A DNA stretch of 64,000 nucleotides from Candidatus Gastranaerophilales bacterium (GTDB taxonomy: Bacteria > Cyanobacteriota > Vampirovibrionia > Gastranaerophilales > Gastranaerophilaceae). Made by a program: the position numbers and the translations under genes. The notes beneath the pieces were generated by a model. It saw nothing but the letters and a program-made list of their open reading frames with translations, had not been told where the DNA came from and made no database searches. Location of the stretch: assembly GCA_947630535.1 (NCBI GenBank), contig CANRHZ010000001.1, forward strand, positions 62,001 through 126,000. The letters are read 5' to 3'. Within the stretch, counting starts at the first letter, position 1; each line of letters opens with the position of its first letter. This document shows positions 1 through 64,000 of the stretch, piece after piece.

Positions 1-209
1 TCTTCAACAACCTGAACTTTAATTCTTTCTTGTGTTACATATTTTTCTATAACGTTTTTTGGAGCTTTTCCTTTTCTGAAGCCCGGTATATTTGTTCCTT
101 TTGAAAAACGCATTATAGCGTTATCATAGGCTTTTTGTGCCACATCTTTATCAATTGTTATATTAATTTTTACGGTATTATTTTCTTTTTTTTCAATATT
201 TGACGACAT
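1..209 (-). CDS. tig: Trigger factor, N-terminal part (runs off the window)
   Basis: Ribosome-associated peptidyl-prolyl isomerase and chaperone that receives nascent chains at the ribosome exit tunnel. Only about the first 69 residues lie in the window. The reverse-strand translation begins MSSNIEKKENNTVKINITI and contains NIPGFRKGKAPKNVIEKY, which carries the GFRxGKxP ribosome-docking signature of the trigger factor N-terminal domain. The ATG at 209 is preceded by an AGGTGAG ribosome binding site. The gene is divergent from nanE; clpP and clpX, its usual neighbours, would lie outside the window. Identification is confident despite truncation at the window edge. Confidence 0.9.
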   Translation of the reverse strand, partial: MSSNIEKKENNTVKINITIDKDVAQKAYDNAIMRFSKGTNIPGFRKGKAPKNVIEKYVTQERIKVQVVE

Positions 210-244
210 TTTCTCACCTTTACACTTAACTAATGATTTATTTT

Positions 245-275
245 AGTATAACTTAAAAATAAAAAACATGGTCAA
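245..275 (-). promoter_or_regulatory. Possible tig promoter
   Basis: On the minus strand TTGACC (270-275) is followed after 19 bp by TATACT (245-250), about 35 nt before the tig ATG. The spacer is longer than the usual 17 bp, so this is only a candidate. Confidence 0.35.
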
Positions 276-282
276 TTTGATG

Positions 283-299
283 TATAATTTTGAATTATG
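283..299 (+). promoter_or_regulatory. -10 box abutting the nanE start (leaderless candidate)
   Basis: A perfect TATAAT at 283-288 ends 8 nt before the nanE ATG at 297, and no Shine-Dalgarno-like sequence precedes the ATG. Transcription from this box would start at or within a few nucleotides of the ATG. No good -35 is visible at 17 bp spacing. Confidence 0.5.
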
Positions 300-995
300 G
301 ATAAAAAAACGGTTCTTGAAAAAATTAAAAATCAAATTATTATTTCTTCTCAGGCTCAATCAGATGAACCTTTTCACAATGAAATTGCAATGAATGCAAT
401 GATTGAAACCGTAATTAATATGGGAAAAATTAATGCTCTAAGGTTAGCAGGCAAAAGAGATATTAAAAATACAAAAGATAAATTTAAGAATAAAGTTGTT
501 ATTATCGGTATCACAAAGCCCGATAAAATTCCTTTTAACTGTAAAGAAATTGTATACATAACACCAAGCGTTGATGATGCTAAAAGCATCATTGATGCGG
601 GAGCCGACATTGTTGCATTTGATTCAACAAACAGAAAATCCGATAGCGCTCTTAGAGAAATGATTAATTTTATACACTCTCAAAATAAAATCGCAATGGC
701 AGACATCTCGCAACTCATGGAAGCAAAAAGGGCTTATGAATTTGGAGTTGATATTATATCGACAACTTTAAGCGGTTATACAAAAGAAACAGAAAATAAC
801 CCTTGTACCCCCGATTTTGAACTTCTTCAAAAATGCGCCTTAAATTTCAACATTCCCGTTATTTTAGAAGGCAAAATATGGGATAAAAATGATGTAAAAA
901 AAGCATTTTCACTTGGTGCGTACTCTGTTGTAATCGGTTCTGCCGTAACAAGACCGCATAACATTATAGCAAAATTCAAGGAAGGACTTATATGA
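297..995 (+). CDS. nanE: N-acylglucosamine-6-phosphate 2-epimerase (ManNAc-6-P epimerase)
   Basis: Converts N-acetylmannosamine 6-phosphate to N-acetylglucosamine 6-phosphate in sialic acid or amino-sugar catabolism; cytoplasmic TIM barrel. The 232-residue length is normal for NanE. Seen in order: the family start IIISSQAQSDEPFH, the strand motif GADIVAFDSTNR, MADISQLMEAKRAYEFG, the hallmark ADI/VDIISTTLSGYT region, and the phosphate-binding end LGAYSVVIGSAVTRP. The ATG is the only sensible start and may be used as a leaderless start. The stop overlaps the next gene, a ROK kinase, by 4 nt (ATGA), implying translational coupling; NanE and NanK act in consecutive steps. No sialic acid lyase or transporter lies nearby, so the source of ManNAc is not shown. 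Confidence 0.93.
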   Translation: MDKKTVLEKIKNQIIISSQAQSDEPFHNEIAMNAMIETVINMGKINALRLAGKRDIKNTKDKFKNKVVIIGITKPDKIPFNCKEIVYITPSVDDAKSIIDAGADIVAFDSTNRKSDSALREMINFIHSQNKIAMADISQLMEAKRAYEFGVDIISTTLSGYTKETENNPCTPDFELLQKCALNFNIPVILEGKIWDKNDVKKAFSLGAYSVVIGSAVTRPHNIIAKFKEGLI

Positions 996-1864
996 AAAAA
1001 ATTGCTCTTGGGATTGATATTGGCGGAACTAAAATATTTTATGCAAAAGTAAATGAAAAAGGTGAAATTATTTCTGATGTTATAAAAGAATACACCCCAA
1101 AAACAAGCGCTTTGATTGAGGATAAGCTCTCTCAAATTATAAAAAAATATGAAAACGAAGTAAATTCAATAGGAATTGCAACAGCAGGCGCAGTTAACAA
1201 TCAAAATAATGCAATTTTATCCTCTACCGCAAACATGCCCGAAGGATACCAAAATATTAATTTTAAGAACCTTTCTCACAAACTTAGTGTTGTTATAGAA
1301 AATGATGCAAACTGTGCAGCCTGGGCAGAATTTAAATCGGGTGCGACATCAGAATGCAATAATGCAATTATATTAACCCTCGGAACGGGTGTAGGGGGCG
1401 GCATTATAACGGATGGCAGATTACTGAAAGGTAAATCAGGAGCAGCGGGCGAGATGCATTTTAAAATGTCGGTTGATAAAAAAAGAAAATGCACTTGCGG
1501 GGAATATGACTGTTTTGAAATTTACGCTTCGGGGCTTGGCTTAAGACTTACATATAAAGATATAACCGGCCTTGATATTTCAACATACGATATCACAGAC
1601 AAAGCAAAGAATAATGATAAAGATGCGATTTTAGCAATCAAAAAGTGGAATGAATATATTGCAATTGGTATACTCGGGCTAAATAACATTTTTGATACCG
1701 AAGTTGTTGCGCTTTCAGGTTCAATGGCCGAGTTTGCAGATTGCAATTTTATTGAAAACTATGTTAATGAAAAAACTGTTACAACAAAAACAAAAGTAAC
1801 TTTATGTACAAAAGGTGTATATGCCGGATTAATTGGTGCGGGGCTTATTTCTTTAACAAAGTAA
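992..1864 (+). CDS. nanK: ROK-family sugar kinase, probably N-acetylmannosamine kinase
   Basis: ATP-dependent cytoplasmic sugar kinase of the ROK family, 290 residues. The N-terminal phosphate-binding motif GIDIGGTK is at residues 7-14, the catalytic region ENDANCAAWAE is near residue 105, and the zinc motif CTCGEYDC is at 167-174 with its preceding histidine in GEMHFKM. The zinc motif has CxCGxxxC spacing, with Asp in place of the usual Gly before the last Cys. It starts inside the last codon of nanE, so the substrate is most likely ManNAc (giving ManNAc-6-P for the epimerase). ROK sequence alone does not separate ManNAc kinase from glucokinase; the assignment rests on the nanE coupling. Confidence 0.8.
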   Translation: MKKIALGIDIGGTKIFYAKVNEKGEIISDVIKEYTPKTSALIEDKLSQIIKKYENEVNSIGIATAGAVNNQNNAILSSTANMPEGYQNINFKNLSHKLSVVIENDANCAAWAEFKSGATSECNNAIILTLGTGVGGGIITDGRLLKGKSGAAGEMHFKMSVDKKRKCTCGEYDCFEIYASGLGLRLTYKDITGLDISTYDITDKAKNNDKDAILAIKKWNEYIAIGILGLNNIFDTEVVALSGSMAEFADCNFIENYVNEKTVTTKTKVTLCTKGVYAGLIGAGLISLTK

Positions 1865-1866
1865 AA

Positions 1867-2499
1867 TTAATTCTTTTTCATTATTACAAGCTCTCTTGTG
1901 TAGTTTTCCGGCAAAGGAAGTTTGTATGGAATTAATTTATAAAAGCTTAAATTAGGATATTTTTTTATGGCATAATTTAGTTCTTCTTCAACGTTTTTTG
2001 ATTTATAAGAAATAAAGTACCCCCCTTTTTTTAAATGTCTGTCGGATAACTTATAAACGTCCCCGATTTTTCCCACGGCACGATTTAAAATTATATCCGC
2101 ATTTATAATATCAACAGTTTCCGCCCTTCCTGTTATGGGGTATAAGTTATCAAGACTTAAGGCGCACTTTGCATTTTCAATAAATTTAATTTTTTTACCC
2201 GTAGAATCAAGCGCATAAATTTTTATATCAGGGAAAAATACGGATAAAATTAAAGAAGGAAACCCTCCTCCGCAACCGACATCAAGCACAACTTTATTTT
2301 TATTAAATTCACTAAATAAACAAACGGAAAGAGAATCTATAACATGCTTTTCATACAGAACTTTTATATCGTTTTTGCTCATCAAATTTGTATGAGAATT
2401 GTATTCGATAAACATAGTTTTCCAACTTTCAAGTTTATCAAGGGTTGAATTTGATACGTTAAGAGAAAACAATTCAAAAAGTTTATCTTTAATTATCAT
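1867..2499 (-). CDS. rsmG: 16S rRNA (guanine527-N7)-methyltransferase RsmG
   Basis: Methylates G527 of 16S rRNA using S-adenosylmethionine. The 210 residues match the usual length. Seen: the substrate-side motif EYNSHTNLMS, the SAM-binding motif I VLDVGCGGGFPSL, ALDSTGKKIKFIE (acidic residue that would contact the ribose) and the later NADIILNRAVGKI. The start overlaps the end of the upstream ATPase-TPR gene by 11 nt, so the two are probably co-translated. It is convergent with nanK, with a 2-nt gap. Assignment is secure; the linkage to a signalling-type ATPase is not the usual gidA-gidB-parAB context. Confidence 0.93.
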   Translation of the reverse strand: MIIKDKLFELFSLNVSNSTLDKLESWKTMFIEYNSHTNLMSKNDIKVLYEKHVIDSLSVCLFSEFNKNKVVLDVGCGGGFPSLILSVFFPDIKIYALDSTGKKIKFIENAKCALSLDNLYPITGRAETVDIINADIILNRAVGKIGDVYKLSDRHLKKGGYFISYKSKNVEEELNYAIKKYPNLSFYKLIPYKLPLPENYTRELVIMKKN

Positions 2500-4753
2500 A
2501 AAGCTGCTTCATGCCCTTAAAAATGTAATCGCCGAGTTTGATTTTCATGTCGTTAATTCTTGTTAATACCCTTTGCATGTTTTCTTTTGAAGCATTAGCT
2601 CCAAGTATTGATTTAGCTTGAAAGTAACAAATTAAAGCCTGCTCATTTTGCCTCATGTCGTAATAATAATCACCGAGTTCCAATAGAGAAATTGCAATTT
2701 CAAAAGAATTATCGGACATTCTGGCATATTCAAGAGCAAGATTTAAATATTCATACGCTTTTTCAAAATCAAAATTTCTGTAAACTTTTGCTATATTTCT
2801 TACAACATAGTATGAATTTGTATAATTTTCTTCTCTGATGTTTAAATCAAGAGCATAGTTTAAATATTCAATTGCGCCTTCATTGTCGCCCATATCGGCA
2901 AGTATTGTTCCCATATCCGTATATGCGTTTGGCAAAAATTTGGTATTAGAGGAAGTTTTGGAGTATTCAACAGATTTATTGAAATATTCAAGCGCCTCAT
3001 CCGTGTAATCGTTCTCATAATAAAGCGACCCTATTTTATATGCAATTTCAGGAAGCATAATATCGGTTTGCCCGCATGCATTTAGGGTCAGATTGAGCGC
3101 TTCTTTATATTCTTTCATGGAAGCTTTCATATCGTTTTGAGCTTCAAAAAGTTCGCCCAATGCAAATTTAACAGAAGCCTTGCTTGCATCCGATATTTTA
3201 TTTTCATCTTTTATAAGGTCATTTAAGGTATTTAAACTTTTTGAAAAGGAGTATAAATTTTTATATATTTTTGAAATTTCAATTTTATATTTAGCCCAAA
3301 AATCGTAATTTTCTTCTTTATAGCAAATATCGGCAAGCTCTCTATAGTTTACAAGCGCAAGATTGTTGTCATTTAATTTGATTGCAATGTTTGCTATATT
3401 TGTATATATTCTTATGAAATCATCAAGTTTGTTTGCAATTTTTTTAGACTGTTCAAAAAGCGATATTGCTTCCCTGTAGTTAAAGGCGGCCTGTTGTTCT
3501 TCCGCTTCTTTTATAAGGTTATTTAGCTTGGTGTCCGTTTTATTTATTGGTTCATTTTTGATTTCAGAAAAAGCATTTTTTTGACGGGGCTTAATTTCCT
3601 TACCGCCGGTCACAAACCAGTTTTGATTGATGACTTGGGCATTGTAGTTAAATATGGGTTGAATTTTAGTTCTTGCAATTTTAGGGATTTTTTCTTCCAG
3701 ATTGTCCATACAGTTTCTGATGCTTGCCCTTGATAGCCTTAATAACCTGTCTTTAGGACTTTTTTTAAGTTCGTTATCGTATACACCGATAAGATTTTTT
3801 GAAATTTGGTTTCTTTCTTGAAGGGATGTATTATCTTCAAAATATTTTCTAAAATATGATTTTATATAGTAGGTGCCAAAAAATTCAGACACAATAAACT
3901 TTGATACAAGATAGGAAAGTTGTTTAATATCGCCAAGTCCGTATGCTTCAATAAAAGACAGAGGCACATTATGATAAATACAAGACAGGTTATTTAAAAT
4001 GGGGATGTAGTTAGAGGGAATAAGAGAAATTTGCTTTTCGACAAGAAAATCTTCAAATAAATATTCGTCTTTTTTCTGCTTATATTCATCCAAAAAATCG
4101 CTCAAACTAATGCTTATTGAGTCCAAATATAAAAGAGTCATTTTTAAATATAACTCATATCCGCCCGTAACATCATATAATTCTTCAAAAAGCTTTCTTT
4201 CGGCATCATTAAAAATCTGAGATAAAAAGTTTATGCAGTCGTCTTTTTTAATTTTTTCAAATTCGAGCGTATCAATTTTTATCTCTTTATCTTCAAAAAT
4301 TTTAGACTCGGGTTTTCTTGATACAATAATAACCTTTACATTCTCAAATGTAGATATATGGGCCAAAAAATCGGATATTTCTTCGTTATTTTTTACGTTA
4401 TCGAAGTTGTCAATTAAAACAACGGAGGGAAGTTCAAGGTTTTTAAAATAAAAGCTGACTTTTTGTATAAACCCTTCCATAGGATTTTTTTTAAGGGCGA
4501 TAATTTGTTTTAGAGCATACTCTCTGAATGTGTCATAAAAAGAAAGCAAGAAATCGTCGGTTACGGTGTTTTTAAAGCAGATACATTGAAAGTGCAAAAT
4601 GTCGTTTTCATATTCATCTAAAGCTGCTTTTATAACGGAGGACTTTCCGGACCCTGAAAATCCGCTTACAAACAATAAATCCGTGTCGGAATTCAGAAAG
4701 TCATGGATTTTTTGTATATAAGTATTATAAAATTTTGTAAATACATCTTCCAT
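2489..4753 (-). CDS. STAND/AAA-like ATPase with C-terminal TPR repeats
   Basis: A 754-residue protein of unrecognised specific function. The N-terminal P-loop domain has Walker A GFSGSGKS (31-38), Walker B VVLIDNFD (111-118) and a sensor-like VIIVSRKPES shortly after, as in STAND/ORC-like ATPases. A helical middle (about 200-350) is followed by degenerate tetratricopeptide repeats from about residue 420 to the end (motifs such as ALEYFNKSVEYSK, AIEYLNYALDLN, AYEYLNLALEYAR). This layout (nucleotide switch plus TPR sensor) is typical of signal-transducing ATPases such as MalT-like or tetratricopeptide NTPases, but no DNA-binding domain is visible. It overlaps rsmG by 11 nt. The ATG at 4753 has no ribosome binding site but does have a -10-like TAAAAT 7 nt upstream. 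The ATPase-TPR architecture is firm; the role is not. Confidence 0.75.
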   Translation of the reverse strand: MEDVFTKFYNTYIQKIHDFLNSDTDLLFVSGFSGSGKSSVIKAALDEYENDILHFQCICFKNTVTDDFLLSFYDTFREYALKQIIALKKNPMEGFIQKVSFYFKNLELPSVVLIDNFDNVKNNEEISDFLAHISTFENVKVIIVSRKPESKIFEDKEIKIDTLEFEKIKKDDCINFLSQIFNDAERKLFEELYDVTGGYELYLKMTLLYLDSISISLSDFLDEYKQKKDEYLFEDFLVEKQISLIPSNYIPILNNLSCIYHNVPLSFIEAYGLGDIKQLSYLVSKFIVSEFFGTYYIKSYFRKYFEDNTSLQERNQISKNLIGVYDNELKKSPKDRLLRLSRASIRNCMDNLEEKIPKIARTKIQPIFNYNAQVINQNWFVTGGKEIKPRQKNAFSEIKNEPINKTDTKLNNLIKEAEEQQAAFNYREAISLFEQSKKIANKLDDFIRIYTNIANIAIKLNDNNLALVNYRELADICYKEENYDFWAKYKIEISKIYKNLYSFSKSLNTLNDLIKDENKISDASKASVKFALGELFEAQNDMKASMKEYKEALNLTLNACGQTDIMLPEIAYKIGSLYYENDYTDEALEYFNKSVEYSKTSSNTKFLPNAYTDMGTILADMGDNEGAIEYLNYALDLNIREENYTNSYYVVRNIAKVYRNFDFEKAYEYLNLALEYARMSDNSFEIAISLLELGDYYYDMRQNEQALICYFQAKSILGANASKENMQRVLTRINDMKIKLGDYIFKGMKQLYDN

Positions 4754-4789
4754 GTATTTTATTTTAACCGATTTTATGTTATTTATCCA
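4751..4789 (-). promoter_or_regulatory. Promoter abutting the STAND-TPR start (leaderless candidate)
   Basis: On the minus strand TGGATA (4784-4789), a 17-bp spacer and TAAAAT (4761-4766) are followed by 7 nt and the ATG. There is no Shine-Dalgarno sequence, so the transcript would begin at or near the start codon. Confidence 0.45.
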
Positions 4790-4907
4790 GACATAAAAGC
4801 CGATTGATTAATTGTTAATTTTTATTAAGTCCAATTTGTTTTTGATGGCAACAATTTTATTTTTCATGTGTTTTTTAATATGTGTGTGTTAGCCGTGGAG
4901 CATCTTA

Positions 4908-5900
4908 ATGCAGATCGAAAATTCCAAACTAAACAGTATACCTAAAAACTCTTACTTGATTGTAAACAAAGATTTTGATAATGAGGATCATATAATCAAA
5001 AAACGTCCTACCACAGGCGCACGCATAGTTTTAGATAAATTCACAAATGATATCTTTTCTTACGTTCCGAAGGGAATGAAGGGTTCAAAAAACAGCAATT
5101 TTTACGAGTTTTTGTCTTTGGGGCTTATACCTAATTTAACAGGCTCGTTGATGCTCATTTTAATTTCTAACGCACTCAATAACAAATATGGCGGCCAGAA
5201 CACATTCTTTGCAGGCATGAACGGCAAAAAAATGGCGGCAGGGGTTATGCTCTATGCTGCGGGCAAATGGCTTGGAAACAAAATTATAAACAAAGGAATA
5301 GAGGCAAAAACGGGCATTGATATTGAAATGCCTTATAAAAAGATTGTTCATGAACTTCCCGAATATAAAGGGGATAAAAACACGACTTCGGTTGAATTTC
5401 ACAGAGTTTTTGAAAGCACCGATTTTCCCCGTTGGGATTTAATTAACAAACAGGGCGAACACAACAATAACAGATATGAGTATTACGATAAATTGGCCGA
5501 AAAAATGGGATATGAAGGCAAATTAAATGCACCCGATCAGGTGGTTCAGCCAAAAATTAAAGAAGTGCTTGTGAAATCAAGCGCAGCTAAGGCAATTAGT
5601 TCTTACATCTGGGCGGCTCTCGGTGTTGCGATTGCATCACAGGATTCGTTCGGCAAGTTTATGCGCTCGGCCGATAAGCTTTCAATTAAAGATACCATGA
5701 AGCGACTTCCGAAAGACTTATTCAACACAATGAAAGAAAGTGTAACATCACTTTCTAAAACAAAAATGGGCAAAGCCCTTATGGTAGCGGCAACACTATC
5801 AAGTATTTTTGGCATATTTAATTCAACATCAGGCTTTAAAGCCGAAAAAGAAGATAAAAAATCTGCGGTTGATTACACAAAAAATTACATGGAGTTTTAA
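4908..5900 (+). CDS. Membrane-associated protein of unknown function, first gene of the GH13 operon
   Basis: 330 residues, not recognised. Hydrophobic segments lie near residues 71-90, 108-125, 229-246 and 288-306; there is no cleavable signal peptide. The soluble N-terminus (1-65) is polar. A central segment (about 163-202) containing FPRWD and YYDKLAEKMG resembles LPWD...NKVADKMG in the next gene's product, suggesting a shared domain. Translation starts at ATG 4908 behind a GGAG at about 4897. Its stop and the next gene's start share one base (TAATG), so the pair is coupled. The operon continues into two GH13-like genes. Probably a lineage-specific membrane protein; function unknown. Confidence 0.7.
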   Translation: MQIENSKLNSIPKNSYLIVNKDFDNEDHIIKKRPTTGARIVLDKFTNDIFSYVPKGMKGSKNSNFYEFLSLGLIPNLTGSLMLILISNALNNKYGGQNTFFAGMNGKKMAAGVMLYAAGKWLGNKIINKGIEAKTGIDIEMPYKKIVHELPEYKGDKNTTSVEFHRVFESTDFPRWDLINKQGEHNNNRYEYYDKLAEKMGYEGKLNAPDQVVQPKIKEVLVKSSAAKAISSYIWAALGVAIASQDSFGKFMRSADKLSIKDTMKRLPKDLFNTMKESVTSLSKTKMGKALMVAATLSSIFGIFNSTSGFKAEKEDKKSAVDYTKNYMEF

Positions 5901-8359
5901 TGATTAACAATAATCAAAACAATATAATTTTTAAAAGTATGGATCTTCAAAGAAAACTTGAGGACAGACGTGTTTTTGACCAGTTTTTAAATCAAACTCA
6001 ACATGTAACCTGTGATAAACCAAAGGGTCGCCTTGTTAAAGAAACCCCCCTTCAATCGTTTAAAGCAGTATTTACGGACACCGCAAAAGATATAAGCAAT
6101 CTTGGTAAGGCGCTCACAACAGGCAAATCAAATGACCATGAACTCGGTAAAATGAATGATATCGGAATGAAAATGGGCGGTGGGCTTGTTGCTGCGGCAC
6201 TTATGGGCGCAAGAAGCACAAATGCAAAAAAACTTATGGAAGTTATAGGTTTTGGCACATTCTTTACTTCTATGGCTCTGTGGCCAAAACTTGCAATTGA
6301 CCTTCCGACAAAACTTAAATACGGTTTTAATCCTCATCAAAAATATATTGATTCTCAAGGAAGAAAAAAAGAATTCTTCCAGGATAACCAATATCTGCCT
6401 TGGGATGTATGGTCCAAAGAAGATATAAATAAAGTTGCGGACAAAATGGGTATACCTAAAAACATCAAAGACAGAGAACAGTTTACAAAAGAAAAAATGC
6501 GCACAATAGCGCTTCAGGATAATACATTGTGGATGCTAACGGCGGGTTTTGCAACACCTTTATTAACATCTTTAATATGTAACAGAATTGAAGAAGGAAT
6601 AAAAGTACCTGTCGCAAACCGTGATTTGAAAAAACTGCATTCTCAATTCAGCCCCTTATCTTCAGAAGCGGATTATATGGGCGGGCTTATCGAAAAAACC
6701 GTAGCAAATCCCAATGTTTTCCAAAATCAGGATGAAGAATTCGGAGCCCTTATAGAAGAACTTCATTCGGGAAAAATGCCCGCAGATTTCGCTCAAAGGC
6801 TCGGTAAAATATTCAATTTATCATCCGTTACAACAAATCCTTTAATTTCTGAAAACTTAAGGAAAAACGGTGTCGATTGTGCTGACGATTTAATTAAAAA
6901 ACTGTTTTTGGATTCACCCGAATTTTTAAATAACGGTTTTATTGAAAAATTGATTGGCGATGTGCCGGAAAACGCACAAGAAATTGAAAGTGCAAAAAAT
7001 TTATTCAGACAAGCATATAATATGGCAAAATCCGATCCTGACCTTGCAGGCAGAGTCGATATGGATGATATCTTAAAGAATGTATTTTCTCTTGCAAGAA
7101 AAGAAAATAAGGAATGGGCTAAACCTTTAAGATTTGGAACGGAAGGTTTATCAGACGAGCTTAAACTTCTTGCCAAAGCTGAATCGTTACAGAGCAAAGA
7201 AACTCTATCAAGCGGGGCAGACGTATTATCAAATATATATAACGAAACAATCAAGCCTGCACAGGCTCAAATGAGAATTTTGGGAGATAAAATCAAAGTT
7301 CTTGACGGCATCTCGGGCGAAGAATACAACAGAGTTTTAAAAAGCACAATAAAACTTCTCGGTTTTTCGGATAGTGAAATTACACTTTTAAGAAATTCAA
7401 CCGAAGATTTTGGCCCGGAATTTCAGGAATTTGTTACAAATAAAATCAAAAATATTGCACAAAATGAAAAAGATTATCAATCAGTCATAGCAAAACTTGA
7501 AAAAATTCAAGAAAGTGTCGACAGTACAAATATTAAGGGCACAAAAACCACAATCGGCGACGTCTTTAATACTATGATTACTAAAGTAAATACAATACTA
7601 AAGGGTTTAAGCAATATTTCATCCTCTCAATCAGAAGCATATAGCAACTCATCACTAAATACGCTTATTGGAGGAGGCCTAAACAGAAATGAAATAGGCG
7701 CTGCAAGAAGCAATATAACCTCGGTTGAATCCGTTATTACAAGAATGTATAACGCAATTATTCTTGAAAGAAGCATTCAAGACGGCACATTCAAACAAAA
7801 TTGGGCAAGATATGCTATAGAAAACGGACTTGAGGGCAATATTGACGATTTAGGAAGCGAAGAACTTGAAAAATTCTATTCTCTTTGCAGAAAAATAGCT
7901 TGGCAGAGCTCTTATGGTGATGCAATGAACAAACACTATGTCGACGGAAACGGCAGCTTCTTTAAAACCTTAACAGATGCGATATTCCACACTTCATCGG
8001 ATAAAGACAATGTTAAAAACTGGGTTGAAAGGGCAAGAAGCATTTCAAACGAATGTGATTATATTCCGCTTCCCTCGCACACAATGCGTCTTGAAGGAGA
8101 AGGGGCCGAATATATTGGCGAAATGACAAAATCCCATGGCCTTAAATTTGCCGATTTTGGAGAATCTGTTCTGGGTGCATTTAAAAAACAGATAAATCAG
8201 ATGTATAATGATAGAACATGGATGAAAGTCTTTGGCGGGTTAACGGTAGTTCTTCTTGGTGCAACCTTTATATCAAAAATGTTTTTCGGAAAGGTGAAAA
8301 ATGCTCAACTTTATGAAAAACAGGAACAGGTAAATTCTTTTGAGGGCGGAAAAAACTAA
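5900..8359 (+). CDS. Large membrane-anchored protein of unknown function
   Basis: 819 residues, not recognised. The N-terminal third has hydrophobic stretches at about 92-104, 114-136 and 209-227, with LPWDV (166-170) and NKVADKMG between them that echo the preceding gene product. The long middle (about 240-770) is polar, Asn/Glu/Lys-rich and helical, with no recognised fold. A single strong transmembrane segment lies near 775-795 with a basic tail. The segment KKLMEVIG...IDLPT (110-137) resembles KKYASIIG...IDAPLT in the small membrane protein at 26637, pointing to a family present at two loci. It starts within the stop of the previous gene (TAATG) and ends 1 nt before the ATG of the GH13 gene, so all three are probably co-translated. 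Confidence 0.7.
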   Translation: MINNNQNNIIFKSMDLQRKLEDRRVFDQFLNQTQHVTCDKPKGRLVKETPLQSFKAVFTDTAKDISNLGKALTTGKSNDHELGKMNDIGMKMGGGLVAAALMGARSTNAKKLMEVIGFGTFFTSMALWPKLAIDLPTKLKYGFNPHQKYIDSQGRKKEFFQDNQYLPWDVWSKEDINKVADKMGIPKNIKDREQFTKEKMRTIALQDNTLWMLTAGFATPLLTSLICNRIEEGIKVPVANRDLKKLHSQFSPLSSEADYMGGLIEKTVANPNVFQNQDEEFGALIEELHSGKMPADFAQRLGKIFNLSSVTTNPLISENLRKNGVDCADDLIKKLFLDSPEFLNNGFIEKLIGDVPENAQEIESAKNLFRQAYNMAKSDPDLAGRVDMDDILKNVFSLARKENKEWAKPLRFGTEGLSDELKLLAKAESLQSKETLSSGADVLSNIYNETIKPAQAQMRILGDKIKVLDGISGEEYNRVLKSTIKLLGFSDSEITLLRNSTEDFGPEFQEFVTNKIKNIAQNEKDYQSVIAKLEKIQESVDSTNIKGTKTTIGDVFNTMITKVNTILKGLSNISSSQSEAYSNSSLNTLIGGGLNRNEIGAARSNITSVESVITRMYNAIILERSIQDGTFKQNWARYAIENGLEGNIDDLGSEELEKFYSLCRKIAWQSSYGDAMNKHYVDGNGSFFKTLTDAIFHTSSDKDNVKNWVERARSISNECDYIPLPSHTMRLEGEGAEYIGEMTKSHGLKFADFGESVLGAFKKQINQMYNDRTWMKVFGGLTVVLLGATFISKMFFGKVKNAQLYEKQEQVNSFEGGKN

Positions 8360-8360
8360 T

Positions 8361-10214
8361 ATGGAAATGAATTCAAATCAAATTAATTCAAACAATATAA
8401 ATAATACACAAGGACAGGTACCATATACTATGCCCCAACAGAAACCTGCGGGGGCTCAACCTTTATCATATGAAGAAAATTCCGTTGTATACAATGTTCC
8501 TAATGCCCCCATATATGCTCCCGCCCCCGCACAAAAGGGAGTAAGGCCGTTTGTCGGAAGCGAGCTTATGAGAAAGTATATGATAAATCAGGGCAGACAA
8601 ATATCCGAAATCAACAATGTTAACAGTATCCAAACCATAAACAGTAACGGTGTTCAATGGAAGAATAACTTAAGGGAAAATTTAAGAAGCGGAAAAGTTA
8701 ATATGCTTGCGGTTATTCCAAGAACCATGAGCGCAAAAGATACTGACGGTAACGGTTTAATTCAGGGTAATGAAGTAAGAGGAAACTTCATAAATGCCGT
8801 TGAAAGACTTGATGAAATCAAAAAAATGGGTATAAACACCCTTCATATCCTTCCTATTCACCCTACAAGCAAAACAAAGGCTATGGGAACGGCAGGCTCA
8901 CTTTATGCAATGGATGACCCGCTTTCAATTGACCCTAATTTAAAAGACCCCAATACTCCGGGGTCGGTTGAGGACCAGTGTAAATACTTTATTCAGGAAT
9001 GTCATAAAAGAGGAATAAGCGTTATGCTTGACCTTCCAAGTTGTGTTAGCGTCGACTTTGCAAACAAACACCCCGAATTAATGGCATTTGAAAAGGACGG
9101 CTCGGATAAAACCCCCGGCGGTTGGCAAGATATCAGAATGTTTAGAGTTTTTGATGATGAAGCAACAAGAAAACTCAACCCGCACTTACTTGAACTACAT
9201 AAAAAATATGTAGATATGTGTATTGACTTAGGATTTGACGGCATAAGGGCAGACGTTGGCAGAGCAAAACCCGCAGAATTTTGGGACATAATAATTCCTT
9301 ATTCAAGGTCAAAAGACCCTGATTTCGGATGGCTTGCAGAAACCTACACTTATGAAGATGCCTCTCCTCAATTAAATATGCCTCATGATAGACCTATAGA
9401 ACTTATGAAAGCAGGCTTTGACACTTATTACGGACAGTATCACATTTTTGACCAATGGACTAAAGCATCTCAGTTAAGAAACTATGTAAACGAACAAATT
9501 GATATGCAAAAACAGTTTGATGATAAACAGACAAGAACTCTTATTGGTTCGTTTTCAACTCATGACGACCAAAGCCCGATGTTTTATGGCGGCTCTCCGT
9601 GGGTTCAATTTACAAGCATTCTTCAATCCACCCTTCCTCTTTGCAACCCCTATTTTGTAGACGGGGTTCAATCGGGAGATTATTATTTATACCCTTATGA
9701 ACACGCTTATGCACCTGATACTCAAACAGATACCCACGAACTTGTAGTTCATAAAGGCAGAATTGATATCTTTAATCCGTCAAGACAACCCGGCGGCAAA
9801 AACCCAGAGATTGGAAAACAGATTGAAAATATGCTCAACTTAAGAAACGGCCAATACAATGATGTTATAACCAAAGGTTCAACCTGTTGGATTAAGCCGA
9901 GCCCGAATAATGACGAAATAATCTGCTTTGCAAGACAATACGGAAATAAAACCCTTCTTGTTGTCGGGAACAGAAACGTAAATAAAAGAAACAGTGCAAA
10001 AATAAAATTAAGTGACATTAAAGCATCTGACACTCTAAAAGACTTAACTTTGCCATACGGCGAAAAGAGCTATATACAAGCTGAGGACGGTGCACTTAAT
10101 TTAGATTTGGCACCATCAAGAATACATGTTTTTGAGATAAATGCTCCAAATATTGAACAGGACGCATTTGATGTTTCAAAATTTGTAAACGGTACATATA
10201 CAAGAGTCAAATAA
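8361..10214 (+). CDS. GH13 alpha-amylase-like protein with an EF-hand loop, intracellular
   Basis: 617 residues from ATG 8361; an in-frame TTG at 8340 is also open, but the ATG follows the previous stop and has GAGGGCGG upstream. After an Asn/Gln/Pro-rich N-terminus of about 110 residues comes an EF-hand-type loop DTDGNGLIQGNE (127-138), then a GH13 barrel. The barrel shows the DEIKKMGINTLHILPI strand, region II GIRAD with predicted nucleophile D298, region III WLAE with acid E327 and region IV THDD with D402. Region I reads DLPSCV (224-229), so the usual histidine is missing. A beta domain ends the protein. No signal peptide: a substrate such as glycogen inside the cell is inferred. The catalytic triad is visible, but specificity cannot be told. 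It follows two membrane-protein genes and precedes a second GH13 gene. Confidence 0.8.
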   Translation: MEMNSNQINSNNINNTQGQVPYTMPQQKPAGAQPLSYEENSVVYNVPNAPIYAPAPAQKGVRPFVGSELMRKYMINQGRQISEINNVNSIQTINSNGVQWKNNLRENLRSGKVNMLAVIPRTMSAKDTDGNGLIQGNEVRGNFINAVERLDEIKKMGINTLHILPIHPTSKTKAMGTAGSLYAMDDPLSIDPNLKDPNTPGSVEDQCKYFIQECHKRGISVMLDLPSCVSVDFANKHPELMAFEKDGSDKTPGGWQDIRMFRVFDDEATRKLNPHLLELHKKYVDMCIDLGFDGIRADVGRAKPAEFWDIIIPYSRSKDPDFGWLAETYTYEDASPQLNMPHDRPIELMKAGFDTYYGQYHIFDQWTKASQLRNYVNEQIDMQKQFDDKQTRTLIGSFSTHDDQSPMFYGGSPWVQFTSILQSTLPLCNPYFVDGVQSGDYYLYPYEHAYAPDTQTDTHELVVHKGRIDIFNPSRQPGGKNPEIGKQIENMLNLRNGQYNDVITKGSTCWIKPSPNNDEIICFARQYGNKTLLVVGNRNVNKRNSAKIKLSDIKASDTLKDLTLPYGEKSYIQAEDGALNLDLAPSRIHVFEINAPNIEQDAFDVSKFVNGTYTRVK

Positions 10215-10277
10215 ACTAAAGTTTTAATATAAAAATACGATATAAAAATAGGGAAAAAGGAATTCAAGGAGCTTCTT

Positions 10278-13200
10278 GTGGACTTATCAAAAGTAAATAC
10301 CAATAACAGATTAGACAATCTTTCATTTCAGGGTCAGCGAACCGTTAAACATGAAAGCGGAAAACGCTATGTAAGATTAACTCCCCCGCCTTCCGTTAAA
10401 ATTGATAATAAAAATGAGGAGCTCGGAATTGAGCTAATTATGCTTGCCGAAGTGGATAAAAAAGGCGCCAAATACAATTGGAGAAGCGTTGGCGAACCTA
10501 TAAGAGTTAATGTCGACCACGAATTTAAAAACGGCACAAAAACATACTTTGATGTCAATCTTCAAGACTACTGGCTTGATGATGCGGGCGAATACGGATA
10601 CAGATATGTTGTTTACAAAAAAGATAAAAGCCCTCTTGAAGATAAAGAAGTTTTAAGAACATATACAGATTCAATCGGCACCCCGTTTAATGCCAAAGAT
10701 AACGGCAGATTTACCGTGGCATCAACCAGACAGGGAACTCCTGATACTTCAGGTGCCATGTACCATGCTTTTCTTGATTCTTATAATGCGCTTTCAAACA
10801 TTACGAACAATTCTAAAGATTCGGAAAAATCCATTGAAGAATTCAGAAGAACTCACTTCAATAAAGCAGGGGGTACAATCAACGGGGTAACAGAAAAACT
10901 CGATTCCGATTTATCCGAATACAAATACATTATGCTCAACCCCACGGCAGGGGGCGGAGAAGTTTCATCTCACCTTTATCACCCGAAAAATAATTTTAGA
11001 GTACCGGAAGGAATAGGCTCAAAAGAGGACCTTCTTAATTTGCAGGTAGAATGTTTTAAAAGAGGTAAAGGCTATGTTCTGGACGGCGCATTCACATCTC
11101 AAGGTTACGAAGGTTTGCAGTTTAATCATGCCATGAAATGGGGTGAAGATTCGCCCTTTAAATACTGGTTTAAAAACCCCTCTGATGATGCATACAAACT
11201 TGCCGTACTTTCAGATTCCGACAATTCTCATACCGGAATAAGAATAGTTAACCCCTACAAAGCAAAAGGGTATGATTACGACCCCAATATGCCGTCATAC
11301 ATACAATTTTATGATGACAGACTTACGGATAAATCCCAGCTTGAAGATAAAGGGCATCTTATAACCAAATATGCAAAATCAAACACGGATGACCCGTATG
11401 AAATAACCACAAGACAAGATTCCGTTCTTCCGAATTTCTTTGAAATTGACCCCAAAAAACCGCCATACGTCGGTCTTTCGTATGGTCTTTTAAAAGATAT
11501 GAAAGACAAAGACGACATTCTTAGTCCCAAAGGACGTTCATATATTCTTACAAGAACAGGCAATGCAGGCGGATATACAGGATGGGACGGCAACATTGAT
11601 ATGGTTAAGATGAACTTATCCAATCACAGTAATTCTCCAAAATTAATCGAAGGTTGCACTCAGGCAAGAAACCAGATGTTTAATGCTGCAAGATATTGGA
11701 GCGAAGAAACCAGAAATGCAATAATAATGGATGTTGCGGATGAATTAAATAAAAGGTGCGATAACGATACGGAAACAACAGAAGATATAACACCTTCCTC
11801 AAAATCTTATTTAAATGAAATAGAAAAAAAATATAAACTGGACCGTAATACACTGGTAAATATATATAAAAGAATTTTAGCCCAAACTAATGCATCGGAT
11901 GAAGATATGTCGGATTATGCAAACTACAATATAGGCTCCGACAACAAAAGCCCAAAAGACTTTATTCAGGAAAAAGTTTTGAATTTCCCGCTTGAATCTT
12001 TAGATTATTCACCGGAACTTCTTGCGGTATTATCCACTCCATATATTACCCCGAGACCCTCAAGCAAAATTGGCGCAAGCGCAAGCAAAAAAGAGATAAT
12101 GCAAGATGCAATAAATAATACGGTTACAAAGCTTTCTCCATCAATGGAAAAAGCTTATAGAGAACAAATACCCTCAATTATCTCAATGATTTTAAGAAAT
12201 ATACAGGATAAAAATAATTTGCATCTTTTTGATGCAAATAGCGATTCTATAAGCAATATCACTCCCTTGGGAAAATATTTTATAGAAATGGCAACGGATG
12301 ACATTATGAATTACATAATGACAGAATCCCTCTTTTCGGGTGATACATATGCCGATTATAAAAATTCAAAACTGGAATACGGACTTTACGGCAAAAAAAC
12401 CGAAAATGAATCAACGGGAAGATATCTTACCCTAAAACGTCTTTTACCCGAAGGCGCAAGAAATGCGGAAGAAGAAGCAAATAAGGTTGCAAAAATGGCA
12501 TCCGACGGAATGCAAAAAATTATAAATAAAGGAAAAGACGAAGAAACGTTTAACGAATTTTGCAAATTTTTGTCCGACAAATACCTCAAATACAACCTTG
12601 CACAATACAAAATGGCAGAAGCGGTTGTTGACCAAACTGGTGCGGGATTAAACTGGAGGTTTGATGCTGCAAAAGACGTCGGTGATTGGGATGAAGCAAG
12701 ACAGGGCACTTTATCATCAGAAGCCGTTTGGGATGATGTTATAAGTTTTTGGACACCTTTTGTTTCCGAATTAAGAAAGGTTAACCCCTCATCTTATGTC
12801 GTTGCGGAAGTTACTTCGCTTGGCGAATTTAACAATTTTAACTGGGGAAAATATGATAATCAGGACAAAGCGGAAAATGCTTTCTATCAAAAAACAGGGG
12901 CAACGACAGGAAGTAACTATTCCACATTCTTTGGTCTATACCCAAAACTATTCGGTAAGAATGTTGAAGAAGGTAACATAGACAACTACCGTTCCATATA
13001 CAATTTTATGTACAGGGCCCAAGACTTTATCCAACCCGGCGATTATAAAGGACATTGCCCGAGCGAATTTATTTTGGGAAGCCATGTATTTTTAGATAAC
13101 CATGACAAACCGAGAGCAGCACACCTTATGGCAGTTGATGCAAAATTGTTCTGGTCTGATTTTCAGGATTGGAACCATAAGCTCGATAAAGACCATATAT

Positions 13201-14420
13201 CACGTGCCGAAAAAGTATTAGATAGACCTTATAACGACAATATGAGCTCAAAAGCGGTTGCAGTTGCAGAAAAGTATCTTGAATATTTTGATAAAGCGGC
13301 ATCGGAAGTCGGATTGAGTCAGGATAAAAAAGAAATAATCAAAAAAGCAATTAAACACCTTGCAAACGGTTATAAATATAAAGCCGCAACTTCAAACCCG
13401 AATGATGCATCCTATAAAAGAGCAGACGCATTTGGAAGCACACCGTTTGAAATTACCGCTCCGCACGTAATGGAGCAGGCTTGTGCTATGGGATTAAAGA
13501 TTGAAAATTTAACCTCAAGAAAAATACTTGACAGTGTGCTTGAAAAAATGAGAGCGCCATATATAAGCAAAATGATAGCAATTAATGAACTTGCAACGGG
13601 TACAGTCGGCATAATGACAACATTTGCAGGGGATGAATTTGCGCAAACGGGTTCCGAAACAAAGTCTAAAAACTTTGAAGTAGGGTGCAGAAATGTTGTT
13701 CGTCACGATTGGATTAATGAAAATCCCAAAAAAGACGTTATAGACTTTTATAACAGATTGGACCAAACAAAGGCATTTGCAAAATCAAAAGGCGCAAGCG
13801 CACTTTCAAACGGTTCTCCCGTCATAATATTCCCTGATGTGGTTTCTCTTGCAACAAAAGATGAAATTATAAACGGCTTAAAACAGGTGGGCGAAGATAA
13901 TCTTAAAGATGTTTGCAGGTTTACAGGCAAAAACAGTCAGGACGAAATTATAGCCGAACTTCAAAAGATGGAAGAAGGCGACATTAAACAAAAAGTTAAA
14001 GAAAATATCCGAAGAATTGCTTCCAAAGACAAAAATACGGGAAGAACAAGGTGGGTATTATCAAAAATCGTTCCCGATAAAGCTGAAACCGGAGCAATAT
14101 TAAAATATAACGATAAAGGCGAAAATGTAATTACAATGGTTACAAATGCTTTTATACCTAAAGACCCCCAAAAAGTTTCAGGACTTGTAGACAATGCAGA
14201 CGCTCCTTTTATTTCAGATATCGAATTAAAAGATGAGGAGGGCAATTTAATTGCAAGAACCGGAACCGTATTTGAAAAAATGACCTATGACAAGAAAAAA
14301 AATAAATATGTTCCTGACGGTGTATTCTTATATAATAAAAACGGTACACTAATATCTGCCAAAGGGGAAAATTCAAAACTCGATTCTACGGTCACTTATT
14401 TTGTAAAAAAGAGCCATTAA
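10278..14420 (+). CDS. Very large, divergent GH13 alpha-amylase-like protein
   Basis: 1380 residues from GTG 10278, 7 nt behind AAGGA. An N-terminal beta-sandwich-like region (about 20-130) precedes a split barrel. Region I is VLDGAF (D269, with Ser at the usual histidine position), followed by an insertion of several hundred residues. Then come region II LNWRFDAAKD (nucleophile D796), region III VVAEVTSLGEF (E844) and region IV FLDNHDKPR (D943). Ordinary GH13 enzymes have roughly a hundred residues between regions I and II; here there are over 500. The end (about 1250-1380) looks like a beta domain. No signal peptide is seen; the N-terminus carries NNRLDNLSFQG. It is the last gene of the operon before a strong terminator. 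Active glycosidase or transglycosidase is likely from the intact triad; the substrate is unknown. Confidence 0.78.
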   Translation: MDLSKVNTNNRLDNLSFQGQRTVKHESGKRYVRLTPPPSVKIDNKNEELGIELIMLAEVDKKGAKYNWRSVGEPIRVNVDHEFKNGTKTYFDVNLQDYWLDDAGEYGYRYVVYKKDKSPLEDKEVLRTYTDSIGTPFNAKDNGRFTVASTRQGTPDTSGAMYHAFLDSYNALSNITNNSKDSEKSIEEFRRTHFNKAGGTINGVTEKLDSDLSEYKYIMLNPTAGGGEVSSHLYHPKNNFRVPEGIGSKEDLLNLQVECFKRGKGYVLDGAFTSQGYEGLQFNHAMKWGEDSPFKYWFKNPSDDAYKLAVLSDSDNSHTGIRIVNPYKAKGYDYDPNMPSYIQFYDDRLTDKSQLEDKGHLITKYAKSNTDDPYEITTRQDSVLPNFFEIDPKKPPYVGLSYGLLKDMKDKDDILSPKGRSYILTRTGNAGGYTGWDGNIDMVKMNLSNHSNSPKLIEGCTQARNQMFNAARYWSEETRNAIIMDVADELNKRCDNDTETTEDITPSSKSYLNEIEKKYKLDRNTLVNIYKRILAQTNASDEDMSDYANYNIGSDNKSPKDFIQEKVLNFPLESLDYSPELLAVLSTPYITPRPSSKIGASASKKEIMQDAINNTVTKLSPSMEKAYREQIPSIISMILRNIQDKNNLHLFDANSDSISNITPLGKYFIEMATDDIMNYIMTESLFSGDTYADYKNSKLEYGLYGKKTENESTGRYLTLKRLLPEGARNAEEEANKVAKMASDGMQKIINKGKDEETFNEFCKFLSDKYLKYNLAQYKMAEAVVDQTGAGLNWRFDAAKDVGDWDEARQGTLSSEAVWDDVISFWTPFVSELRKVNPSSYVVAEVTSLGEFNNFNWGKYDNQDKAENAFYQKTGATTGSNYSTFFGLYPKLFGKNVEEGNIDNYRSIYNFMYRAQDFIQPGDYKGHCPSEFILGSHVFLDNHDKPRAAHLMAVDAKLFWSDFQDWNHKLDKDHISRAEKVLDRPYNDNMSSKAVAVAEKYLEYFDKAASEVGLSQDKKEIIKKAIKHLANGYKYKAATSNPNDASYKRADAFGSTPFEITAPHVMEQACAMGLKIENLTSRKILDSVLEKMRAPYISKMIAINELATGTVGIMTTFAGDEFAQTGSETKSKNFEVGCRNVVRHDWINENPKKDVIDFYNRLDQTKAFAKSKGASALSNGSPVIIFPDVVSLATKDEIINGLKQVGEDNLKDVCRFTGKNSQDEIIAELQKMEEGDIKQKVKENIRRIASKDKNTGRTRWVLSKIVPDKAETGAILKYNDKGENVITMVTNAFIPKDPQKVSGLVDNADAPFISDIELKDEEGNLIARTGTVFEKMTYDKKKNKYVPDGVFLYNKNGTLISAKGENSKLDSTVTYFVKKSH

Positions 14421-14435
14421 TATAAAACAATTAAT

Positions 14436-14460
14436 AAAAGCCTGAAAAATTCAGGCTTTT
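14436..14460. terminator. Bidirectional intrinsic terminator
   Basis: An 11-bp perfect stem (AAAAGCCTGAA / TTCAGGCTTTT) with a 3-nt loop lies between the convergent GH13 gene and the SH3-like gene. The A and T runs on both flanks suit termination in both directions. Confidence 0.9.
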
Positions 14461-15113
14461 TATCTTAAATCAGGAAAAGCGATAATTGAGCCGTTATCCA
14501 ATCGCCACTTTAACCATCCGGTTTTTGTTTCGCCATCATAGGTGGTTATTTTAACAAGCATCCAATCTTTGCTTATAAGCCATAAGGAAGTATGTTTGGG
14601 GAAAGAAAATTCATCCACTTTTGTGCTTTTAATATCGGATGAAGAATATAGAACTTTGTTTTTAGGGTTAATATTCCGAAATAAATATATACCATACTTT
14701 CTGCCGTACAAATTGAAAAACTCGCTCCAGCTCATATAGTCAATTTTTTCGGTTTTTTTTATCCAGCCGAACAGTTTCATTTTTTGATTGTAACAAACGT
14801 AATACCAATCGTCCGTATCGTATTCAACAGGCATTAACATTATCTTTTTTTCATTAGATACCGCAAGAAAAGTGTTTTCTATTTCACTATATGGTACGGA
14901 TTTTTCTCTAACAATGATATTACCGTTATCAAGAGTAACGGAAGCTATTACATTGGCATTATCATTATCCGAATCATATATTAAGACACTGTCATCAAGA
15001 GAAATTAAGCCGTTTCCGTAATAAAAGGACGGATTAACATAAGCAGGCATATAATCTGCAAATGCGACAGTTGTTGACAAGATAATAAAAAGTAAGATAA
15101 AAAGTTTTTTCAT
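14460..15113 (-). CDS. Secreted SH3-like domain protein
   Basis: 217 residues with a signal peptide (MKKLFILLFIILSTTVAFA, cleavage after about residue 19). The mature part has beta-rich segments of the bacterial SH3 type: DSDNDNANVIASVTLDNGN, DTDDWYYVCYNQKMKLFGWI, and TSLWLISKDWMLVKI followed by TGWLKWRLDNGS. Such domains usually bind peptidoglycan or other envelope partners. The gene is monocistronic and divergent from rpoB. The ATG at 15113 has no ribosome binding site but a perfect TATAAT 7 nt upstream. Export and SH3-like repeats are fairly clear; the ligand is unknown. Confidence 0.65.
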   Translation of the reverse strand: MKKLFILLFIILSTTVAFADYMPAYVNPSFYYGNGLISLDDSVLIYDSDNDNANVIASVTLDNGNIIVREKSVPYSEIENTFLAVSNEKKIMLMPVEYDTDDWYYVCYNQKMKLFGWIKKTEKIDYMSWSEFFNLYGRKYGIYLFRNINPKNKVLYSSSDIKSTKVDEFSFPKHTSLWLISKDWMLVKITTYDGETKTGWLKWRLDNGSIIAFPDLR

Positions 15114-15126
15114 TATAAATATTATA
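15111..15126 (-). promoter_or_regulatory. -10 box abutting the SH3-protein start (leaderless candidate)
   Basis: On the minus strand a perfect TATAAT (15121-15126) is separated by 7 nt from the ATG at 15113. No Shine-Dalgarno sequence is present and the -35 region is poor. Confidence 0.45.
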
Positions 15127-15204
15127 AAGTTATTTTTAGAAAAATAAAATCATTAATTAATTTAATAAAGAAAAAGTATTGTAACAACTTGTAAAGTTGC
15201 CAAC

Positions 15205-15232
15205 TTGACTAGTAACTTTTAGAGAGTACGAT
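15205..15232 (+). promoter_or_regulatory. Probable rpoB-rpoC1-rpoC2 promoter
   Basis: TTGACT (15205-15210), a 16-bp spacer and TACGAT (15227-15232) would give an mRNA leader of about 125 nt before the rpoB ATG. Confidence 0.5.
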
Positions 15233-15253
15233 TATATAAGTTAAAATTGTCAT

Positions 15254-15284
15254 GATTATGGAGAAATTTCGCTTTTTCGTAATC
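15254..15284 (+). promoter_or_regulatory. Stem-loop in the rpoB leader
   Basis: 15254-15265 can pair with 15273-15284 in a 12-bp stem (three G-U pairs; the base is GATTA/TAATC) with a 7-nt loop. It lies about 80 nt upstream of the ATG and is not followed by a U-run. It could be a leader structure for autoregulation or mRNA stability; this is inferred from pairing only. Confidence 0.4.
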
Positions 15285-15364
15285 CTGCAAAAGATTAAAA
15301 CCCAAGCAAAACAACAATAAACACTTGATTTTAATAAGTAATTACATATATTAGAGGTACTTAA

Positions 15365-18300
15365 ATGTCAAAAACACAATATGCTAACCGTGTTACTCCA
15401 ATGGGCATTCCACCTACCCGTTTGAGTGAACTTCCCGATTTGATTGAAATACAAAAAAAATCGTTTGAGTGGTTTTTGAAAGAAGGCTTAAAAGAAGAAT
15501 TACTTTCTTTTTCGCCGGTTAAAGACTACACAGGCAGACTTGAATTACATTTTCTTCCGAATTACACATTTGACAATCCCAAGTATACGATTGAAGAAGC
15601 CAGAATTCACGATGCAACCTATTCAAAACAACTTAAGGTTATGATGAGGCTTGTGAACCGTGATTCAGGGGAAATCAAAGAACAAGAAGTATATATTGGC
15701 GATATCCCGACCATGACCGATAAAGGTACGTTTATCGTTAACGGTGCGGAACGTGTAATCGTATCTCAAATAGTAAGAAGCCCCGGTATATATTACAAAA
15801 AAGAAGTTTCTCCCACTGGAAAACGCTTATACAATGCTACATTAATTCCAAATAGGGGTGCTTGGCTTAAAATTGAAACCGATTCAAACGATTTGGTTTA
15901 TGTAAAAATTGATAAAAACAGAAAAATTTTAGCTTCAACACTTCTGAAAGCTCTGGGTATAACTCCTGTTGAAATGGAAACATTATTTACCCATTTTGAA
16001 TTTTTGAAGAAAACTCTTGAAAAAGATACAACAAAATCAACGGATGAAGCTTTAATTGAAGTTTATAAAAAACTAAGACCCGGCGACCCGGCTTCAGCAG
16101 CAGGCGGAAGGTCTATTCTTGAAGCAAGATTTTTTGATGAAAAGAAATACGATATCGGTAAAGTCGGCCGTTATAAATTGAATAAAAAACTCGGTTTGAA
16201 TTTACCTGAAACACAAAGAACAATTACAATACAAGATATTGTTGCCGCAGTTGAATATTTAATCAATTTGACATACGACGAAGGTGTTCTTGATGATATA
16301 GACCACTTGGGTAATCGTCGTATACGTTCGGTTGGTGAATTGCTTCAAAACCAATTCAGAGTTGGTTTAAGTCGTATCGAAAGAATAGTTAAAGAAAGAA
16401 TGACACTTCAAGATTCCGAAACTTTAACTCCGCTAAACCTTTTGAATGTTAAACCTCTGAATGCTGCAATAAAAGAGTTTTTCGGTTCATCACAACTTTC
16501 CCAGTTTATGGACCAAACCAATCCGCTTGCGGAACTTACTCACAAAAGAAGAATATCGGCCCTTGGCCCCGGCGGTCTTATGAGAGAACGTGCAGGGTTT
16601 GCGGTTCGTGACATTCACCCTTCTCAATACGGACGTATTTGTCCTGTTGAAACTCCTGAAGGTCCGAACGCAGGTCTTATAGGTTCACTTGCAACACACG
16701 CAAGAGTTAACGATTACGGCTTCATTGAATCTCCGTTCTTTGTCGTAAAAGACGGTGTTGTAACGGAAGAAGTACACTATTTAACGGCAGATGAAGATGA
16801 AAACTATCGTGTTGCTCCTGCTGACGTACAATTAGACAAAAACAGAAAAATTATTGAACCGTTTATACCTGTAAGATATCGTTCCGAATTTACCATGGGC
16901 GATTCAAAGAAGGTTGACTACTTTGGTGTTTCACCTATTCAGATTATATCGGTTGCAACTTCATTAATTCCGTTTATTGAACATGATGATGCTAACCGTG
17001 CATTGATGGGCTCAAACATGCAACGTCAGGCAGTACCTCTCCTTATTACTCAAAGACCTGTTGTTGGAACAGGTTTAGAAAAAAGAGCCGCAAAAGACTC
17101 GGGAATGGTTTCCGTTTCTGATTGCGACGGTGTTGTGGAAAGAGTAGTCGGCGAAGAAATATTTATAAAAGATAAAAACGGCAAAATACATCAACACCAG
17201 CTTTTAAAATATGTAAGATCTAATCAGGATACTTGCATAAACCAAAGACCTATTGTAAAAGCAGGTCAAGAGGTTAAAAAAGGTGATGTTATAGCTGACG
17301 GCGCTTCTACCAATATGGGTGAGCTTTCTTTAGGTAAAAACGTGCTTGTTGCATATATGCCTTGGGAAGGCTACAACTACGAAGATGCTATTTTGCTTTC
17401 AGAAAGATGCGTTTATGATGATGTATTCACATCAGTTCATATAGAAAAACTTGAAATTGATGCACGTCAAACGAAATTAGGACCCGAAGAAATTACAAGG
17501 GAAGTTCCTAATGTATCGGAAGATGCAATCAGACATCTTGACGAAAGAGGTATTGTAAGAATTGGTGCAAGAGTATACGCTGATGATATTTTGGTCGGAA
17601 AAATTACTCCAAAAGGCGAATCAGAGCATCCTCCGGAAGAAAAACTTTTAAGAGCAATATTTGCAGAAAAAGCAAGAGATGTTAAAGACAATTCTCTTAA
17701 AGTTCCTCACGGAGAAGGTGGCAGAGTTGTCGACGTTAAAGTGTTCGACAGAGAAAAAGGAGATGAACTGCCACCGGGTGCAAATACCGTAATCAGAGTT
17801 TACGTTGCACAAAAACGTAAAATCTCAGTCGGGGATAAACTTTCAGGTCGTCACGGTAACAAAGGTATAGTTTCAAGAATTCTTCCTAAAGAAGATATGC
17901 CCTTCTTACCTGATGGTACTCCCGTTGATATAGTTTTAAATCCTCTTGGTGTTCCTTCCCGTATGAATGTCGGACAAACTTATGAATGTTTGTTGGGATT
18001 AGCGGCATACCTTACAGGAAACCACTATGAAGCTCCTCCGTTTGATGAAATGTACGGGGCTAACCAATCAGAAATTGCTACAAAGGCTGAACTTTTAAAA
18101 GGTATTAAAGAATCAGGCTGCAATTGGGTTAGAGAGGACGGCAAAGTGACTTTATATGACGGACGTACGGGCGAACCGTTTGATGAACCTGTTGCTGTCG
18201 GACTTTCATATATATTGAAACTTGTCCACCTCGTTGATGATAAAATCCATGCAAGATCAACAGGCCCGTATTCACTTGTAACTCAACAACCGTTAGGCGG

Positions 18301-18679
18301 TAAGGCACAATTTGGCGGTCAGAGATTTGGTGAAATGGAAGTTTGGGCACTTGAAGCTTACGGCGCTGCATACACACTTCAGGAAATGTTAACCATTAAG
18401 TCTGATGATGTTAACGGCAGAAGCAGAGCATACGAAGCAATAGTTAAGGGAGATAACATCCCAAGACCCGGAATACCCGAATCATTCAAAGTATTGGTTC
18501 GTGAACTTCAATCTATCGGTCTTGATATCACGGTTGCTAAAAAAGGCGGCGAAGAAGTTGACCTTATGTCGGATACTGACGACTTAAGAAGATCGGCCCC
18601 CAAACGTGTATTATCAGATATGGATTCCGAGTTATTAAACATTAACTTCTTTGAAACACCCGCAAGCTTTAAGGATTAA
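15365..18679 (+). CDS. rpoB: RNA polymerase beta subunit
   Basis: Catalytic beta subunit of RNA polymerase. At 1104 residues it is compact, similar to cyanobacterial beta. Landmarks: the N-terminal lobe with [10 protein letters not shown]; the rifampicin pocket [17 protein letters not shown] followed by [62 protein letters not shown]; and the C-terminal [20 protein letters not shown]. The rifampicin pocket has no known resistance substitution that I can see. AGAGGTAC precedes the ATG. It heads the operon rpoB-rpoC1-rpoC2; no rplJ-rplL lies upstream, as in Cyanobacteria. Confidence 0.98.
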
Positions 18680-18745
18680 CCTTGAAGCTTGAATAAGGGG
18701 TGATTTTAAAAATATTTACGACATAAAAAATTAAGGAGAAAGAAG

Positions 18746-20458
18746 TTGTCAACTAGCATAGATTATTTTGACTATATAAGAATTTCAATAGCTTCAAGCG
18801 AGAGAGTATTGAAATGGTCATACGGGGAAGTTACAAAACCCGAAACAATTAACTATCGTACATTAAAACCGGAAAGGGACGGCCTTTTTTGCGAAAGGAT
18901 ATTCGGGCCTTCCAAAGACTGGGAATGCTACTGCGGCAAATATAAAAGAGTTCGCCACAAAGGTATAATTTGCGAACGCTGCGGAGTTGAAGTTACGGAT
19001 TCTAAAGTAAGACGCCACAGAATGGGTCACATTAAATTGGCGGCTCCCGTTAGCCATATCTGGTTTTTAAAAGGTATTCCAAGTTACCTTGGACTTTTAT
19101 TGGATATGACTTTAAAAGATTTGGAGCAGGTTATATATTTCAACAACTATGTTGTTGTTGACCCCGGTGAATCGGAATTTAAAAAGCTTCAACTTTTAAC
19201 CGAAGAAGAATACGAAGATTATATACTTGAACATGAAGATTCAACACTTAAGGTAGGTATTGGTGCTGAAGTCATTAAAGAACTTTTATCCGAAATTACG
19301 TTAACCAAACTTGCCGAAGATATTAGAAGTGAACTTGATTCATCAGGCGGCTCCGTTCAAAAGAGAGCAAAATTAATCAAAAGATTAAGATTGGTTGAAT
19401 CACTAATTGAATCAAACACGGAACCTACTTGGTTTGTTATGGATGTACTGCCCGTTACACCTCCTGACCTTAGACCTATGGTACAGTTGGATGGCGGACG
19501 TTTTGCCACATCCGATTTAAATGACTTATACAGACGTGTAATCAACAGAAATAACCGTCTTGCAAGACTTCTTGAAATGGGTGCACCCGAGATAATCGTC
19601 AGAAACGAAAAAAGAATGCTTCAAGAGGCGGTTGATGCGCTTATAGATAACGGCAGACGTGGAAGAACGGTTGTAGGGCCTAATTCAAGACCTCTTAAAT
19701 CCTTATCAAACATCATAGAAGGTAAACAGGGTCGTTTCAGACAGAACTTGCTCGGTAAACGTGTTGACTACTCAGGCCGTTCCGTTATTGTTGTAGGTCC
19801 TCAGTTAAGCTTAAATCAATGCGGTTTGCCAAAAGAAATGGCTATTGAATTATTTAAGCCTTTTGTAGTTAACAAACTTATTGAAAGAGGGCTTGTACAA
19901 AACATCAAGTCGGCAAAGAAAAAGATTGAACGCTCCGAGCCCGTTGTATGGGATATATTAGAAGAAGTAGTTGACGGACATCCCGTTATGTTAAACCGTG
20001 CTCCTACGCTTCACAGGCTTGGTATTCAGGCATTTGAACCCAAACTTGTTGAAGGCAGAGCAATTCAATTGCATCCTTTGGTTTGTACCGCATTTAACGC
20101 AGACTTTGACGGTGACCAGATGGCTGTTCACGTTCCTTTGTCTATCGAAGCTCAAACCGAAGCAAGAATGCTTATGTTAGCTACAAATAACATCCTTGCT
20201 CCCGCTAACGGCAAACCGATAATTACCCCGACTCAGGATATGGTCCTCGGTATTTACTATTTAACAATACTGAAAGATCCAAATGCTCCTGTTAAAGGTT
20301 ATTTCCATAACTTTATGGATGCAATTTCGGCTCTTGAACTGGGTAAAATCAAGCTCCACGATAAAATTATCGTTAGAGATGATAAAAACGAAAGAATTGA
20401 AACCACAGCAGGAAGAATTATGTTCAACGAAACATTGAGAAAATCAATTCTTCAATAA
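18746..20458 (+). CDS. rpoC1: RNA polymerase gamma subunit (N-terminal part of split beta-prime)
   Basis: 570 residues covering the N-terminal third of beta-prime. It has the zinc ribbon [20 protein letters not shown] near residues 56-75, the switch and rudder region [19 protein letters not shown], the [18 protein letters not shown] motif and the catalytic magnesium loop [12 protein letters not shown]. It ends shortly after [14 protein letters not shown], at the point where cyanobacterial gamma also ends. The start is TTG 18746 with AAGGAGAA 5 nt upstream. rpoC2 follows after a 32-nt gap with its own ribosome binding site, so this is a genuine split and not a frameshift. The split subunit is the best taxonomic marker in the window. 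Confidence 0.97.
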
Positions 20459-20490
20459 TAAGGTAAATAATTAAGAGGGAAATATAAAAA

Positions 20491-23400
20491 ATGACAACAT
20501 TAACTCCTGAAAAAAAGAGAAAAACAATAGACTATATTAATAATATTGTTGATAAAAAAGGATTGAATAAGCTCCTTGCTCAAGTTTATCTTGAATGGGG
20601 CGGTGCAAAAACGGCTGAACTTGCCAACAATCTTAAAAATTTGGGATACAAATACGCAACAAAAGCAGGCACGACTATTTCAATCCATGACCTTTCGGTA
20701 CCTTCAATTAAAGGTGAACTTTTAAAACAAGCACAAGAACAAATTGAAGAATCAACCCACAGATACTTAAAGGGTGAAATTACAGAAGTTGAAAGGTATA
20801 CAAAGGTTATTGACACTTGGAGCGAAACAACCGCAAAGCTAACCGATGAAGTTGTTAAAAATTTCGATAAATTAAACCCTGTATATATGATGGCATTCTC
20901 CGGTGCAAGAGGTAACTTATCTCAGGTTTCGCAACTTGTCGGAATGCGTGGTTTGATGGCTGACGCACAGGGTCAAATTATCGACTTACCGATTAAATCC
21001 AATTTTAAAGAAGGCTTATCCGTTACGGAATACATTATCTCAAGTTACGGTGCACGTAAAGGTCTTGTTGACACGGCACTTAAAACGGCAGACTCAGGGT
21101 ACTTAACAAGACGTCTTGTTGACGTTGCACAAGATGTTATTATAAGAGAAGCCGACTGTCATACGGAAAAATCAATAAAATTGACGGCTATAACAGACGG
21201 CGAAAATGTCATTGTTCCTTTAACTGACAGACTCTTGGGAAGAACGGTAGCTCAAGACATTAAAGATAAAGACGGCAATGTCATAATAACAAGAAACACA
21301 ACCATTGACAGAAATGATTTGGCAAAAATCAAGGCTCTTGACCTTCAAGAAGTTGATGTAAGGTCTACATTAACCTGCGAACTTGAATATGGTATTTGCC
21401 AAAAATGTTACGGTTGGGCAATGACAACCCAAAAGCTTGTTGATATTGGCGAAGCAATCGGTATTATCGCAGCTCAGTCAATCGGTGAACCGGGTACACA
21501 ACTTACAATGAGAACATTCCACACGGGCGGCGTATTTAAAGGTGCAGGCGCAATGAAGCATGTTATCGCTCCTTTTGACGGTGTTATTGATGATGATGTC
21601 AGAACCCGTGAAATGAGAACAAGACACGGTGATATTGTTCAAATTGCAGTTAAAGAAGCTGACGTTACAATTAAAGACGGCAAAAAACAAGAAAAACTTC
21701 ACATCCCTATGGGTGCTAAAGTTTCATTCACCAAAGGCCAACCTCTTAAAAAAGGAGATGAAATTGCAGAATACGAACCTGCTTCTAAGGGTGACGGAAG
21801 CCGTTTAACCGAAAAAGCCACAAAAGATATTACATCCGATATAGCGGGCGAAGTTGTTTTTGAGGACTTCGTCGCAGATGAAAAGAAAGACAGACAAGGA
21901 AATGTTTCAAGAACCTCAAATAAATCAGGTATTGTTTGGGTATTGGGCGGAGATGTTTACACCTTGCCTGCCGGTTCAAAAATACTTGTATCGGATAACC
22001 AACAAATTAAAAAAGGCGAAAAACTTGCCGAAACATTGATTGTATCGGAACATGGCGGTGAAGTTCGTGTTAACAACTCTCTTGAAGTGGAAGAAGTTAA
22101 ATTTGAAGGTAAAAAAATCAAAAAAATTGTTGCAGGTAAAGAATTAACAATCGTTATAGCATCAATTCAGCCTTCAAATGCCGTGTTCGAACAAACCAAA
22201 AAAGAACAAATATGGCACGTTCCAACAACTGATGAAAAATATATTGTTAAATGCCCCATAGACACAACCGTAGAAAACGGAATGATTATTGCAGAACTTA
22301 TAGATGACGAACACAAAGTTACAAGTTCCGGCGAAATCAGATACAACGGAGTTGAAGTCGGCGAAAATCAAGTAGTTACAAAGGGTGGTGAAGTAATATT
22401 CATCCCTGAAGAAATACATCAAATTTCAAAATATTCATCTCTAAAACTCGTTGAATCCGGAACCTACGTTGAGGCGGGAACAGAAGTTGTTAAAGACTTA
22501 TATACCCATATAAGCGGTATAGTTGAAATAAAAGAATTTAACGACATTATCCACGAAGTTGTTGTCCGCCCCGGCGAATTATACACTCTTGATTCAATAA
22601 ACGACCTTAAGGTTGACGAAAATGAGGTTGTTAGAGCAGGCACGGTTGTTGCAGGCAAAATAAAAGCAAAAGTTGATTCAATAGTTACAATTGTTGAAAA
22701 CGACAACGATTTGCTTGACGAGCTTGATGACTTAGACGAAGAAATAACGGAGGACACCGTTGATGAAGATTCTCTTGATAAACAACAAGTTCAAATACTG
22801 ATTAGACCTGTTCAAAGCTTTATGATTGAACCGAGAGATGTTTCAATTGAATTTGAAACAACTGATGAAGCAATTGAAATTGTTCCTTTGACCCAGCTTC
22901 AATTCAAAGACGGAGCACGTGTCAGAGGTTTGGACGGAGCCGTTCTTACAAGAACAAGTCTTGTTCTTTCAATGAGCGGATATCTTAGCCACTTAAAAGG
23001 GCTTGTTGAATTAAATAAAGAGGGCGACCTGAAGATTGTCGTTCTTGAAACCCTGATTGTAAGACGTGAACAGGATGACGCTTCAAGAACCTTGTCCTCA
23101 ATGCAAACGGAACTTTTGGTTGAAAACGGACAAATAATTGAACCAAAAACCCCCGTTACAAAAACACAGGTGCTTTCAATTGATGATTCCGTTGCGTCAA
23201 TCAAACAAAACGACAAAGAATTGAGAAGGTTGCTTCTCGTTTCACACAAAAACGAACAAGTTATAGAAATCAAAGGCAAACCAACCGTTAAAAAGGGTGA
23301 TTTTGTAAGGCTTGATTCAATTCTTTCATCCTCAGGCGATATTTCAACCTGCTCAGGACTTGTTGTAGATACCGATAAATCGTCTGTTACGGTAAGAATA

Positions 23401-24339
23401 GGCAGACCGCATTTAATCAGCCCGGGGACACTTCTTCAGGTTGAAAACAATGCCCTTATATTAAGAGGCGATCTTCTTGCAACACTGGTATTTGAAAGAC
23501 AAAAAACAGGCGATATCGTTCAAGGTTTGCCAAGAGTTGAAGAACTTCTTGAAGCAAGAAAACCTAAAGATTCAGCCATAGTTGCAGAAGAAGACGGTGT
23601 AGCCGAAATTGAAGTTGAAGATGATGTTGCAAGATTATACATAGTAAATGAAAACGGAAGAACCGAAATTAAATATCCTATAGAATCAAGCATCATAGTA
23701 TCTGACAAACAAAAGATAGAAAAAGGTCAAGCTCTAACGTCAGGTCCTCTTAATCCGCATGATGTTATCAGATTAAAAGGAACTTTTGCCGCTCAACAAT
23801 ACCTTGTTGATGAAGTACAAAGAGTATACCGTTCGCAAGGTGTTGAAATTGCTGATAAGCACGTTGAAGTTATCGTTCGCCAAATGATTAAAAAAGTTAA
23901 AGTCATTGACTCCGGTACGACAAAACTTCTTCCGGGTGAGCTTGTTGAATTAAAAGTGGTTGAAGCTGAAAATGCTAAAATCAACGAGCAAGAAGGCGGA
24001 ATTAAAGCTACCTATGAAGCGTTGCTTCTCGGCATTACAAAAGCTTCCCTTAACACGGAAAGCTTTATATCAGCCGCTTCCTTCCAGGAAACAACAAGAA
24101 TATTAACGGAAGCAGCAGTTGACGGCAAAAAAGATATGTTAAGAGGCTTAAAAGAAAATGTTATCATTGGTCGTTTAATTCCCGCAGGTACAGGGTATCA
24201 CCACCTAATCAATGCTAACGAAGAAAAAGAAAAAGAAGCCCTCCGTCGTGCTCAGCAAAAAAATCAGGCAAGGAAGCCTTCCGCTATCTTGGAAGAAATC
24301 GAAGGAATGTTCGGAACTCCCGACTTTACCATTGAATAA
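20491..24339 (+). CDS. rpoC2: RNA polymerase beta-prime subunit (C-terminal part)
   Basis: 1282 residues forming the C-terminal two thirds of beta-prime. Seen: YMMAFSGARGNLSQVSQLVGMRG (bridge-helix region preceding the trigger loop), YGARKGLVDTALKTADSGYL (trigger loop), the second zinc site CELEYGICQKCYGWA with an upstream cysteine, IGIIAAQSIGEPGTQLTMR-type trigger-loop C-terminal helix, and the C-terminal end with SFISAASFQETTRIL and the AVDGKKDMLRGLKENVIIG motif. Between them is a long beta-rich insertion (about 320-1000) of barrel-sandwich-hybrid repeats, as in the cyanobacterial beta-prime insertion (SI3). GAGGGAAA precedes the ATG. It completes the RNA polymerase operon. Confidence 0.97.
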   Translation: MTTLTPEKKRKTIDYINNIVDKKGLNKLLAQVYLEWGGAKTAELANNLKNLGYKYATKAGTTISIHDLSVPSIKGELLKQAQEQIEESTHRYLKGEITEVERYTKVIDTWSETTAKLTDEVVKNFDKLNPVYMMAFSGARGNLSQVSQLVGMRGLMADAQGQIIDLPIKSNFKEGLSVTEYIISSYGARKGLVDTALKTADSGYLTRRLVDVAQDVIIREADCHTEKSIKLTAITDGENVIVPLTDRLLGRTVAQDIKDKDGNVIITRNTTIDRNDLAKIKALDLQEVDVRSTLTCELEYGICQKCYGWAMTTQKLVDIGEAIGIIAAQSIGEPGTQLTMRTFHTGGVFKGAGAMKHVIAPFDGVIDDDVRTREMRTRHGDIVQIAVKEADVTIKDGKKQEKLHIPMGAKVSFTKGQPLKKGDEIAEYEPASKGDGSRLTEKATKDITSDIAGEVVFEDFVADEKKDRQGNVSRTSNKSGIVWVLGGDVYTLPAGSKILVSDNQQIKKGEKLAETLIVSEHGGEVRVNNSLEVEEVKFEGKKIKKIVAGKELTIVIASIQPSNAVFEQTKKEQIWHVPTTDEKYIVKCPIDTTVENGMIIAELIDDEHKVTSSGEIRYNGVEVGENQVVTKGGEVIFIPEEIHQISKYSSLKLVESGTYVEAGTEVVKDLYTHISGIVEIKEFNDIIHEVVVRPGELYTLDSINDLKVDENEVVRAGTVVAGKIKAKVDSIVTIVENDNDLLDELDDLDEEITEDTVDEDSLDKQQVQILIRPVQSFMIEPRDVSIEFETTDEAIEIVPLTQLQFKDGARVRGLDGAVLTRTSLVLSMSGYLSHLKGLVELNKEGDLKIVVLETLIVRREQDDASRTLSSMQTELLVENGQIIEPKTPVTKTQVLSIDDSVASIKQNDKELRRLLLVSHKNEQVIEIKGKPTVKKGDFVRLDSILSSSGDISTCSGLVVDTDKSSVTVRIGRPHLISPGTLLQVENNALILRGDLLATLVFERQKTGDIVQGLPRVEELLEARKPKDSAIVAEEDGVAEIEVEDDVARLYIVNENGRTEIKYPIESSIIVSDKQKIEKGQALTSGPLNPHDVIRLKGTFAAQQYLVDEVQRVYRSQGVEIADKHVEVIVRQMIKKVKVIDSGTTKLLPGELVELKVVEAENAKINEQEGGIKATYEALLLGITKASLNTESFISAASFQETTRILTEAAVDGKKDMLRGLKENVIIGRLIPAGTGYHHLINANEEKEKEALRRAQQKNQARKPSAILEEIEGMFGTPDFTIE

Positions 24340-24348
24340 GAATGCTTC

Positions 24349-24390
24349 ATGTTGCTAAGTAAACGGACTATAACAATTAGCAATCAACAT
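24349..24390 (+). other. Stem-loop after rpoC2
   Basis: ATGTTGCTAA (24349-24358) can pair with 24377-24390 as a stem with a 4-nt bulge. There is no U-run, so it is not a standard terminator; it may protect or process the 3' end of the polymerase mRNA. Confidence 0.3.
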
Positions 24391-24432
24391 AAATAAACTA
24401 AATAGCATAAGACAACAAATAAGGAATTTAAA

Positions 24433-24924
24433 ATGTTTAAACGATTTATTTTGTGCTTATGCTTTTTAGTATATGCAAACACTTTGCCCGCTTTTTGCGA
24501 TTCGGCACCGATAACGGAAAGTGAAGCAAATGAGGTTGAAAAGTTTTTTGATTCTTATGTAGATAGCGCAAATAACTATAAAGATGATCTTGTCAGCCAC
24601 TATACGGATGACGCTAAAATTGTAAGGGTTGTGATTAAGCCTGACGGCACAAAACAACCCGTCACAATCCCCATGCCAAGGTATATAAATGAATTAAAAA
24701 AAGGAAAAATTACGGCCAAACTTGTTAAATACAAAAATACTTACACAAATAAAAAATACGAAAAAATGTCGGATAGTGAATTTAAAATCAATGCAAAAAG
24801 GTTTCCTTTTAAAGATAAAACAGGGCTAAAGGCAGAATTTATTGTCATAAAGACTCCAAATGGTTTTAAAATTAAAGAAGAAAAAATGGAAACAAATGTA
24901 CAAAGGTTTTTATCTGAAAAATAA
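24433..24924 (+). CDS. Small secreted protein, possibly NTF2-like fold
   Basis: 163 residues with an N-terminal signal peptide (hydrophobic FILCLCFLVYANTL, cleavage near residue 22 after AFC or just beyond). The mature part starts with a helix (SEANEVEKFFDSYVDSAN), then LVSHYTDDAKIVRVVI and alternating beta segments ending in GFKIKEEKMET. This helix-then-sheet pattern, with a YTDDA motif, is reminiscent of SnoaL/NTF2-like proteins, but I cannot confirm it. AAGGAA precedes the ATG. It lies 93 nt after rpoC2 and may be read through from that operon; it is convergent with leuA. Confidence 0.55.
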   Translation: MFKRFILCLCFLVYANTLPAFCDSAPITESEANEVEKFFDSYVDSANNYKDDLVSHYTDDAKIVRVVIKPDGTKQPVTIPMPRYINELKKGKITAKLVKYKNTYTNKKYEKMSDSEFKINAKRFPFKDKTGLKAEFIVIKTPNGFKIKEEKMETNVQRFLSEK

Positions 24925-24925
24925 G

Positions 24926-26461
24926 TTATTTCGAAGCTTTTTCTTTATAGATGATATTTAGCGCATTAAATATGGCTTTGATGTTTGCAACGGCGGTTGA
25001 ACCGTGACGGGCTCTCCCGATAACTTCTTTACCGCAATTATCTTCAAGGTGCACGACGCTCATAGCGGTGGAGCCTGCGCCTAAAATTTCTTCATCCAGT
25101 GAACTTTGTTCATAGTGGGTTAATTTAACATCAAAACCGTTAGTCTTAAGCGCATTCAAACACGCATCAACAGGGCCGTTTCCAACACCTGTTGTTTTGT
25201 AAGGTTGATTTTTATATGTGAATTCAAACTCGAATTTACCATCATTTATGTGTCTGAAGTTTTCAAGTTTGAAATCTCCTTTTACATTAAAAGTTTCACT
25301 AAAGTATATATCAATGATTTTGCTCGTAGGCAATTCCCCGATTTTCTCTGCTGCTTCTTTTACAACGGGTTGAATTCTGATTGCTTCCTGAAGCGATATA
25401 GGATAACCCGCTCTATTGATAATTTCAAATATGGCAGTTTTTCCGGATTGGCTTGTAAAGCCGATTTTTTCATCATCACCTCTCCCGATAAGAGAAGGAT
25501 GAATGGGTCTGTATGCGCCTTTTTCCATATCTTTTGTTTTAAGGGCGCCATCCTGATGAATGCCCGAACGGTGCGCAAGAGCATCAGAACCTATTAGTGG
25601 TGCTTTTTCCCAAATTGGAACCTTAGACATCTGTGCAACGGTAAGCGCCGTTTCATATATTTTGGAAAGATTAATCGGAATCTCTATGCCTGAATTATGG
25701 AGAGCAACGGCAACTTCATAGAAATTAGTGTTTCCTGCTCTTTCGCCAAGCCCGTTAAGTGCACATTCAAGCTGAATTGCACCTGAAAAATAAGCTTCAA
25801 CGGTTGTAGCTGTAGCCATTCCAAGGTCATTATGATTGTGAACGGAAACTATTACGCTTTTATCGAGTTCGTTTATAACTCTTTCTACCATTTGAATAAA
25901 GTTTTTAGGGCGGCATCTTTCAACCGTATTAGGCAAATTAATGACCGTAGCCCCCATTTGAACTATTTCTTTTAGAGTATCAATTACAAAATCAAGATTT
26001 TCTCTGCAATCTCCAAAGTGTTCGACGGAAAATTGAACCTGGCCTTTGGGGTTTTCTTTTAAGAGGTTATCGTAAGCAAACTTAACAGACTCTGTGGCAA
26101 TTTTTCTTGCAACATCGGGGTCTTTATTTAAAACATATTTCATATGAAAAGGAGAAAGCGTTAAAAAAGTGTGCACTCTTGGAATTTTTGCATACTTGAT
26201 TGCATCAATTGCAGACACTATATCGTTTTTAGTACATCTTGCAAGCCCCGATACAACCATACTGTCAGGTGCCAATTTAGAAAGCTCAACACAAGCATTA
26301 AAATCTGTTTCGGATGATGCGGGAAAACCGACTTCGATTCCCTGAACATTTAATTCAACCAGTTTTTCAAAAATTATTTTTTTATCATCAATTAGCCATG
26401 GCTTTTTTAAAGCTTGATTTCCATCTCTTAGTGTAATATCATAGAAAAACGGTTGTTTCAT
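24926..26461 (-). CDS. leuA: 2-isopropylmalate synthase
   Basis: First committed step of leucine synthesis: condenses acetyl-CoA with 2-oxoisovalerate. 511 residues. The catalytic TIM barrel opens with DITLRDGNQAL and continues through GIEVGFPASSETDF and SVHNHNDLGMATATTVEAY (metal-binding HNH), then GLGERAGNTN. Next come the flexible subdomain (SGIHQDGALK) and a C-terminal regulatory-type domain with GNGPVDACLNAL and GAGSTAMSVVHLED, where leucine feedback would act. The KKPWLIDDKK segment after the RDGNQ motif differs from the commonest LeuA form and resembles the second LeuA type. No other leu genes are adjacent. Homocitrate or citramalate synthase are alternatives in the same family, but the regulatory domain and overall match favour LeuA. 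Confidence 0.87.
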   Translation of the reverse strand: MKQPFFYDITLRDGNQALKKPWLIDDKKIIFEKLVELNVQGIEVGFPASSETDFNACVELSKLAPDSMVVSGLARCTKNDIVSAIDAIKYAKIPRVHTFLTLSPFHMKYVLNKDPDVARKIATESVKFAYDNLLKENPKGQVQFSVEHFGDCRENLDFVIDTLKEIVQMGATVINLPNTVERCRPKNFIQMVERVINELDKSVIVSVHNHNDLGMATATTVEAYFSGAIQLECALNGLGERAGNTNFYEVAVALHNSGIEIPINLSKIYETALTVAQMSKVPIWEKAPLIGSDALAHRSGIHQDGALKTKDMEKGAYRPIHPSLIGRGDDEKIGFTSQSGKTAIFEIINRAGYPISLQEAIRIQPVVKEAAEKIGELPTSKIIDIYFSETFNVKGDFKLENFRHINDGKFEFEFTYKNQPYKTTGVGNGPVDACLNALKTNGFDVKLTHYEQSSLDEEILGAGSTAMSVVHLEDNCGKEVIGRARHGSTAVANIKAIFNALNIIYKEKASK

Positions 26462-26519
26462 ATTCGGTTAATATCCTAATTGTAATATGTTGTACAACTT
26501 AATAATATCATAAAAAGTG

Positions 26520-26548
26520 TTGACAATTTATTACTATGAATGTAATAT
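26520..26548 (+). promoter_or_regulatory. Strong sigma70-type promoter for the small membrane protein pair
   Basis: TTGACA (26520-26525), a 17-bp spacer and TAATAT (26543-26548) lie about 90 nt before the TTG start at 26637. This is the best-matching promoter in the window. Confidence 0.6.
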
Positions 26549-26636
26549 TAAAAATTGTTAATACTACCGAAGAATAACGCAATTTTTTGTTGTGTTTATA
26601 CTTAAATGACTTGTGGAAGAATAAGAAGGTTTATAT

Positions 26637-27179
26637 TTGAAAGTTTCAACAATAAACAATAATTTTTCGACTCAAAAATTCACAGGCTTTGATGCTGCGG
26701 GAGTTTTAAGAAAAGCTTCCAATATAAACAGTTGGCAGCAAAGAGCTGTGCTCGGGCTTGCTGCCATTACCCTTCAACCCATGATAGATTTAAGAAATAA
26801 AGGTGTTGATGAACAAACAAGAAAAGTTTCCGCAAACAGAAGTTTTGCAAAAGGTTTAATTGGCGCCATGACGGGTGTTGCCGTCAGAGGCGGATGTATG
26901 AAAGCCATTGAGTGCGGATTTAAAAATGAAAAACTTGCGGATAAATTCTCAAAAATAGTGTCTGAAGAAAAAACACAAGCTGCAATTCAAAAAACCAAAG
27001 ACTATATTAAAAACGGAGGCGGAGCAAAGAAATATGCTTCCATTATAGGTACTGTTATTGCAATGGGTGTTATGCTATTTACCAACTTCTTGATTGATGC
27101 ACCTTTAACAAACGCTCTTACAAACAAATTAAATAAAAAATACGAAGAAACACCCGATAGCAAAGGAGGGGCTCAATAA
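26637..27179 (+). CDS. Small membrane protein of unknown function
   Basis: 180 residues from TTG 26637 behind AAGAAGG. Polar, Asn-rich N-terminus with KFTG (14-17), then hydrophobic segments near 37-50, 71-88 and 134-153. The C-terminal segment KKYASIIG (131-138) followed by LIDAPLT (152-158) resembles a stretch in the large protein at 5900 (KKLMEVIG ... AIDLPT). Its stop shares one base with the next gene's ATG (TAATG), exactly as in the 4908-5900 pair. I do not recognise the family; it appears lineage-specific and is probably an inner-membrane protein. Confidence 0.65.
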   Translation: MKVSTINNNFSTQKFTGFDAAGVLRKASNINSWQQRAVLGLAAITLQPMIDLRNKGVDEQTRKVSANRSFAKGLIGAMTGVAVRGGCMKAIECGFKNEKLADKFSKIVSEEKTQAAIQKTKDYIKNGGGAKKYASIIGTVIAMGVMLFTNFLIDAPLTNALTNKLNKKYEETPDSKGGAQ

Positions 27180-27724
27180 TGTCATTTGCCGATAGTGCCT
27201 CCAAACTGGCAGGAAAATTCCTAAGATATTCAAAAGACCATAACGGTATGTTTTTGTTCGGGTCTGCCGCAACATGCTGGTTTATGGCATCTTTAGCTCA
27301 GACTATCGGTCTTATAACAAATAAAAAAATCGGAAAAGAAGAAAAGAAGTTTTTAGTTCCGCAAGAAATTTTAGACGGCACATTCAATATCGCAACCTAC
27401 GCAGCAGTGACGCTTCCTCTTATGGGGGCTGCAAAAATGGCTGCCGGAAAATCTTTCCCTTCTGACAAACAAGTGGTTGAAGGCGCAAAAACTATTGCCG
27501 CTATAGCAGGCGGAGTTATATCAAGCAACATTATCACTCCCTTGTTAAGAAATAAATCGGGTGTTATTGTAAAAAAAATCATGGAAGAAAAAAATATAAC
27601 TCCTCCACCCGCAAATATATATGACGGCAAAACTTTCCCCAATTTCAAACAACGTCCTATGACTATGAAATCCTATATTAATTTTACAAAAAATATGCCG
27701 ATGTCAGGCTCTCTTAAAATTTAA
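27179..27724 (+). CDS. Small membrane protein of unknown function, coupled partner
   Basis: 181 residues; ATG 27179 follows GGAGGGG. Hydrophobic segments lie near 24-45, 66-90 and 104-124, separated by a basic loop (TNKKIGKEEKKF) and a Lys-rich C-terminal tail. There is no signal peptide. It overlaps the previous gene by one base, so the two products are likely made in similar amounts and may interact. It is convergent with the short gene at 27726 with almost no gap. Function unknown. Confidence 0.65.
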   Translation: MSFADSASKLAGKFLRYSKDHNGMFLFGSAATCWFMASLAQTIGLITNKKIGKEEKKFLVPQEILDGTFNIATYAAVTLPLMGAAKMAAGKSFPSDKQVVEGAKTIAAIAGGVISSNIITPLLRNKSGVIVKKIMEEKNITPPPANIYDGKTFPNFKQRPMTMKSYINFTKNMPMSGSLKI

Positions 27725-27725
27725 A

Positions 27726-28214
27726 TTAATCTTTTGCAATATAGTTTGCTATTTCAAGAATTCTTTCGTTTAATTCGTTTTGGGATATGTTGTGCATTTT
27801 AGCAATTAGAGCCATATCTTGTTTTTCTATATATCTTTCATAAAAAATGGAAGGGTAGAGCTTTTTTGGTTTATAAACATCAAGCTCGTATAATTTTGTA
27901 AGAAGCTTATTAATATATGCCTGTTCGCTTTTAATATCGTAAAAATATCCGTTTACATCATCATATTCTTTTTTGTTATCCGATTCCATATTCTCAAACC
28001 TTTTTTCTTGTTCTTCAACTTTAAATAGCGAAGGTTTCACAAGAGATTTTAAATATTCATAAATTTCATTATCCGAATAGTTGCTATCAAAAATAAAAGA
28101 AGATTTTTTACAAATATCATTATACACCTTAGAAAAATTTTTTTCAGAGTCAGTGCAACTTTTTGTATCATATATGGCATCTAATATTTTTTGTTTTTTA
28201 TCTTGTGAATTCAA
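27726..28214 (-). CDS. Hypothetical cytoplasmic protein
   Basis: 162 residues, not recognised. It is charged, Lys/Glu/Tyr/Asn-rich and largely helical, with no signal or transmembrane segment. The C-terminal part ALIAKMHNISQNELNERI could be a helix-turn-helix-like unit, which is weak evidence for DNA binding. The start is TTG at 28214 with only a poor GAGA-type site upstream; I see no good ATG alternative. It lies 35 nt downstream of the flavoenzyme gene on the same strand and may be co-transcribed with it. Reading-frame length and lack of an alternative frame support a real gene. Confidence 0.55.
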   Translation of the reverse strand: MNSQDKKQKILDAIYDTKSCTDSEKNFSKVYNDICKKSSFIFDSNYSDNEIYEYLKSLVKPSLFKVEEQEKRFENMESDNKKEYDDVNGYFYDIKSEQAYINKLLTKLYELDVYKPKKLYPSIFYERYIEKQDMALIAKMHNISQNELNERILEIANYIAKD

Positions 28215-28249
28215 GGTTTTTCTCTTTCAATAAAGGTTATCTGTTTTTT

Positions 28250-29614
28250 TTAAGAATCAATTTTTTGTTTTAATTTGTATGCTGCCGTTAAAAGGGGGTC
28301 TATGGTAGATGAAAACGGAGGTGCATATGGTAAATCAAGGTGCAAAAATTCATTTATATTTAAATTTGCCCGAAGGGCAGAGGCAACAACACCAATTCTT
28401 TTATCGGCATCGCCCGTTCCTATTACCTGAGCACCAAGGATTTCACCCGTTCTTTTATCTGCCACAAGTTTAACTTTTAAAATTCCTATTGATGGCATAT
28501 ATCCCGCTTTATCGTATTCATCCACCACAACGGAAACAGGTGTAATATTAATATAATTTTGGAGAGATAAAGCAGCCCTTTCGCTTAAACCCGTTGCAGA
28601 CACGGTAAAATCAAAATACTTTGTAACCATAGACCCAAGTACGCCATCAAATTGCTCGGTTTTTCCGTTAGGGATACCTGATGCGTTAATTGCAGCAACA
28701 CGCCCCTGTTTATTTGCAATTGTCCCCAATGCAAGGTAAACGGACTGTTTTGTCGGAATAAAGATATCCTCTGTACAATCACCTGCTGCATATATATGTT
28801 GGATAGATGTTCTCATTTTGTTATCTGTTTTAATTGCGCCCGTTATCCCAAGCTCAATTCCCGCATCTTTTGCAAGCTGGGTATTCGGGCGTACCCCGAC
28901 TGCAACAACACAAAAATCCGCATCAATTTTTCTTCCGTTTTTTGTAATTGCACCTTCGAAACTTGTTTCTCCCAAAAATTCAACCACTTCATCATTAAAT
29001 ATAAATTCAATAAGCCCTTTTGAATTTTCTTCAATTCTTTTTCTTATTTCATTTGATATATCTTCATCAAAAAGAGGTAAAATAGTGCTTGATTTTTCAA
29101 CGACCGTAATTTTTAGATTGTTTACAACAAACGCTTCCATAAGCTCAAGCGCAATATAGCCCCCACCGATTAAAAGTACGGATTTTGAGGTTTGCGCCCT
29201 GCTTTTTATATTTATACCGTCCTGAATTACTTTTAAGTTGTATACCCCATCCAGTATAAAATTCTTAATCGGCGGGTTATATGGTCTTGAACCGAGACAG
29301 AGAATTAATTCATCATAGTTAACCTCTTTTGTACAATTAAAAGTTACGGTTTTATTTTCGGGACATATATTTGTACAGGTATGGTTTAAAAATACCTCTA
29401 CACCTGATTTTCTGAATTCTTCGGGGCTTCTTATCATTAAATTATTAATATTGGGCACAACCCCCTCAATAAAATAAGGAAGTCCGCATGCAGAGTATGA
29501 AACCATATTTTCCATTGTATAAAGTTCAACTATATTTTCCGGGTTTTCTCTTTTTGCTTTTGCGGCAGCCTTTGGGCCGGCAGCACAACCGCCTATTATT
29601 ACAATTTTTTTCAT
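28250..29614 (-). CDS. FAD-dependent pyridine nucleotide-disulfide oxidoreductase, CoA-disulfide reductase/NADH oxidase type
   Basis: 454 residues, cytoplasmic. The N-terminal FAD Rossmann motif is VIIGGCAAGPKAA (5-17). The single redox cysteine sits in SYSACGLPYF (C43), the position used by CoA-disulfide reductases and water-forming NADH oxidases. The second nucleotide-binding motif is LLIGGGYIALELME, and FAD contact follows at HIYAAGDCTED. The C-terminal dimerisation domain has GEILGAQVIGTGDADKRI. Substrates could be CoA disulfide, polysulfide or oxygen; the sequence does not decide. It is divergent from rsmD with a 32-nt gap. Confidence 0.85.
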   Translation of the reverse strand: MKKIVIIGGCAAGPKAAAKAKRENPENIVELYTMENMVSYSACGLPYFIEGVVPNINNLMIRSPEEFRKSGVEVFLNHTCTNICPENKTVTFNCTKEVNYDELILCLGSRPYNPPIKNFILDGVYNLKVIQDGINIKSRAQTSKSVLLIGGGYIALELMEAFVVNNLKITVVEKSSTILPLFDEDISNEIRKRIEENSKGLIEFIFNDEVVEFLGETSFEGAITKNGRKIDADFCVVAVGVRPNTQLAKDAGIELGITGAIKTDNKMRTSIQHIYAAGDCTEDIFIPTKQSVYLALGTIANKQGRVAAINASGIPNGKTEQFDGVLGSMVTKYFDFTVSATGLSERAALSLQNYINITPVSVVVDEYDKAGYMPSIGILKVKLVADKRTGEILGAQVIGTGDADKRIGVVASALRANLNINEFLHLDLPYAPPFSSTIDPLLTAAYKLKQKIDS

Positions 29615-29646
29615 GATAAATTAACTTTAAAATAAGGAGATAAATT

Positions 29647-30180
29647 TTGCATGTTACAGGCGGGCAATTCAAGGGGCATAAAATAATTATCCCCGATTGT
29701 GCAAAACCCACACTCTCTAAAACAAGAGAGAGTGTTTTTAATGTTTTATATTCTTATTTTGGCGATTTTAAAAACCTTATATTTCTTGATTTGTTTTCGG
29801 GTTCCGGAGTTATGAGCCTTGAGGCCCTATCCAGAGGGTTTAATACGATATCCCTCGATATTGATAAAAAGGCGTATAACCTTATAAAAAATAACTTAAA
29901 AATAGCAAAAGACGGGTATAAGATATATTGTTCGGATTGTATAAAATTCATAAAAACAAACAAAATAAAGGCAGATGTTATTTATATAGACCCCCCTTGG
30001 AATTTTGATTACAAAAAGATTGTTGATGAAGTTATAAAAAATGTTGAATATAAAATGATTGTAATTGAATACGACAAAAAAAGAGCGCAAGAAATGCACG
30101 AAATATACGCACAAACCGTTGCGCCTTTTAAAGAAAAGGTTTATGGTCGTTGTAAAATAGACTTTATTAAAAATTTATAA
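29647..30180 (+). CDS. rsmD: 16S rRNA (guanine966-N2)-methyltransferase RsmD
   Basis: 177 residues; methylates G966 of 16S rRNA in the assembled 30S subunit. The family start HVTGGQFKGHKI and PTLSKTRESVFNVL are present, with SAM-binding LDLFSGSGVMSLEALSRG and the catalytic IYIDPPWNF (DPPW). The start is TTG 29647 preceded by AAGGAGA; the ATG just downstream is out of frame. coaD, often fused or adjacent, is absent. The protein is slightly short but complete. Confidence 0.9.
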   Translation: MHVTGGQFKGHKIIIPDCAKPTLSKTRESVFNVLYSYFGDFKNLIFLDLFSGSGVMSLEALSRGFNTISLDIDKKAYNLIKNNLKIAKDGYKIYCSDCIKFIKTNKIKADVIYIDPPWNFDYKKIVDEVIKNVEYKMIVIEYDKKRAQEMHEIYAQTVAPFKEKVYGRCKIDFIKNL

Positions 30181-30185
30181 AATTA

Positions 30186-30716
30186 CTAATCTTCTTTTGC
30201 GGATTTAACTTCGCTATTTGAAGATGAAGAAGTAGAATAGAAAATTGAAAGTTTATTCGGGTCAATTTTCGGGTATTTATCTTTTACTTCTTTTGCTTCT
30301 TCCTGTATACCATATCCCGATATTTCGGCACTTGTAACCCTGCCGTCACCGTTTGCGTCAATCTCGTTAAAATTATTTAAAACTGTTTCAAGTAAAGAGT
30401 TTGAAGCGCCTTGAGAACATAGTTGCGCAATTTGACTATAGGTTAAACCTTGAGATGTAATTTTTGATGTATATTGAGTTAAATCAGATTCCGATAATAC
30501 TCCGTCTCCGTCGATATCCATGGATGAAAAATTGTTTGCAATATATGATGAAAAAGAATAGTTCATATAATTATATCTTTTGGTTTCATCTTTGGGGTTT
30601 AATATATCTTTTAATGTAAGTCCTTTTCCGTCAATACCCTGCATTAAAAAGTAATAGCTTGATCTAAGGCCCGTAATAGCCTGAGCATAAAGTGAATTAC
30701 CGCTTAATCTTGACAT
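30186..30716 (-). CDS. EF-hand protein
   Basis: 176 residues with two canonical calcium-binding loops: DIDGDGVLSESD (67-78) and DANGDGRVTSAE (120-131). A degenerate third (IDGKGLTLKD) lies near residue 28. No signal peptide or membrane segment is visible, and the ends are low-complexity. AAGG precedes the ATG. It lies 79 nt downstream of the M16 peptidase gene on the same strand and may share its transcript. Calcium binding is a strong family inference; its role is unknown. Confidence 0.75.
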   Translation of the reverse strand: MSRLSGNSLYAQAITGLRSSYYFLMQGIDGKGLTLKDILNPKDETKRYNYMNYSFSSYIANNFSSMDIDGDGVLSESDLTQYTSKITSQGLTYSQIAQLCSQGASNSLLETVLNNFNEIDANGDGRVTSAEISGYGIQEEAKEVKDKYPKIDPNKLSIFYSTSSSSNSEVKSAKED

Positions 30717-30795
30717 TGATTTTACCTTTTTTTTACTAACTTTTTTAGTTTAAGGATAAAAATAAAAAAGTAAAACAACCAAAAAGATGAAAAAT

Positions 30796-33402
30796 TTATT
30801 TGCCCGCAACAACCTCAATATGGGGGGCATTAAAATATTTGCAAGCAAACATTTTTATATCTTCTTTGGTTACGTTATTAATTTCAGCCTTTAATTTGTC
30901 AAGAAAATCAATATCGTATCCGTATAGACTGTATTTTGAATAAAGTTCGGCTCTATCCATATTAGTTTCAAGCGCAAGCACAATATTTCCAAGAAGCTTT
31001 TCTTTTGCCTCTTTAAGCTCAATGTCGCTTACATCTTGAGTCTTTAATTTTTCAAATTCTTTTTCAATTCCTAAGATTGCCTTTTTTTCGTTAGCGGAAT
31101 TAGTTCCTATATATGTTATAAAAGAGCCGTCATTACCGTACTGTTGAATTTGGCTTCCAACCTGGTATGCAAGCCCCATATTCTCCCTTAAAGATTGGAA
31201 CAATCTGCTGCTCATGCCTGAACCCAAAATAGAATCAATGATTTTTAAAGTGGCAACCTCTTTTAGGTTGTATATAGGCATTGTCTTATACCCTATTATT
31301 ATCCAGCTTGTTTGTTTGTCTTGTATAGGGTATTTCATTTGTATATTTTCACTTAATTGATTTGAATTTTTTAGGTAATCTTTAACTTCTGTTTCTTTTA
31401 AGCCCTTATCTTTAAATATATTATTAAATTTTTGAATTAAATATTTTTCATCCGTATCTCCGACAACTGAAATTATTATATTTTTTGAATCAAAGATGGT
31501 GTTATAGTAGTTTATAATATCATCTTTTGTGACATCATCTATTTTTTCCTTCATAACATCAGAATTTATTGAATAAGGGGGCATATTATATGCAAGTCCC
31601 TGGTATTTATCAAGAAGATATGAAAGAGGTCTATCCTTTAGGGTTGAAGCATATTCTTTATAGTTTTTTACGGTTTTTTGAATTTCATAGTCAGGGAAAG
31701 TGGCATTATTTATAAGCTCATCTAAAAGGTTAAGCGCATCATTTAAGTTATCTTTTGTTGTCAATAAAGATGTATTGAAACCGTCGGCAGAGGGGGTAAA
31801 TGAAATTTTAATTCCGTTTTCATCAAGGTAATTATCAATTTCATCCATTGTATAATTTTTTGTACCCCTTTTTATATTTTGCGAAGTCAGATAGGATACA
31901 CCAACTTTATCTTGCAGATGCGAGCCGCCTTTTGCATATATGTCAATAGCTACAATAGAATTGGATTTATTTTGTTTAACAATAAGAGTGCTTTTATTAT
32001 CAAGAAGGTATTTTGTTATACCTGAAGTTGAATTTATCACCTTACAATTATCGTTTATATTTTCATTTCCAATATTATTCGAAATTTCTACAAACCCTTT
32101 TGGCATAACGGTTGAAATTGCATATTTATCTTCTAAAAGATATTTGTTTGCCGCCTGTATTACATCATTTAAATTTACACTATCAATTCTTTTTAAATAT
32201 TCATCATACATTTTTGGTGTATTAAAATATAAGCTGAAAAATCCAAGCTCGCTTGCAATATTTTCAACCGATTCTCTTGAATATTCGGTATCGGTTTTTA
32301 AAATGTTTTTCGCTTTATTAACCTGTTCTATGGTTATTGCGCCGGTTTTAATTTTTTGTATTTCTTTGTTTATTTCTTCTTTAATTTTGTTTATGTTTTC
32401 GGGTTTAAAGGTTGCACTAATTAAAAAAAGCCCGTCATCAAGGTATTGAGAATATGATGATGAGATGGAATTAACAAGCTGCTTTTTTTCTTTTAATTCG
32501 TTATTTAAAATTGAACTTTTTGAACCGCCAAGTATAACAGAAAGTATATCGAGTGCATAAGCTTCCTTTTTATCTTCAAATTTTGGTGCCTTATAGGCTA
32601 TTGCCATATACCCTTGATTAACATCTTTTTCTTCGTTAATACTAAGCGGAGATTTTATTTCTTTTATGATTGGATAGTTTTTCTTATTTGGTTTTGTTCC
32701 GTTTTGAATAAATGCTTTTTCAATTTCCTTCATGGCATAATTCGAATCAATATCGCCCGTTACTATTGTTATCATGTTTGACGGGACATACCATTTTTTA
32801 TAAAAATCAAGAATAGACTCCCTTTTAATTGTTGATATAACTTCTTTTGTACCAATAACGGGACGCTTATAAGGGTGATTGTTATCCGTTGAATATATAA
32901 GTTTAAAAAGGTTTTGATAAAGTATATTACTTGGATTATCAAGCCCTCTTGAAATTTCTTCAATTACAACGGGACGCTCCTTTTCAAGCTCAGCTTCTGG
33001 TATAAGCGGGTTTAAGAGCATATCGGAATGAAGTTTCAATGCAAGATTAAATTCGCTTGATGGGATTGTTATATAAAATTGAGTAAAATCTTTACTGGTG
33101 GATGCGTTTGTAATTCCCCCTTTTGATTCAAGGAGCTTATCGAATTGTCCCGTGGGTACATTTTTTGAGCCCTTGAAAAAAAGGTGCTCCAGAAAGTGTG
33201 CAACCCCGCTATTATTATCATCTTCGTTTATTGAACCGGTTTTAACCCATGTGTTTATGGTAACAATAGGGTTATCTTTTATTTCTTTTATAATAACGCT
33301 TTGACCCGAGGGGAGCTTTTTATATACATAATCTGAAGCTAAAGATGATAGTTGTAATATAATCAGAGCAAAAACTATAAGAAATGTTTTTATATGTTTC
33401 AT
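30796..33402 (-). CDS. Exported M16 zinc metallopeptidase
   Basis: 868 residues with a signal peptide (FLIVFALIILQLSS, cleavage near residue 22). The N-terminal half carries the inverted zinc motif HFLEH (69-73) and a distal EE pair in VVIEEISRG (around residue 148), so it is catalytically competent. The C-terminal half is the non-catalytic M16 copy with GMSSRLFQSLRENMGLAY, which supplies the substrate-binding Arg/Tyr. The two-domain single chain resembles PqqL/pitrilysin-type enzymes that degrade or trim peptides outside the cytoplasm. Its ATG overlaps the stop of the radical SAM gene (4 nt, ATGA), implying coupled synthesis. Confidence 0.9.
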   Translation of the reverse strand: MKHIKTFLIVFALIILQLSSLASDYVYKKLPSGQSVIIKEIKDNPIVTINTWVKTGSINEDDNNSGVAHFLEHLFFKGSKNVPTGQFDKLLESKGGITNASTSKDFTQFYITIPSSEFNLALKLHSDMLLNPLIPEAELEKERPVVIEEISRGLDNPSNILYQNLFKLIYSTDNNHPYKRPVIGTKEVISTIKRESILDFYKKWYVPSNMITIVTGDIDSNYAMKEIEKAFIQNGTKPNKKNYPIIKEIKSPLSINEEKDVNQGYMAIAYKAPKFEDKKEAYALDILSVILGGSKSSILNNELKEKKQLVNSISSSYSQYLDDGLFLISATFKPENINKIKEEINKEIQKIKTGAITIEQVNKAKNILKTDTEYSRESVENIASELGFFSLYFNTPKMYDEYLKRIDSVNLNDVIQAANKYLLEDKYAISTVMPKGFVEISNNIGNENINDNCKVINSTSGITKYLLDNKSTLIVKQNKSNSIVAIDIYAKGGSHLQDKVGVSYLTSQNIKRGTKNYTMDEIDNYLDENGIKISFTPSADGFNTSLLTTKDNLNDALNLLDELINNATFPDYEIQKTVKNYKEYASTLKDRPLSYLLDKYQGLAYNMPPYSINSDVMKEKIDDVTKDDIINYYNTIFDSKNIIISVVGDTDEKYLIQKFNNIFKDKGLKETEVKDYLKNSNQLSENIQMKYPIQDKQTSWIIIGYKTMPIYNLKEVATLKIIDSILGSGMSSRLFQSLRENMGLAYQVGSQIQQYGNDGSFITYIGTNSANEKKAILGIEKEFEKLKTQDVSDIELKEAKEKLLGNIVLALETNMDRAELYSKYSLYGYDIDFLDKLKAEINNVTKEDIKMFACKYFNAPHIEVVAGK

Positions 33403-34520
33403 TTGTTTGTATCCTTAACTTTAAGTTCGCAGCACATCTGGCATGAAGAAAAGCTTTTTGAGTATTTAAGGTTTTTTCTAAAACACTTATACTTTGGTTC
33501 ATTGAATAATTCATAAATGCTTTTATCTTTAACATTGCCTATTTTAAATGATAAACAGGGGTATACATCCCCTGAAGGATTAATCATCATGTTTGAATAG
33601 GGATATTTACATGGTTTATATATGTCAGATGGGTGTCTTTTAAGATATGACATATCTTTTGGCGCAAAAAAATCTTTAATTTTACGTTTTATGGTATCTG
33701 AGTTTATGCCTTCAAACTTGGGAGAAAATCTTATTTTTGTTTTTGATTTCAGCGCACAAATTCTATCATATATATCAAGAAAGTGTTCCACATCAAAATA
33801 AGGTTCTATATTGTATTCGTTTTCATAAAATACAGGCTCAAACGAATTTTTTAATACAGGGTTTTGTTTTAAATTGTTATTCCTCAAAAAAGAAACCGAT
33901 AAAAACTCAAACCCCATTTTTGTACAGTATTCATAGAGCTTATATATATCTTCAAGATTGTTTTTAAGGACGATTGTTTTTATATCAATCATCATACGTT
34001 TATTTTTTCTTTTTTGGTTTATTGTATCCAAACAGGATAGAATTTTATCAAAAGTGCCCTCTTTTGTATTTCTGTTTAGTTCGTGGGTTTTGCCCCAGCC
34101 GTCTAAAGATACGCTCAAGAGAATTATATTGGATTTTATAAGAGCATCTATACTTTCTTTGTTAAACATAGTCCCGTTTGTAACAACGTTAACTTTTCCA
34201 AAAACCCTTTTTGATGTGAAACTAAGTATATCCGTAAAATCTTCCCTGATAAACGGTTCTCCCCCGACAAGCGTCACAAGAGAATATCTTGGGATTTGAG
34301 ATATAACATTTCTCCATTCGTTTGCGGTTAATTCGGGCATTTTTCTTTCACTGCCGATATAACAATAGGGGCAATTAAGGTTGCATCTGTATGTAAGCTC
34401 AATAAAATACCTTAAAGGGATAATGGCGCTTCCTGTTTTATTTAAAAAACTTTTATAAGAAATATCGGCATATATATCTCTTAAAAAATCAAACAGGTAG
34501 GAATAGTCTATAAAATGCAT
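33399..34520 (-). CDS. Radical SAM protein with SPASM-type C-terminus
   Basis: 373 residues. The radical SAM cluster motif CNLNCPYC (C46, C50, C53) is followed by GGEPFIREDF, a typical beta-2 motif. The C-terminus has seven cysteines arranged as in SPASM/twitch domains (CKYPYSNMM, GDVYPCLSF, KCFRKN, SSCQMCCEL), able to hold auxiliary Fe-S clusters. Proteins of this shape modify peptides (RiPPs) or proteins, or act in cofactor synthesis. It is translationally coupled to an M16 peptidase, a pairing also seen around pyrroloquinoline quinone and some RiPP systems, but no precursor peptide is visible. On the minus strand TTGTAA-N17-TAGGAT lies just before the ATG. Substrate unknown. Confidence 0.85.
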   Translation of the reverse strand: MHFIDYSYLFDFLRDIYADISYKSFLNKTGSAIIPLRYFIELTYRCNLNCPYCYIGSERKMPELTANEWRNVISQIPRYSLVTLVGGEPFIREDFTDILSFTSKRVFGKVNVVTNGTMFNKESIDALIKSNIILLSVSLDGWGKTHELNRNTKEGTFDKILSCLDTINQKRKNKRMMIDIKTIVLKNNLEDIYKLYEYCTKMGFEFLSVSFLRNNNLKQNPVLKNSFEPVFYENEYNIEPYFDVEHFLDIYDRICALKSKTKIRFSPKFEGINSDTIKRKIKDFFAPKDMSYLKRHPSDIYKPCKYPYSNMMINPSGDVYPCLSFKIGNVKDKSIYELFNEPKYKCFRKNLKYSKSFSSCQMCCELKVKDTNK

Positions 34521-34612
34521 TTTTTATCCTATTTTTATGTGTAATTTTTTACAAAATTTAATTTTATATTACTACAATAACTTTTTTTGGTAAAATTGTT
34601 AAGAAGATAGGA

Positions 34613-34636
34613 ATGGACGCTGATTTAGGCTTATGA
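34613..34636 (+). CDS. Seven-codon upstream ORF overlapping the dnaA start
   Basis: ATG 34613 encodes MDADLGL; its TGA stop (34634-34636) overlaps the dnaA ATG (34633-34635) as ATGA. A purine-rich AGAAGATAGGA precedes it, while dnaA itself has no good ribosome binding site. It may load ribosomes for dnaA by termination-reinitiation. Too short to be certain. Confidence 0.35.
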   Translation: MDADLGL

Positions 34637-36024
34637 AAAATGATAGTCCGATTTTTGACGAGAAAAAGGTTTGGATAGAGGCTCTTAAAATTTTAAAAGA
34701 GTCAATCTCTCCTTCTACTTTTGAACCGTGGATAACCCCTCTAAAACCCGTTTTAAAAAATGAAGAAAATTATAAAGAAGATTTTTTTGTTTTACGCTCA
34801 AATCAGGCATTCGGTGTGGCGCATCTTAATCAGAAGTTTTTACCCGATATTGAAGATGCCATATATAAAGTTGCAAAAAGGAAAATCCCCGTCGAAATTG
34901 TTTTTGTTCAGGAAGATACTAAAAAATCAAGCAAGAAAAAGAGTAAAAATATTGATTTATCGGACGAGCAGATAGACAATTTAAAACAAATGCGCTCTTT
35001 TTCGGGGCTTAATTTAAAATATACGTTTGAAAATTTTGTTAAAGGGGATAACTCTAATGTTGCTTATGAAACCGCAAAAATGATTTCAAAGGCGCCCGGG
35101 CAAAAATATAACCCGTTATTTATCACAGGCTCCGTTGGTGTCGGAAAAACACACCTTATGCAAGCAATCGGCCATAGTATATTAAAGAATTTTCCAAACT
35201 TCAAAGTAAAATACGTTAAAGCGGAAGAATTTACAAACCATCTCACATCCTCAATCTTAAACGGAGTTGAATCAAACGCTCAGATGAACAAATTCAGGGA
35301 CCAATACAGAAATGTGGATGTTTTATTGATGGATGACATTCAATTTGCGGAAGGCAAAAAAAGGACGGAAGAAGAAATTTTTAACACCTTTGAAACGCTT
35401 TTTCATATGGGAAAACAAATTGTTTTTGCATCGGACAGGCCCTCATCCAATTTTACAAAAACACCTGACAGATTAAAAAGCAGATACGATTGGGGTTTAT
35501 CGGTTGAAATTACCCCGCCTGATTTTTTAACCAGGGTTAAAATTATAAAAAACCATGCAAAAAGGTCAGAATATGAAATAGATGATGAAGTGGCAGAGTT
35601 TCTTTCTAAAAATTATTCAAAAAATGTAAGAGAACTGGAAGGCGCATACAACAAAGTAAGCGCCTATGCCTCAATACAGGGGGAAAAACTAACCGTTCAG
35701 TTTGCAAAAAATATATTGGGGTATAGTGAAAATAAAAAGAAAATAACAACGGATTTTATTATTCAAAAGTGTGCAGAGTATTTTAATACCACGGTTGAAC
35801 TTATAAAAGGGAACCAGAGAAGCTCTGAAATTAAAATTGCAAGACAATCTGCCATATATTTAACAAGAGAACTTCTTGATTTGAGTTTTCCCGTCATTGC
35901 AAAAAGTTTTAATAAAAACCATACAACAATACTGTATTCTTATGACAAATTAAAAAAAGATTTAAAAACCGATAAAGAGCTAAACCAAAAACTTCAAGAG
36001 ATTGAAAAATTAATAACACAATAG
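34633..36024 (+). CDS. dnaA: Chromosomal replication initiator DnaA
   Basis: Binds DnaA boxes at oriC and melts the origin. 463 residues with all four domains: N-terminal helical domain I (VWIEALKILKES...), a linker, the AAA+ domain with Walker A GSVGVGKT (166-173), Walker B LLMDDIQF and sensor SDRPSSNF, and the C-terminal helix-turn-helix ending in NHTTILYSYDKL, the DnaA-box recognition motif. The expected dnaN is not next to it, and I find no cluster of DnaA boxes in the 112-nt upstream gap. The ATG overlaps a tiny upstream ORF. It is followed after 13 nt by an FtsB/DivIC-like gene in the same direction. Confidence 0.97.
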   Translation: MKNDSPIFDEKKVWIEALKILKESISPSTFEPWITPLKPVLKNEENYKEDFFVLRSNQAFGVAHLNQKFLPDIEDAIYKVAKRKIPVEIVFVQEDTKKSSKKKSKNIDLSDEQIDNLKQMRSFSGLNLKYTFENFVKGDNSNVAYETAKMISKAPGQKYNPLFITGSVGVGKTHLMQAIGHSILKNFPNFKVKYVKAEEFTNHLTSSILNGVESNAQMNKFRDQYRNVDVLLMDDIQFAEGKKRTEEEIFNTFETLFHMGKQIVFASDRPSSNFTKTPDRLKSRYDWGLSVEITPPDFLTRVKIIKNHAKRSEYEIDDEVAEFLSKNYSKNVRELEGAYNKVSAYASIQGEKLTVQFAKNILGYSENKKKITTDFIIQKCAEYFNTTVELIKGNQRSSEIKIARQSAIYLTRELLDLSFPVIAKSFNKNHTTILYSYDKLKKDLKTDKELNQKLQEIEKLITQ

Positions 36025-36037
36025 TAGAATTTAATTT

Positions 36038-36505
36038 ATGGTGCTTGAAAATCAAAATACAATTAATTCCGAAGGTTTAAAAAATAAAACCTACAACAAA
36101 CAAAAAAGCAAAAACAGAAAAGTAAGATACTATCTTTCTTTTATGACTATAGTTTTGCTTGCCTGCGTGATACAGGTTTCATACAGTGCACTTTTAAATA
36201 TCTCAAAAATTGTTATATACAAGGGAAAAATTACCAAAGCTCAAGCACTTAAAGATGAAGCGGAAAGAACAAATAAAAGGCTTAAAACCGAAATTGAAAA
36301 TTTTAATTCAATGCAGAAGGTTGAATCAATTGCAAGAAACAACCTTAAAATGGCGGGAGAAAACGAGGTTCTCGTTATAATAAATACCCCGAAAGAAGAA
36401 GTAAAAGAAAAAACAAAAAAAGAAAAATTTATAGATTTTTTTGAAAAACATGTGGCAAGAAAGTTTGTTCAGGAAGATAACAAAGCTGAAGTTTTACTTC
36501 CTTAA
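36038..36505 (+). CDS. FtsB/DivIC-type septum formation initiator
   Basis: 155 residues. A basic cytoplasmic N-terminus is followed by one transmembrane segment (YYLSFMTIVLLACVIQVSYS, about 31-50), then a coiled coil (KITKAQALKDEAERTNKRL), then the family signature VESIARNNLKMAGENEVLVI. Such bitopic proteins link the early and late cell-division machinery (FtsQ-FtsB-FtsL). The N- and C-terminal tails are longer than in E. coli FtsB. It sits 13 nt after dnaA, probably in one transcript, and a terminator follows. FtsL is the main alternative. Confidence 0.75.
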   Translation: MVLENQNTINSEGLKNKTYNKQKSKNRKVRYYLSFMTIVLLACVIQVSYSALLNISKIVIYKGKITKAQALKDEAERTNKRLKTEIENFNSMQKVESIARNNLKMAGENEVLVIINTPKEEVKEKTKKEKFIDFFEKHVARKFVQEDNKAEVLLP

Positions 36506-36516
36506 ATCTGATTTAC

Positions 36517-36560
36517 AAAAAGGCCCCGTTTTTAGTGCATTACAAAAACAAGGCCTTTTT
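36517..36560. terminator. Bidirectional terminator between the ftsB-like and omega-like genes
   Basis: AAAAAGGCC (36517-36525) pairs with GGCCTTTTT (36552-36560), and an inner GTTTTT/AAAAAC extends the stem. It lies between two convergent genes. Confidence 0.75.
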
Positions 36561-36624
36561 GGTATGATGAGTTGTTCTCTTTCGTTGTTAACGCATCTTC
36601 GGGGTGTGCGTTTATGGGGTATAT

Positions 36625-36780
36625 TTATTTAACTGACACGAGCCTCGGTCTTTGACCAAGCTCGGAATTTAATGCTTTAACTGCCGAATAGGCCAGCATT
36701 CTTCTTTTTTTAGCTCCGTTTATTATGGCAATAATTTCTCTTGAATTGTTTGATGTTGGGTGTTCTTGTCTTTTCAACAT
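36625..36780 (-). CDS. rpoZ: Small basic protein, probable RNA polymerase omega subunit (cyanobacterial type)
   Basis: A 51-residue ORF. The ATG at 36780 is preceded by AAGGG. It translates to a basic helix SREIIAIINGAKKRRML and a second element AVKALNSELGQRP. From memory, cyanobacterial omega has YRITVQVANRAKRRR and then VIRAIIEMSDEL: the R...N.AK.RR pattern and the V(K/R)A(L/I)...EL end agree in order and spacing. Omega stabilises beta-prime. The gene is shorter than usual omega (about 75-90 residues), and it lies 84 nt downstream of glutaredoxin on the same strand. Without a profile search this remains probable; any other small basic protein is the alternative. Confidence 0.6.
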   Translation of the reverse strand: MLKRQEHPTSNNSREIIAIINGAKKRRMLAYSAVKALNSELGQRPRLVSVK

Positions 36781-36864
36781 ATAGTTAACCCTTATTTCCT
36801 ACATAATTTTTTACGGAATAAAGGTTTAAAAACTTAAGTATTAAAAGAGAATTTGTTACAAAAG

Positions 36865-37116
36865 TTAAAGAGAAATTTCTTTGTTTTCGATTTTTTCCAT
36901 TAAATCGGAATACCCGCCAATTCTAACCCCGTCAATGATAATTTGGGGGGCGGTAACTTCACCTTTGATATTAAACTTCTTTTGAAGCTTTCTGAATTCT
37001 TCTTCTTCGTCCCCGTCCAATTCGTATTCCGTGAACTTTAAATTTTTATCTTCAAAAAACTCTTTAGCCTTTGCACAATACGGGCAATAAGATAGAGTGT
37101 AGATTTGGATATCCAT
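36865..37116 (-). CDS. Glutaredoxin
   Basis: 83 residues with the dithiol active site CPYC at 11-14 after IYTLSY, and the glutathione-binding elements TAPQIIIDG (cis-Pro) and IGGYSDL near the C-terminus: a standard GrxC-type glutaredoxin. It reduces protein disulfides or glutathione mixed disulfides in the cytoplasm. It starts 12 nt after the TPR gene on the same strand with AGGAGC upstream, so the two are one operon. Confidence 0.92.
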   Translation of the reverse strand: MDIQIYTLSYCPYCAKAKEFFEDKNLKFTEYELDGDEEEEFRKLQKKFNIKGEVTAPQIIIDGVRIGGYSDLMEKIENKEISL

Positions 37117-37128
37117 AAAAAATGCTCC

Positions 37129-37599
37129 TTATATTCTTTCTAATATAAGTTTTACACTGTTTATTTCATCTTGTGCAATATCCAATTTGATATAATCCTC
37201 AAAGTATTCTCTTGCTGAGTCCATATCATTTCTTGCCATAAATAAAAGCCCTAATTTTTTATAGGAATAGGGGAACTTTTCGTTCATTGTTATTGCTTTA
37301 AGGTGAGCCGAAATTGCTTTATCGGGCTCATTATTCCCTTCGTAAGCGCAACCCAAATTATAGTATATTATAGGGCTCCGGTGATTTTCCAGAACAACTT
37401 CATAGTTTGCAATAGCGGAATAATAGTCCCCCATTTCAAATTGAAGTCTTGCAAGCTCATAGTTTATTTCATAATTATCGGGGTTTTCTTCTTCCAATCT
37501 GCCCAAAATTTCAAAGGCATCATCATATCTGCAATCCAGAATAAGTTGCCTTACAAATTCTATACCGTCTATTTGTGGTTGCCCGTCTTTTGTGTCCAT
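37129..37599 (-). CDS. TPR-repeat protein
   Basis: 156 residues made almost entirely of tetratricopeptide repeats: YDDAFEILGRLEEENPDNYE, YYSAIANYEVVLENHRSPI, PDKAISAHLKAITMNEKFP and MDSAREYFEDYIKLD. There is no signal peptide, so it is a cytoplasmic protein-protein interaction scaffold with unknown partners. First gene of a run with glutaredoxin and the omega-like ORF; divergent from yebC. Confidence 0.8.
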   Translation of the reverse strand: MDTKDGQPQIDGIEFVRQLILDCRYDDAFEILGRLEEENPDNYEINYELARLQFEMGDYYSAIANYEVVLENHRSPIIYYNLGCAYEGNNEPDKAISAHLKAITMNEKFPYSYKKLGLLFMARNDMDSAREYFEDYIKLDIAQDEINSVKLILERI

Positions 37600-37638
37600 G
37601 ATTTAATTATATTATAAAAGTAAAAAAGGAAGTAATTT

Positions 37639-38424
37639 ATGTCAGGACATTCTAAGTGGGCAAACATTAAACATAAAAAAGCAAAAACGGATGCTCTCCG
37701 TGGTGCAAACTTTGCAAAATATTCAAGAGAAATAATTATAGCGGCTAAAATCGGCGGAGGGGACCCGCAAGGTAATTTCCGATTGAGAACCGCAATAGAT
37801 AAAGCAAAAGCGGGCGGACTTCCAAACGAAAATATAAAACGTGCAATTGAAAAAGGTGCAGGCGGCGGAAGCGGAGAAAATTATGAAGAAATTACATACG
37901 AAGGCTACGGCGCAGGCGGGGTTGCCGTATTTATTGAAGCCGCAACCGATAACAGGAACAGAACCGCAGGCGATATAAGAAGTTATTTTACAAAGTTTGG
38001 CGGAAACCTGGGCGCAGACGGATGCGTCGGATGGATATTTGAACCCGTTGGCATAATTACATTTGATAAGGTTATTGAACCTGAAAACAAAAAAGAAAAG
38101 CCAAAAGTAATTGAGCTTGATGAAATTCTTGAAGCAAGCCTTGAATTTGAACCCAAAGATGTATATGAAGAAGAAGATGAAATAAAAGTTTTAACTACAC
38201 CTGACAGTCTGCAATCAACAACAGAGGGACTTGAAAAATTGGGATATAAAGCAAAAACTGCCGAAAATACAAGAATTCCAAGTAATTCAACAGAAGTTAC
38301 AGACCCCGATATTGCAAAAAAAGTTCTTCTTTTAATGGAAAAATTAGAAGAACATGATGACGTTCAAAACGTATATTCAAACTTTGATATTGATGATAAT
38401 TTAATGGAAAAAGTAAATATATAA
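37639..38424 (+). CDS. yebC: YebC/PmpR-family protein (TACO1 type)
   Basis: 261 residues. Family start SGHSKWANIKHKKAKTDA, followed by IAAKIGGGDPQGN, KAGGLPNENIKRAIEKGAGG and the YEGYGAGGVAVFIEAATDN block: a full-length match. Members act as transcription regulators or as ribosome-associated factors that relieve stalling at polyproline stretches; which applies here cannot be told. AAGGAAG precedes the ATG. The helicase-nuclease gene starts on the very next base after its stop. Confidence 0.93.
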   Translation: MSGHSKWANIKHKKAKTDALRGANFAKYSREIIIAAKIGGGDPQGNFRLRTAIDKAKAGGLPNENIKRAIEKGAGGGSGENYEEITYEGYGAGGVAVFIEAATDNRNRTAGDIRSYFTKFGGNLGADGCVGWIFEPVGIITFDKVIEPENKKEKPKVIELDEILEASLEFEPKDVYEEEDEIKVLTTPDSLQSTTEGLEKLGYKAKTAENTRIPSNSTEVTDPDIAKKVLLLMEKLEEHDDVQNVYSNFDIDDNLMEKVNI

Positions 38425-41400
38425 ATGCAGACATTAGCCGTTATTGAACCTAATCAACAACAAAAAGAAGCAATTAATTCGCTTGACGGGCCAATTATGC
38501 TCCTTGCGGGCCCCGGGACAGGGAAAACATTTACTCTTATAAAAAGAATAGAGAATATGATACAAAAGGGGATTAACCCTCAAAATATTCTCTGTTTAAC
38601 ATTTTCAGACGCCGCATCAAACGAAATGAAATCAAGGCTTCTTAATTTGTCCGGGGTAAAAGGGGCATCCGTTAATGTTTTTACCTACCATTCTTTTTGT
38701 ATGGATGCAATAAGATCTAACCCTTCGTTATTTGAGCTTAAAGAAAATGTAATGATGGCGGACGACATTACAAAGCAAGCCATTTTAAAAGAGAGCATTG
38801 ATGAATTTGATAAAGAAAACAAAATCGAGTTCCTAAAAGATAAGTGGGGAAACAAATACTTTTATATAAATGCAATCCTATCTTCAATCAACACAATTAA
38901 AAGGGAGAGAACCACAAAAGAAGAATATTTTAAATTTATGGAAGAAAATGAGGAGTGGAATTTAAAATTAGAGAACCTCTATCTTGAAAAAAAAGAAAGA
39001 GAAGAAAAAAATAAAGTAACAAAAGATATTTTAAAAAGAATTGAAACCCAAGAAAAAAAGATAGGAAAAGCAAAAGAATTTTATTCAATATACGAAATTT
39101 ATCAAAAAAAACTGTCTTTAAACGCCCTTATAGATTATGCGGATATGATCAACCTCGTGGTTGAGAGGATGGAAGAAGATTTTGACTTTTTATACAGTAT
39201 TTCAAAAGATTATAAATACGTTCTTGTAGATGAATATCAAGATACAAGCAAAGTTCAAAACGAGATTATATTCAACATTTTAAAGGGTGCTTCCACAAGA
39301 AATATTTTTGTTGTCGGAGATGATGATCAGATTATATACTCTTTTCAAGGGGCACAAAGCCGCAATTTAAGCGATTTTTTAGAAAAGTTTAAAGACACGA
39401 AAATAATCTGTCTTGAAGAAAACAGAAGGTCAAGCCAAACCATACTTGATTTTGCAACCTGTTTAATAAAAGATGACCCTTGTCGTTTAACCAACAATCC
39501 GAATTTTAATATCCAAAAAAAATTAATAGCCAAAGGTGAAAGGGCAATCTCAAACGAGAAAAAAATAGATTTTAATATTTATTCTGAGACCATACAGGAA
39601 AATAACGAAATAATACAAAAAATCCAAAACTTAATATCCAAGGGCACAAAAATGTCCGAGATTGCAATAATTTTAAGAAAAAATGACCAGCTTGAAAACT
39701 ATGCAAGACTCTTAAAACAAAATAATATACCCTATGCAATTCAAAAACAAAAAAACGCATTTGATGTTCCTTCCTTTATTCAAATTTATTTTTATTTAAA
39801 AATACTTGCAAATTCTTATATAGAGCAGGATAAATTGTTTGCCCTTATATCATATAAACCGTTTTATGTGTCGGATTATACTCTAAGCTCGTTTTTAAAG
39901 CTTGCAAGAAAATATAATAACCCTTGGTTTAATATTATTGAAGATAATATAGAAGGCGACCTGAAAGAGCTGAAGGATTTTTATTCAACCTATATAAGCT
40001 TAAAAAACAAAAAATCTTACATGCCCTTAGTTCCTTTTATCCACGAAGTGATTACCAAAACAGGCATTTTAGAATACTATGCAAATAACGGAGATGAAGA
40101 AAGGTTTGAAAATATATCTTCTATAAAAAGGCTTATTGATGAGGCAAGGGCATATTCCTTCATCCATAAATCTTCAAGGATTGATGATTTTATTAAACAC
40201 CTTGATAGTTGCTATAATCAGGGAATCAAGATGGAACTTGATAAACCCGTTGAGCATAGTGATGCAATACAACTTGCAACATACCATGGCTCTAAAGGGA
40301 GAGAATTTGAGCATGTATTTTTACCTGATTTAACTTCAAGAGTATTTGAGAAATTCGGCGCCAACAATAAAGAAGTTGAGCTTCCGATAGAAAAATCACT
40401 TTTTAGTCAGGATAAAGACAAAAATAAGGATGCGGAATTAAGAAGGCTGCTTTTTGTCGGGATTACAAGGGCAAAATTCGGACTATATATAAGTTATGCC
40501 CAAAAAAATGAAAATTCGGAACAGTCTTTAAGTAAATATATATGCGATTTGTTCCCCGAGCTTGATTATCTGGTTAATAAAAAAATTTTTGACCTTACAA
40601 AAGAAATAAAAGCGGATGAAATTGTAAAAGATATTGTTGTTCAATATGGTACTTTATATAAAAACGAGCTTATAAACAGAACAAAAAATATAACCTTAAG
40701 CCAAACTTCACTTAACGCATATCTTAACTGCCCCTTAAATTATTTTTATTCGGATATTTTATCCGTCCCCGTTTTTGTGGAAGATAAAGACATTCTTGCA
40801 TACGGCTCATCAATTCATTATGCCATAGACATTATGACAAAAGATGCGATTAAAAACGGAAGATGGAACACAAGCGAATATATGACGGATAATTTCTTAG
40901 AAAAAATTAATACCTTTGAATTCAGCTCACCTGATAAAAAGCTTGAACTTATCGAAAGGGGAAAAAATTCAATCGAGAAAAATTATTATAAATTTATTGA
41001 ATCAAACCCTTCAAATATTATATCAACGGAATACAGAATGGAAGCGGATTTTGAAGGAATTAAATTAAAGGGTTTTGCCGATAGAATTTCAAAAGACAAT
41101 GAAGGAAACATTTTAATAACAGACTTTAAAACCGGAAGCTATAAAAAAGCTGATTCAAACCCCAACTATTATAATCAGCTCAGATTTTATAAATTTTTAT
41201 ACGAGCTTATAAACGGCGAAAATAAAGTCAAAAAAACTTCTCTTACATTCTTTGAAGAAGGTTGCAAACAAACCGCCCCGGAAATTGAAGCTTGGGATAA
41301 TGAAGAAATAAAACAAAAAATTAAAGAGGCAATAAAAGGTATAAAAGAGCTCAATTTTGAACCAAAACAGGACGAAAAAAATTGCGGTTTTTGTGCTTAT

Positions 41401-41439
41401 AAATTAATATGTAAACTTTATACAAGCGAAAAACATTAA
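38425..41439 (+). CDS. UvrD/Rep-type helicase fused to a PD-(D/E)XK nuclease with an Fe-S motif
   Basis: 1004 residues. The superfamily 1 helicase part has Walker A AGPGTGKT (28-35), motif II VLVDEYQD, motif III VGDDDQIIYSFQGA, motif V YHGSKGREFEHVF and motif VI LLFVGITRAK. The C-terminal part starts with LSQTSLNAYLNCPLNYFY and carries nuclease residues in RMEADFEG, GFADRI and ITDFKTGSYK. It ends in CGFCAYKLIC, which with the earlier cysteine would form the 4Fe-4S staple seen in AddB-type nucleases. This resembles actinobacterial UvrD-nuclease fusions or AddA/AddB. Likely role: DNA end processing and repair. The ATG is immediately after the yebC stop. The last 4 nt overlap the convergent comEC stop. 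Confidence 0.88.
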   Translation: MQTLAVIEPNQQQKEAINSLDGPIMLLAGPGTGKTFTLIKRIENMIQKGINPQNILCLTFSDAASNEMKSRLLNLSGVKGASVNVFTYHSFCMDAIRSNPSLFELKENVMMADDITKQAILKESIDEFDKENKIEFLKDKWGNKYFYINAILSSINTIKRERTTKEEYFKFMEENEEWNLKLENLYLEKKEREEKNKVTKDILKRIETQEKKIGKAKEFYSIYEIYQKKLSLNALIDYADMINLVVERMEEDFDFLYSISKDYKYVLVDEYQDTSKVQNEIIFNILKGASTRNIFVVGDDDQIIYSFQGAQSRNLSDFLEKFKDTKIICLEENRRSSQTILDFATCLIKDDPCRLTNNPNFNIQKKLIAKGERAISNEKKIDFNIYSETIQENNEIIQKIQNLISKGTKMSEIAIILRKNDQLENYARLLKQNNIPYAIQKQKNAFDVPSFIQIYFYLKILANSYIEQDKLFALISYKPFYVSDYTLSSFLKLARKYNNPWFNIIEDNIEGDLKELKDFYSTYISLKNKKSYMPLVPFIHEVITKTGILEYYANNGDEERFENISSIKRLIDEARAYSFIHKSSRIDDFIKHLDSCYNQGIKMELDKPVEHSDAIQLATYHGSKGREFEHVFLPDLTSRVFEKFGANNKEVELPIEKSLFSQDKDKNKDAELRRLLFVGITRAKFGLYISYAQKNENSEQSLSKYICDLFPELDYLVNKKIFDLTKEIKADEIVKDIVVQYGTLYKNELINRTKNITLSQTSLNAYLNCPLNYFYSDILSVPVFVEDKDILAYGSSIHYAIDIMTKDAIKNGRWNTSEYMTDNFLEKINTFEFSSPDKKLELIERGKNSIEKNYYKFIESNPSNIISTEYRMEADFEGIKLKGFADRISKDNEGNILITDFKTGSYKKADSNPNYYNQLRFYKFLYELINGENKVKKTSLTFFEEGCKQTAPEIEAWDNEEIKQKIKEAIKGIKELNFEPKQDEKNCGFCAYKLICKLYTSEKH

Positions 41440-43961
41440 AACTTAACTTCCATAAAACGATTGGTTTTTCTGTTGTAAGAATACGGGGTTAAATTTTCAT
41501 CAACAACAAATTTAATTGCACCGTATTCTCTTGTGGATAAGACTTTTGATTTCTTTTTTAATTCCATGACGGTGAATTTATTCGGGTGTCCGTAGGGGTT
41601 TTTTCCTGTTGATATAATTGCGTATTCGGGTTTTATTTTATTCAACATATAATGACTAACCGTATTTTTTGCGCCATGGTGCGCCACTTTTAGAACATCA
41701 ATATCTTCCATATATTTATCAATCATCTCATACCCTTTTATTCCGACATCTGCCATAAAAAGAAATTTGTATTTACCGAGCGTTGCTAATGTTACCGTTG
41801 ATGCATCGTTTTTTGAGCCCTTATCGGTTTTATAGGGAACATAGTTAACAATTTTTGTATTGCCGTCATAAATAAATGTCTGTTTTTGATATGGTGTTTG
41901 ATATTTAATGTTATTTGCTTCAATATATTCTTTTATGGAACATGAATTCCTTGAATTACATTCAAGTTTAGGCAATATTAGGTTTTTAACTTTTATTTCT
42001 TTTAATATATCAACCAAACCCCCTGAATGGTCAGAATCATAGTGGGTTACAATCAGTGTGTCTATTTCTTTTATATTTTTATCGTATAAATATTCAAGAG
42101 TTATTGTTTTTGCACTTGATGCTCCGTTATACACAAATTTTCCCGTATCAATCATTATATATTTATTATCTTTTGTTTTAATGAGGGCATTATCTGCGTT
42201 TCCGACATTAAAAAATATGACTTCCGAGTTACTTTCACTAAGATTTATATATTGAACACCAAGGAGAACAACAGATATGAAAAGGAAAATATTTAATATT
42301 CTTTTTTTAAACAGATATTTTAAAGAAATGAAAAATAAAATAACGGTAATATAAAATAATACAATGCCTATAACCTTAGGCGAAGGTATTCTTATCATGG
42401 AATTGGGTAAATTAGAAAAGAAATTTGAGATATTAAGTATAATTCCTATTGTATGGTTCAATATGCCATCAAAAACGGGTAAAACAATGTTTGAAATTTT
42501 TGGTATAAAACAAAATATTGTGCTTACAAACCCCAAAAAGCTCACAATTCCGATAAATGGAATGACGCAAATGTTTGCAAGTATTGAATAAGTCGAAAAA
42601 GAATTAAAGTAATATGCTTGCAGGGGGCCTGCCCAAAGTTGAGCGACAAAAGGTATAATAAAAGCCGAGCATATTGATGTCGGAGAGAAAATTAAAAGAA
42701 ATGACTTTACAATCTTTGGAAAGTTTTTAATTTTCTTATAATAGTTCTTGTTCCTGTTCGATAAAAGGTGGTTTATAGGGGGTATACAAATTATAAGCCC
42801 CAAAGTCACAAGAAAAGATAATTGAAATCCGACATCTGCTATATATTCGGGTTTAAAAATTAATATAATAAATCCCGCCATAAAAATTAAAGATATGCCG
42901 TTTGCTTCTCTATATATTAATTTGCCTATAAGTATTATAAGAAGCATAACGGAAGCTCTCACAACGGAAGGAGGACAACCTGTCATAAGTGTATAAAGAA
43001 ATACCATAAAAATACCGGAGGTAATTTTCAATCGGTATGAAATATTTATGTAATACAGAATTAAAAGCCAAACAGATAAAATCAAAGCAACATTTAAACC
43101 TGATGCGGCAAGCAAGTGCAACAATCCTGAACTTATAAAAGACTCTTTAACATCATCAGGCGGATTAATTGCATCATCTCCAAAGACAACACCGCCCAAT
43201 ATTTCAAGCTTTGGCGATTTAATATATTTAGAATGCACATCTATAACTTTATTTCTGATATCGTGCATTTTAGTTGTAAGAAGATAATTTAAAAAAGTTA
43301 TTTTGTTTGATAAACCCTCTTTTTGAATTGCACCTTTAAAGTCAACGGTTTTAATTATTTCAAATTCGCCCTTATTTGCATAAAAAGTTCTAAGTATTCC
43401 CTTATTAGCTAAAAAATTCTTATAATCAAACTGGGAAGGGTTTGTTGCTGATGAAGGGGTGGTGAGGTTTCCCTTAATTTTAAGGATATTTCCGTATTTA
43501 ATTTTTGAGGCTTCATTATCAAAGTTTTTCAAACTTACCATAAGTGTTGAGTTATTTATTTTATAGTCCCTGTTATAAGCATTCAAACCAAGGGTTTTAA
43601 AAGAAAATTTGTATGTATCAGAGGATGTATTATGTTTTGGATTTGTTATAACCACACCTGTAATTTCCGCATTTTTAAGATAGTCTGTGTACAAAAAATC
43701 ATCTGTGTATGTGTAATGAAATTTTCCGTTAAAAAAACCTATCAAAAAGAGCAAATACAAAGAACAAAGAAAATAAACAGAGATATGTTTTCTAAAAAAT
43801 ATCAAAACAAAGATTAAAGGAAAAAGTATCATTAATGAAAACAAGGAAAACTTTTCTAAATAAAATCCTATAAGCCCAAAGGAATAGAATGCAAAAAATA
43901 ATATACAAATAAATGGTTTATTTTCACGAAGTGAAATGAAATAATCTTTTAATTCTTCCAT
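41436..43961 (-). CDS. comEC: ComEC/Rec2 DNA-uptake channel
   Basis: 841 residues. Inner-membrane channel that carries single-stranded DNA into the cell during natural transformation. Order: N-terminal membrane helices, a soluble OB-like domain (about 90-210), the Competence core with LLHLLAASGLNVALI and multiple transmembrane helices (about 270-560), then a metallo-beta-lactamase-like domain with THYDSDHSGG and VAHHGAKNTV. All three domains are present, as in full-length ComEC. It has no ribosome binding site but TAAAAT 6 nt before the ATG. Natural competence is inferred, since no other com genes are in the window. Confidence 0.92.
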   Translation of the reverse strand: MEELKDYFISLRENKPFICILFFAFYSFGLIGFYLEKFSLFSLMILFPLIFVLIFFRKHISVYFLCSLYLLFLIGFFNGKFHYTYTDDFLYTDYLKNAEITGVVITNPKHNTSSDTYKFSFKTLGLNAYNRDYKINNSTLMVSLKNFDNEASKIKYGNILKIKGNLTTPSSATNPSQFDYKNFLANKGILRTFYANKGEFEIIKTVDFKGAIQKEGLSNKITFLNYLLTTKMHDIRNKVIDVHSKYIKSPKLEILGGVVFGDDAINPPDDVKESFISSGLLHLLAASGLNVALILSVWLLILYYINISYRLKITSGIFMVFLYTLMTGCPPSVVRASVMLLIILIGKLIYREANGISLIFMAGFIILIFKPEYIADVGFQLSFLVTLGLIICIPPINHLLSNRNKNYYKKIKNFPKIVKSFLLIFSPTSICSAFIIPFVAQLWAGPLQAYYFNSFSTYSILANICVIPFIGIVSFLGFVSTIFCFIPKISNIVLPVFDGILNHTIGIILNISNFFSNLPNSMIRIPSPKVIGIVLFYITVILFFISLKYLFKKRILNIFLFISVVLLGVQYINLSESNSEVIFFNVGNADNALIKTKDNKYIMIDTGKFVYNGASSAKTITLEYLYDKNIKEIDTLIVTHYDSDHSGGLVDILKEIKVKNLILPKLECNSRNSCSIKEYIEANNIKYQTPYQKQTFIYDGNTKIVNYVPYKTDKGSKNDASTVTLATLGKYKFLFMADVGIKGYEMIDKYMEDIDVLKVAHHGAKNTVSHYMLNKIKPEYAIISTGKNPYGHPNKFTVMELKKKSKVLSTREYGAIKFVVDENLTPYSYNRKTNRFMEVKF

Positions 43962-43973
43962 AAAACAATTTTA
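43959..43973 (-). promoter_or_regulatory. -10 box abutting the comEC start (leaderless candidate)
   Basis: On the minus strand TAAAAT (43968-43973) is 6 nt from the comEC ATG and no Shine-Dalgarno sequence is present. The -35 region is weak. Confidence 0.4.
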
Positions 43974-44096
43974 ATATATCAAAAAAAATTAAATATTAAG
44001 TTATGTAAAATAGAGTCCTAAAAAAAGTAAATTATTTCAAGTATATATACTTTATATACATATAGAGAGCGATTACAACAAAACGAGGAGATTAAA

Positions 44097-45392
44097 ATGA
44101 CGACACACGTAAGTACCGTTAAGAACCAAACAAATGTTTACACGTACGAACAATTTAAAGAACTTCAAAAAAACGGACAAATTGAGGAAAATTCAATTAA
44201 AAGTGCTTCAATATTTAAGCAATCAGCTGATGCAAACCAATGCACAGACGGAAAAGATGACGGCAAAATAGGATTTTTTGAAGGCGTTAAATCTACCGTT
44301 AAAGGTGCGGCAAAGGGATTAATAAATGGCATTAAAGGCATGTTCACCGACGAAAACGGTAAATTTTCATTGGGAAAAACTCTTAAAACCGTTGCAGTTA
44401 CAGCTGCTTGCTTTGCTCCTATTGTTGGGCCTTATATTGCAGCCGGACTTTGTGCATACGGTGCCGTTAAAGGCGGTGTCGGAATTGCTAAAGGTGTTGC
44501 AAGTGCTGCAAATGCAACTACCGATGCTGAAAAGAAAGCAGCATTTGAATCAATCGGCGGAAATGCTCTTACGACAGGTATATCAGTTGTCGGCTTAAAA
44601 GCTTCGGCAAGCGCAATTGCAGGTCAATCAGGATTTACGGGGGTACTCGGCAAAGGTAATACAATTGCTCAATCATTCAAAACAAACGGAATAGGCAGCA
44701 CTTTAAAACAGTTGGCAACTCCCGCTAAAAATTACTATGGCTCGGCTTGGAAAACAGGTACTGCTGCTGCTGAAGAAGCAGGCACAAATACATTAGCAGG
44801 CGGCTTTAAATCGGTTGCCAAAACAACATTGAAAGACACGGGTAAAAATGTTTTAAATGCCGCAGAAACTGTAAGAAACAAAACAAAAGGTATGACAGAC
44901 AAATTAAAAAGTAATAAAAGTGTAGCACCGGAAAATAAAGTCGCAGCTGAAAATATCGGAGTTGAAGAAAGCGGACTAAGTGAAGTCAGCCAAGCAGCTG
45001 AAAATATCGGAGTTGAAGAAAGCGGACTAAGTGAAGTCAGTGAAGCAGCTAAAAGCACACCTAAACAAAGCAAAATAAACGAAAAAGTCGGCAAGCTAAA
45101 ACAATCTGCAAAAAGAATCTACAATGATAGTATAAATAAAGGTTACACAGGCTTACCGGAAAACGGAAACATATTCAGAACGGCTTATACAACTGCATCA
45201 GCAAACACAACGAACGGTACAAACTGGGATGATAAAATCAATAACGCAAGTCAAACAATGGTTGAAATTGATTCTGAAAGCGGTGTAGAATACGATTTAG
45301 AAGATTACAAAACCTTAACGGGTGATGATGTTAACAACATATCCCAAAACATTATGAAAGATGTAAACGAAATAAGTAATCCCGCAGCATAA
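44097..45392 (+). CDS. Ala/Gly-rich protein with an EF-hand-like loop and a tandem repeat; function unknown
   Basis: 431 residues, not recognised. An EF-hand-like loop DGKDDGKIGFFE (51-62) precedes a lysine-spaced helical stretch and a hydrophobic, Gly/Ala-rich region (about 98-135) that could insert in a membrane. The middle (about 140-280) is low-complexity. Residues 283-316 are a 17-residue unit repeated twice (AAENIGVEESGLSEVSQ, then the same ending in E). The C-terminus is Asn/Thr/Asp-rich. There is no signal peptide. The ribosome binding site is GAGGAG. The gene is isolated and ends in a terminator. Such glycine-zipper-rich proteins can be secreted or surface-located, but I have no direct evidence. 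Confidence 0.6.
   Translation: MTTHVSTVKNQTNVYTYEQFKELQKNGQIEENSIKSASIFKQSADANQCTDGKDDGKIGFFEGVKSTVKGAAKGLINGIKGMFTDENGKFSLGKTLKTVAVTAACFAPIVGPYIAAGLCAYGAVKGGVGIAKGVASAANATTDAEKKAAFESIGGNALTTGISVVGLKASASAIAGQSGFTGVLGKGNTIAQSFKTNGIGSTLKQLATPAKNYYGSAWKTGTAAAEEAGTNTLAGGFKSVAKTTLKDTGKNVLNAAETVRNKTKGMTDKLKSNKSVAPENKVAAENIGVEESGLSEVSQAAENIGVEESGLSEVSEAAKSTPKQSKINEKVGKLKQSAKRIYNDSINKGYTGLPENGNIFRTAYTTASANTTNGTNWDDKINNASQTMVEIDSESGVEYDLEDYKTLTGDDVNNISQNIMKDVNEISNPAA
44943..45044 (+). repeat. Tandem duplication of a 51-bp unit
   Basis: 44943-44993 and 44994-45044 are identical except for two bases in the last six. The unit is 17 codons long, so the reading frame is kept. Confidence 0.95.
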
Positions 45393-45415
45393 ATAATAAT
45401 ATACGAAACTAAAAT

Positions 45416-45446
45416 AAAGTAAGGGCAAGTTTGCCCTTACTTTTTT
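45416..45446. terminator. Bidirectional intrinsic terminator
   Basis: A near-perfect 13-bp stem (AAAGTAAGGGCAA / TTGCCCTTACTTT) with a T-run lies between two convergent genes. Confidence 0.9.
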
Positions 45447-46224
45447 AATCTATAATTGTAACTGTGGCCCCTGAATTTGCGTTTCCTCCGGTGTCATAAC
45501 CGTACCCGTTTGAATACATATCCCCCATTCCCCCTTGTCCGTTTGCATCAAAGAGTTGTATTGATTTTTTGTTTGAGTTTGGAGTGTAGTTTCCGTATAC
45601 ATTCGGGTCTTGATAAACATTTTGGCTCTTTGGAGTGTAATTTGGATTAAAAAATCTTATAATCCTTGTACCTAAATTAAAGCCGCCATAATTCGGGTAT
45701 GAATTATAAACACCGTTTTGGTAGTATCCGTAAGAATTCGGATAGAAGGGCCTGTTAACAGGCGGGCTGAAACCGGTTATATAACCGTTATGAAATCTGT
45801 TCCAATAACGGTTATTAAACATTCTGTTGTTCCATCTTTGCGGGTAAAATCCCCCTCTATAACCCCTGTTTATTCCTCCGCCAAATCCGAAATTGCCGCC
45901 TATTGCATTTGATATCAGGCATTTATTCGTATATTCGTTAATAAGATTTATTCTTTTTTTTGGATTCCCGCTCTGTATTGCACCGAAAATTCTGGATTCA
46001 ATCCTTGATAGCCTTGAATCCCATTTTTCATTTTTATAGTTTTTCCCTAAAATTTTCATCTCTATTTTATCTAAGTCTGCAAGCTCTAAAGTTTCGTTTG
46101 CAAATTGACAGGTAAAATCGTTGTATCCGTCCTTAACAACATAATTTAAAAGTTCGTTTGACTCTTTTGCGCATGCAAAAGGCACAGATAATAATAAACC
46201 CAATAATAAAACAATTTTTTTCAT
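45445..46224 (-). CDS. Secreted Asn/Gly/Tyr-rich protein with an LExxxFG repeat
   Basis: 259 residues with a signal peptide (MKKIVLLLGLLLSVPFACA). The mature N-terminus carries LADLDKIEMKILGKNYKNEK and then RLSRIESRIFG. This is a paired pattern of the form L..IE..hhG..h......RL.RIE..hFG that I associate with secreted Melainabacteria and cyanobacterial proteins. The C-terminal 160 residues are low-complexity, rich in Gly, Asn, Tyr, Pro and Arg (for example GGINRGYRGGFYPQRWNNR), suggesting an extended surface or matrix segment. Function unknown. It lies 64 nt downstream of the gene at 46289 on the same strand. Confidence 0.6.
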   Translation of the reverse strand: MKKIVLLLGLLLSVPFACAKESNELLNYVVKDGYNDFTCQFANETLELADLDKIEMKILGKNYKNEKWDSRLSRIESRIFGAIQSGNPKKRINLINEYTNKCLISNAIGGNFGFGGGINRGYRGGFYPQRWNNRMFNNRYWNRFHNGYITGFSPPVNRPFYPNSYGYYQNGVYNSYPNYGGFNLGTRIIRFFNPNYTPKSQNVYQDPNVYGNYTPNSNKKSIQLFDANGQGGMGDMYSNGYGYDTGGNANSGATVTIID

Positions 46225-46288
46225 AACAGTTTAAAGTTATCTTAGAATGGGATAAAATTAATCGCTCGTCGGTTGAATATCCATTTAT

Positions 46289-47116
46289 CTAATTATTTAA
46301 CTGTCTGATTGCAAAAACCGTCTTATCAAGGTCAATCAATAGTTTATCGTCCTCATTAATTATATTTTGAGGGTCATATTGAGTTCCTGTCACGGGAGAA
46401 AATTTTGAATAGTAATTCGCATCAAATTTTAAATTACCCAGCACTTTTGCCTTATATGCCAAATCAAGAAGCATCCAATAAGATTCGCTCATACCTTCGG
46501 GTTTATCGGAATATAGTTTTTCTATTCTTCTTGCATGCAAATCAAGCACATTAACATTTGCATTAAATTTTTGAAGATTATCATGGTTTTGAACTATGAC
46601 TCTAAAACTTTCTAAAAATTTCATAACTCTAAGCATATCAACTGCATAGCTTGAAGCCTTTTCCTTATTTAAAATAACGTCCAGAAAGAGGGGGTCGTCA
46701 ATTTTAGATTGCTCAAATTCATCAGGGGTGAATTCTTCGGCATTTTTTCTATCATCTTTTATTGAGGTACTTTTTTGTTGTTTATAGCCGTATTCTGAGT
46801 TAATGTCGGGTATGCTTCCTTTGTAGCCGCCTGTTATCGGGTCGAATTCAGCTTTTTGTTTATTTTGCTTATTAAAGAATTTTGAAAAAAATCCCCTTTT
46901 TTTTGAATTTGTATTTTGATTTATGTTAACGGTTTTATTTGTTTTTGGGATAACTTCCGAAGATTCGCCATTTTTTGGCACAAATTGAGGTTTTATGTTC
47001 TTAACATTAAAAGTTAAATTAGGAGGTTCATCAATACTGTATAAATCATCCGTTGCAAAAGCGGATGTTAAAAGGGAGAATACAACGAAAAAAAGAAAGA
47101 TAAAAAGCTTTTTCAT
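46289..47116 (-). CDS. Secreted protein of unknown function
   Basis: 275 residues with a signal peptide (MKKLFIFLFFVVFSLLTSAFA). A disordered, Asn/Lys-rich stretch (about 45-130, including KKRGFFSKFFNKQNKQK) is followed by a helical C-terminal domain (about 140-275: KASSYAVDMLRVMKFLESF, ARRIEKLYSDKPEGM). I do not recognise it. There is no ribosome binding site, but a perfect TATAAT lies 7 nt before the ATG. The gene is probably first in a run with the 45445 gene and divides the pth locus from the terminator region. Confidence 0.55.
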   Translation of the reverse strand: MKKLFIFLFFVVFSLLTSAFATDDLYSIDEPPNLTFNVKNIKPQFVPKNGESSEVIPKTNKTVNINQNTNSKKRGFFSKFFNKQNKQKAEFDPITGGYKGSIPDINSEYGYKQQKSTSIKDDRKNAEEFTPDEFEQSKIDDPLFLDVILNKEKASSYAVDMLRVMKFLESFRVIVQNHDNLQKFNANVNVLDLHARRIEKLYSDKPEGMSESYWMLLDLAYKAKVLGNLKFDANYYSKFSPVTGTQYDPQNIINEDDKLLIDLDKTVFAIRQLNN

Positions 47117-47129
47117 ACTTAAGATTATA
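47114..47129 (-). promoter_or_regulatory. -10 box abutting the 46289 gene start (leaderless candidate)
   Basis: On the minus strand TATAAT (47124-47129) is 7 nt from the ATG at 47116 and there is no Shine-Dalgarno sequence. No convincing -35 at 17 bp. Confidence 0.4.
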
Positions 47130-47163
47130 CTGAAATCATCAAAAAAGTAAAAATTATAAAGTT

Positions 47164-47718
47164 TTATATATAGGATTTATTGTATTTTGATTGCAGAAAA
47201 TTCATATCTTTATCTATCCAATCCAAACAAGCATCGGATGCAATTTCGATTATTTTTTTCATATTTTCTTTTTCGTCCCTCTTAAATTCTTCAAGAACAA
47301 ACCTATCAAGCGGCATACTTTCAGGTTTTTGCCCTATACCGACTTTTAGCCTGTCAAAGTTATCGGATGAAATTTCTTTTATAATTGATTTTATTCCGTT
47401 ATGTCCCCCGTCAGAGCCCGAAGCTCTAAACCTTATTGTTCCTAAATTTAGCGAAACATCATCATATACAACAAGAATATCTTTAACATCAAGCTTGAAA
47501 AAATTCATAATCTCGCTAACGGCAAGACCCGATAAATTCATATATGTTTTTGGAAGTGCATACAAAATATCGTTGTCTTTTACAAAAAACGATTTAAACT
47601 TTTCTTTTAAGATAAGGTTCTTTTTTTTTAATATTTCATCAAGAACCATAAAGCCCGTATTGTGCCTTGTATTTACATATTTTGCATCGGGATTTCCCAA
47701 TCCCACAATAAGTTTCAT
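47164..47718 (-). CDS. pth: Peptidyl-tRNA hydrolase
   Basis: 184 residues. Releases tRNA from peptidyl-tRNA that has dropped off the ribosome. The N-terminal motif is VGLGNPDAKYVNTRHNTGF, with N9 and catalytic H19. Further motifs are PKTYMNLSG, VVYDDVSLNLGTIR (catalytic Asp) and SDGGHNGIKSI, all as in bacterial Pth. No ribosome binding site stands out (AGGCG is weak). A TATAAT sits about 30 nt upstream on its strand. Usual length; secure. Confidence 0.95.
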   Translation of the reverse strand: MKLIVGLGNPDAKYVNTRHNTGFMVLDEILKKKNLILKEKFKSFFVKDNDILYALPKTYMNLSGLAVSEIMNFFKLDVKDILVVYDDVSLNLGTIRFRASGSDGGHNGIKSIIKEISSDNFDRLKVGIGQKPESMPLDRFVLEEFKRDEKENMKKIIEIASDACLDWIDKDMNFLQSKYNKSYI

Positions 47719-47851
47719 AAATTAACGCCTAAAATTTTTAATTTCGATTTTAATTATAATACAAATTAACCCATAAGATGACAAGAAGGCGAATAAAATT
47801 TAAATAACTAAAGGTTAACTTCAAGTAAAAGCAAATTGGAGAATACCTAAA

Positions 47852-48418
47852 ATGACCAAAAACAAAGATAAAGAAATAAAAAGCTCAAAAAAAGTCAGTG
47901 ATTTTCTTGAGAAAAATAACCTTCATAAAAAAGATTTTGCTCAGATGATAGGTGTTACACTTTCTTATGTCTATAACATAATAGATGAAAGCATTCCCTT
48001 TTCAACAAGGTCAACAACAATCGAGCGTATTGCAACAGTTATGGATATTATGCCCGAAGAATTTGAAGAATACGTTATAGAACAAGACCCGATTCCATAC
48101 AATAAAAACCTTCAGACCATCAAAGATTTAATCAAAAAGAACAATATGAATGTGGTTGACTTTCTAAAGCTTTTTGAAAGAAAAAAGAGATTAAAAACCG
48201 TAGATATGCTCAGAGGAAAAGAGCCCTTGCCCGTTAATTATGCGGAATTAAAAAACATAAGCGAAATATTAAATATGGATAAAAAAACATTTTTTGAACT
48301 TTGGAAAAATATTTTTATTGATTATTTAAACGCAGGCGGCTTTGAAACGGATAAAAATCCCGAACTGACAGAAAAAATAACTGTTGCAGCACAGGAATAT
48401 TTTAATTCGGCAAAATAG
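47852..48418 (+). CDS. XRE-like helix-turn-helix regulator
   Basis: 188 residues with two helix-turn-helix-like units: VSDFLEKNNLHKKDFAQMIG then VTLSYVYNIIDES (about 13-48), and IKDLIKKNNMNVVDFLKLF (about 92-110). The first looks like a lambda-repressor-type DNA-binding domain, ending in ERIATVMDI. The remaining residues are helical with no known ligand domain. GGAGAA precedes the ATG. The gene is divergent from pth and precedes the LysM gene by 94 nt. Regulatory role likely; target unknown. Confidence 0.65.
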   Translation: MTKNKDKEIKSSKKVSDFLEKNNLHKKDFAQMIGVTLSYVYNIIDESIPFSTRSTTIERIATVMDIMPEEFEEYVIEQDPIPYNKNLQTIKDLIKKNNMNVVDFLKLFERKKRLKTVDMLRGKEPLPVNYAELKNISEILNMDKKTFFELWKNIFIDYLNAGGFETDKNPELTEKITVAAQEYFNSAK

Positions 48419-48444
48419 ACATATGTAATATTTCTTAATGACGC

Positions 48445-48501
48445 TCCCTCTTTTCTTGCCTTTCAGTCCTGTTTGGATTAGTATAGAGAAAAAAAGAGGG
48501 A
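48445..48501 (+). promoter_or_regulatory. Long-range hairpin that would hide the ribosome binding site of the LysM gene
   Basis: TCCCTCTTTT (48445-48454) is a perfect 10-bp complement of AAAAGAGGGA (48492-48501), the Shine-Dalgarno region ahead of ATG 48513. Pairing with a 37-nt loop would sequester it. This is a possible translational control element, inferred from pairing only. Confidence 0.4.
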
Positions 48502-48516
48502 ATGTTAATTATATGA
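48502..48516 (+). CDS. Four-codon upstream ORF overlapping the LysM-gene start
   Basis: ATG 48502 encodes MLII; its TGA (48514-48516) overlaps the gene's ATG (48513-48515) as ATGA, and AGAGGG is just upstream. Very short, so uncertain. Confidence 0.25.
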   Translation: MLII

Positions 48517-49076
48517 AAAGCTCCACACTTCATAGATCCAACCTTTCAAGAGAAAGAATGTCAATGATAGAGAATGTTAAGCCGGTTATGTACGGTGATG
48601 CTACCGTTGATGTGAAACAGTATGCAAAATTGCAAAATAAGCCGGAGCTCAATGTTCTGTGGAGAGATTTTGAAAAAAGCATTCAAACAAGACAAAGAAC
48701 AAAAGCTCCCATTGTGTATGCGGGAATAGGGTTTGTATTAGGACTTATTTTTGCCTTTGGTATTGCAATTATAATAGGACTTTCAATGTATCCCGATATT
48801 AAAAAATCGGATTACATCACAACTGAAATTCAGCCAACTGTTGATAAAGCTCCTATTTCGGTCGTACCGTCATCGGTTGATGAAAGCAATACGACTAACG
48901 TAATATCTTCGGAAGAAAAATATACAATTAAAGAAGGGGACACTTTAGATAAAATCGCTTACAGATTTTACGGCAAATATGACCCTGATAAAATTGAAGA
49001 AATTAAGAAGCTTAACAATATAAAAGACGAAACTACAATTCAAATCGGACAGGTTTTAATAATCCCATTAAATTAA
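48513..49076 (+). CDS. Membrane protein with a C-terminal LysM domain
   Basis: 187 residues from ATG 48513. An in-frame ATG at 48438 would add 25 residues but has no ribosome binding site. A cytoplasmic basic N-terminus (to about 65) precedes one transmembrane helix (IVYAGIGFVLGLIFAFGIAI). A Ser/Thr-rich linker leads to a LysM domain at the end (YTIKEGDTLDKIAYRFYGKY, ending IGQVLIIPLN), which binds N-acetylglucosamine-containing glycans such as peptidoglycan. Topology suggests LysM on the periplasmic side. It lies downstream of an XRE-like regulator and precedes alsT. Confidence 0.75.
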   Translation: MKSSTLHRSNLSRERMSMIENVKPVMYGDATVDVKQYAKLQNKPELNVLWRDFEKSIQTRQRTKAPIVYAGIGFVLGLIFAFGIAIIIGLSMYPDIKKSDYITTEIQPTVDKAPISVVPSSVDESNTTNVISSEEKYTIKEGDTLDKIAYRFYGKYDPDKIEEIKKLNNIKDETTIQIGQVLIIPLN

Positions 49077-49119
49077 AGTCTTTTATAAAAACAACGATTT
49101 TTAAAAGAGGAATATAGAT

Positions 49120-50664
49120 ATGCTGACCCGTTTATTGGGAATTACGGCCTTCTTTGGCGCCATAATGCAAAGTGCAAGTGCAATGAGTCTTGATGAAGAA
49201 ATAGACAGATATTTTGCACCCTTTTCAGATGCGTTTTCAAGCGTTATTTTTTATTCAATCAAAATAGGGCAATCAAATATACCGATATTAATTTTGCTTT
49301 TAATTGTTGCAAGCATATTTTGCACCCTGTATTTAAGAGGGGTCGGCTTATGGGGTTTTAAGCATTCACTCCGTCAGATATTTGGCTCTAAACCTAAATT
49401 TAATGAAGCAATAGGAGATAAAGACGGCGAGGTTTCATCATTAGGTGCTCTTGCAACCGCACTATCGGGAACCGTGGGTCTTGGTAATATTGCGGGGGTT
49501 GCAATAGCAATATCGGTTGGGGGCCCGGGGGCAATGTTTTGGATGTGTATTGGCGCAATTTTTGGCATGGCACTTAAATTTTCTGAAGTTACCCTTGCTC
49601 TAAAATACAGAAAGTTTAATATAGACGGTTCAGTTTCCGGCGGGCCCATGTTTTATATAGCTCACGGACTTACAAGAAGGGGCTTAAGATGGCTCGGTCA
49701 ACCTCTTGCACTTTTGTTTGCGATTATGTGTGTCCCCGGTGCACTTGGCGGCGGATGTATGCTTCAAATAAATCAGGCAACCCAGCAGGTTATTAATATA
49801 ACGGGCGGCGAAAACGGATTTTTTGGGGTACATAGCTGGGCATTCGGACTCATTGTTGCAATTTTGGTCGGACTTGTAATAGTTGGAGGAATTAAAAGCA
49901 TAGCAAATGTAACTTCAAAAGTTGTGCCTGCAATGTGCGTTTTATACATAGTGTCGGCGCTCATTATAATTGCACTTAACTTAAACCATGTTATTGATTG
50001 CATTTTTATTATATTTAAAGAAGCGTTCTTCCCCAATGCGGTTGCAGGCGGCATTACAGGCACAATTATTATGGGATTACGTCGCTCCATTCAATCTAAT
50101 GAGGCAGGTTCGGGGTCTGCTCCCATTGCATATGCTGCGGTAAAAACCAAAGAGCCCGTTTCTCAAGGCTTTGTTTCCTTAATTGAACCTTTCTTTGATA
50201 CGGTTCTTATTTGTTCAATGACGGCATTTGTTATTATAATTACGGGTCAATACCAAAACTATACGGACGGAATGACGGGAGTTCAGCTCACATCTGCCGC
50301 ATTTGCTTCGGTTTTCGGTTTCTTCCCCGTTATACTTGCTTGTGTCATTATTCTTTTTGCAATTTCAACAATAATATCCTGGGCATATTACGGACAGAAA
50401 GCTTGGGAATATTTATTCGGCGAAGGGTTCAAAAGAACCAAAGTTTATCAGATAATGTTTTGCATGTTTATTGTGGTGGGCTCTTGTATGAATTTAAACA
50501 GTGTGGTTGATTTTACGGATGCAACCATGCTTGCTATGGCGCTTCCGAATTTAATTGCCATCTTTATTTTAATAAATGAAATAAAGCAAGATACAATAAC
50601 TTACTGCAAAAAACACGGAATAAATTCCAAATTTATAGCATCATGGTTAAAAGAAAATGCTTAA
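49120..50664 (+). CDS. alsT: Sodium:alanine (AGCS-family) amino acid symporter
   Basis: 514 residues, 10-11 transmembrane helices. Family motifs: GDKDGEVSSLGALATALSGT, GLGNIAGVAIAISVGGPGA, GGPMFYIAHGL and the conserved SNEAGSGSAPIAYAAV. This is the Na+/alanine or glycine symporter family of the inner membrane. AGAGGAA precedes the ATG. The last 8 nt overlap the start of bioF, so the two are coupled. The substrate may be alanine, which bioF consumes, but that link is only inferred. Confidence 0.88.
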   Translation: MLTRLLGITAFFGAIMQSASAMSLDEEIDRYFAPFSDAFSSVIFYSIKIGQSNIPILILLLIVASIFCTLYLRGVGLWGFKHSLRQIFGSKPKFNEAIGDKDGEVSSLGALATALSGTVGLGNIAGVAIAISVGGPGAMFWMCIGAIFGMALKFSEVTLALKYRKFNIDGSVSGGPMFYIAHGLTRRGLRWLGQPLALLFAIMCVPGALGGGCMLQINQATQQVINITGGENGFFGVHSWAFGLIVAILVGLVIVGGIKSIANVTSKVVPAMCVLYIVSALIIIALNLNHVIDCIFIIFKEAFFPNAVAGGITGTIIMGLRRSIQSNEAGSGSAPIAYAAVKTKEPVSQGFVSLIEPFFDTVLICSMTAFVIIITGQYQNYTDGMTGVQLTSAAFASVFGFFPVILACVIILFAISTIISWAYYGQKAWEYLFGEGFKRTKVYQIMFCMFIVVGSCMNLNSVVDFTDATMLAMALPNLIAIFILINEIKQDTITYCKKHGINSKFIASWLKENA

Positions 50665-51793
50665 TTATTATCAAAACCGCCTTATAAGTTTAAAAAAAGA
50701 TAAAAATGAGCGCACTATTAAAGATATCATTCAAAAAGGCAAGTTTGTTATATACGACAATAAAACCCTTTTAAATCTATCCTCTAACGATTATCTCGGC
50801 TTAAGCACGGATAGTTCCGTTAAAGATAATTTTTTATCCTCATACAAAGGAAAAATTCAAAACCCATCTTCAAGACTTTTATCAGGGTCAAATAGAGCCT
50901 ATATTGAACTTGAACATTTGATATGCGACATTCTTAAGGTTGAATCGGCTCTTTTGTTTAACTCAGGCTACCATGCAAACGTCGGAATATATTCGGCTCT
51001 TTTAAACAAAGGAGATATTGTATTTATTGATAAATTAAACCATGCAAGCATTATTGACGGGATAAAGCTATCGGGTGCAAAAATTATTCCCTTTTCTCAC
51101 CTTGATTATGAGGATTTAGAAAATAAGTTAATTACATACAGAAAAAAAGGAATAAATTCAATAATATCCTCTGAAAGTCTTTTTAGTATGGATGGGGATT
51201 TTGCCGATATCAATAAATTAATTGAGCTTAAAGAAAAATATAATTCAATCCTTGTAATTGATGAAGCTCACAGTTTCGGGGTATACGGAAAAGGCTTGGG
51301 GTATGTGAGCCAAACTTCAAATACATCTTCCGTTGATTTAATCATGGGAACATTCGGCAAGGCAATAGCTTCTTATGGAGCATTTGTTGCGGGAAAAAAA
51401 GTATTAATAGATAATCTTATTAACTTTGCAAGGCCCTTCATTTTTTCAACTTCACTGCCTGAAATTTCGGTTGCTTTTTCAACATATATCATAAAAAATT
51501 ACATTTTAAAAAACGAGCTTCAACCAAAACTTTTTTCCATAACAAAATACTTGCATAATCTTTTTTATGACCTTAATACTCTTGGTAACAGTTATATTGT
51601 ACCTATTATCAAAGGAGAAAATAAAAATGCAATTTTAGCGTCCGATTATTTAATTAACGAAGGGTTTTATGTCTTGCCCGTAAGATACCCCACCGTAAAG
51701 AAAAATCAGGCAAGAATAAGGCTTTCAATAAACCCTTCAATTACAACCGATGAAATTGATAAGCTATATAAGAGTATAAAAAAGACAATCTGA
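50657..51793 (+). CDS. bioF: 8-amino-7-oxononanoate synthase-like PLP enzyme
   Basis: 378 residues of the alpha-oxoamine synthase family, which condenses an amino acid with an acyl-CoA. Seen: LNLSSNDYLGLS, the substrate region NPSSRLLSGSNRAY, GYHANVGIYSALL, DEAHSFGVYGKGLGY, and the pyridoxal-binding lysine in MGTFGKAIASYGAF. The SSRLLSGSNR form fits BioF (pimeloyl-thioester + alanine). No other biotin genes are near, so KBL (2-amino-3-ketobutyrate CoA ligase) or another family member remains possible. It overlaps the alanine symporter gene by 8 nt and is convergent with leuS. Confidence 0.78.
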   Translation: MLNYYQNRLISLKKDKNERTIKDIIQKGKFVIYDNKTLLNLSSNDYLGLSTDSSVKDNFLSSYKGKIQNPSSRLLSGSNRAYIELEHLICDILKVESALLFNSGYHANVGIYSALLNKGDIVFIDKLNHASIIDGIKLSGAKIIPFSHLDYEDLENKLITYRKKGINSIISSESLFSMDGDFADINKLIELKEKYNSILVIDEAHSFGVYGKGLGYVSQTSNTSSVDLIMGTFGKAIASYGAFVAGKKVLIDNLINFARPFIFSTSLPEISVAFSTYIIKNYILKNELQPKLFSITKYLHNLFYDLNTLGNSYIVPIIKGENKNAILASDYLINEGFYVLPVRYPTVKKNQARIRLSINPSITTDEIDKLYKSIKKTI

Positions 51794-51807
51794 ATTTTTT
51801 ATATAGC

Positions 51808-54270
51808 TTACTTTACAACAATGTTTACAATCTTATTTGGTACAATAATTGTTTTTACTATTGTTTTGCCTTCAATAAACGGTTTTGTTTTCTCTGAATT
51901 CATAGCAAGCTTTGTTAAATCTTCATTGCTCTTACCTGATATAGTTTCTATCTTATCTCTTATTTTGCCGTTGACTTGAACAATAAGCGTAATATTATTT
52001 TGCAAAGTCTTTGATTCATCATATTTTGGCCAAGGTTGTTCATGGATAGAACCTATGCCGTTAAGAGTTTGATATATTTCTTCCGACATAAAAACGGCAA
52101 CGGGGGATATAAGTTTTAGCAAAGTAACAAGCGCAAAACTTAATACCTCATAATTTATATCGTTTTCATCTCTTATATATTCATATATAGAGTTTGTAAG
52201 CTCTCTATACTTGGATACAACGGTATTAAATTGAAATTCGTTTTCAATATCGCTTGTGATTTTTTTGATTGCAATATGAACTTCTCTAATAAGATCTAAA
52301 GATTTTTTATCAAGGTTATCTTCAATTGTATAGTTCAATTTTATTTTGTTTTGATACTTGGAATAAAGGCGATAAACCCTGCATAAAAATTTATAACAAC
52401 CTTCAACGCCTGCATCTGACCAATCAAAGTCACGTGCGGGGGGGGAATCTGAAATTATAAAAAGTCTTGCCGTATCTGCACCGAAATTTGCAAATATTTC
52501 ATCGGGATCAACGGTGTTGCCCTTAGACTTTGACATTTTTGAGCCGTCTTTTAGCACCATACCTTGAGTTAAAAGGTTTGTAAACGGTTCATCAAAATCC
52601 AGAAGTCCCATATTTTTTAGAGCCTTTGTAAAAAATCTCGAATATAAAAGGTGCAAAATAGCATGTTCAATCCCGCCAACATATTGATTAACGGGAAGCC
52701 ACTTGTTAACAAGCTCTTTAGAGAAAGGCGCTTTATCGTTTCTTGCATCTGCATATCTCATATAATACCAGCTTGAGCAAATAAAAGTATCCATTGTATC
52801 GGATTCCCTAACTGCCTTGCCGCCGCATATAGGACATGTGGTTTCCATAAAAGTTTTACTTGTAAGTATGGGAGATTTGCCCTGAACGCTAAAATCAACG
52901 TCCGTTGGCAATTTTACGGGTAAATCTTCATCCCTTACGGGTTGAGCACCGCATTTGTCGCAATATACAATAGGGATAGGCGCACCCCAGTACCTTTGTC
53001 TGGATATAAGCCAATCTCTCAGTCTGTATTGAACTTTAGAATAACCAAAACCGTTATCTTGTGCATATTTGGTAATTTTTTCTTTTGCTTCTTCGTTGTT
53101 CATTCCGCTAAATTCACCGGAATTTACAAGAACCCCCGGCTCTACAAACGCACAATCGCTTTTGTAGCCTTCCCCGTCTATTACCTGAATAATAGGAAGG
53201 TCGAATTTTTTTGCAAAGTCAAAATCTCTTTCATCATGAGCAGGAACGGCCATAACGGCACCCGTACCGTAGTCAACTATGGCATAATCCGCAACCCAAA
53301 CGGGGCAAATTCTTCCCGTAAACGGGTTAATTATATGCGTACCGAGAGGAACACCCGTTTTAATTCTTTCGTTAGAGAGTCTGTCTATTTCAGACATTTT
53401 TTTTGCGTTTTCTCTGTATTTTTCGACCTGCTCTTTATTTTCTTGGGTGGTTAATTTTTCAATATCTTTATACTCTGGCGCCACAACAAGATAGGTTATC
53501 CCGTATGATGTATCGGGGCGGGTCGTAAAGACAGGAATTTCAAGCCCTTCAATTTCTTTAACTTTGAATTTTAAAATTGTACCGTAGGATTTTCCAATCC
53601 AGTTTGCCTGCATGGTTTTGACGTTATCGCCCCATCCCGTTAATTTATCCAAATCTTCAAGTAAAATTTCCGCATAGTCGGTTATTTTTAAAAACCATTG
53701 AGAAAGGTTCTTCTTTGTGACAACACTGTCGCATCTCCAGCATTTTCCGTCTATAACCTGCTCATTTGCAAGCACTGTTGAACATTTTTCACACCAGTTA
53801 ACGGGGGCTTCTTTTTTATATGCAAGTCCGTTTTTATAAAGTTGTATAAAAAGCCACTGAGTCCATTTATAGTAATCTTCTTTACAGGTGGTTGCTTCTC
53901 TGTCCCAATCTACCGAAAGCCCGAGCATCTTTAACTGCTTTTTCATATAGTCTATATTATTTAAAGTCCACTCTTTAGGATTTGCCCCGTGTTGGATTGC
54001 CGCATTTTCAGCGGGCATTCCGAAAGAATCCCACCCCATGGGGTGTAATACGTTATACCCCGTTGCACGCTTAAACCTTGCAATAACGTCCGTTATTGTA
54101 TAATTTCTGACATGTCCCATATGGAGTTTGCCCGAAGGATAAGGAAACATGGAAAGCGCATAATATTTGGGTTTGTCTGAAATATCAGGTGTCTTATAAG
54201 TTTTATTTTTGTCCCAATATTCAACCCATTTTTTTTCAATTTTTTGGGGGTAATATTCACTGTTTAACAT
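51808..54270 (-). CDS. leuS: Leucyl-tRNA synthetase
   Basis: 820 residues, class I aminoacyl-tRNA synthetase. The HIGH motif appears as KLHMGHVRNY, KMSKS as GSKMSKSKGNT. The editing domain (about 220-410) contains TRPDTSYGITYLVV and the Asp in the YGTGAVMAVPAHDERD segment. A zinc-binding knuckle CDKCGAQ with CPICGGK lies in the connective region, and the anticodon-binding domain is present. Nothing is missing. AAGGA precedes the ATG. It follows the MFS gene on the same strand (61-nt gap). Confidence 0.97.
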   Translation of the reverse strand: MLNSEYYPQKIEKKWVEYWDKNKTYKTPDISDKPKYYALSMFPYPSGKLHMGHVRNYTITDVIARFKRATGYNVLHPMGWDSFGMPAENAAIQHGANPKEWTLNNIDYMKKQLKMLGLSVDWDREATTCKEDYYKWTQWLFIQLYKNGLAYKKEAPVNWCEKCSTVLANEQVIDGKCWRCDSVVTKKNLSQWFLKITDYAEILLEDLDKLTGWGDNVKTMQANWIGKSYGTILKFKVKEIEGLEIPVFTTRPDTSYGITYLVVAPEYKDIEKLTTQENKEQVEKYRENAKKMSEIDRLSNERIKTGVPLGTHIINPFTGRICPVWVADYAIVDYGTGAVMAVPAHDERDFDFAKKFDLPIIQVIDGEGYKSDCAFVEPGVLVNSGEFSGMNNEEAKEKITKYAQDNGFGYSKVQYRLRDWLISRQRYWGAPIPIVYCDKCGAQPVRDEDLPVKLPTDVDFSVQGKSPILTSKTFMETTCPICGGKAVRESDTMDTFICSSWYYMRYADARNDKAPFSKELVNKWLPVNQYVGGIEHAILHLLYSRFFTKALKNMGLLDFDEPFTNLLTQGMVLKDGSKMSKSKGNTVDPDEIFANFGADTARLFIISDSPPARDFDWSDAGVEGCYKFLCRVYRLYSKYQNKIKLNYTIEDNLDKKSLDLIREVHIAIKKITSDIENEFQFNTVVSKYRELTNSIYEYIRDENDINYEVLSFALVTLLKLISPVAVFMSEEIYQTLNGIGSIHEQPWPKYDESKTLQNNITLIVQVNGKIRDKIETISGKSNEDLTKLAMNSEKTKPFIEGKTIVKTIIVPNKIVNIVVK

Positions 54271-54331
54271 ATTATATCCTTCTTAATATCCTTTTTTATT
54301 TGAGTATTATACTTTAAAAATAAGTTTTATG

Positions 54332-55744
54332 CTAAGGGTTAGCGATTTTAAGTTTTTCTTTTTCTCTGTATGCTCTAAACGATAAAAATACGCAAAGAAT
54401 TGCAAATAAAAATCCCGCAATTAACACTTCCCTGTATGCACATACAAAGGCTTGAAAATTATCAAAACCAAGCTTTATATATCTTGCTTTTGCAACATCA
54501 AAAATTGATAAAGAAATCATAATTCCAAGCAACATGCCGGTATTTCTAAACATTGCAAGAATCCCCGATGCCTGACCCGTTTCATTTAAGGGGGATGCGC
54601 CCATAACTATAATATTTGCGGAAGGTTGATACATTCCGCTTCCCGTTCCCATAAGCATCTGAGCAAGTATAATTTTTAGTATATCCATACCGGAAGAACA
54701 TGTTGTAAAAAGCAAAAGACCAAATACAATTAAAATTGCCCCGTATGTCATTAACATTCCGCTTTGATATTTACTTGAAAGTTTTCCTATAAATATTGCC
54801 GCAAACATAAAACATGTAGAAAAAGGAAGCATTAAAAATGCGGTTATTAACGGACTTGCTTTTAATACCGCCTGTGCATAGTAGGGAAACATAACGGCAT
54901 TAGAAAACAGTGCAAAATATGATATAAGCATGGCAAAGTTTCCAAACACAAAGACTTTTGATGAAAAGAGTTTAAAATCTACAACGGGATAATCAATTTT
55001 GTGCTCTCTTATATAAAAAATAAGGGCAAATAAAATCATCAAAACAAAAAATCCTATTATATAGGGTGATTTATACCCGAGAATGTGTGCGTTTGAAATT
55101 ATGATAAGCATTGAAAATGTCGATATAAAAAGATAGAGCATTCCCTGATAATCAAATTTAAACTTTTCATTTCTTTTTATGTCGGGAATAATCTTTGAAG
55201 ATAAGTATGCCCCGATAAATGCAACTATTACGCCTGTTACAAAAACTCCTCTCCATCCGAAATAATGCATGAAAAATCCCCCTAATGAGGGCCCCGTCAT
55301 GCCTGCAAATGCCATCATTGCAGAAGAAAATCCGATGGCTTTTGCACGTTTTTTTCCTTTAAAGACGGACGAAATTATTGCAATGTTGTTTGATAAAAGT
55401 ATGGATGCCCCGAGGGACTGAATAAGCCTGCAAATTATAAGCATAGTAAGACTGATTGAACATACATTTAAAATTGAGCCTGTAAAAAATATTAAAAATC
55501 CCGTTGTGTAAAGAATTCTTCTGTTTACAATGTCATTTAATTTTCCAAACAACATTAAACAAGAGCTTAAAACAAGTATATAGCCCGTTACAACCCACTG
55601 TACAAGATTCATATCTCTATTAAAATCTTTAGCTATTTCATACAAAGCGACGTTAACGGTGTTTGAATCAAGCATGGCAAGAAATCCGCCAATTGCGCTT
55701 ACAAAAAATATCTGCCATTTAATTTTTTCGTTTCTTGTCAACAT
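54332..55744 (-). CDS. MFS transporter, DHA2 drug-efflux type
   Basis: 470 residues, about 14 transmembrane helices as in the DHA2 (EmrB/QacA) branch. N-terminal DSNTVNVALYEIAKDFN and ILVLSSCLMLFGKLNDIVNRR carry the motif-A pattern between helices 2 and 3. IICRLIQSLGASILL and GFSSAMMAFAGMTGPSLGG (motif C) follow. Probably exports drugs or other hydrophobic compounds by proton antiport; substrate unknown. It lies between pyrG and leuS with small gaps, so it may be co-transcribed with housekeeping genes. Confidence 0.87.
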   Translation of the reverse strand: MLTRNEKIKWQIFFVSAIGGFLAMLDSNTVNVALYEIAKDFNRDMNLVQWVVTGYILVLSSCLMLFGKLNDIVNRRILYTTGFLIFFTGSILNVCSISLTMLIICRLIQSLGASILLSNNIAIISSVFKGKKRAKAIGFSSAMMAFAGMTGPSLGGFFMHYFGWRGVFVTGVIVAFIGAYLSSKIIPDIKRNEKFKFDYQGMLYLFISTFSMLIIISNAHILGYKSPYIIGFFVLMILFALIFYIREHKIDYPVVDFKLFSSKVFVFGNFAMLISYFALFSNAVMFPYYAQAVLKASPLITAFLMLPFSTCFMFAAIFIGKLSSKYQSGMLMTYGAILIVFGLLLFTTCSSGMDILKIILAQMLMGTGSGMYQPSANIIVMGASPLNETGQASGILAMFRNTGMLLGIMISLSIFDVAKARYIKLGFDNFQAFVCAYREVLIAGFLFAILCVFLSFRAYREKEKLKIANP

Positions 55745-55806
55745 AGGGTATAATTGTCTGTTAATGCAAAGACAATAATAACATAAAAAATTAAACCCGT
55801 TTTATA

Positions 55807-57435
55807 TTATTTGCAAAGCTCTTTAGCTTTTTTCTTTTGTGATATGGCTGCTTTAATAAGCCCCATAAATAAAGGATGCGGTTCTGTCGGCCTTGATTTA
55901 AATTCGGGATGGAACTGGCATGCTATATGATAGTCGTTTTTAGGGTATTCAACCATTTCAACAAGATGACCGTTGGGGGATGTTCCCGATATTATAAGAC
56001 CGTTTTTGGTTAATGTTTCTATATAGTCGTTATTTACTTCGTATCTGTGCCTGTGGCGTTCATAGATGGTTTCATTGTTATTATAAATTTCTTTTGCCTT
56101 TGTTCCTTCAATAAGATGACATGGATACGACCCCAATCTCATTGTGCCGCCATATCCCGCTATATCTTTTTGTTCAAGCATCAAATCAACAACTTTATAA
56201 GGTGAATCTTTGTCAAATTCAACCGAATTAGCGCCTTCAAGGCCGCATACATTTCTTGCAAATTCAATTACCGCACATTGCAAACCGAGGCACAACCCCA
56301 AAAACGGTATATTATTTTCTCTTGCATATCTTATTGTATTTAACTTGCCTTCTATTCCTCTGACTCCAAATCCGCCCGGAACAACAAGAGCATCAACCCC
56401 TTGCATTTTTTCTTTTACATCTTCCATAGATATACATTCTTCGGTTGCAAGCATTTTTAATTTAATTTTATACCCAAACTCTCCACCTGCATGTTTTAGA
56501 GATTCAACAACGGAAATATACGCATCACAAAGACTTGTATATTTGCCTGCAAGTGCCACGGTGAGTTCTTCTTTAGCATTTTTCATTTTATTGACTTGAT
56601 TAATCCAAGATGACATATCGGGGGTTTTATTTTCCATTTTTAAAAGGTCAAGAACGATTTTTGTCATCCCCTGTTCTTCAAGAGCCATAGGAACATCATA
56701 TATAGTTTTCATATCTTTGCATTCAATTACGCATTCTTTTGGCACCGAACAAAAAAGTGCTATCTTATCCCGCTCATCCGCTCCCAGAGGAACCTGTGTT
56801 CTGCAAACCACCATCTCGGGTTGAATTCCGTAGCTTCTTAAAGTGTATACGGAATGTTGAGAAGGTTTGGTTTTTAATTCGCCTGATGTCGGAAGATAAG
56901 GAAGCAAGGTAACATGGATTGAAATAGCATTTTGTAATCCCGCTTCAATTTTAAACTGTCTTATTGCTTCAATAAAAGGAAGGCTTTCAATATCGCCAAC
57001 GGTACCACCTATTTCAACTATTTCAAAGTCAGGGTTTGTTGCTTGTTGAAGCAGGGTAATTCTTCTTTTTATTTCATTTGTTATATGAGGTATAACCTGT
57101 ACGGTTCCGCCAAGGTAATGGCCTACCCTTTCTTCTTCTATTACCCTGTGGTAAACATTTCCTGCGGTTGCATTATTTAATTTTCCTGCCATTGTGTCGG
57201 TAAATCTTTCATAATGCCCCAAATCAAGGTCGGTTTCGGCACCGTCATCCGTTACAAATACTTCACCGTGCTGAAAAGGATTCATAGTCCCCGGGTCAAC
57301 GTTAATATAGGGGTCGAGTTTTAGCATTGAAACTTTATATCCTCTTGCAACAAGAAGTTTCCCGAGGCTTGCCCCCACTATTCCTTTTCCTAAGGAACTC
57401 ACAACACCGCCCGTTATGAATATATATTTAGTCAT
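55807..57435 (-). CDS. pyrG: CTP synthase
   Basis: 542 residues. Makes CTP from UTP, ATP and glutamine. The synthase domain starts FITGGVVSSLGKGI and has GEVFVTDDGAETDLDLGHYE. The C-terminal glutamine amidotransferase domain shows GGFGVRG, nucleophile C in PFLGLCLGLQCAV, and the His/Glu pair in CQFHPEFKSRP. Complete and standard. It follows gatC with a 44-nt gap. Confidence 0.98.
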   Translation of the reverse strand: MTKYIFITGGVVSSLGKGIVGASLGKLLVARGYKVSMLKLDPYINVDPGTMNPFQHGEVFVTDDGAETDLDLGHYERFTDTMAGKLNNATAGNVYHRVIEEERVGHYLGGTVQVIPHITNEIKRRITLLQQATNPDFEIVEIGGTVGDIESLPFIEAIRQFKIEAGLQNAISIHVTLLPYLPTSGELKTKPSQHSVYTLRSYGIQPEMVVCRTQVPLGADERDKIALFCSVPKECVIECKDMKTIYDVPMALEEQGMTKIVLDLLKMENKTPDMSSWINQVNKMKNAKEELTVALAGKYTSLCDAYISVVESLKHAGGEFGYKIKLKMLATEECISMEDVKEKMQGVDALVVPGGFGVRGIEGKLNTIRYARENNIPFLGLCLGLQCAVIEFARNVCGLEGANSVEFDKDSPYKVVDLMLEQKDIAGYGGTMRLGSYPCHLIEGTKAKEIYNNNETIYERHRHRYEVNNDYIETLTKNGLIISGTSPNGHLVEMVEYPKNDYHIACQFHPEFKSRPTEPHPLFMGLIKAAISQKKKAKELCK

Positions 57436-57466
57436 TTTATTTATCCTTAAATTTAATACATTTTAA

Positions 57467-57500
57467 AAAGTCCCTAAAACTAATTTATTTTAGGGACTTT
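57467..57500 (-). terminator. Terminator overlapping the end of gatC
   Basis: AAAGTCCCTAAAA (57467-57479) pairs with TTTTAGGGACTTT (57488-57500) around an 8-nt loop that contains the gatC stop codon. On the minus strand the stem is followed by a short T-run, separating gatC from pyrG. Confidence 0.75.
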
Positions 57501-57761
57501 AAAGTAATCTTGTTCAACCTCGGGAGCATTCGCCATAAGTTCTTCTCTTGTCTGTTCCGTTATGACTATATCATCCCGCATGACATTTGAAAAATCAATC
57601 GGGTGGTTCATGGGTTCTATTCCGCTTGTGTCTACTTCATTAAGCTGCTCCATATATTTTAAAATATCACCGAGTTGCTTTGAAAATTTAACCTTTTCAT
57701 CTTCACTTAATTCAAGCCTTGCAAGTTTTGCAACATGCTCAACATCTTTAATTTCAATCAT
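57480..57761 (-). CDS. gatC: Aspartyl/glutamyl-tRNA amidotransferase subunit C
   Basis: 93 residues. Small scaffold subunit of GatCAB, which converts Glu-tRNA(Gln) and Asp-tRNA(Asn) to the amide forms. The match is full length: VEHVAKLARLELSEDEKVKF, MEQLNEVDTSGIEPMNHP and the C-terminal MRDDIV and YFKVPKIN. gatA and gatB are not adjacent. The last codons lie in the stem of a terminator. AAGGATATA precedes the ATG. Confidence 0.92.
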   Translation of the reverse strand: MIEIKDVEHVAKLARLELSEDEKVKFSKQLGDILKYMEQLNEVDTSGIEPMNHPIDFSNVMRDDIVITEQTREELMANAPEVEQDYFKVPKIN

Positions 57762-57818
57762 AATTATATCCTTTATTAAAAACTATAATACAAAAAAATA
57801 TCCCCTGATGTAAAGTAT

Positions 57819-57856
57819 TTGTAAAAAAGGTTAAGTTTAAATATAATTAATATATG
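57819..57856 (+). promoter_or_regulatory. Promoter abutting the first response regulator start (leaderless candidate)
   Basis: TTGTAA (57819-57824), a 17-bp spacer and perfect TATAAT (57842-57847) are followed by 6 nt and the ATG at 57854, which places the expected transcription start at the ATG. There is no Shine-Dalgarno sequence next to the ATG. Clearest of the six leaderless candidates. Confidence 0.6.
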
Positions 57857-58501
57857 GACAAATGCAATATTTTAATAGTTGAGGACCATGCACTCACCCG
57901 TTTTGCGCTTCTTACCTCTTTAAGAGAAGAAGATTTTGTTGATAAAATTTATGAAGCTGAAAACGCAAATGCCGCATACAAAATAATCGAACAAAATAAG
58001 ACGGATATTGTTTTAATGGATATAGGACTCCCGATTATAGACGGTGTAAGCGCTTCAGCTGAAATTAAGAAGAAGCATCCTTTAATTAAGATAATAGTTA
58101 TCACCTCTCATAACGAAGAAAAAGAAGTTGAAGGATGTCTTAGTGCGGGCATTAGCGCATACTGTTCAAAAGATATAGAGCCATCAAAATTAATAACCCT
58201 TATAAAAGATGTCATGAACGGAGCAATGTGGTTTGACCCTTCCGTTTCGGATATTGTAATGAAAAAGACTCTCGGGAAAAAGTCTGAAACTAAACACAAG
58301 AAACCTTTATACAATCTCACCCAAAGAGAACTTAGGGTTTTATCCTTACTTGCGGAAGGCAATTCAAACAATGAAATAGCTCAAAAAATGAATATATCAA
58401 TAAATACAACAAAGGTGCACATGTGTGCCATATTGCAAAAACTCTCGGTTGACGACAGAACACAGGCTGCAATTAAGGCAATAAGGGAAAATATAATATA
58501 A
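57854..58501 (+). CDS. NarL/FixJ-type response regulator
   Basis: 215 residues. Receiver domain with acidic pair E10-D11, phosphoacceptor D56 in LMDIGLPIIDG, and switch residues in VITSHNE and AYCSKD. A C-terminal LuxR-type helix-turn-helix follows (LTQRELRVLSLLAEGNSNNE through IAQKMNISINTTKVHMCAIL). It binds DNA when phosphorylated. No histidine kinase is adjacent, so it is an orphan here. Its stop shares a base with the next regulator's ATG (TAATG). Confidence 0.92.
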   Translation: MDKCNILIVEDHALTRFALLTSLREEDFVDKIYEAENANAAYKIIEQNKTDIVLMDIGLPIIDGVSASAEIKKKHPLIKIIVITSHNEEKEVEGCLSAGISAYCSKDIEPSKLITLIKDVMNGAMWFDPSVSDIVMKKTLGKKSETKHKKPLYNLTQRELRVLSLLAEGNSNNEIAQKMNISINTTKVHMCAILQKLSVDDRTQAAIKAIRENII

Positions 58502-59109
58502 TGGACGACATTAAAAAAGTTCTTGTAATTGATGATAACCCGAACCCCACATCAGATATGCTTCAGATGTACGGATTTGATGTTACGGTTAAAAACGACG
58601 GTAAATTGGGCTTAGATGAACTTGAATCCAATCCCGATAAGTACGATATTATTCTTCTTGACGTTATGATGCCCGTTATGGACGGGTGGAGCGTTTTAAA
58701 GCAAATAAGGAACAATCCCGTTTTTAAATTTATGCCTGTTATTATGCTGACGGCTATTGATGATGACTGTAAGCAGGTTTCAGGATTAAAACAGGGTGCA
58801 GACGATTATATAGTAAAACCTTTTGTGTTTCCAAACCTTCTTGCAAGAATTGAGGCGCTATTAAGACGCTCAAATTGGAATAAGAATGCAGCTACTAACG
58901 TAAAGCTTATCAATTCTCTTACCGCAAGAGAAAAAGAGATATTAAGCCTTGTATCAAAAGGCGAATCAAATATACAAATAGCAGATAAACTCTTTATCAG
59001 GGAAATCACCGTTAAGACACATTTAAATAATATTTACAGAAAAATAGGGGTAGATAACAGAGTTCAAGCTACAATTCTTGCAATTAAAGCAGGAATTAAC
59101 GATATTTAA
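58501..59109 (+). CDS. Response regulator with LuxR-type DNA-binding domain
   Basis: 202 residues. Receiver domain with D11-D12, phosphoacceptor D54 in LLDVMMPVMDGW, T in MLTAIDDD and K in YIVKPF: the receiver looks like the OmpR type. A C-terminal LuxR-type helix-turn-helix (LTAREKEILSLVSKGESNIQ, then REITVKTHLNNIYRKIGVDN) follows. The mixed architecture is seen in cyanobacterial regulators. Coupled to the preceding regulator by one base, so both are probably expressed together; one could repress or complement the other. No kinase nearby. Confidence 0.92.
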   Translation: MDDIKKVLVIDDNPNPTSDMLQMYGFDVTVKNDGKLGLDELESNPDKYDIILLDVMMPVMDGWSVLKQIRNNPVFKFMPVIMLTAIDDDCKQVSGLKQGADDYIVKPFVFPNLLARIEALLRRSNWNKNAATNVKLINSLTAREKEILSLVSKGESNIQIADKLFIREITVKTHLNNIYRKIGVDNRVQATILAIKAGINDI

Positions 59110-59178
59110 TAAATACTTGCCATAAACCCATAAATTATATAGAATAAATAAAAATCAGCTTTTTGGAGAATAAAAATA

Positions 59179-59721
59179 ATGTCTGATACTGCAAAAGACA
59201 AGTGGGTTAATTTACTTTTAAATAACAAAGACGAATTTAATAAAGAAAAACATGAACACTCAGACATTATAGATTTATCCGAAGTGGAGCTTACAAACTG
59301 CGAGATATCGGATGTTGATTTATCCAACATGGATTTTACGGGTTCTTCATTCAGCGAAACACAGTTTACAAACGTAAACTTTTCAGATACCGATTTTACA
59401 AGTTCCGATTTTACAAGATGCCGTTTTGTTGAATGCGACTTTACAAACACAACCCTTTACGGTGCGGATTTCAGCTATTCTGAAATTCATTATTGCAACT
59501 TTCAGGATGCCGATATGGCAGGCGCTATTTTAAATGAAGCTAATCTTGAAGAAACGGATTTTGTTTTATCACAGAATTTATCGGCTTGCAGATTTGATGA
59601 AGGAACCATTTGGCCCGATGCCGATAAGCTTCCTGAAGATTTTGATTCAACATACAGTTACGATTTATCTTCTCTTAAAGACGATGAAGAAAATCAGGGC
59701 GAATCTGATTATATGTACTAA
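59179..59721 (+). CDS. Pentapeptide-repeat protein
   Basis: 180 residues. From about residue 28 to 125 the sequence follows the A(D/N)LxX pattern with Phe or Leu in the centre: VDLSNMDFTGSSFSETQFTN and VNFSDTDFTSSDFTRCRF, continuing to GADFSYSEIHYCNFQDAD and AILNEANLEETDF. This makes a right-handed quadrilateral beta-helix. The ends are charged and no signal peptide is present. GGAGAA precedes the ATG. Function is unknown; such proteins are common in cyanobacterial relatives. It is 69 nt after the response regulators. Confidence 0.85.
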   Translation: MSDTAKDKWVNLLLNNKDEFNKEKHEHSDIIDLSEVELTNCEISDVDLSNMDFTGSSFSETQFTNVNFSDTDFTSSDFTRCRFVECDFTNTTLYGADFSYSEIHYCNFQDADMAGAILNEANLEETDFVLSQNLSACRFDEGTIWPDADKLPEDFDSTYSYDLSSLKDDEENQGESDYMY

Positions 59722-59750
59722 TTTAATTTAATTATGTTAGTATATTAACC

Positions 59751-60626
59751 ATGAGGAGAATTTATAAAAAACATTTGGCAGTTTTTTGCCTTATATTATT
59801 ATCTTTTAATTCGGCATATTCGTTTGAAATAGACACATCTTCCGTACCGAATAAGGTAAATGTTAATGAGCCCGTTAAGGAGATAAAAGGGAGCCTTTTT
59901 GTAACCGAGTCTGAAACTGCACAAATCATCATTAACAAGCAACAGGAAAAAGATGTTCAAGACCTTGAAATTATTTGGGTGGCAACTGTTTCAAACAATC
60001 CTATTATAAAATTTACCCTTGAAAAACTTGCAATACCCGAAGAACAAAGAAGAATACATTCTTCCCTTATGGCAAAAAGCTTAAGTGCAATAATAAGCGG
60101 CGCATCAATATTGCCTTCTTTTTTGGGCATGAACTATGCCGTTCAGTCCGCTTCTTATGCGACGGCAAGGCTTGCAAACAATTTAATAAACAGGGATAAC
60201 AATAAAATTTTAGCGGATTCACCCCTAACGGATACCGAAGCAATTGAACTTGCGGGATTAATTGAAGATTTACAAAATGAAATCGTTATTGCCTATTACT
60301 GCTATAAAAATTCTCTTATAAGGTTAAAAGATTTAAGAGAGCAAATGTTAATAAAAAATAAAACATTTAATGATGCGATTAAAAAAAACGATAACCTTGA
60401 AATTACGGTAAGTTCGGCCAATTGGGAATCAAAACTTATTGAAGAATATGAGCTTAAACAGGAAGCAAAAAGGTATTACCTTATGCTCCAAAGGCTGGCA
60501 GGAGCTGATGCCGTCGATAAATTAAATCTTGTTGTATATGAACTTAAAACTCAAGGGGTTGAAGCCTCGGATTTAAACTTTGAAAAAAAAGAGTTTACTC
60601 CTGAAAGCAAGGAGGTTAAAAAATGA
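59751..60626 (+). CDS. Exported coiled-coil protein, paralogue of the next gene
   Basis: 291 residues with an N-terminal signal sequence (about 1-24: LAVFCLILLSFNSAYS). A hydrophobic central stretch (about 105-145: SLSAIISGASILPSFLGMN) is followed by a long amphipathic helical part (about 160-260: TEAIELAGLIEDLQNEIVIA, LKDLREQMLIKNKTFND) of the kind seen in outer-membrane efflux (TolC-like) helical hairpins. The same design recurs in the next gene. The start is ATG 59751, with no clear ribosome binding site. Its stop overlaps the next gene's start (4 nt). Confidence 0.6.
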   Translation: MRRIYKKHLAVFCLILLSFNSAYSFEIDTSSVPNKVNVNEPVKEIKGSLFVTESETAQIIINKQQEKDVQDLEIIWVATVSNNPIIKFTLEKLAIPEEQRRIHSSLMAKSLSAIISGASILPSFLGMNYAVQSASYATARLANNLINRDNNKILADSPLTDTEAIELAGLIEDLQNEIVIAYYCYKNSLIRLKDLREQMLIKNKTFNDAIKKNDNLEITVSSANWESKLIEEYELKQEAKRYYLMLQRLAGADAVDKLNLVVYELKTQGVEASDLNFEKKEFTPESKEVKK

Positions 60627-61504
60627 AAAAAACGGCTTTTATCCTTTTTGCTATGCTCTTTAGTGCACCCGGCTATTCTCTCACGTTGGACTCATTAAAT
60701 ATTCAGATGCCAAACGCTTCAAGGTTTGGATTATCCGAAACTCCGGAAGTTAAATATGAAGAAATTCAGGCAGAAACAAAAACAAATGAAGTAACAACCA
60801 AAACAATTGATGAGGATAAAGACAATATAAGCCTTAAAGATTTAAACATAAAATATCTCTCTAAAGAAATAACAGACGAGATGAATTCGGATTCATCAAA
60901 AATACTCTCCAATTTAAGCCTTTTATATAACGGAGCAATACAAAGAAGCGAAACCATAAGGTATGCAATTTATAAGTTGTCTAATCCTGACGAAAACAAG
61001 CCAAATGAAAATGCCGTAAAAAAGATATTAAAACCGATTGCAAGCTTTTCATCAATAGCGGGAACCGCACTTTCCGATAATCCGTATATGGCAGCAGGTT
61101 CACTAATTGGCGGCTCGTTAATCGGGGCGATTACATCCGATGATAATAAGGTAAACTATAAATTCACAAAAGTTGATGATGCGGATATGGTTGTTCTCGT
61201 CAGAAAAATTGACGAACTTCAAAAAAAGCTCCTTTTTGCTTATATGGATTACATCTCAGCCAAAGAGCTTCAGGTTATGGCGCAAGAAAATCTTAAAAAA
61301 AGAAAGCTTATGTATGATGAAGCTCTAAAAAACGGTTCAAGAGAACAAATTATTATAGCGGACACCTTTTATAGAAATGCTCAGGAATACTCCCAAAAAA
61401 CAAAAACCAAATACGACCTTTCAAGGACAATTCTTGAGAATTTGACAGGAAAAGAGGCGCTCAATGCAATTGAAAAATCAGATACAAAAGAAAATATTGA
61501 ATAA
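60623..61504 (+). CDS. Exported coiled-coil protein, TolC-like paralogue
   Basis: 293 residues; signal peptide MKKTAFILFAMLFSAPGYS. Same layout as the previous gene: polar N-terminus, small hydrophobic centre (IASFSSIAGTALSDNPYMAA), then coiled-coil helices (ADMVVLVRKIDELQKKLLFA, then ENLKKRKLMYDEALKNG). The DELQKKLLFAYMDYIS segment aligns with EDLQNEIVIAYYCYKN of its neighbour. Whether it belongs to the TolC family is uncertain because no complete outer-membrane barrel is seen. The AGGAGG sequence precedes the ATG. It is convergent with the TPR gene, with no gap. Confidence 0.62.
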   Translation: MKKTAFILFAMLFSAPGYSLTLDSLNIQMPNASRFGLSETPEVKYEEIQAETKTNEVTTKTIDEDKDNISLKDLNIKYLSKEITDEMNSDSSKILSNLSLLYNGAIQRSETIRYAIYKLSNPDENKPNENAVKKILKPIASFSSIAGTALSDNPYMAAGSLIGGSLIGAITSDDNKVNYKFTKVDDADMVVLVRKIDELQKKLLFAYMDYISAKELQVMAQENLKKRKLMYDEALKNGSREQIIIADTFYRNAQEYSQKTKTKYDLSRTILENLTGKEALNAIEKSDTKENIE

Positions 61505-62674
61505 TTACTTTTTAGAAAACAAATTCAATATTTTGTTTAAAATCCCTTCATCTTCTTCAATCGGGGCGGAATAATCATTTTTGTTTGAGCCCTTTTCAAG
61601 GTTTGCTCCGTATTTTTCAGCCATCATATTGTCCCCTTCTTTTAAATAGAAGTCGGCTAAAATACTTCTTGCCGTTTCATCTCCGTCAAGTTCATATGCT
61701 TTTTGCCAAAAATCTATTGCCGTATACTTTTCCTTATTTTGTTCATAAAGCCTTGCAAGTTCAATTATTACGTCTTTATTTTTTGAATTCAGGGAATAGG
61801 CATGGTTAAATTCAACAAGAGCATCGTCAAATTTACCGAGAGCCTTATTCATATACCCCAAGTTGTATGAAGATAAAAATTCATCTCCCATTTCTTCATA
61901 GCATAAAGCCTTCATCTGGTATCCAATCGGGTTTGGCCCAAGAATTGAAATGTATTCTTCAATAAATTTAAAAGCTTCATCAAAGTTTTTTTCATTATAA
62001 AAATACTGTGCACTTAAAAGGCTATATAGCGCTTTTTTATCCTTATCAAAAGTTTTGGTGTCGAGTTTTGATAGTATTTCTTTTGCTTCTATATTTTTAT
62101 TATCCTGAAGAAGGATTTTTGCTTTCAACATATCATCTTTAACATTACAAAGCGCATTTTTATAATCGCCTATATCAAAGTATAATTTTGCCAAAATATC
62201 ATCAAAATTGGCTTCGCTTCCGAATTCTTCTTTAGCTTTAATTGCAATATCAATCGCAGATTCAAGAGTTTTTTCTTTTGTATATAGGTCGATTAGCTCT
62301 ATATATGAGATAAGGTGTTTTTTATCAATTTCTATAATCTTTGAAAATTCGTCAATTGCCTTTAGGGGTTTATTAGTAATTTTATAAAGTCTTGCAAGTT
62401 TTTCTCTCGCTTCAATGTTTGAAGCATCCTGATTTAGTGCTTTTTTACAATCCGTTATGCCGTATTCAAGCTTGCCGTTAACTATGTTGTAATTTGCCCT
62501 TGTAAGATAATATTTCAGTCTGTCCGTTTCTTGATATATGTCCATAAGAGCGCTAAGGGAAGCTTCGTCGTTTGGAACATTTTCCAGTATTTTAAGGTAG
62601 ATGCTTTCCGCTTCTTTGGTTTTCCCCATTGATAAATTTTCTGATGCCAGTATATGCATTTCATCTATATTCAT
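61505..62674 (-). CDS. TPR-repeat protein
   Basis: 389 residues, tetratricopeptide repeats through almost the whole length (for example AESIYLKILENVPNDEASLS, AIDEFSKIIEIDKKHLISY, FDDALVEFNHAYSLNSKN, TAIDFWQKAYELDGDE). There is no signal peptide or membrane helix; the C-terminus is charged. Presumably a cytoplasmic scaffold. It starts 5 nt after the metallophosphoesterase gene on the same strand and is co-transcribed with it. Partner unknown. Confidence 0.8.
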   Translation of the reverse strand: MNIDEMHILASENLSMGKTKEAESIYLKILENVPNDEASLSALMDIYQETDRLKYYLTRANYNIVNGKLEYGITDCKKALNQDASNIEAREKLARLYKITNKPLKAIDEFSKIIEIDKKHLISYIELIDLYTKEKTLESAIDIAIKAKEEFGSEANFDDILAKLYFDIGDYKNALCNVKDDMLKAKILLQDNKNIEAKEILSKLDTKTFDKDKKALYSLLSAQYFYNEKNFDEAFKFIEEYISILGPNPIGYQMKALCYEEMGDEFLSSYNLGYMNKALGKFDDALVEFNHAYSLNSKNKDVIIELARLYEQNKEKYTAIDFWQKAYELDGDETARSILADFYLKEGDNMMAEKYGANLEKGSNKNDYSAPIEEDEGILNKILNLFSKK

Positions 62675-62678
62675 AAAA

Positions 62679-63401
62679 TTATTCCTTTATATAAAGTTTG
62701 GAAAATTCTTCACTGTATAGAAAATTCCGTTGCTTAATTATATTTGAAACCCTTTTATTGTCATATCTAACCTTGATATGTTCAAATGAAAATGACCCGT
62801 TTGGATTAACCGTAATTAAAAGATAACAGGGTGTCTTATCCTCTGTCATAGGACGGCCGACACTTCCTGCGTTAATAACCGTTTTTCCCGATTCAAGCGA
62901 AAAACCGCACGGTATGTGTGTATGACCGCACAATATAATAGAACAGTCCGTATCCTTTACCATATTTTCCAATTCGTCTAAATTTGTATCGGGGTATATA
63001 TTTTCATCCTGCCTTCTTGGTGAACCATGACATAAAAGTATTTTTTCTCCCCCGATTTTAACGGTTTTTTGCTCACAAAGATTTGAAAGGAGTTTTTTAT
63101 TGCTTTCTTTAATTTCACTCACATCCAATTTCAAGGCAGATGCCATTAGAGGATTAGATTTTGACAGGTTATTAAAAATGTCATCCGAATAATTTGCAAT
63201 AAGCTTGTCTGTATTTCCCTGAATAATATCAATATTTTTATAAGAAAAAAGTTTTTCAATTGTATAGTTTGGGTCATATCCGCCCATTGCAATATCCCCG
63301 AGGCAAAAAGTGATATTGGCTCCTTTTTTGTTTATGTCATAAAGAACATTATCAAGAGCTTCTTTATTTCCATGGATATCCGATATACAAGCAATTTTCA
63401 T
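62679..63401 (-). CDS. Calcineurin-like metallophosphoesterase (YfcE/MJ0936-type)
   Basis: 240 residues. The five metal-binding motifs are in order: ISDIHGN, GDIAMGG, GNTD, LCHGSPR and CGHTHIP, with GSVGRPM afterwards. It probably hydrolyses phosphodiester or phosphomonoester bonds using two metals; substrate unknown. Cytoplasmic. Divergent from ispG and followed by the TPR gene. Confidence 0.9.
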   Translation of the reverse strand: MKIACISDIHGNKEALDNVLYDINKKGANITFCLGDIAMGGYDPNYTIEKLFSYKNIDIIQGNTDKLIANYSDDIFNNLSKSNPLMASALKLDVSEIKESNKKLLSNLCEQKTVKIGGEKILLCHGSPRRQDENIYPDTNLDELENMVKDTDCSIILCGHTHIPCGFSLESGKTVINAGSVGRPMTEDKTPCYLLITVNPNGSFSFEHIKVRYDNKRVSNIIKQRNFLYSEEFSKLYIKE

Positions 63402-63441
63402 GATTTTAATAATATATCAAATATCAAAAAAAATCTTTAAT

Positions 63442-63470
63442 TTGTACAAAATAAAATAACAATTTATAAT
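63442..63470 (+). promoter_or_regulatory. Probable ispG promoter
   Basis: TTGTAC (63442-63447), a 17-bp spacer and a perfect TATAAT (63465-63470). Expected start near 63477 would leave a 5' leader of about 21 nt containing AAAGGA. Confidence 0.55.
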
Positions 63471-63497
63471 TATTTTAAATAATTCAAAGGATACAAA

Positions 63498-64000
63498 ATG
63501 GAAAAAATTCAAATAAAAATCGCAGATGTATTAATAGGTAAAGGCGCACCCGTTTCCGTTCAATCCATGACAAATACACCGACTGATGATGTTCAAAAAA
63601 CAATAAAGCAGATAAACGAATTAAAAGAAGCAGGGTGTGATATTGTAAGGCTTGCCGTTTTAAATTCAAACTGTGCGGATAAAATAAAAGAGATTAAAAA
63701 TAAAACAGATATTCCTCTTGTTGCCGATATTCATTTTGATTACAGACTGGCGCTTAGGGCTATTGATATGGGAATAGACGCTCTAAGGTTAAACCCCGGA
63801 AACATAGGGGGAGAAGAGCATATAAAGCTTGTAGTTGATAAGGCAAAAAAAAATAACATACCGATAAGAATAGGAATTAACGGCGGTTCTTTAGAAAAAT
63901 ATTTATATGAAGATAATAAGATGTCCCTTGCGGATAAAATGGTAAAAAGCGCACTGGACAATATAAAAATATTGGAAGATAAAGATTTTAATTTAATAAA
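63498..64000 (+). CDS. ispG: 4-hydroxy-3-methylbut-2-enyl diphosphate synthase, N-terminal part (runs off the window)
   Basis: Penultimate enzyme of the MEP isoprenoid pathway, an Fe-S protein. About 167 residues are in the window: ADVLIGKGAPVSVQSMTNTP (family signature), GCDIVRLAVLN, PLVADIHFDYRLALRAIDMG, LRLNPGNIGG and IPIRIGINGGSLEK are standard. The Fe-S cysteines lie in the missing C-terminal part. AAAGGA precedes ATG 63498. It is divergent from the metallophosphoesterase, with a good promoter between. Confidence 0.96.
   Translation, partial: MEKIQIKIADVLIGKGAPVSVQSMTNTPTDDVQKTIKQINELKEAGCDIVRLAVLNSNCADKIKEIKNKTDIPLVADIHFDYRLALRAIDMGIDALRLNPGNIGGEEHIKLVVDKAKKNNIPIRIGINGGSLEKYLYEDNKMSLADKMVKSALDNIKILEDKDFNLI

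Follow-up and report, generated by a model that had tools for sequence, protein, structure and literature searches.

What could hold two membrane proteins of no recognized family and two GH13 enzymes together in a single run of bacterial genes? The question is raised by a locus in a Candidatus Gastranaerophilales genome of 1.85 Mb, of which a stretch of 64,000 nucleotides (the window; G000:C1:62001-126000) was analysed. The order Gastranaerophilales stands under Candidatus Melainabacteria in NCBI, and the closest named relatives of gene C, the third of the run, are Candidatus Gastranaerophilales metagenome-assembled genomes (among the best 80 of 380 loci). The reading favoured here, which we regard as moderately probable, is that the membrane proteins A and B would form a platform that holds the GH13 enzyme C, with D as a partner, on intracellular alpha-glucan at the inner face of the membrane.

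Layout of the locus

The four genes are real open reading frames and form one plus-strand run, flanked by the following features:

4754–4907, no strand assigned: putative operon promoter region, the divergent intergenic space between the ATG of the minus-strand gene 2489–4753 and the ATG of gene A
4908–5900, plus strand: gene A, coding for a membrane protein of 330 aa that has four hydrophobic segments and a domain paralogous with B (open reading frame, profile match to B, hydropathy)
5900–8359, plus strand: gene B, 819 aa, membrane protein with an N-terminal domain common with A, about 500 helical residues and a C-terminal hydrophobic helix at 757–794 (open reading frame, hydropathy, model, fusions to C)
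8361–10214, plus strand: gene C, coding for a GH13 enzyme of 617 aa whose N-terminal tail is rich in Gln, Asn and Pro (PF00128 above cut-off, invariant residues, 4gkl profile match)
10278–14420, plus strand: gene D, coding for a GH13 enzyme of 1380 aa and of neopullulanase/cyclomaltodextrinase type that carries long insertions and an N-terminal F17-x-G19 (1sma profile match, invariant residues)
14436–14460, no strand assigned: hairpin terminator that lies between D and the convergently oriented gene 14460–15113 (stem of 11 bp, reported for the minus strand)

The TAA stop of A (5898–5900) overlaps the ATG of B by 1 nt, at base 5900. The stop of B (8357–8359) is separated by a 1-nt gap from the ATG of C at 8361; an alternative in-frame start of C, a TTG at 8340, would overlap B. 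Gene C ends at 10214 and, after a gap of 63 nt, D begins with a GTG at 10278 preceded by an AAGGAG box. A first-pass annotation had described three genes joined by overlap or a one-base gap with a fourth 63 nt further on, and this spacing is borne out, as is its terminator at the end of the run: a hairpin with an attached T-run lies at 14436–14460. The terminator scan reports this hairpin on the minus strand only, because its plus-strand T-run falls inside the stem, and it probably serves both D and the convergent 217-aa gene downstream. On the other side, the divergent upstream gene (2489–4753) encodes an NTPase with TPR repeats. Promoter-like sites in the region do not exceed those in shuffled sequence (24 versus 30.5) and none was pinpointed as the operon promoter; the promoter scan found no plus-strand sigma-70-like site in 4754–4907. 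The gene spacing suggests that A, B, C and D would be co-transcribed.

A role in anti-phage defence was considered for the locus and rejected for want of support from PADLOC. No PADLOC defence model matches A, B or D; C weakly matches a GlgB-named model (E 3.7e-4) and the neighbouring NTPase two weak TPR models.

The membrane proteins A and B

The products of A and B are related to each other. Profiles built from 29 A and 30 B orthologues match in hhalign with a probability of 97.9 (E 4.7e-13) over 201 columns, which identifies A and B as paralogues in a common domain and confirms the shared segment that had been noticed in the two membrane-associated proteins. Two of 31 sequences were left out of the A alignment (L048, L072) and two of 32 out of the B alignment (L072, and L054, which is cut at a contig end). 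Mean hydropathy displays four peaks in each family, at 77, 118, 235 and 299 in A (29 orthologues) and at 94, 124, 218 and 787 in B, which differs from A by an extra long helical region ahead of its last peak. Sliding-window hydropathy (19 aa, mean KD of at least 1.0) places the first hydrophobic window at residue 68 in A, 115 in B and 1099 in D, and detects none in C; no N-terminal hydrophobic stretch is present in any of the four proteins, in keeping with the earlier statement that all lack signal peptides.

No Pfam or NCBIfam family matches A or B above cut-off; the libraries searched here do not yet include the A/B family. The AlphaFold model of A (pLDDT 74.6, pTM 0.68) is all-helical except for two short strands and that of B (pLDDT 78.4, pTM 0.68) is nearly all-helical. 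Foldseek searches of the PDB at E ≤ 0.001 returned no match for either model. The best VIA-align matches have a Z of 7.1 for both A (rmsd 5.2, 120 residues aligned) and B (rmsd 5.6, 196 aligned), values that do not imply kinship for helical models. Structure searches gave matches at chance level only, and neither protein could be given a known fold or function; a V-ATPase-like or bacterial-dynamin-like identity for A was discarded (VIA-align Z of 6.2 or less, Foldseek E of 0.14 or more).

On which side of the membrane the end of B lies was approached through the charges flanking its last helix. Lysine plus arginine average 3.93 before and 4.03 after the helix, and aspartate plus glutamate 0.70 before and 2.23 after. 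The balance points slightly to the upstream flank as lying inside; positive charge is found on both flanks, so that sidedness is unproven on this ground and the charges gave no decision on the side of C. Four spans would fit B if both of its ends lie inside.

Two divergent GH13 enzymes

The first-pass annotation had recognized GH13 catalytic residues in two products, and both sets prove to be complete. Protein C scores 25.9 bits against PF00128, above the gathering score of 22 bits, and its catalytic residues R296, D298, E327, H401 and D402 are invariant in 29/29 orthologues (two of 31 sequences were left out of the alignment: L072, and L045, which is cut). They are also kept in 11 of 12 orthologues from other families of the class, the exception being the C protein of locus L182, which differs at 401 and 402 in the added-sequence alignment. 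As a single sequence D matches no Pfam model above cut-off, PF00128 included, and some of its orthologues do match PF00128 above cut-off (G026, G030 and G013). Residues R794, D796, E844 and N941-H942-D943 of D are invariant in 20/20 orthologues, with two of 22 sequences set aside (L072, and L074, which is cut). All seven distant orthologues of D retain the R, D, E, H, D, F and G, with N941 replaced by S, so that NHD reads SHD. Judged by sequence, C and D are divergent members of GH13 and both active sites are intact.

The C orthologue profile finds 4gkl as the best solved relative (E 8.6e-27), followed by the maltosyltransferase 1gju (5.8e-23) and also GlgE entries. The structure 4gkl is that of the maltogenic amylase AmyB of Thermotoga neapolitana, a GH13_48 member, and AmyB is not known to have a membrane partner. 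A title cited in PMC11239784 presents AmyB as an intracellular amylase, and the same paper gives as GH13_48 hallmarks a Cys directly before the CSR-II nucleophile and an NH at the end of CSR-I. Neither is found in C: the residue directly before the nucleophile is Ala in 26, Val in one, Ser in one and Ile in one of the 29 orthologues and Cys in none, and the usual NH of CSR-I is replaced by a Cys (Cys228, invariant in 29/29) followed by Ala or Val in 26/29. Membership of C in GH13_48 was accordingly rejected, and the replacement of the NH means that the specificity of C may be unusual.

The D orthologue profile is most similar to 1sma (E 4.9e-25), and structures of maltogenic amylases, cyclomaltodextrinases and neopullulanases are its best solved relatives. 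The structures 1sma, 1ea9 and 1j0h represent this neopullulanase/cyclomaltodextrinase/maltogenic amylase group, GH13_20. With its catalytic residues intact, D resembles this group; unlike these enzymes, it is more than twice as long, carries large insertions ahead of its nucleophile (Asp) and has A-B-C as partners.

Gene order and co-occurrence in relatives

Is the grouping of the four genes conserved? Among 80 named gene-C loci (best 80 of 380), B adjoins C in 78 and A adjoins B in 75, the exceptions in both counts being contig ends or over-long open reading frame calls; in L098 the start of C was called too far upstream and the locus failed the adjacency rule. A-B-C spacing is very tight or overlapping in nearly all of the 80. 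D directly follows C in 47 of these best 80 loci and does not in 33, as fetched. Several of them lie on the same contigs as loci of the genome set described next (e.g. L098 and G008:C22), and the two sets were not summed. A C-like gene below 450 bits (L082) was left out as a paralogue.

Within 38 genomes, comprising the source genome and its relatives, A and D are each present in 31 and B in 32, while 36 contain C or a paralogue of it. G001 was dropped from the count of joint losses because rpoB is also absent from its assembly. In the remaining 37 genomes, 32 carry B, and of these 31 have an operon-type C and 31 a D match, although the D matches in G025 are fragment-like only; G012, which is 75% complete and in which B runs off the contig, is the exception among B carriers. 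All four genes are absent together in five of the 37 (G019, G023, G029, G031 and G034). With G025 counted as lacking D, the contrast is 30/32 versus 0/5, with a Fisher p of 4.8e-5 that ignores phylogeny.

Whether the four genes co-occur in relatives had been named at the outset as decisive for the grouping, and the neighbourhood comparison shows that they do. The initial picture of an operon of four stands for its first part, the near-constant A-B-C, and is weakened for D. The latter is unlinked in many relatives, for example in G015, where D is at 187743 and A at 296033 of contig C1; in G037 it is divergent and ahead of A. The constant core is therefore A-B-C, with D more loosely associated; because D is linked in only part of the relatives, the four-gene operon applies to this genus and to certain other lineages.

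The frequent separation of D would suit an explanation in which gene order is kept for expression only, with C and D being ordinary soluble cytoplasmic amylases and A and B having an unrelated membrane role. The tight or overlapping A-B-C spacing and the joint absence of the genes from five relatives speak against it, as do the gene fusions described below, and we consider it most improbable.

Natural fusions of B and C

The gene set extends beyond the order. B was found in 111 of the 194 genomes of the class that were searched; 13 of them belong to f9 and f15, two families that lie outside the order. Twelve of these 13 genomes were fetched and gave 13 loci, all with the order A-B-C (C is cut by a contig end in L184) and seven with D divergent beside A. 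Three further B matches, with E from 6.8e-5 to 1.7e-4, came from outside the class in 292 genomes of the phylum; they were taken as chance and rejected as true homologues.

In three of the f9/f15 loci, belonging to three genera, B and C form one uninterrupted open reading frame of 1030 (L179), 1082 (L180) and 986 aa (L181). In these proteins the B profile matches the N-terminal portion and the stretch that reaches to the final hydrophobic segment, directly past which the match to the C profile begins (iE 3.4e-111, 4.2e-106 and 1.1e-119). The genome carrying L179 (G039) is a single contig, which speaks against an assembly error as the origin of the fusion, and G061 holds a second, unfused set (L182). 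No such fusion occurs among the best 80 of 380 named loci (0/80). The three natural fusions lend direct support to a tethering of C, and its predicted attachment to the membrane via B is well supported. They also strengthen the main proposal of the first-pass annotation, a membrane-tethered system acting on intracellular glycans, which co-occurrence likewise supports; an intracellular glycan would be its presumed substrate.

Genomic context and the likely substrate

The closest solved relatives of C and D degrade or transfer alpha-glucans, which supports an alpha-glucan system. Gene neighbours offer further indications. A gene of MFS/sugar-transport type lies beside D in five of the seven f9 loci in which D is adjacent (L179, L180, L181, L187 and L188), and the neighbour of C in L186 and L187, two loci of a single genus, is a GT5-like synthase; the remaining f9 neighbours are unrelated (amino-acid permeases, RNA polymerase, HSP20, and MurJ beside C in L188). 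Two loci of family f7 have a branching/TreZ-like enzyme after D, L072 (by NCBIfam) and L069 (by homology). The source genome itself encodes glgA (contig C17), a GlgX-like protein (C10), two branching/TreZ-like proteins (C2, C16), a GT5-like protein (C65) and, on C6, a TreS-like protein whose N-terminus is hydrophobic. Together these neighbours and glucan genes make alpha-glucan the likeliest substrate class.

The transporter genes beside D in five loci also invite a vectorial unit of import and hydrolysis, in which A and B would be a maltodextrin channel or carrier and C and D would digest the sugar on entry; the four hydrophobic segments in each of the two paralogues are compatible with it. 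Set against this, A and B lack similarity to any transporter family in the searches run, Pfam and NCBIfam among them, yield no fold match, and the neighbouring MFS genes would already supply transport. Import by A and B therefore appears quite improbable.

In excerpts of three papers (PMC4040986, PMC3787301, PMC5877343), glycogen or starch use by the group is stated in two and glycogen storage potential in one; these excerpts do not name the genes described here. The relation to glycogen is not uniform. Two genomes of family f7 (G028 and G033, 99% complete) contain the operon, with glgA below the NCBIfam cut-off and only weaker GT5-like matches, so that their substrate may be something other than classic glycogen; glgA also occurs in genomes without the operon.

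An envelope role would accommodate these f7 genomes as well as the membrane location: the tethered GH13 pair would serve at the inner leaflet as a transglycosylase or hydrolase for making envelope glycans or glycolipids, and would not act on storage glucan. In several genera of family f1 the genes ahead of A read like uppP and KDO-synthesis genes, and the CSR-I of C without its usual NH hints at an unusual specificity. Yet envelope genes are as a rule not among the neighbours in the other families, the MurJ of L188 apart, and the nearest relatives of both enzymes act on alpha-glucans, which leaves this an unlikely reading.

Proposed mechanism and known systems

In the favoured reading, with A and B as a platform for C and D, the two related multi-span proteins would assemble in the cytoplasmic membrane, where the C-terminal hydrophobic helix of B would place C directly at the membrane, as one polypeptide in some relatives. 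C is expected to act on the cytoplasmic side because the free protein has no apparent export signal. D, the larger second enzyme with its resemblance to intracellular neopullulanases and cyclomaltodextrinases, would be a co-located partner that trims or debranches the same glucan. Together A-B-C(-D) would mobilise stored glucan, glycogen or maltodextrin derived from it, perhaps coupled with sugar uptake, and the whole would work like an enzyme scaffold.

A broader version of this scheme is a membrane-bound alpha-glucan metabolon of an undescribed kind. Its A/B scaffold would recruit C through the C-terminal helix of B, and D along with branching/TreZ-like and GT5-like enzymes through an N-terminal hydrophobic-x-F-x-Gly/Ala motif, so that glucan would be both built and broken down at the membrane. 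The F-x-G/A motif is strict in D (20/20 orthologues and 7/7 distant ones). A use of it as a genome-wide address tag was rejected: in a sample of the source genome it occurs in the first 60 residues of 24/425 open reading frames, compared with 17/403 and 16/343 in the next bins and a shuffle mean of 19, although it is visible in other glucan enzymes. In a set chosen around these genes it occurs in the first 45 residues of 58/451 proteins (17/451, 25/407 and 18/369 in the next bins), an enrichment that is unreliable because the D family itself biases the set. This extended scheme is tentative and rather doubtful.

Known systems share single traits with the platform proposed for A-D. The amylosome of Ruminococcus bromii is likewise a cell-attached assembly with GH13 enzymes, but it is secreted at the cell surface, whereas sliding-window hydropathy shows no hydrophobic N-terminus suggestive of a signal peptide in A-D; no cohesin or dockerin Pfam model matches A-D at E ≤ 1, and A-B-C(-D) is for this reason not an amylosome. 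The canonical glg operon, like the system proposed here, serves alpha-glucan metabolism in the cytoplasm, but the A-D run lacks glgA, glgB, glgC and glgP, with glgA located on another contig (C17). Open-access literature searches on the group and on membrane-anchored cytoplasmic GH13 enzymes found no description of an A-B-C-D operon, and these bacteria probably process glucose polymers at the inner side of their membrane in a manner not described before.

Biological meaning

The enzymes of glycogen metabolism in bacteria are generally considered soluble. If the proposed arrangement is true, it would be a new way to place storage-sugar metabolism in the cell: a conserved membrane-protein family coupled to GH13 enzymes and found in much of a large bacterial class from gut and environment, with the coupling visible in natural fusions. 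The A-B-C cluster belongs to uncultured, non-photosynthetic relatives of Cyanobacteria, and the A and B families, which are without known relatives, would gain a first testable function.

Gene C paralogues and a second A-B-C set

Beyond the operon, the same genome carries on contig C36 a paralogue of the GH13 gene C, and a further copy of the A-B-C unit is present in the related genome G061:

G000:C36:7598-9082 (locus L088:4605-6182), minus strand: paralogue with 38% identity to gene C
L182:9599-11227 (genome G061): second A-B-C set, B and C unfused

The product of the C36 paralogue begins with a hydrophobic, signal peptide-like stretch and has no Pfam or NCBIfam match at the thresholds applied. 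Homologues of this paralogue were found in most of the searched family-f1 genomes, including that of the relative G019, in which the A-B-C-D operon is absent. In the L182 copy of C, the region IV His-Asp pair is apparently lost in an added-sequence alignment; this is possibly a slip of that alignment, or the L182 protein is possibly a non-catalytic copy.

N-terminal tails of glucan enzymes

Among glucan enzymes (D, branching/TreZ-like and GT5-like), weakly conserved N-terminal tails that end in a short motif, F-x-G/A or F-G, occur repeatedly:

10278-10340: tail-motif site, gene D
L091:2446, L093:4469, L094:1086 and L186:2435: tail-motif sites

Across the own-genome sample the motif is not enriched; its F and G are invariant in D orthologues (20 of 20). 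A tail of this kind, with QKFTGFD, also opens the first of two small genes:

26637-27724: an overlapping pair, 180 aa and 181 aa long, whose products contain hydrophobic stretches

Neighbours of gene A

Upstream of A, in several family-f1 genera, lie genes that, judged by their sequences, appear uppP-like and KDO-phosphate pathway-like (loci L051, L056, L057, L060, L062 and L063). The window has a divergent neighbour:

2489-4753, minus strand: TPR-repeat NTPase that matches MalT-TPR weakly

This gene adjoins A in same-genus loci too, and its product is a possible regulator.

Follow-up and report, generated by a model that had tools for sequence, protein, structure and literature searches.

Conserved -10 boxes directly before ATG codons point to a minority of leaderless-type gene starts in Gastranaerophilales

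Boxed gene starts in the window

The window analysed here is a 64-kb stretch within a draft assembly of 1.85 Mb in 72 contigs. Its source belongs to the order Gastranaerophilales, which NCBI places in Melainabacteria, beside cyanobacteria; these organisms are non-photosynthetic gut relatives of cyanobacteria and are largely uncultured. A sequence-only reading had proposed that six genes of the window start at an ATG 6–8 nt behind a -10 box and lack a Shine-Dalgarno (SD) site. All six boxes are present, as is a TTGTAA with a 17-bp spacer at 57819–57847, and a seventh case missed by that reading was found at 37599. The boxes and genes are as follows.

57819..57824, plus strand: -35-like TTGTAA, 17 bp upstream of the -10 box of the response regulator gene
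57842..57847, plus strand: -10 box TATAAT, 6 nt before ATG 57854
57854..58501, plus strand: putative leaderless gene, LuxR-type response regulator (REC + LuxR/GerE HTH), 215 aa (Pfam PF00072, PF00196)
283..288, plus strand: -10 box TATAAT, 8 nt before nanE ATG 297
297..995, plus strand: putative leaderless gene, N-acetylmannosamine-6-phosphate 2-epimerase (nanE), 232 aa (Pfam PF04131, NCBIfam NF002231)
15121..15126, minus strand: -10 box TATAAT, 7 nt before ATG 15113
14460..15113, minus strand: putative leaderless gene, family-less protein with a signal-peptide-like N terminus, 217 aa
47124..47129, minus strand: -10 box TATAAT, 7 nt before ATG 47116
46289..47116, minus strand: putative leaderless gene, family-less protein with a signal-peptide-like N terminus, 275 aa
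4761..4766, minus strand: -10 box TAAAAT, 7 nt before ATG 4753
2489..4753, minus strand: putative leaderless gene, AAA/STAND-like ATPase with TPR repeats, 754 aa (Pfam PF13424, PF13401)
43968..43973, minus strand: -10 box TAAAAT, 6 nt before ATG 43961
41436..43961, minus strand: candidate leaderless gene, the weakest of the six, ComEC/Rec2 competence protein, 841 aa (Pfam PF03772, NCBIfam TIGR00361)
37606..37611, minus strand: -10 box TATAAT, 6 nt before ATG 37599 (seventh case)
37129..37599, minus strand: putative leaderless gene, TPR-repeat protein, 156 aa (Pfam TPR families)

An SD site at usable spacing is absent at all six starts first proposed. Alternative start codons for these genes were considered and rejected: each ATG is the first possible start in its frame, and the start residue is the same in most orthologs. 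The start codon of the response regulator is firm, since its receiver domain begins at residue 6. The products of 14460..15113 and 46289..47116 had no match in Pfam or NCBIfam, and no Rfam element was found in the 64-kb window.

We defined the box strictly as TANAAT and the gap as the number of nucleotides between box and ATG, with gaps of 6–8 as the main class. Our own gene calls gave a window set of 24 promoter-proximal ATG starts, which excludes 297 (no upstream neighbour inside the window) and 47116 (47 nt behind a same-strand gene) and gains 37599. Five of the 24 carry a box, against 0.64 expected from the local background or 0.72 from dinucleotide shuffles, in line with the earlier estimate of less than one chance coincidence among some 25 starts. 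The window is richer in such starts than the average, with 7 of about 25 boxed vs 67 of 669 promoter-proximal starts elsewhere (binomial p about 0.01).

Two upstream regions showed additional features. Between nanE (plus strand) and a divergent minus-strand gene, whose product we take to be trigger-factor-like from reading its sequence, without a family search, a block of ~50 bp (240–291) is 96–100% identical pairwise in nine genus members; the NanE proteins of the block-bearing members are 60–68% identical to the source NanE. The minus strand of the block carries TTGACC, followed after 18–19 bp by a TATACT-like hexamer, and the block may be a pair of divergent promoters that overlap, and might also contain an operator. 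No second copy was found in the sampled sequence. Upstream of the response regulator, a direct repeat, TGTAAAGTATTTGTAAA, lies at 57808–57825; it is kept in the orthologs L034 and L035, appears as TGCAAAGTGTCTTGCAAA in L039, and is possibly an autoregulatory site.

Box spacing, promoter anatomy and Shine-Dalgarno use outside the window

Since the pattern had been picked from the window itself, it was tested on other sequence, where it holds. A simple gene caller, blind to upstream motifs, was run on the window and on 1.55 Mb of independent sequence, comprising 767 kb of the same genome, 400 kb of a congener (G008) and 382 kb of other family genomes (20 stretches from 20 genomes, of other genera than that of the window). 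All figures rest on these samples, that is, 831 kb of the 1.85-Mb genome, 400 kb of G008 and 382 kb of the family.

Before the 669 promoter-proximal ATGs outside the window, TANAAT occurred 9, 5, 1, 4, 8, 1, 41, 18, 8, 11, 6, 2 and 4 times at gaps 0 to 12, on a background of 6.4 per position. The peak is sharp: it comprises gap 6 (41 boxes) and gap 7 (18), with 1 box at gap 5 and 8 at gap 8, and the excess sits at the single distance that would place +1 on the A of the ATG. At gaps 6–8, 67 boxes were observed vs 19.3 expected (Poisson p 2e-17), and the excess was significant in the rest of the genome alone (27 vs 9.4), in G008 alone (22 vs 5.1) and in the pooled family set alone (18 vs 4.8). 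The count of TANAAT before ATGs, suggested in the sequence-only reading, thus revealed an enrichment in the sampled sequence of the source genome and its relatives. At operon-internal starts, the peak was weak or absent (0 vs 0.8 in G008, 2 vs 0.6 in the family set, 4 vs 2.4 in the rest of the genome), and none of 47 promoter-proximal GTG or TTG starts carried a box. An artefact of the gene caller, by which starts would be picked near a box, was rejected: the caller takes no account of upstream motifs, and counting TATAAT without gene models, at gaps 6 and 7 before every ATG that begins a frame of at least 100 codons, gave the same peak (33 vs 9.9, 20 vs 4.9 and 18 vs 5.2).

The excess of strict boxes corresponds to ~48 of the 669 promoter-proximal starts (7%), with ~30% of boxed starts representing chance background. 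Scaled to genome size, this gives an estimate of roughly 50 leaderless-type genes in the source genome and 70 in G008. The class member G080 (34% GC) also showed an excess, spread over gaps 6–10 (10 vs 1.7 at gaps 6–8). No box excess was seen in small samples of more GC-rich class members, nor in a small sample of four other genomes of the phylum (185 promoter-proximal starts, 0 boxes vs ~2.8 expected).

We then aligned 64 starts with gaps of 6–7 on the box. Relative to the box, positions -24 to -22 are marked by T and -19 to -17 by A, and a -35-like TTG separated from the box by a 16–18-bp spacer occurs in 17 of the 64, vs 4.9% at shifted positions (~5 times the controls). The base directly before the ATG is a pyrimidine in 57/64 boxed starts vs 361/609 (p 6e-7), a signal weaker than it appears, since a pyrimidine is also common there when the box lies at another gap (65–82%). 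This anatomy fits a sigma-70-type promoter with a pyrimidine–purine start at the ATG.

SD-led initiation is the main mode, especially inside operons, and leaderless initiation would be a minority mode. Outside the window, an SD 4-mer was found at 67–72% of operon-internal starts vs 54–61% of promoter-proximal ones, and the earlier statement that genes inside operons are richer in SD sites was borne out (72–77% vs 54% with a 4-mer). The 4-mer is present in 14/72 boxed vs 381/621 unboxed starts; at boxed starts its absence follows in part from the box itself, which takes up the place of an SD. The anti-SD GGATCACCTCCTTT is intact at the 16S rRNA 3' end in all 12 class members read; the assembly that contains the window yielded no 16S gene. 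The proposal that the cell uses two modes side by side, with leaderless-type starts beside SD-led ones, is strongly, if indirectly, supported by spacing, context and conservation. Its companion claim, that leaderless transcription is frequent, stands only in part: such starts probably exist, but the word is too strong, since the excess is ~7% of promoter-proximal ATG starts, or an estimated 50–70 genes per genome.

Conservation at orthologous genes

Orthologs were compared in 175 reciprocal-best pairs between the source genome and G008 (median protein identity 73%). A box at gap 6–8 was found in both members of 12 pairs, in one member only of 8 and in neither of 155 (Fisher p 3e-12); of 16 boxed genes for which an ortholog was detected in G008, 12 kept the box. 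Promoter-proximal boxes at gap 6–8 were kept within 1 nt in 7/8 pairs, vs 8/79 for boxes elsewhere. The genes with conserved boxes are functionally varied and include those for FlhB, a ComM-like Mg-chelatase protein, a SpoIID-domain protein, Memo/AMMECR1 and an SLT transglycosylase.

Among the genes of the window, the box and its spacing are likewise kept in congeners, as the sequence-only reading would predict, with comEC as the exception. The nanE box lies at gap 7–9 in 9/9 genus members. Orthologs of 15113 were found in seven other genus members, and the box lies at gap 6–7 in 8/8 genus orthologs; the DNA further upstream is only 35% identical among them, so the box itself is under specific constraint. 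The box of 47116 lies at gap 6–7 in 7/7 orthologs with a complete N terminus, within little-conserved flanks, and a further TATAAT at gap 36 is partly kept in congeners. For 4753, TAAAAT is found at gap 7 in 8/8 orthologs; a second TAAAAT lies at gap 17, 10 bp from the proximal one (4761–4776), and both occur in seven of the eight, the proximal one alone remaining in L176. For 37599, TATAAT at gap 6 recurs before the G008 ortholog; the ortholog L085 is 82% identical to the window protein. The comEC box (43961) is poorly conserved, being present in one of two checked congeners (in L124, not in L125).

The response regulator shows a mixed picture. TATAAT at gap 6–8 precedes its orthologs in three genus members and in five genomes from neighbouring genera, and the TTGTAA with its 17-bp spacer is identical in L034 and L035. 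The best matches from most other genera, which are 46–58% identical and may be paralogs, follow immediately after another reading frame and lack the box, in many cases having a GAGGA-type SD. The start mode of this gene looks like one that switches with operon context.

Interpretation and relation to known systems

Leaderless transcription from ordinary sigma-70-type promoters explains the boxes best, with a probability that we put at about 0.88. RNA polymerase would recognise TATAAT or TAAAAT, often together with a TTG-type -35 element ~17 bp upstream, and cross a 6–7-nt AT-rich discriminator, and transcription would begin at the pyrimidine–purine step formed by the last spacer base and the A of the ATG. 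The resulting mRNA would start with AUG, with no 5' leader and no SD, and the ribosome would start at the AUG at its 5' end, presumably by the 70S/fMet-tRNA route that is known for leaderless mRNAs elsewhere. We infer both the position of the transcription start and the mode of ribosome loading from the box, its spacing, the promoter-proximal ATG context and conservation.

The boxes could instead be real but secondary promoters: a stronger promoter upstream would yield mRNA with a leader, and leaderless transcripts would be a minor product. The additional TATAAT at gap 36 before 47116, partly kept in congeners, and the largely kept TAAAAT at gap 17 before 4753 would suit such an arrangement. 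However, the proximal box is present in every complete ortholog and the distal one decays in several (L163–L166, L176), most boxed starts elsewhere have a single box, and there is no SD to serve a leader, all of which makes this improbable. Still less probable is that the hexamer acts not as a promoter but as an AU-rich element of a leadered mRNA, aiding ribosome binding, for example by protein S1. Upstream AU-rich biases of non-SD genes have been ascribed to S1 (PMC5397173), and S1-domain proteins were found in 59/59 genomes searched; yet such a role would hardly call for one specific hexamer at a distance sharp to a single base (1 box at gap 5, 41 at gap 6), for a -35 element at promoter spacing, or for the rarity of the box before operon-internal genes, whose need would be equal.

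Chance, with TATAAT arising near ATGs in AT-rich upstream DNA and the cases being hand-picked, did contribute to the initial impression: selection inflated the apparent frequency in the window (7 of about 25 vs ~10% genome-wide), and the background accounts for ~30% of the boxed starts overall. Chance is ruled out as the general explanation by the three sequence sets outside the window, given the enrichment there (p 2e-17), its replication in two independent sets and the conservation at orthologous genes, and we give it next to no weight. For single genes such as 43961, chance may be the explanation.

In Mycobacterium, Deinococcus and archaea, leaderless transcripts begin with AUG and their promoter box stands at a constant distance, and both features are common to the putative starts described here. 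In those organisms leaderless genes are a major class, in contrast to ~7% of promoter-proximal starts here; a proportion above 20% is given for Actinobacteria and Deinococcus-Thermus in the survey by Zheng et al. 2011 (PMC3160421). That survey reports leaderless genes in 207 of 953 bacterial genomes, does not name Cyanobacteria among the phyla listed as having them, and describes cyanobacterial genomes as often having neither SD-led nor leaderless starts (PMC3160421); its passages on these phyla do not mention Melainabacteria. It also defines TA-led genes by the criterion used here, a -10-like TANNNT ~10 bp upstream of the start codon and no SD (PMC3160421), and the genes of our set share the spacing of the -10 signal, the lack of an SD, the AUG, the position as first gene of a transcription unit and the conservation among orthologs.

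In photosynthetic cyanobacteria, which belong to the same wider phylum, dRNA-seq identified 48 leaderless mRNAs in Synechocystis 6714 (PMC5386190) and 19 in Synechococcus elongatus UTEX 2973 (PMC6091082), numbers per genome similar to our estimate of 50–70. Only 6/48 were conserved in the close strain 6803 (PMC5386190), by measured starts, compared with 12/16 here, by promoter box, in congeners at a median protein identity of 73%; the leaderless class thus seems more conserved here than in Synechocystis. According to a 2017 survey, upstream regions in cyanobacteria show an AT-rich bias, which possibly reflects leaderless starts or S1 sites (PMC5397173). We found no description of leaderless genes in Melainabacteria or Gastranaerophilales in the open-licence literature. 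The earlier remark that none was known for this group therefore holds for Melainabacteria, with the qualification that leaderless genes do occur in photosynthetic cyanobacteria and in numerous other bacteria; the conserved leaderless-type starts would be new for the lineage in that literature, and of a known kind.

A conserved leaderless minority would matter wherever gene starts are annotated, promoters predicted or genetic constructs designed for Gastranaerophilales, as start-codon prediction that relies on SD sites will do worst at leaderless genes. Within the cyanobacterial lineage, the non-photosynthetic sister group would also supply a further example of mixed SD and non-SD initiation, with dominant SD use beside a leaderless class. 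Speculatively, and with the odds rather against the combination as a whole, Gastranaerophilales might hold a gene-specific, stable leaderless set, with individual genes switching to SD-led starts on entering an operon (candidate: 57854), and translation of the leaderless set might differ under certain conditions.

Two further loci deserve mention. The DivIC-like gene at 36025–36505 follows its neighbour after 13 nt; it is preceded by TAGAAT at gap 7, and its ortholog in G008 by TAAAAT at the same gap, making a leaderless promoter inside an apparent operon possible. At L007:10185–14738 (minus strand), a 1517-aa protein whose only match is a weak one to DUF748 is preceded by a leaderless-type box that is conserved in G008.
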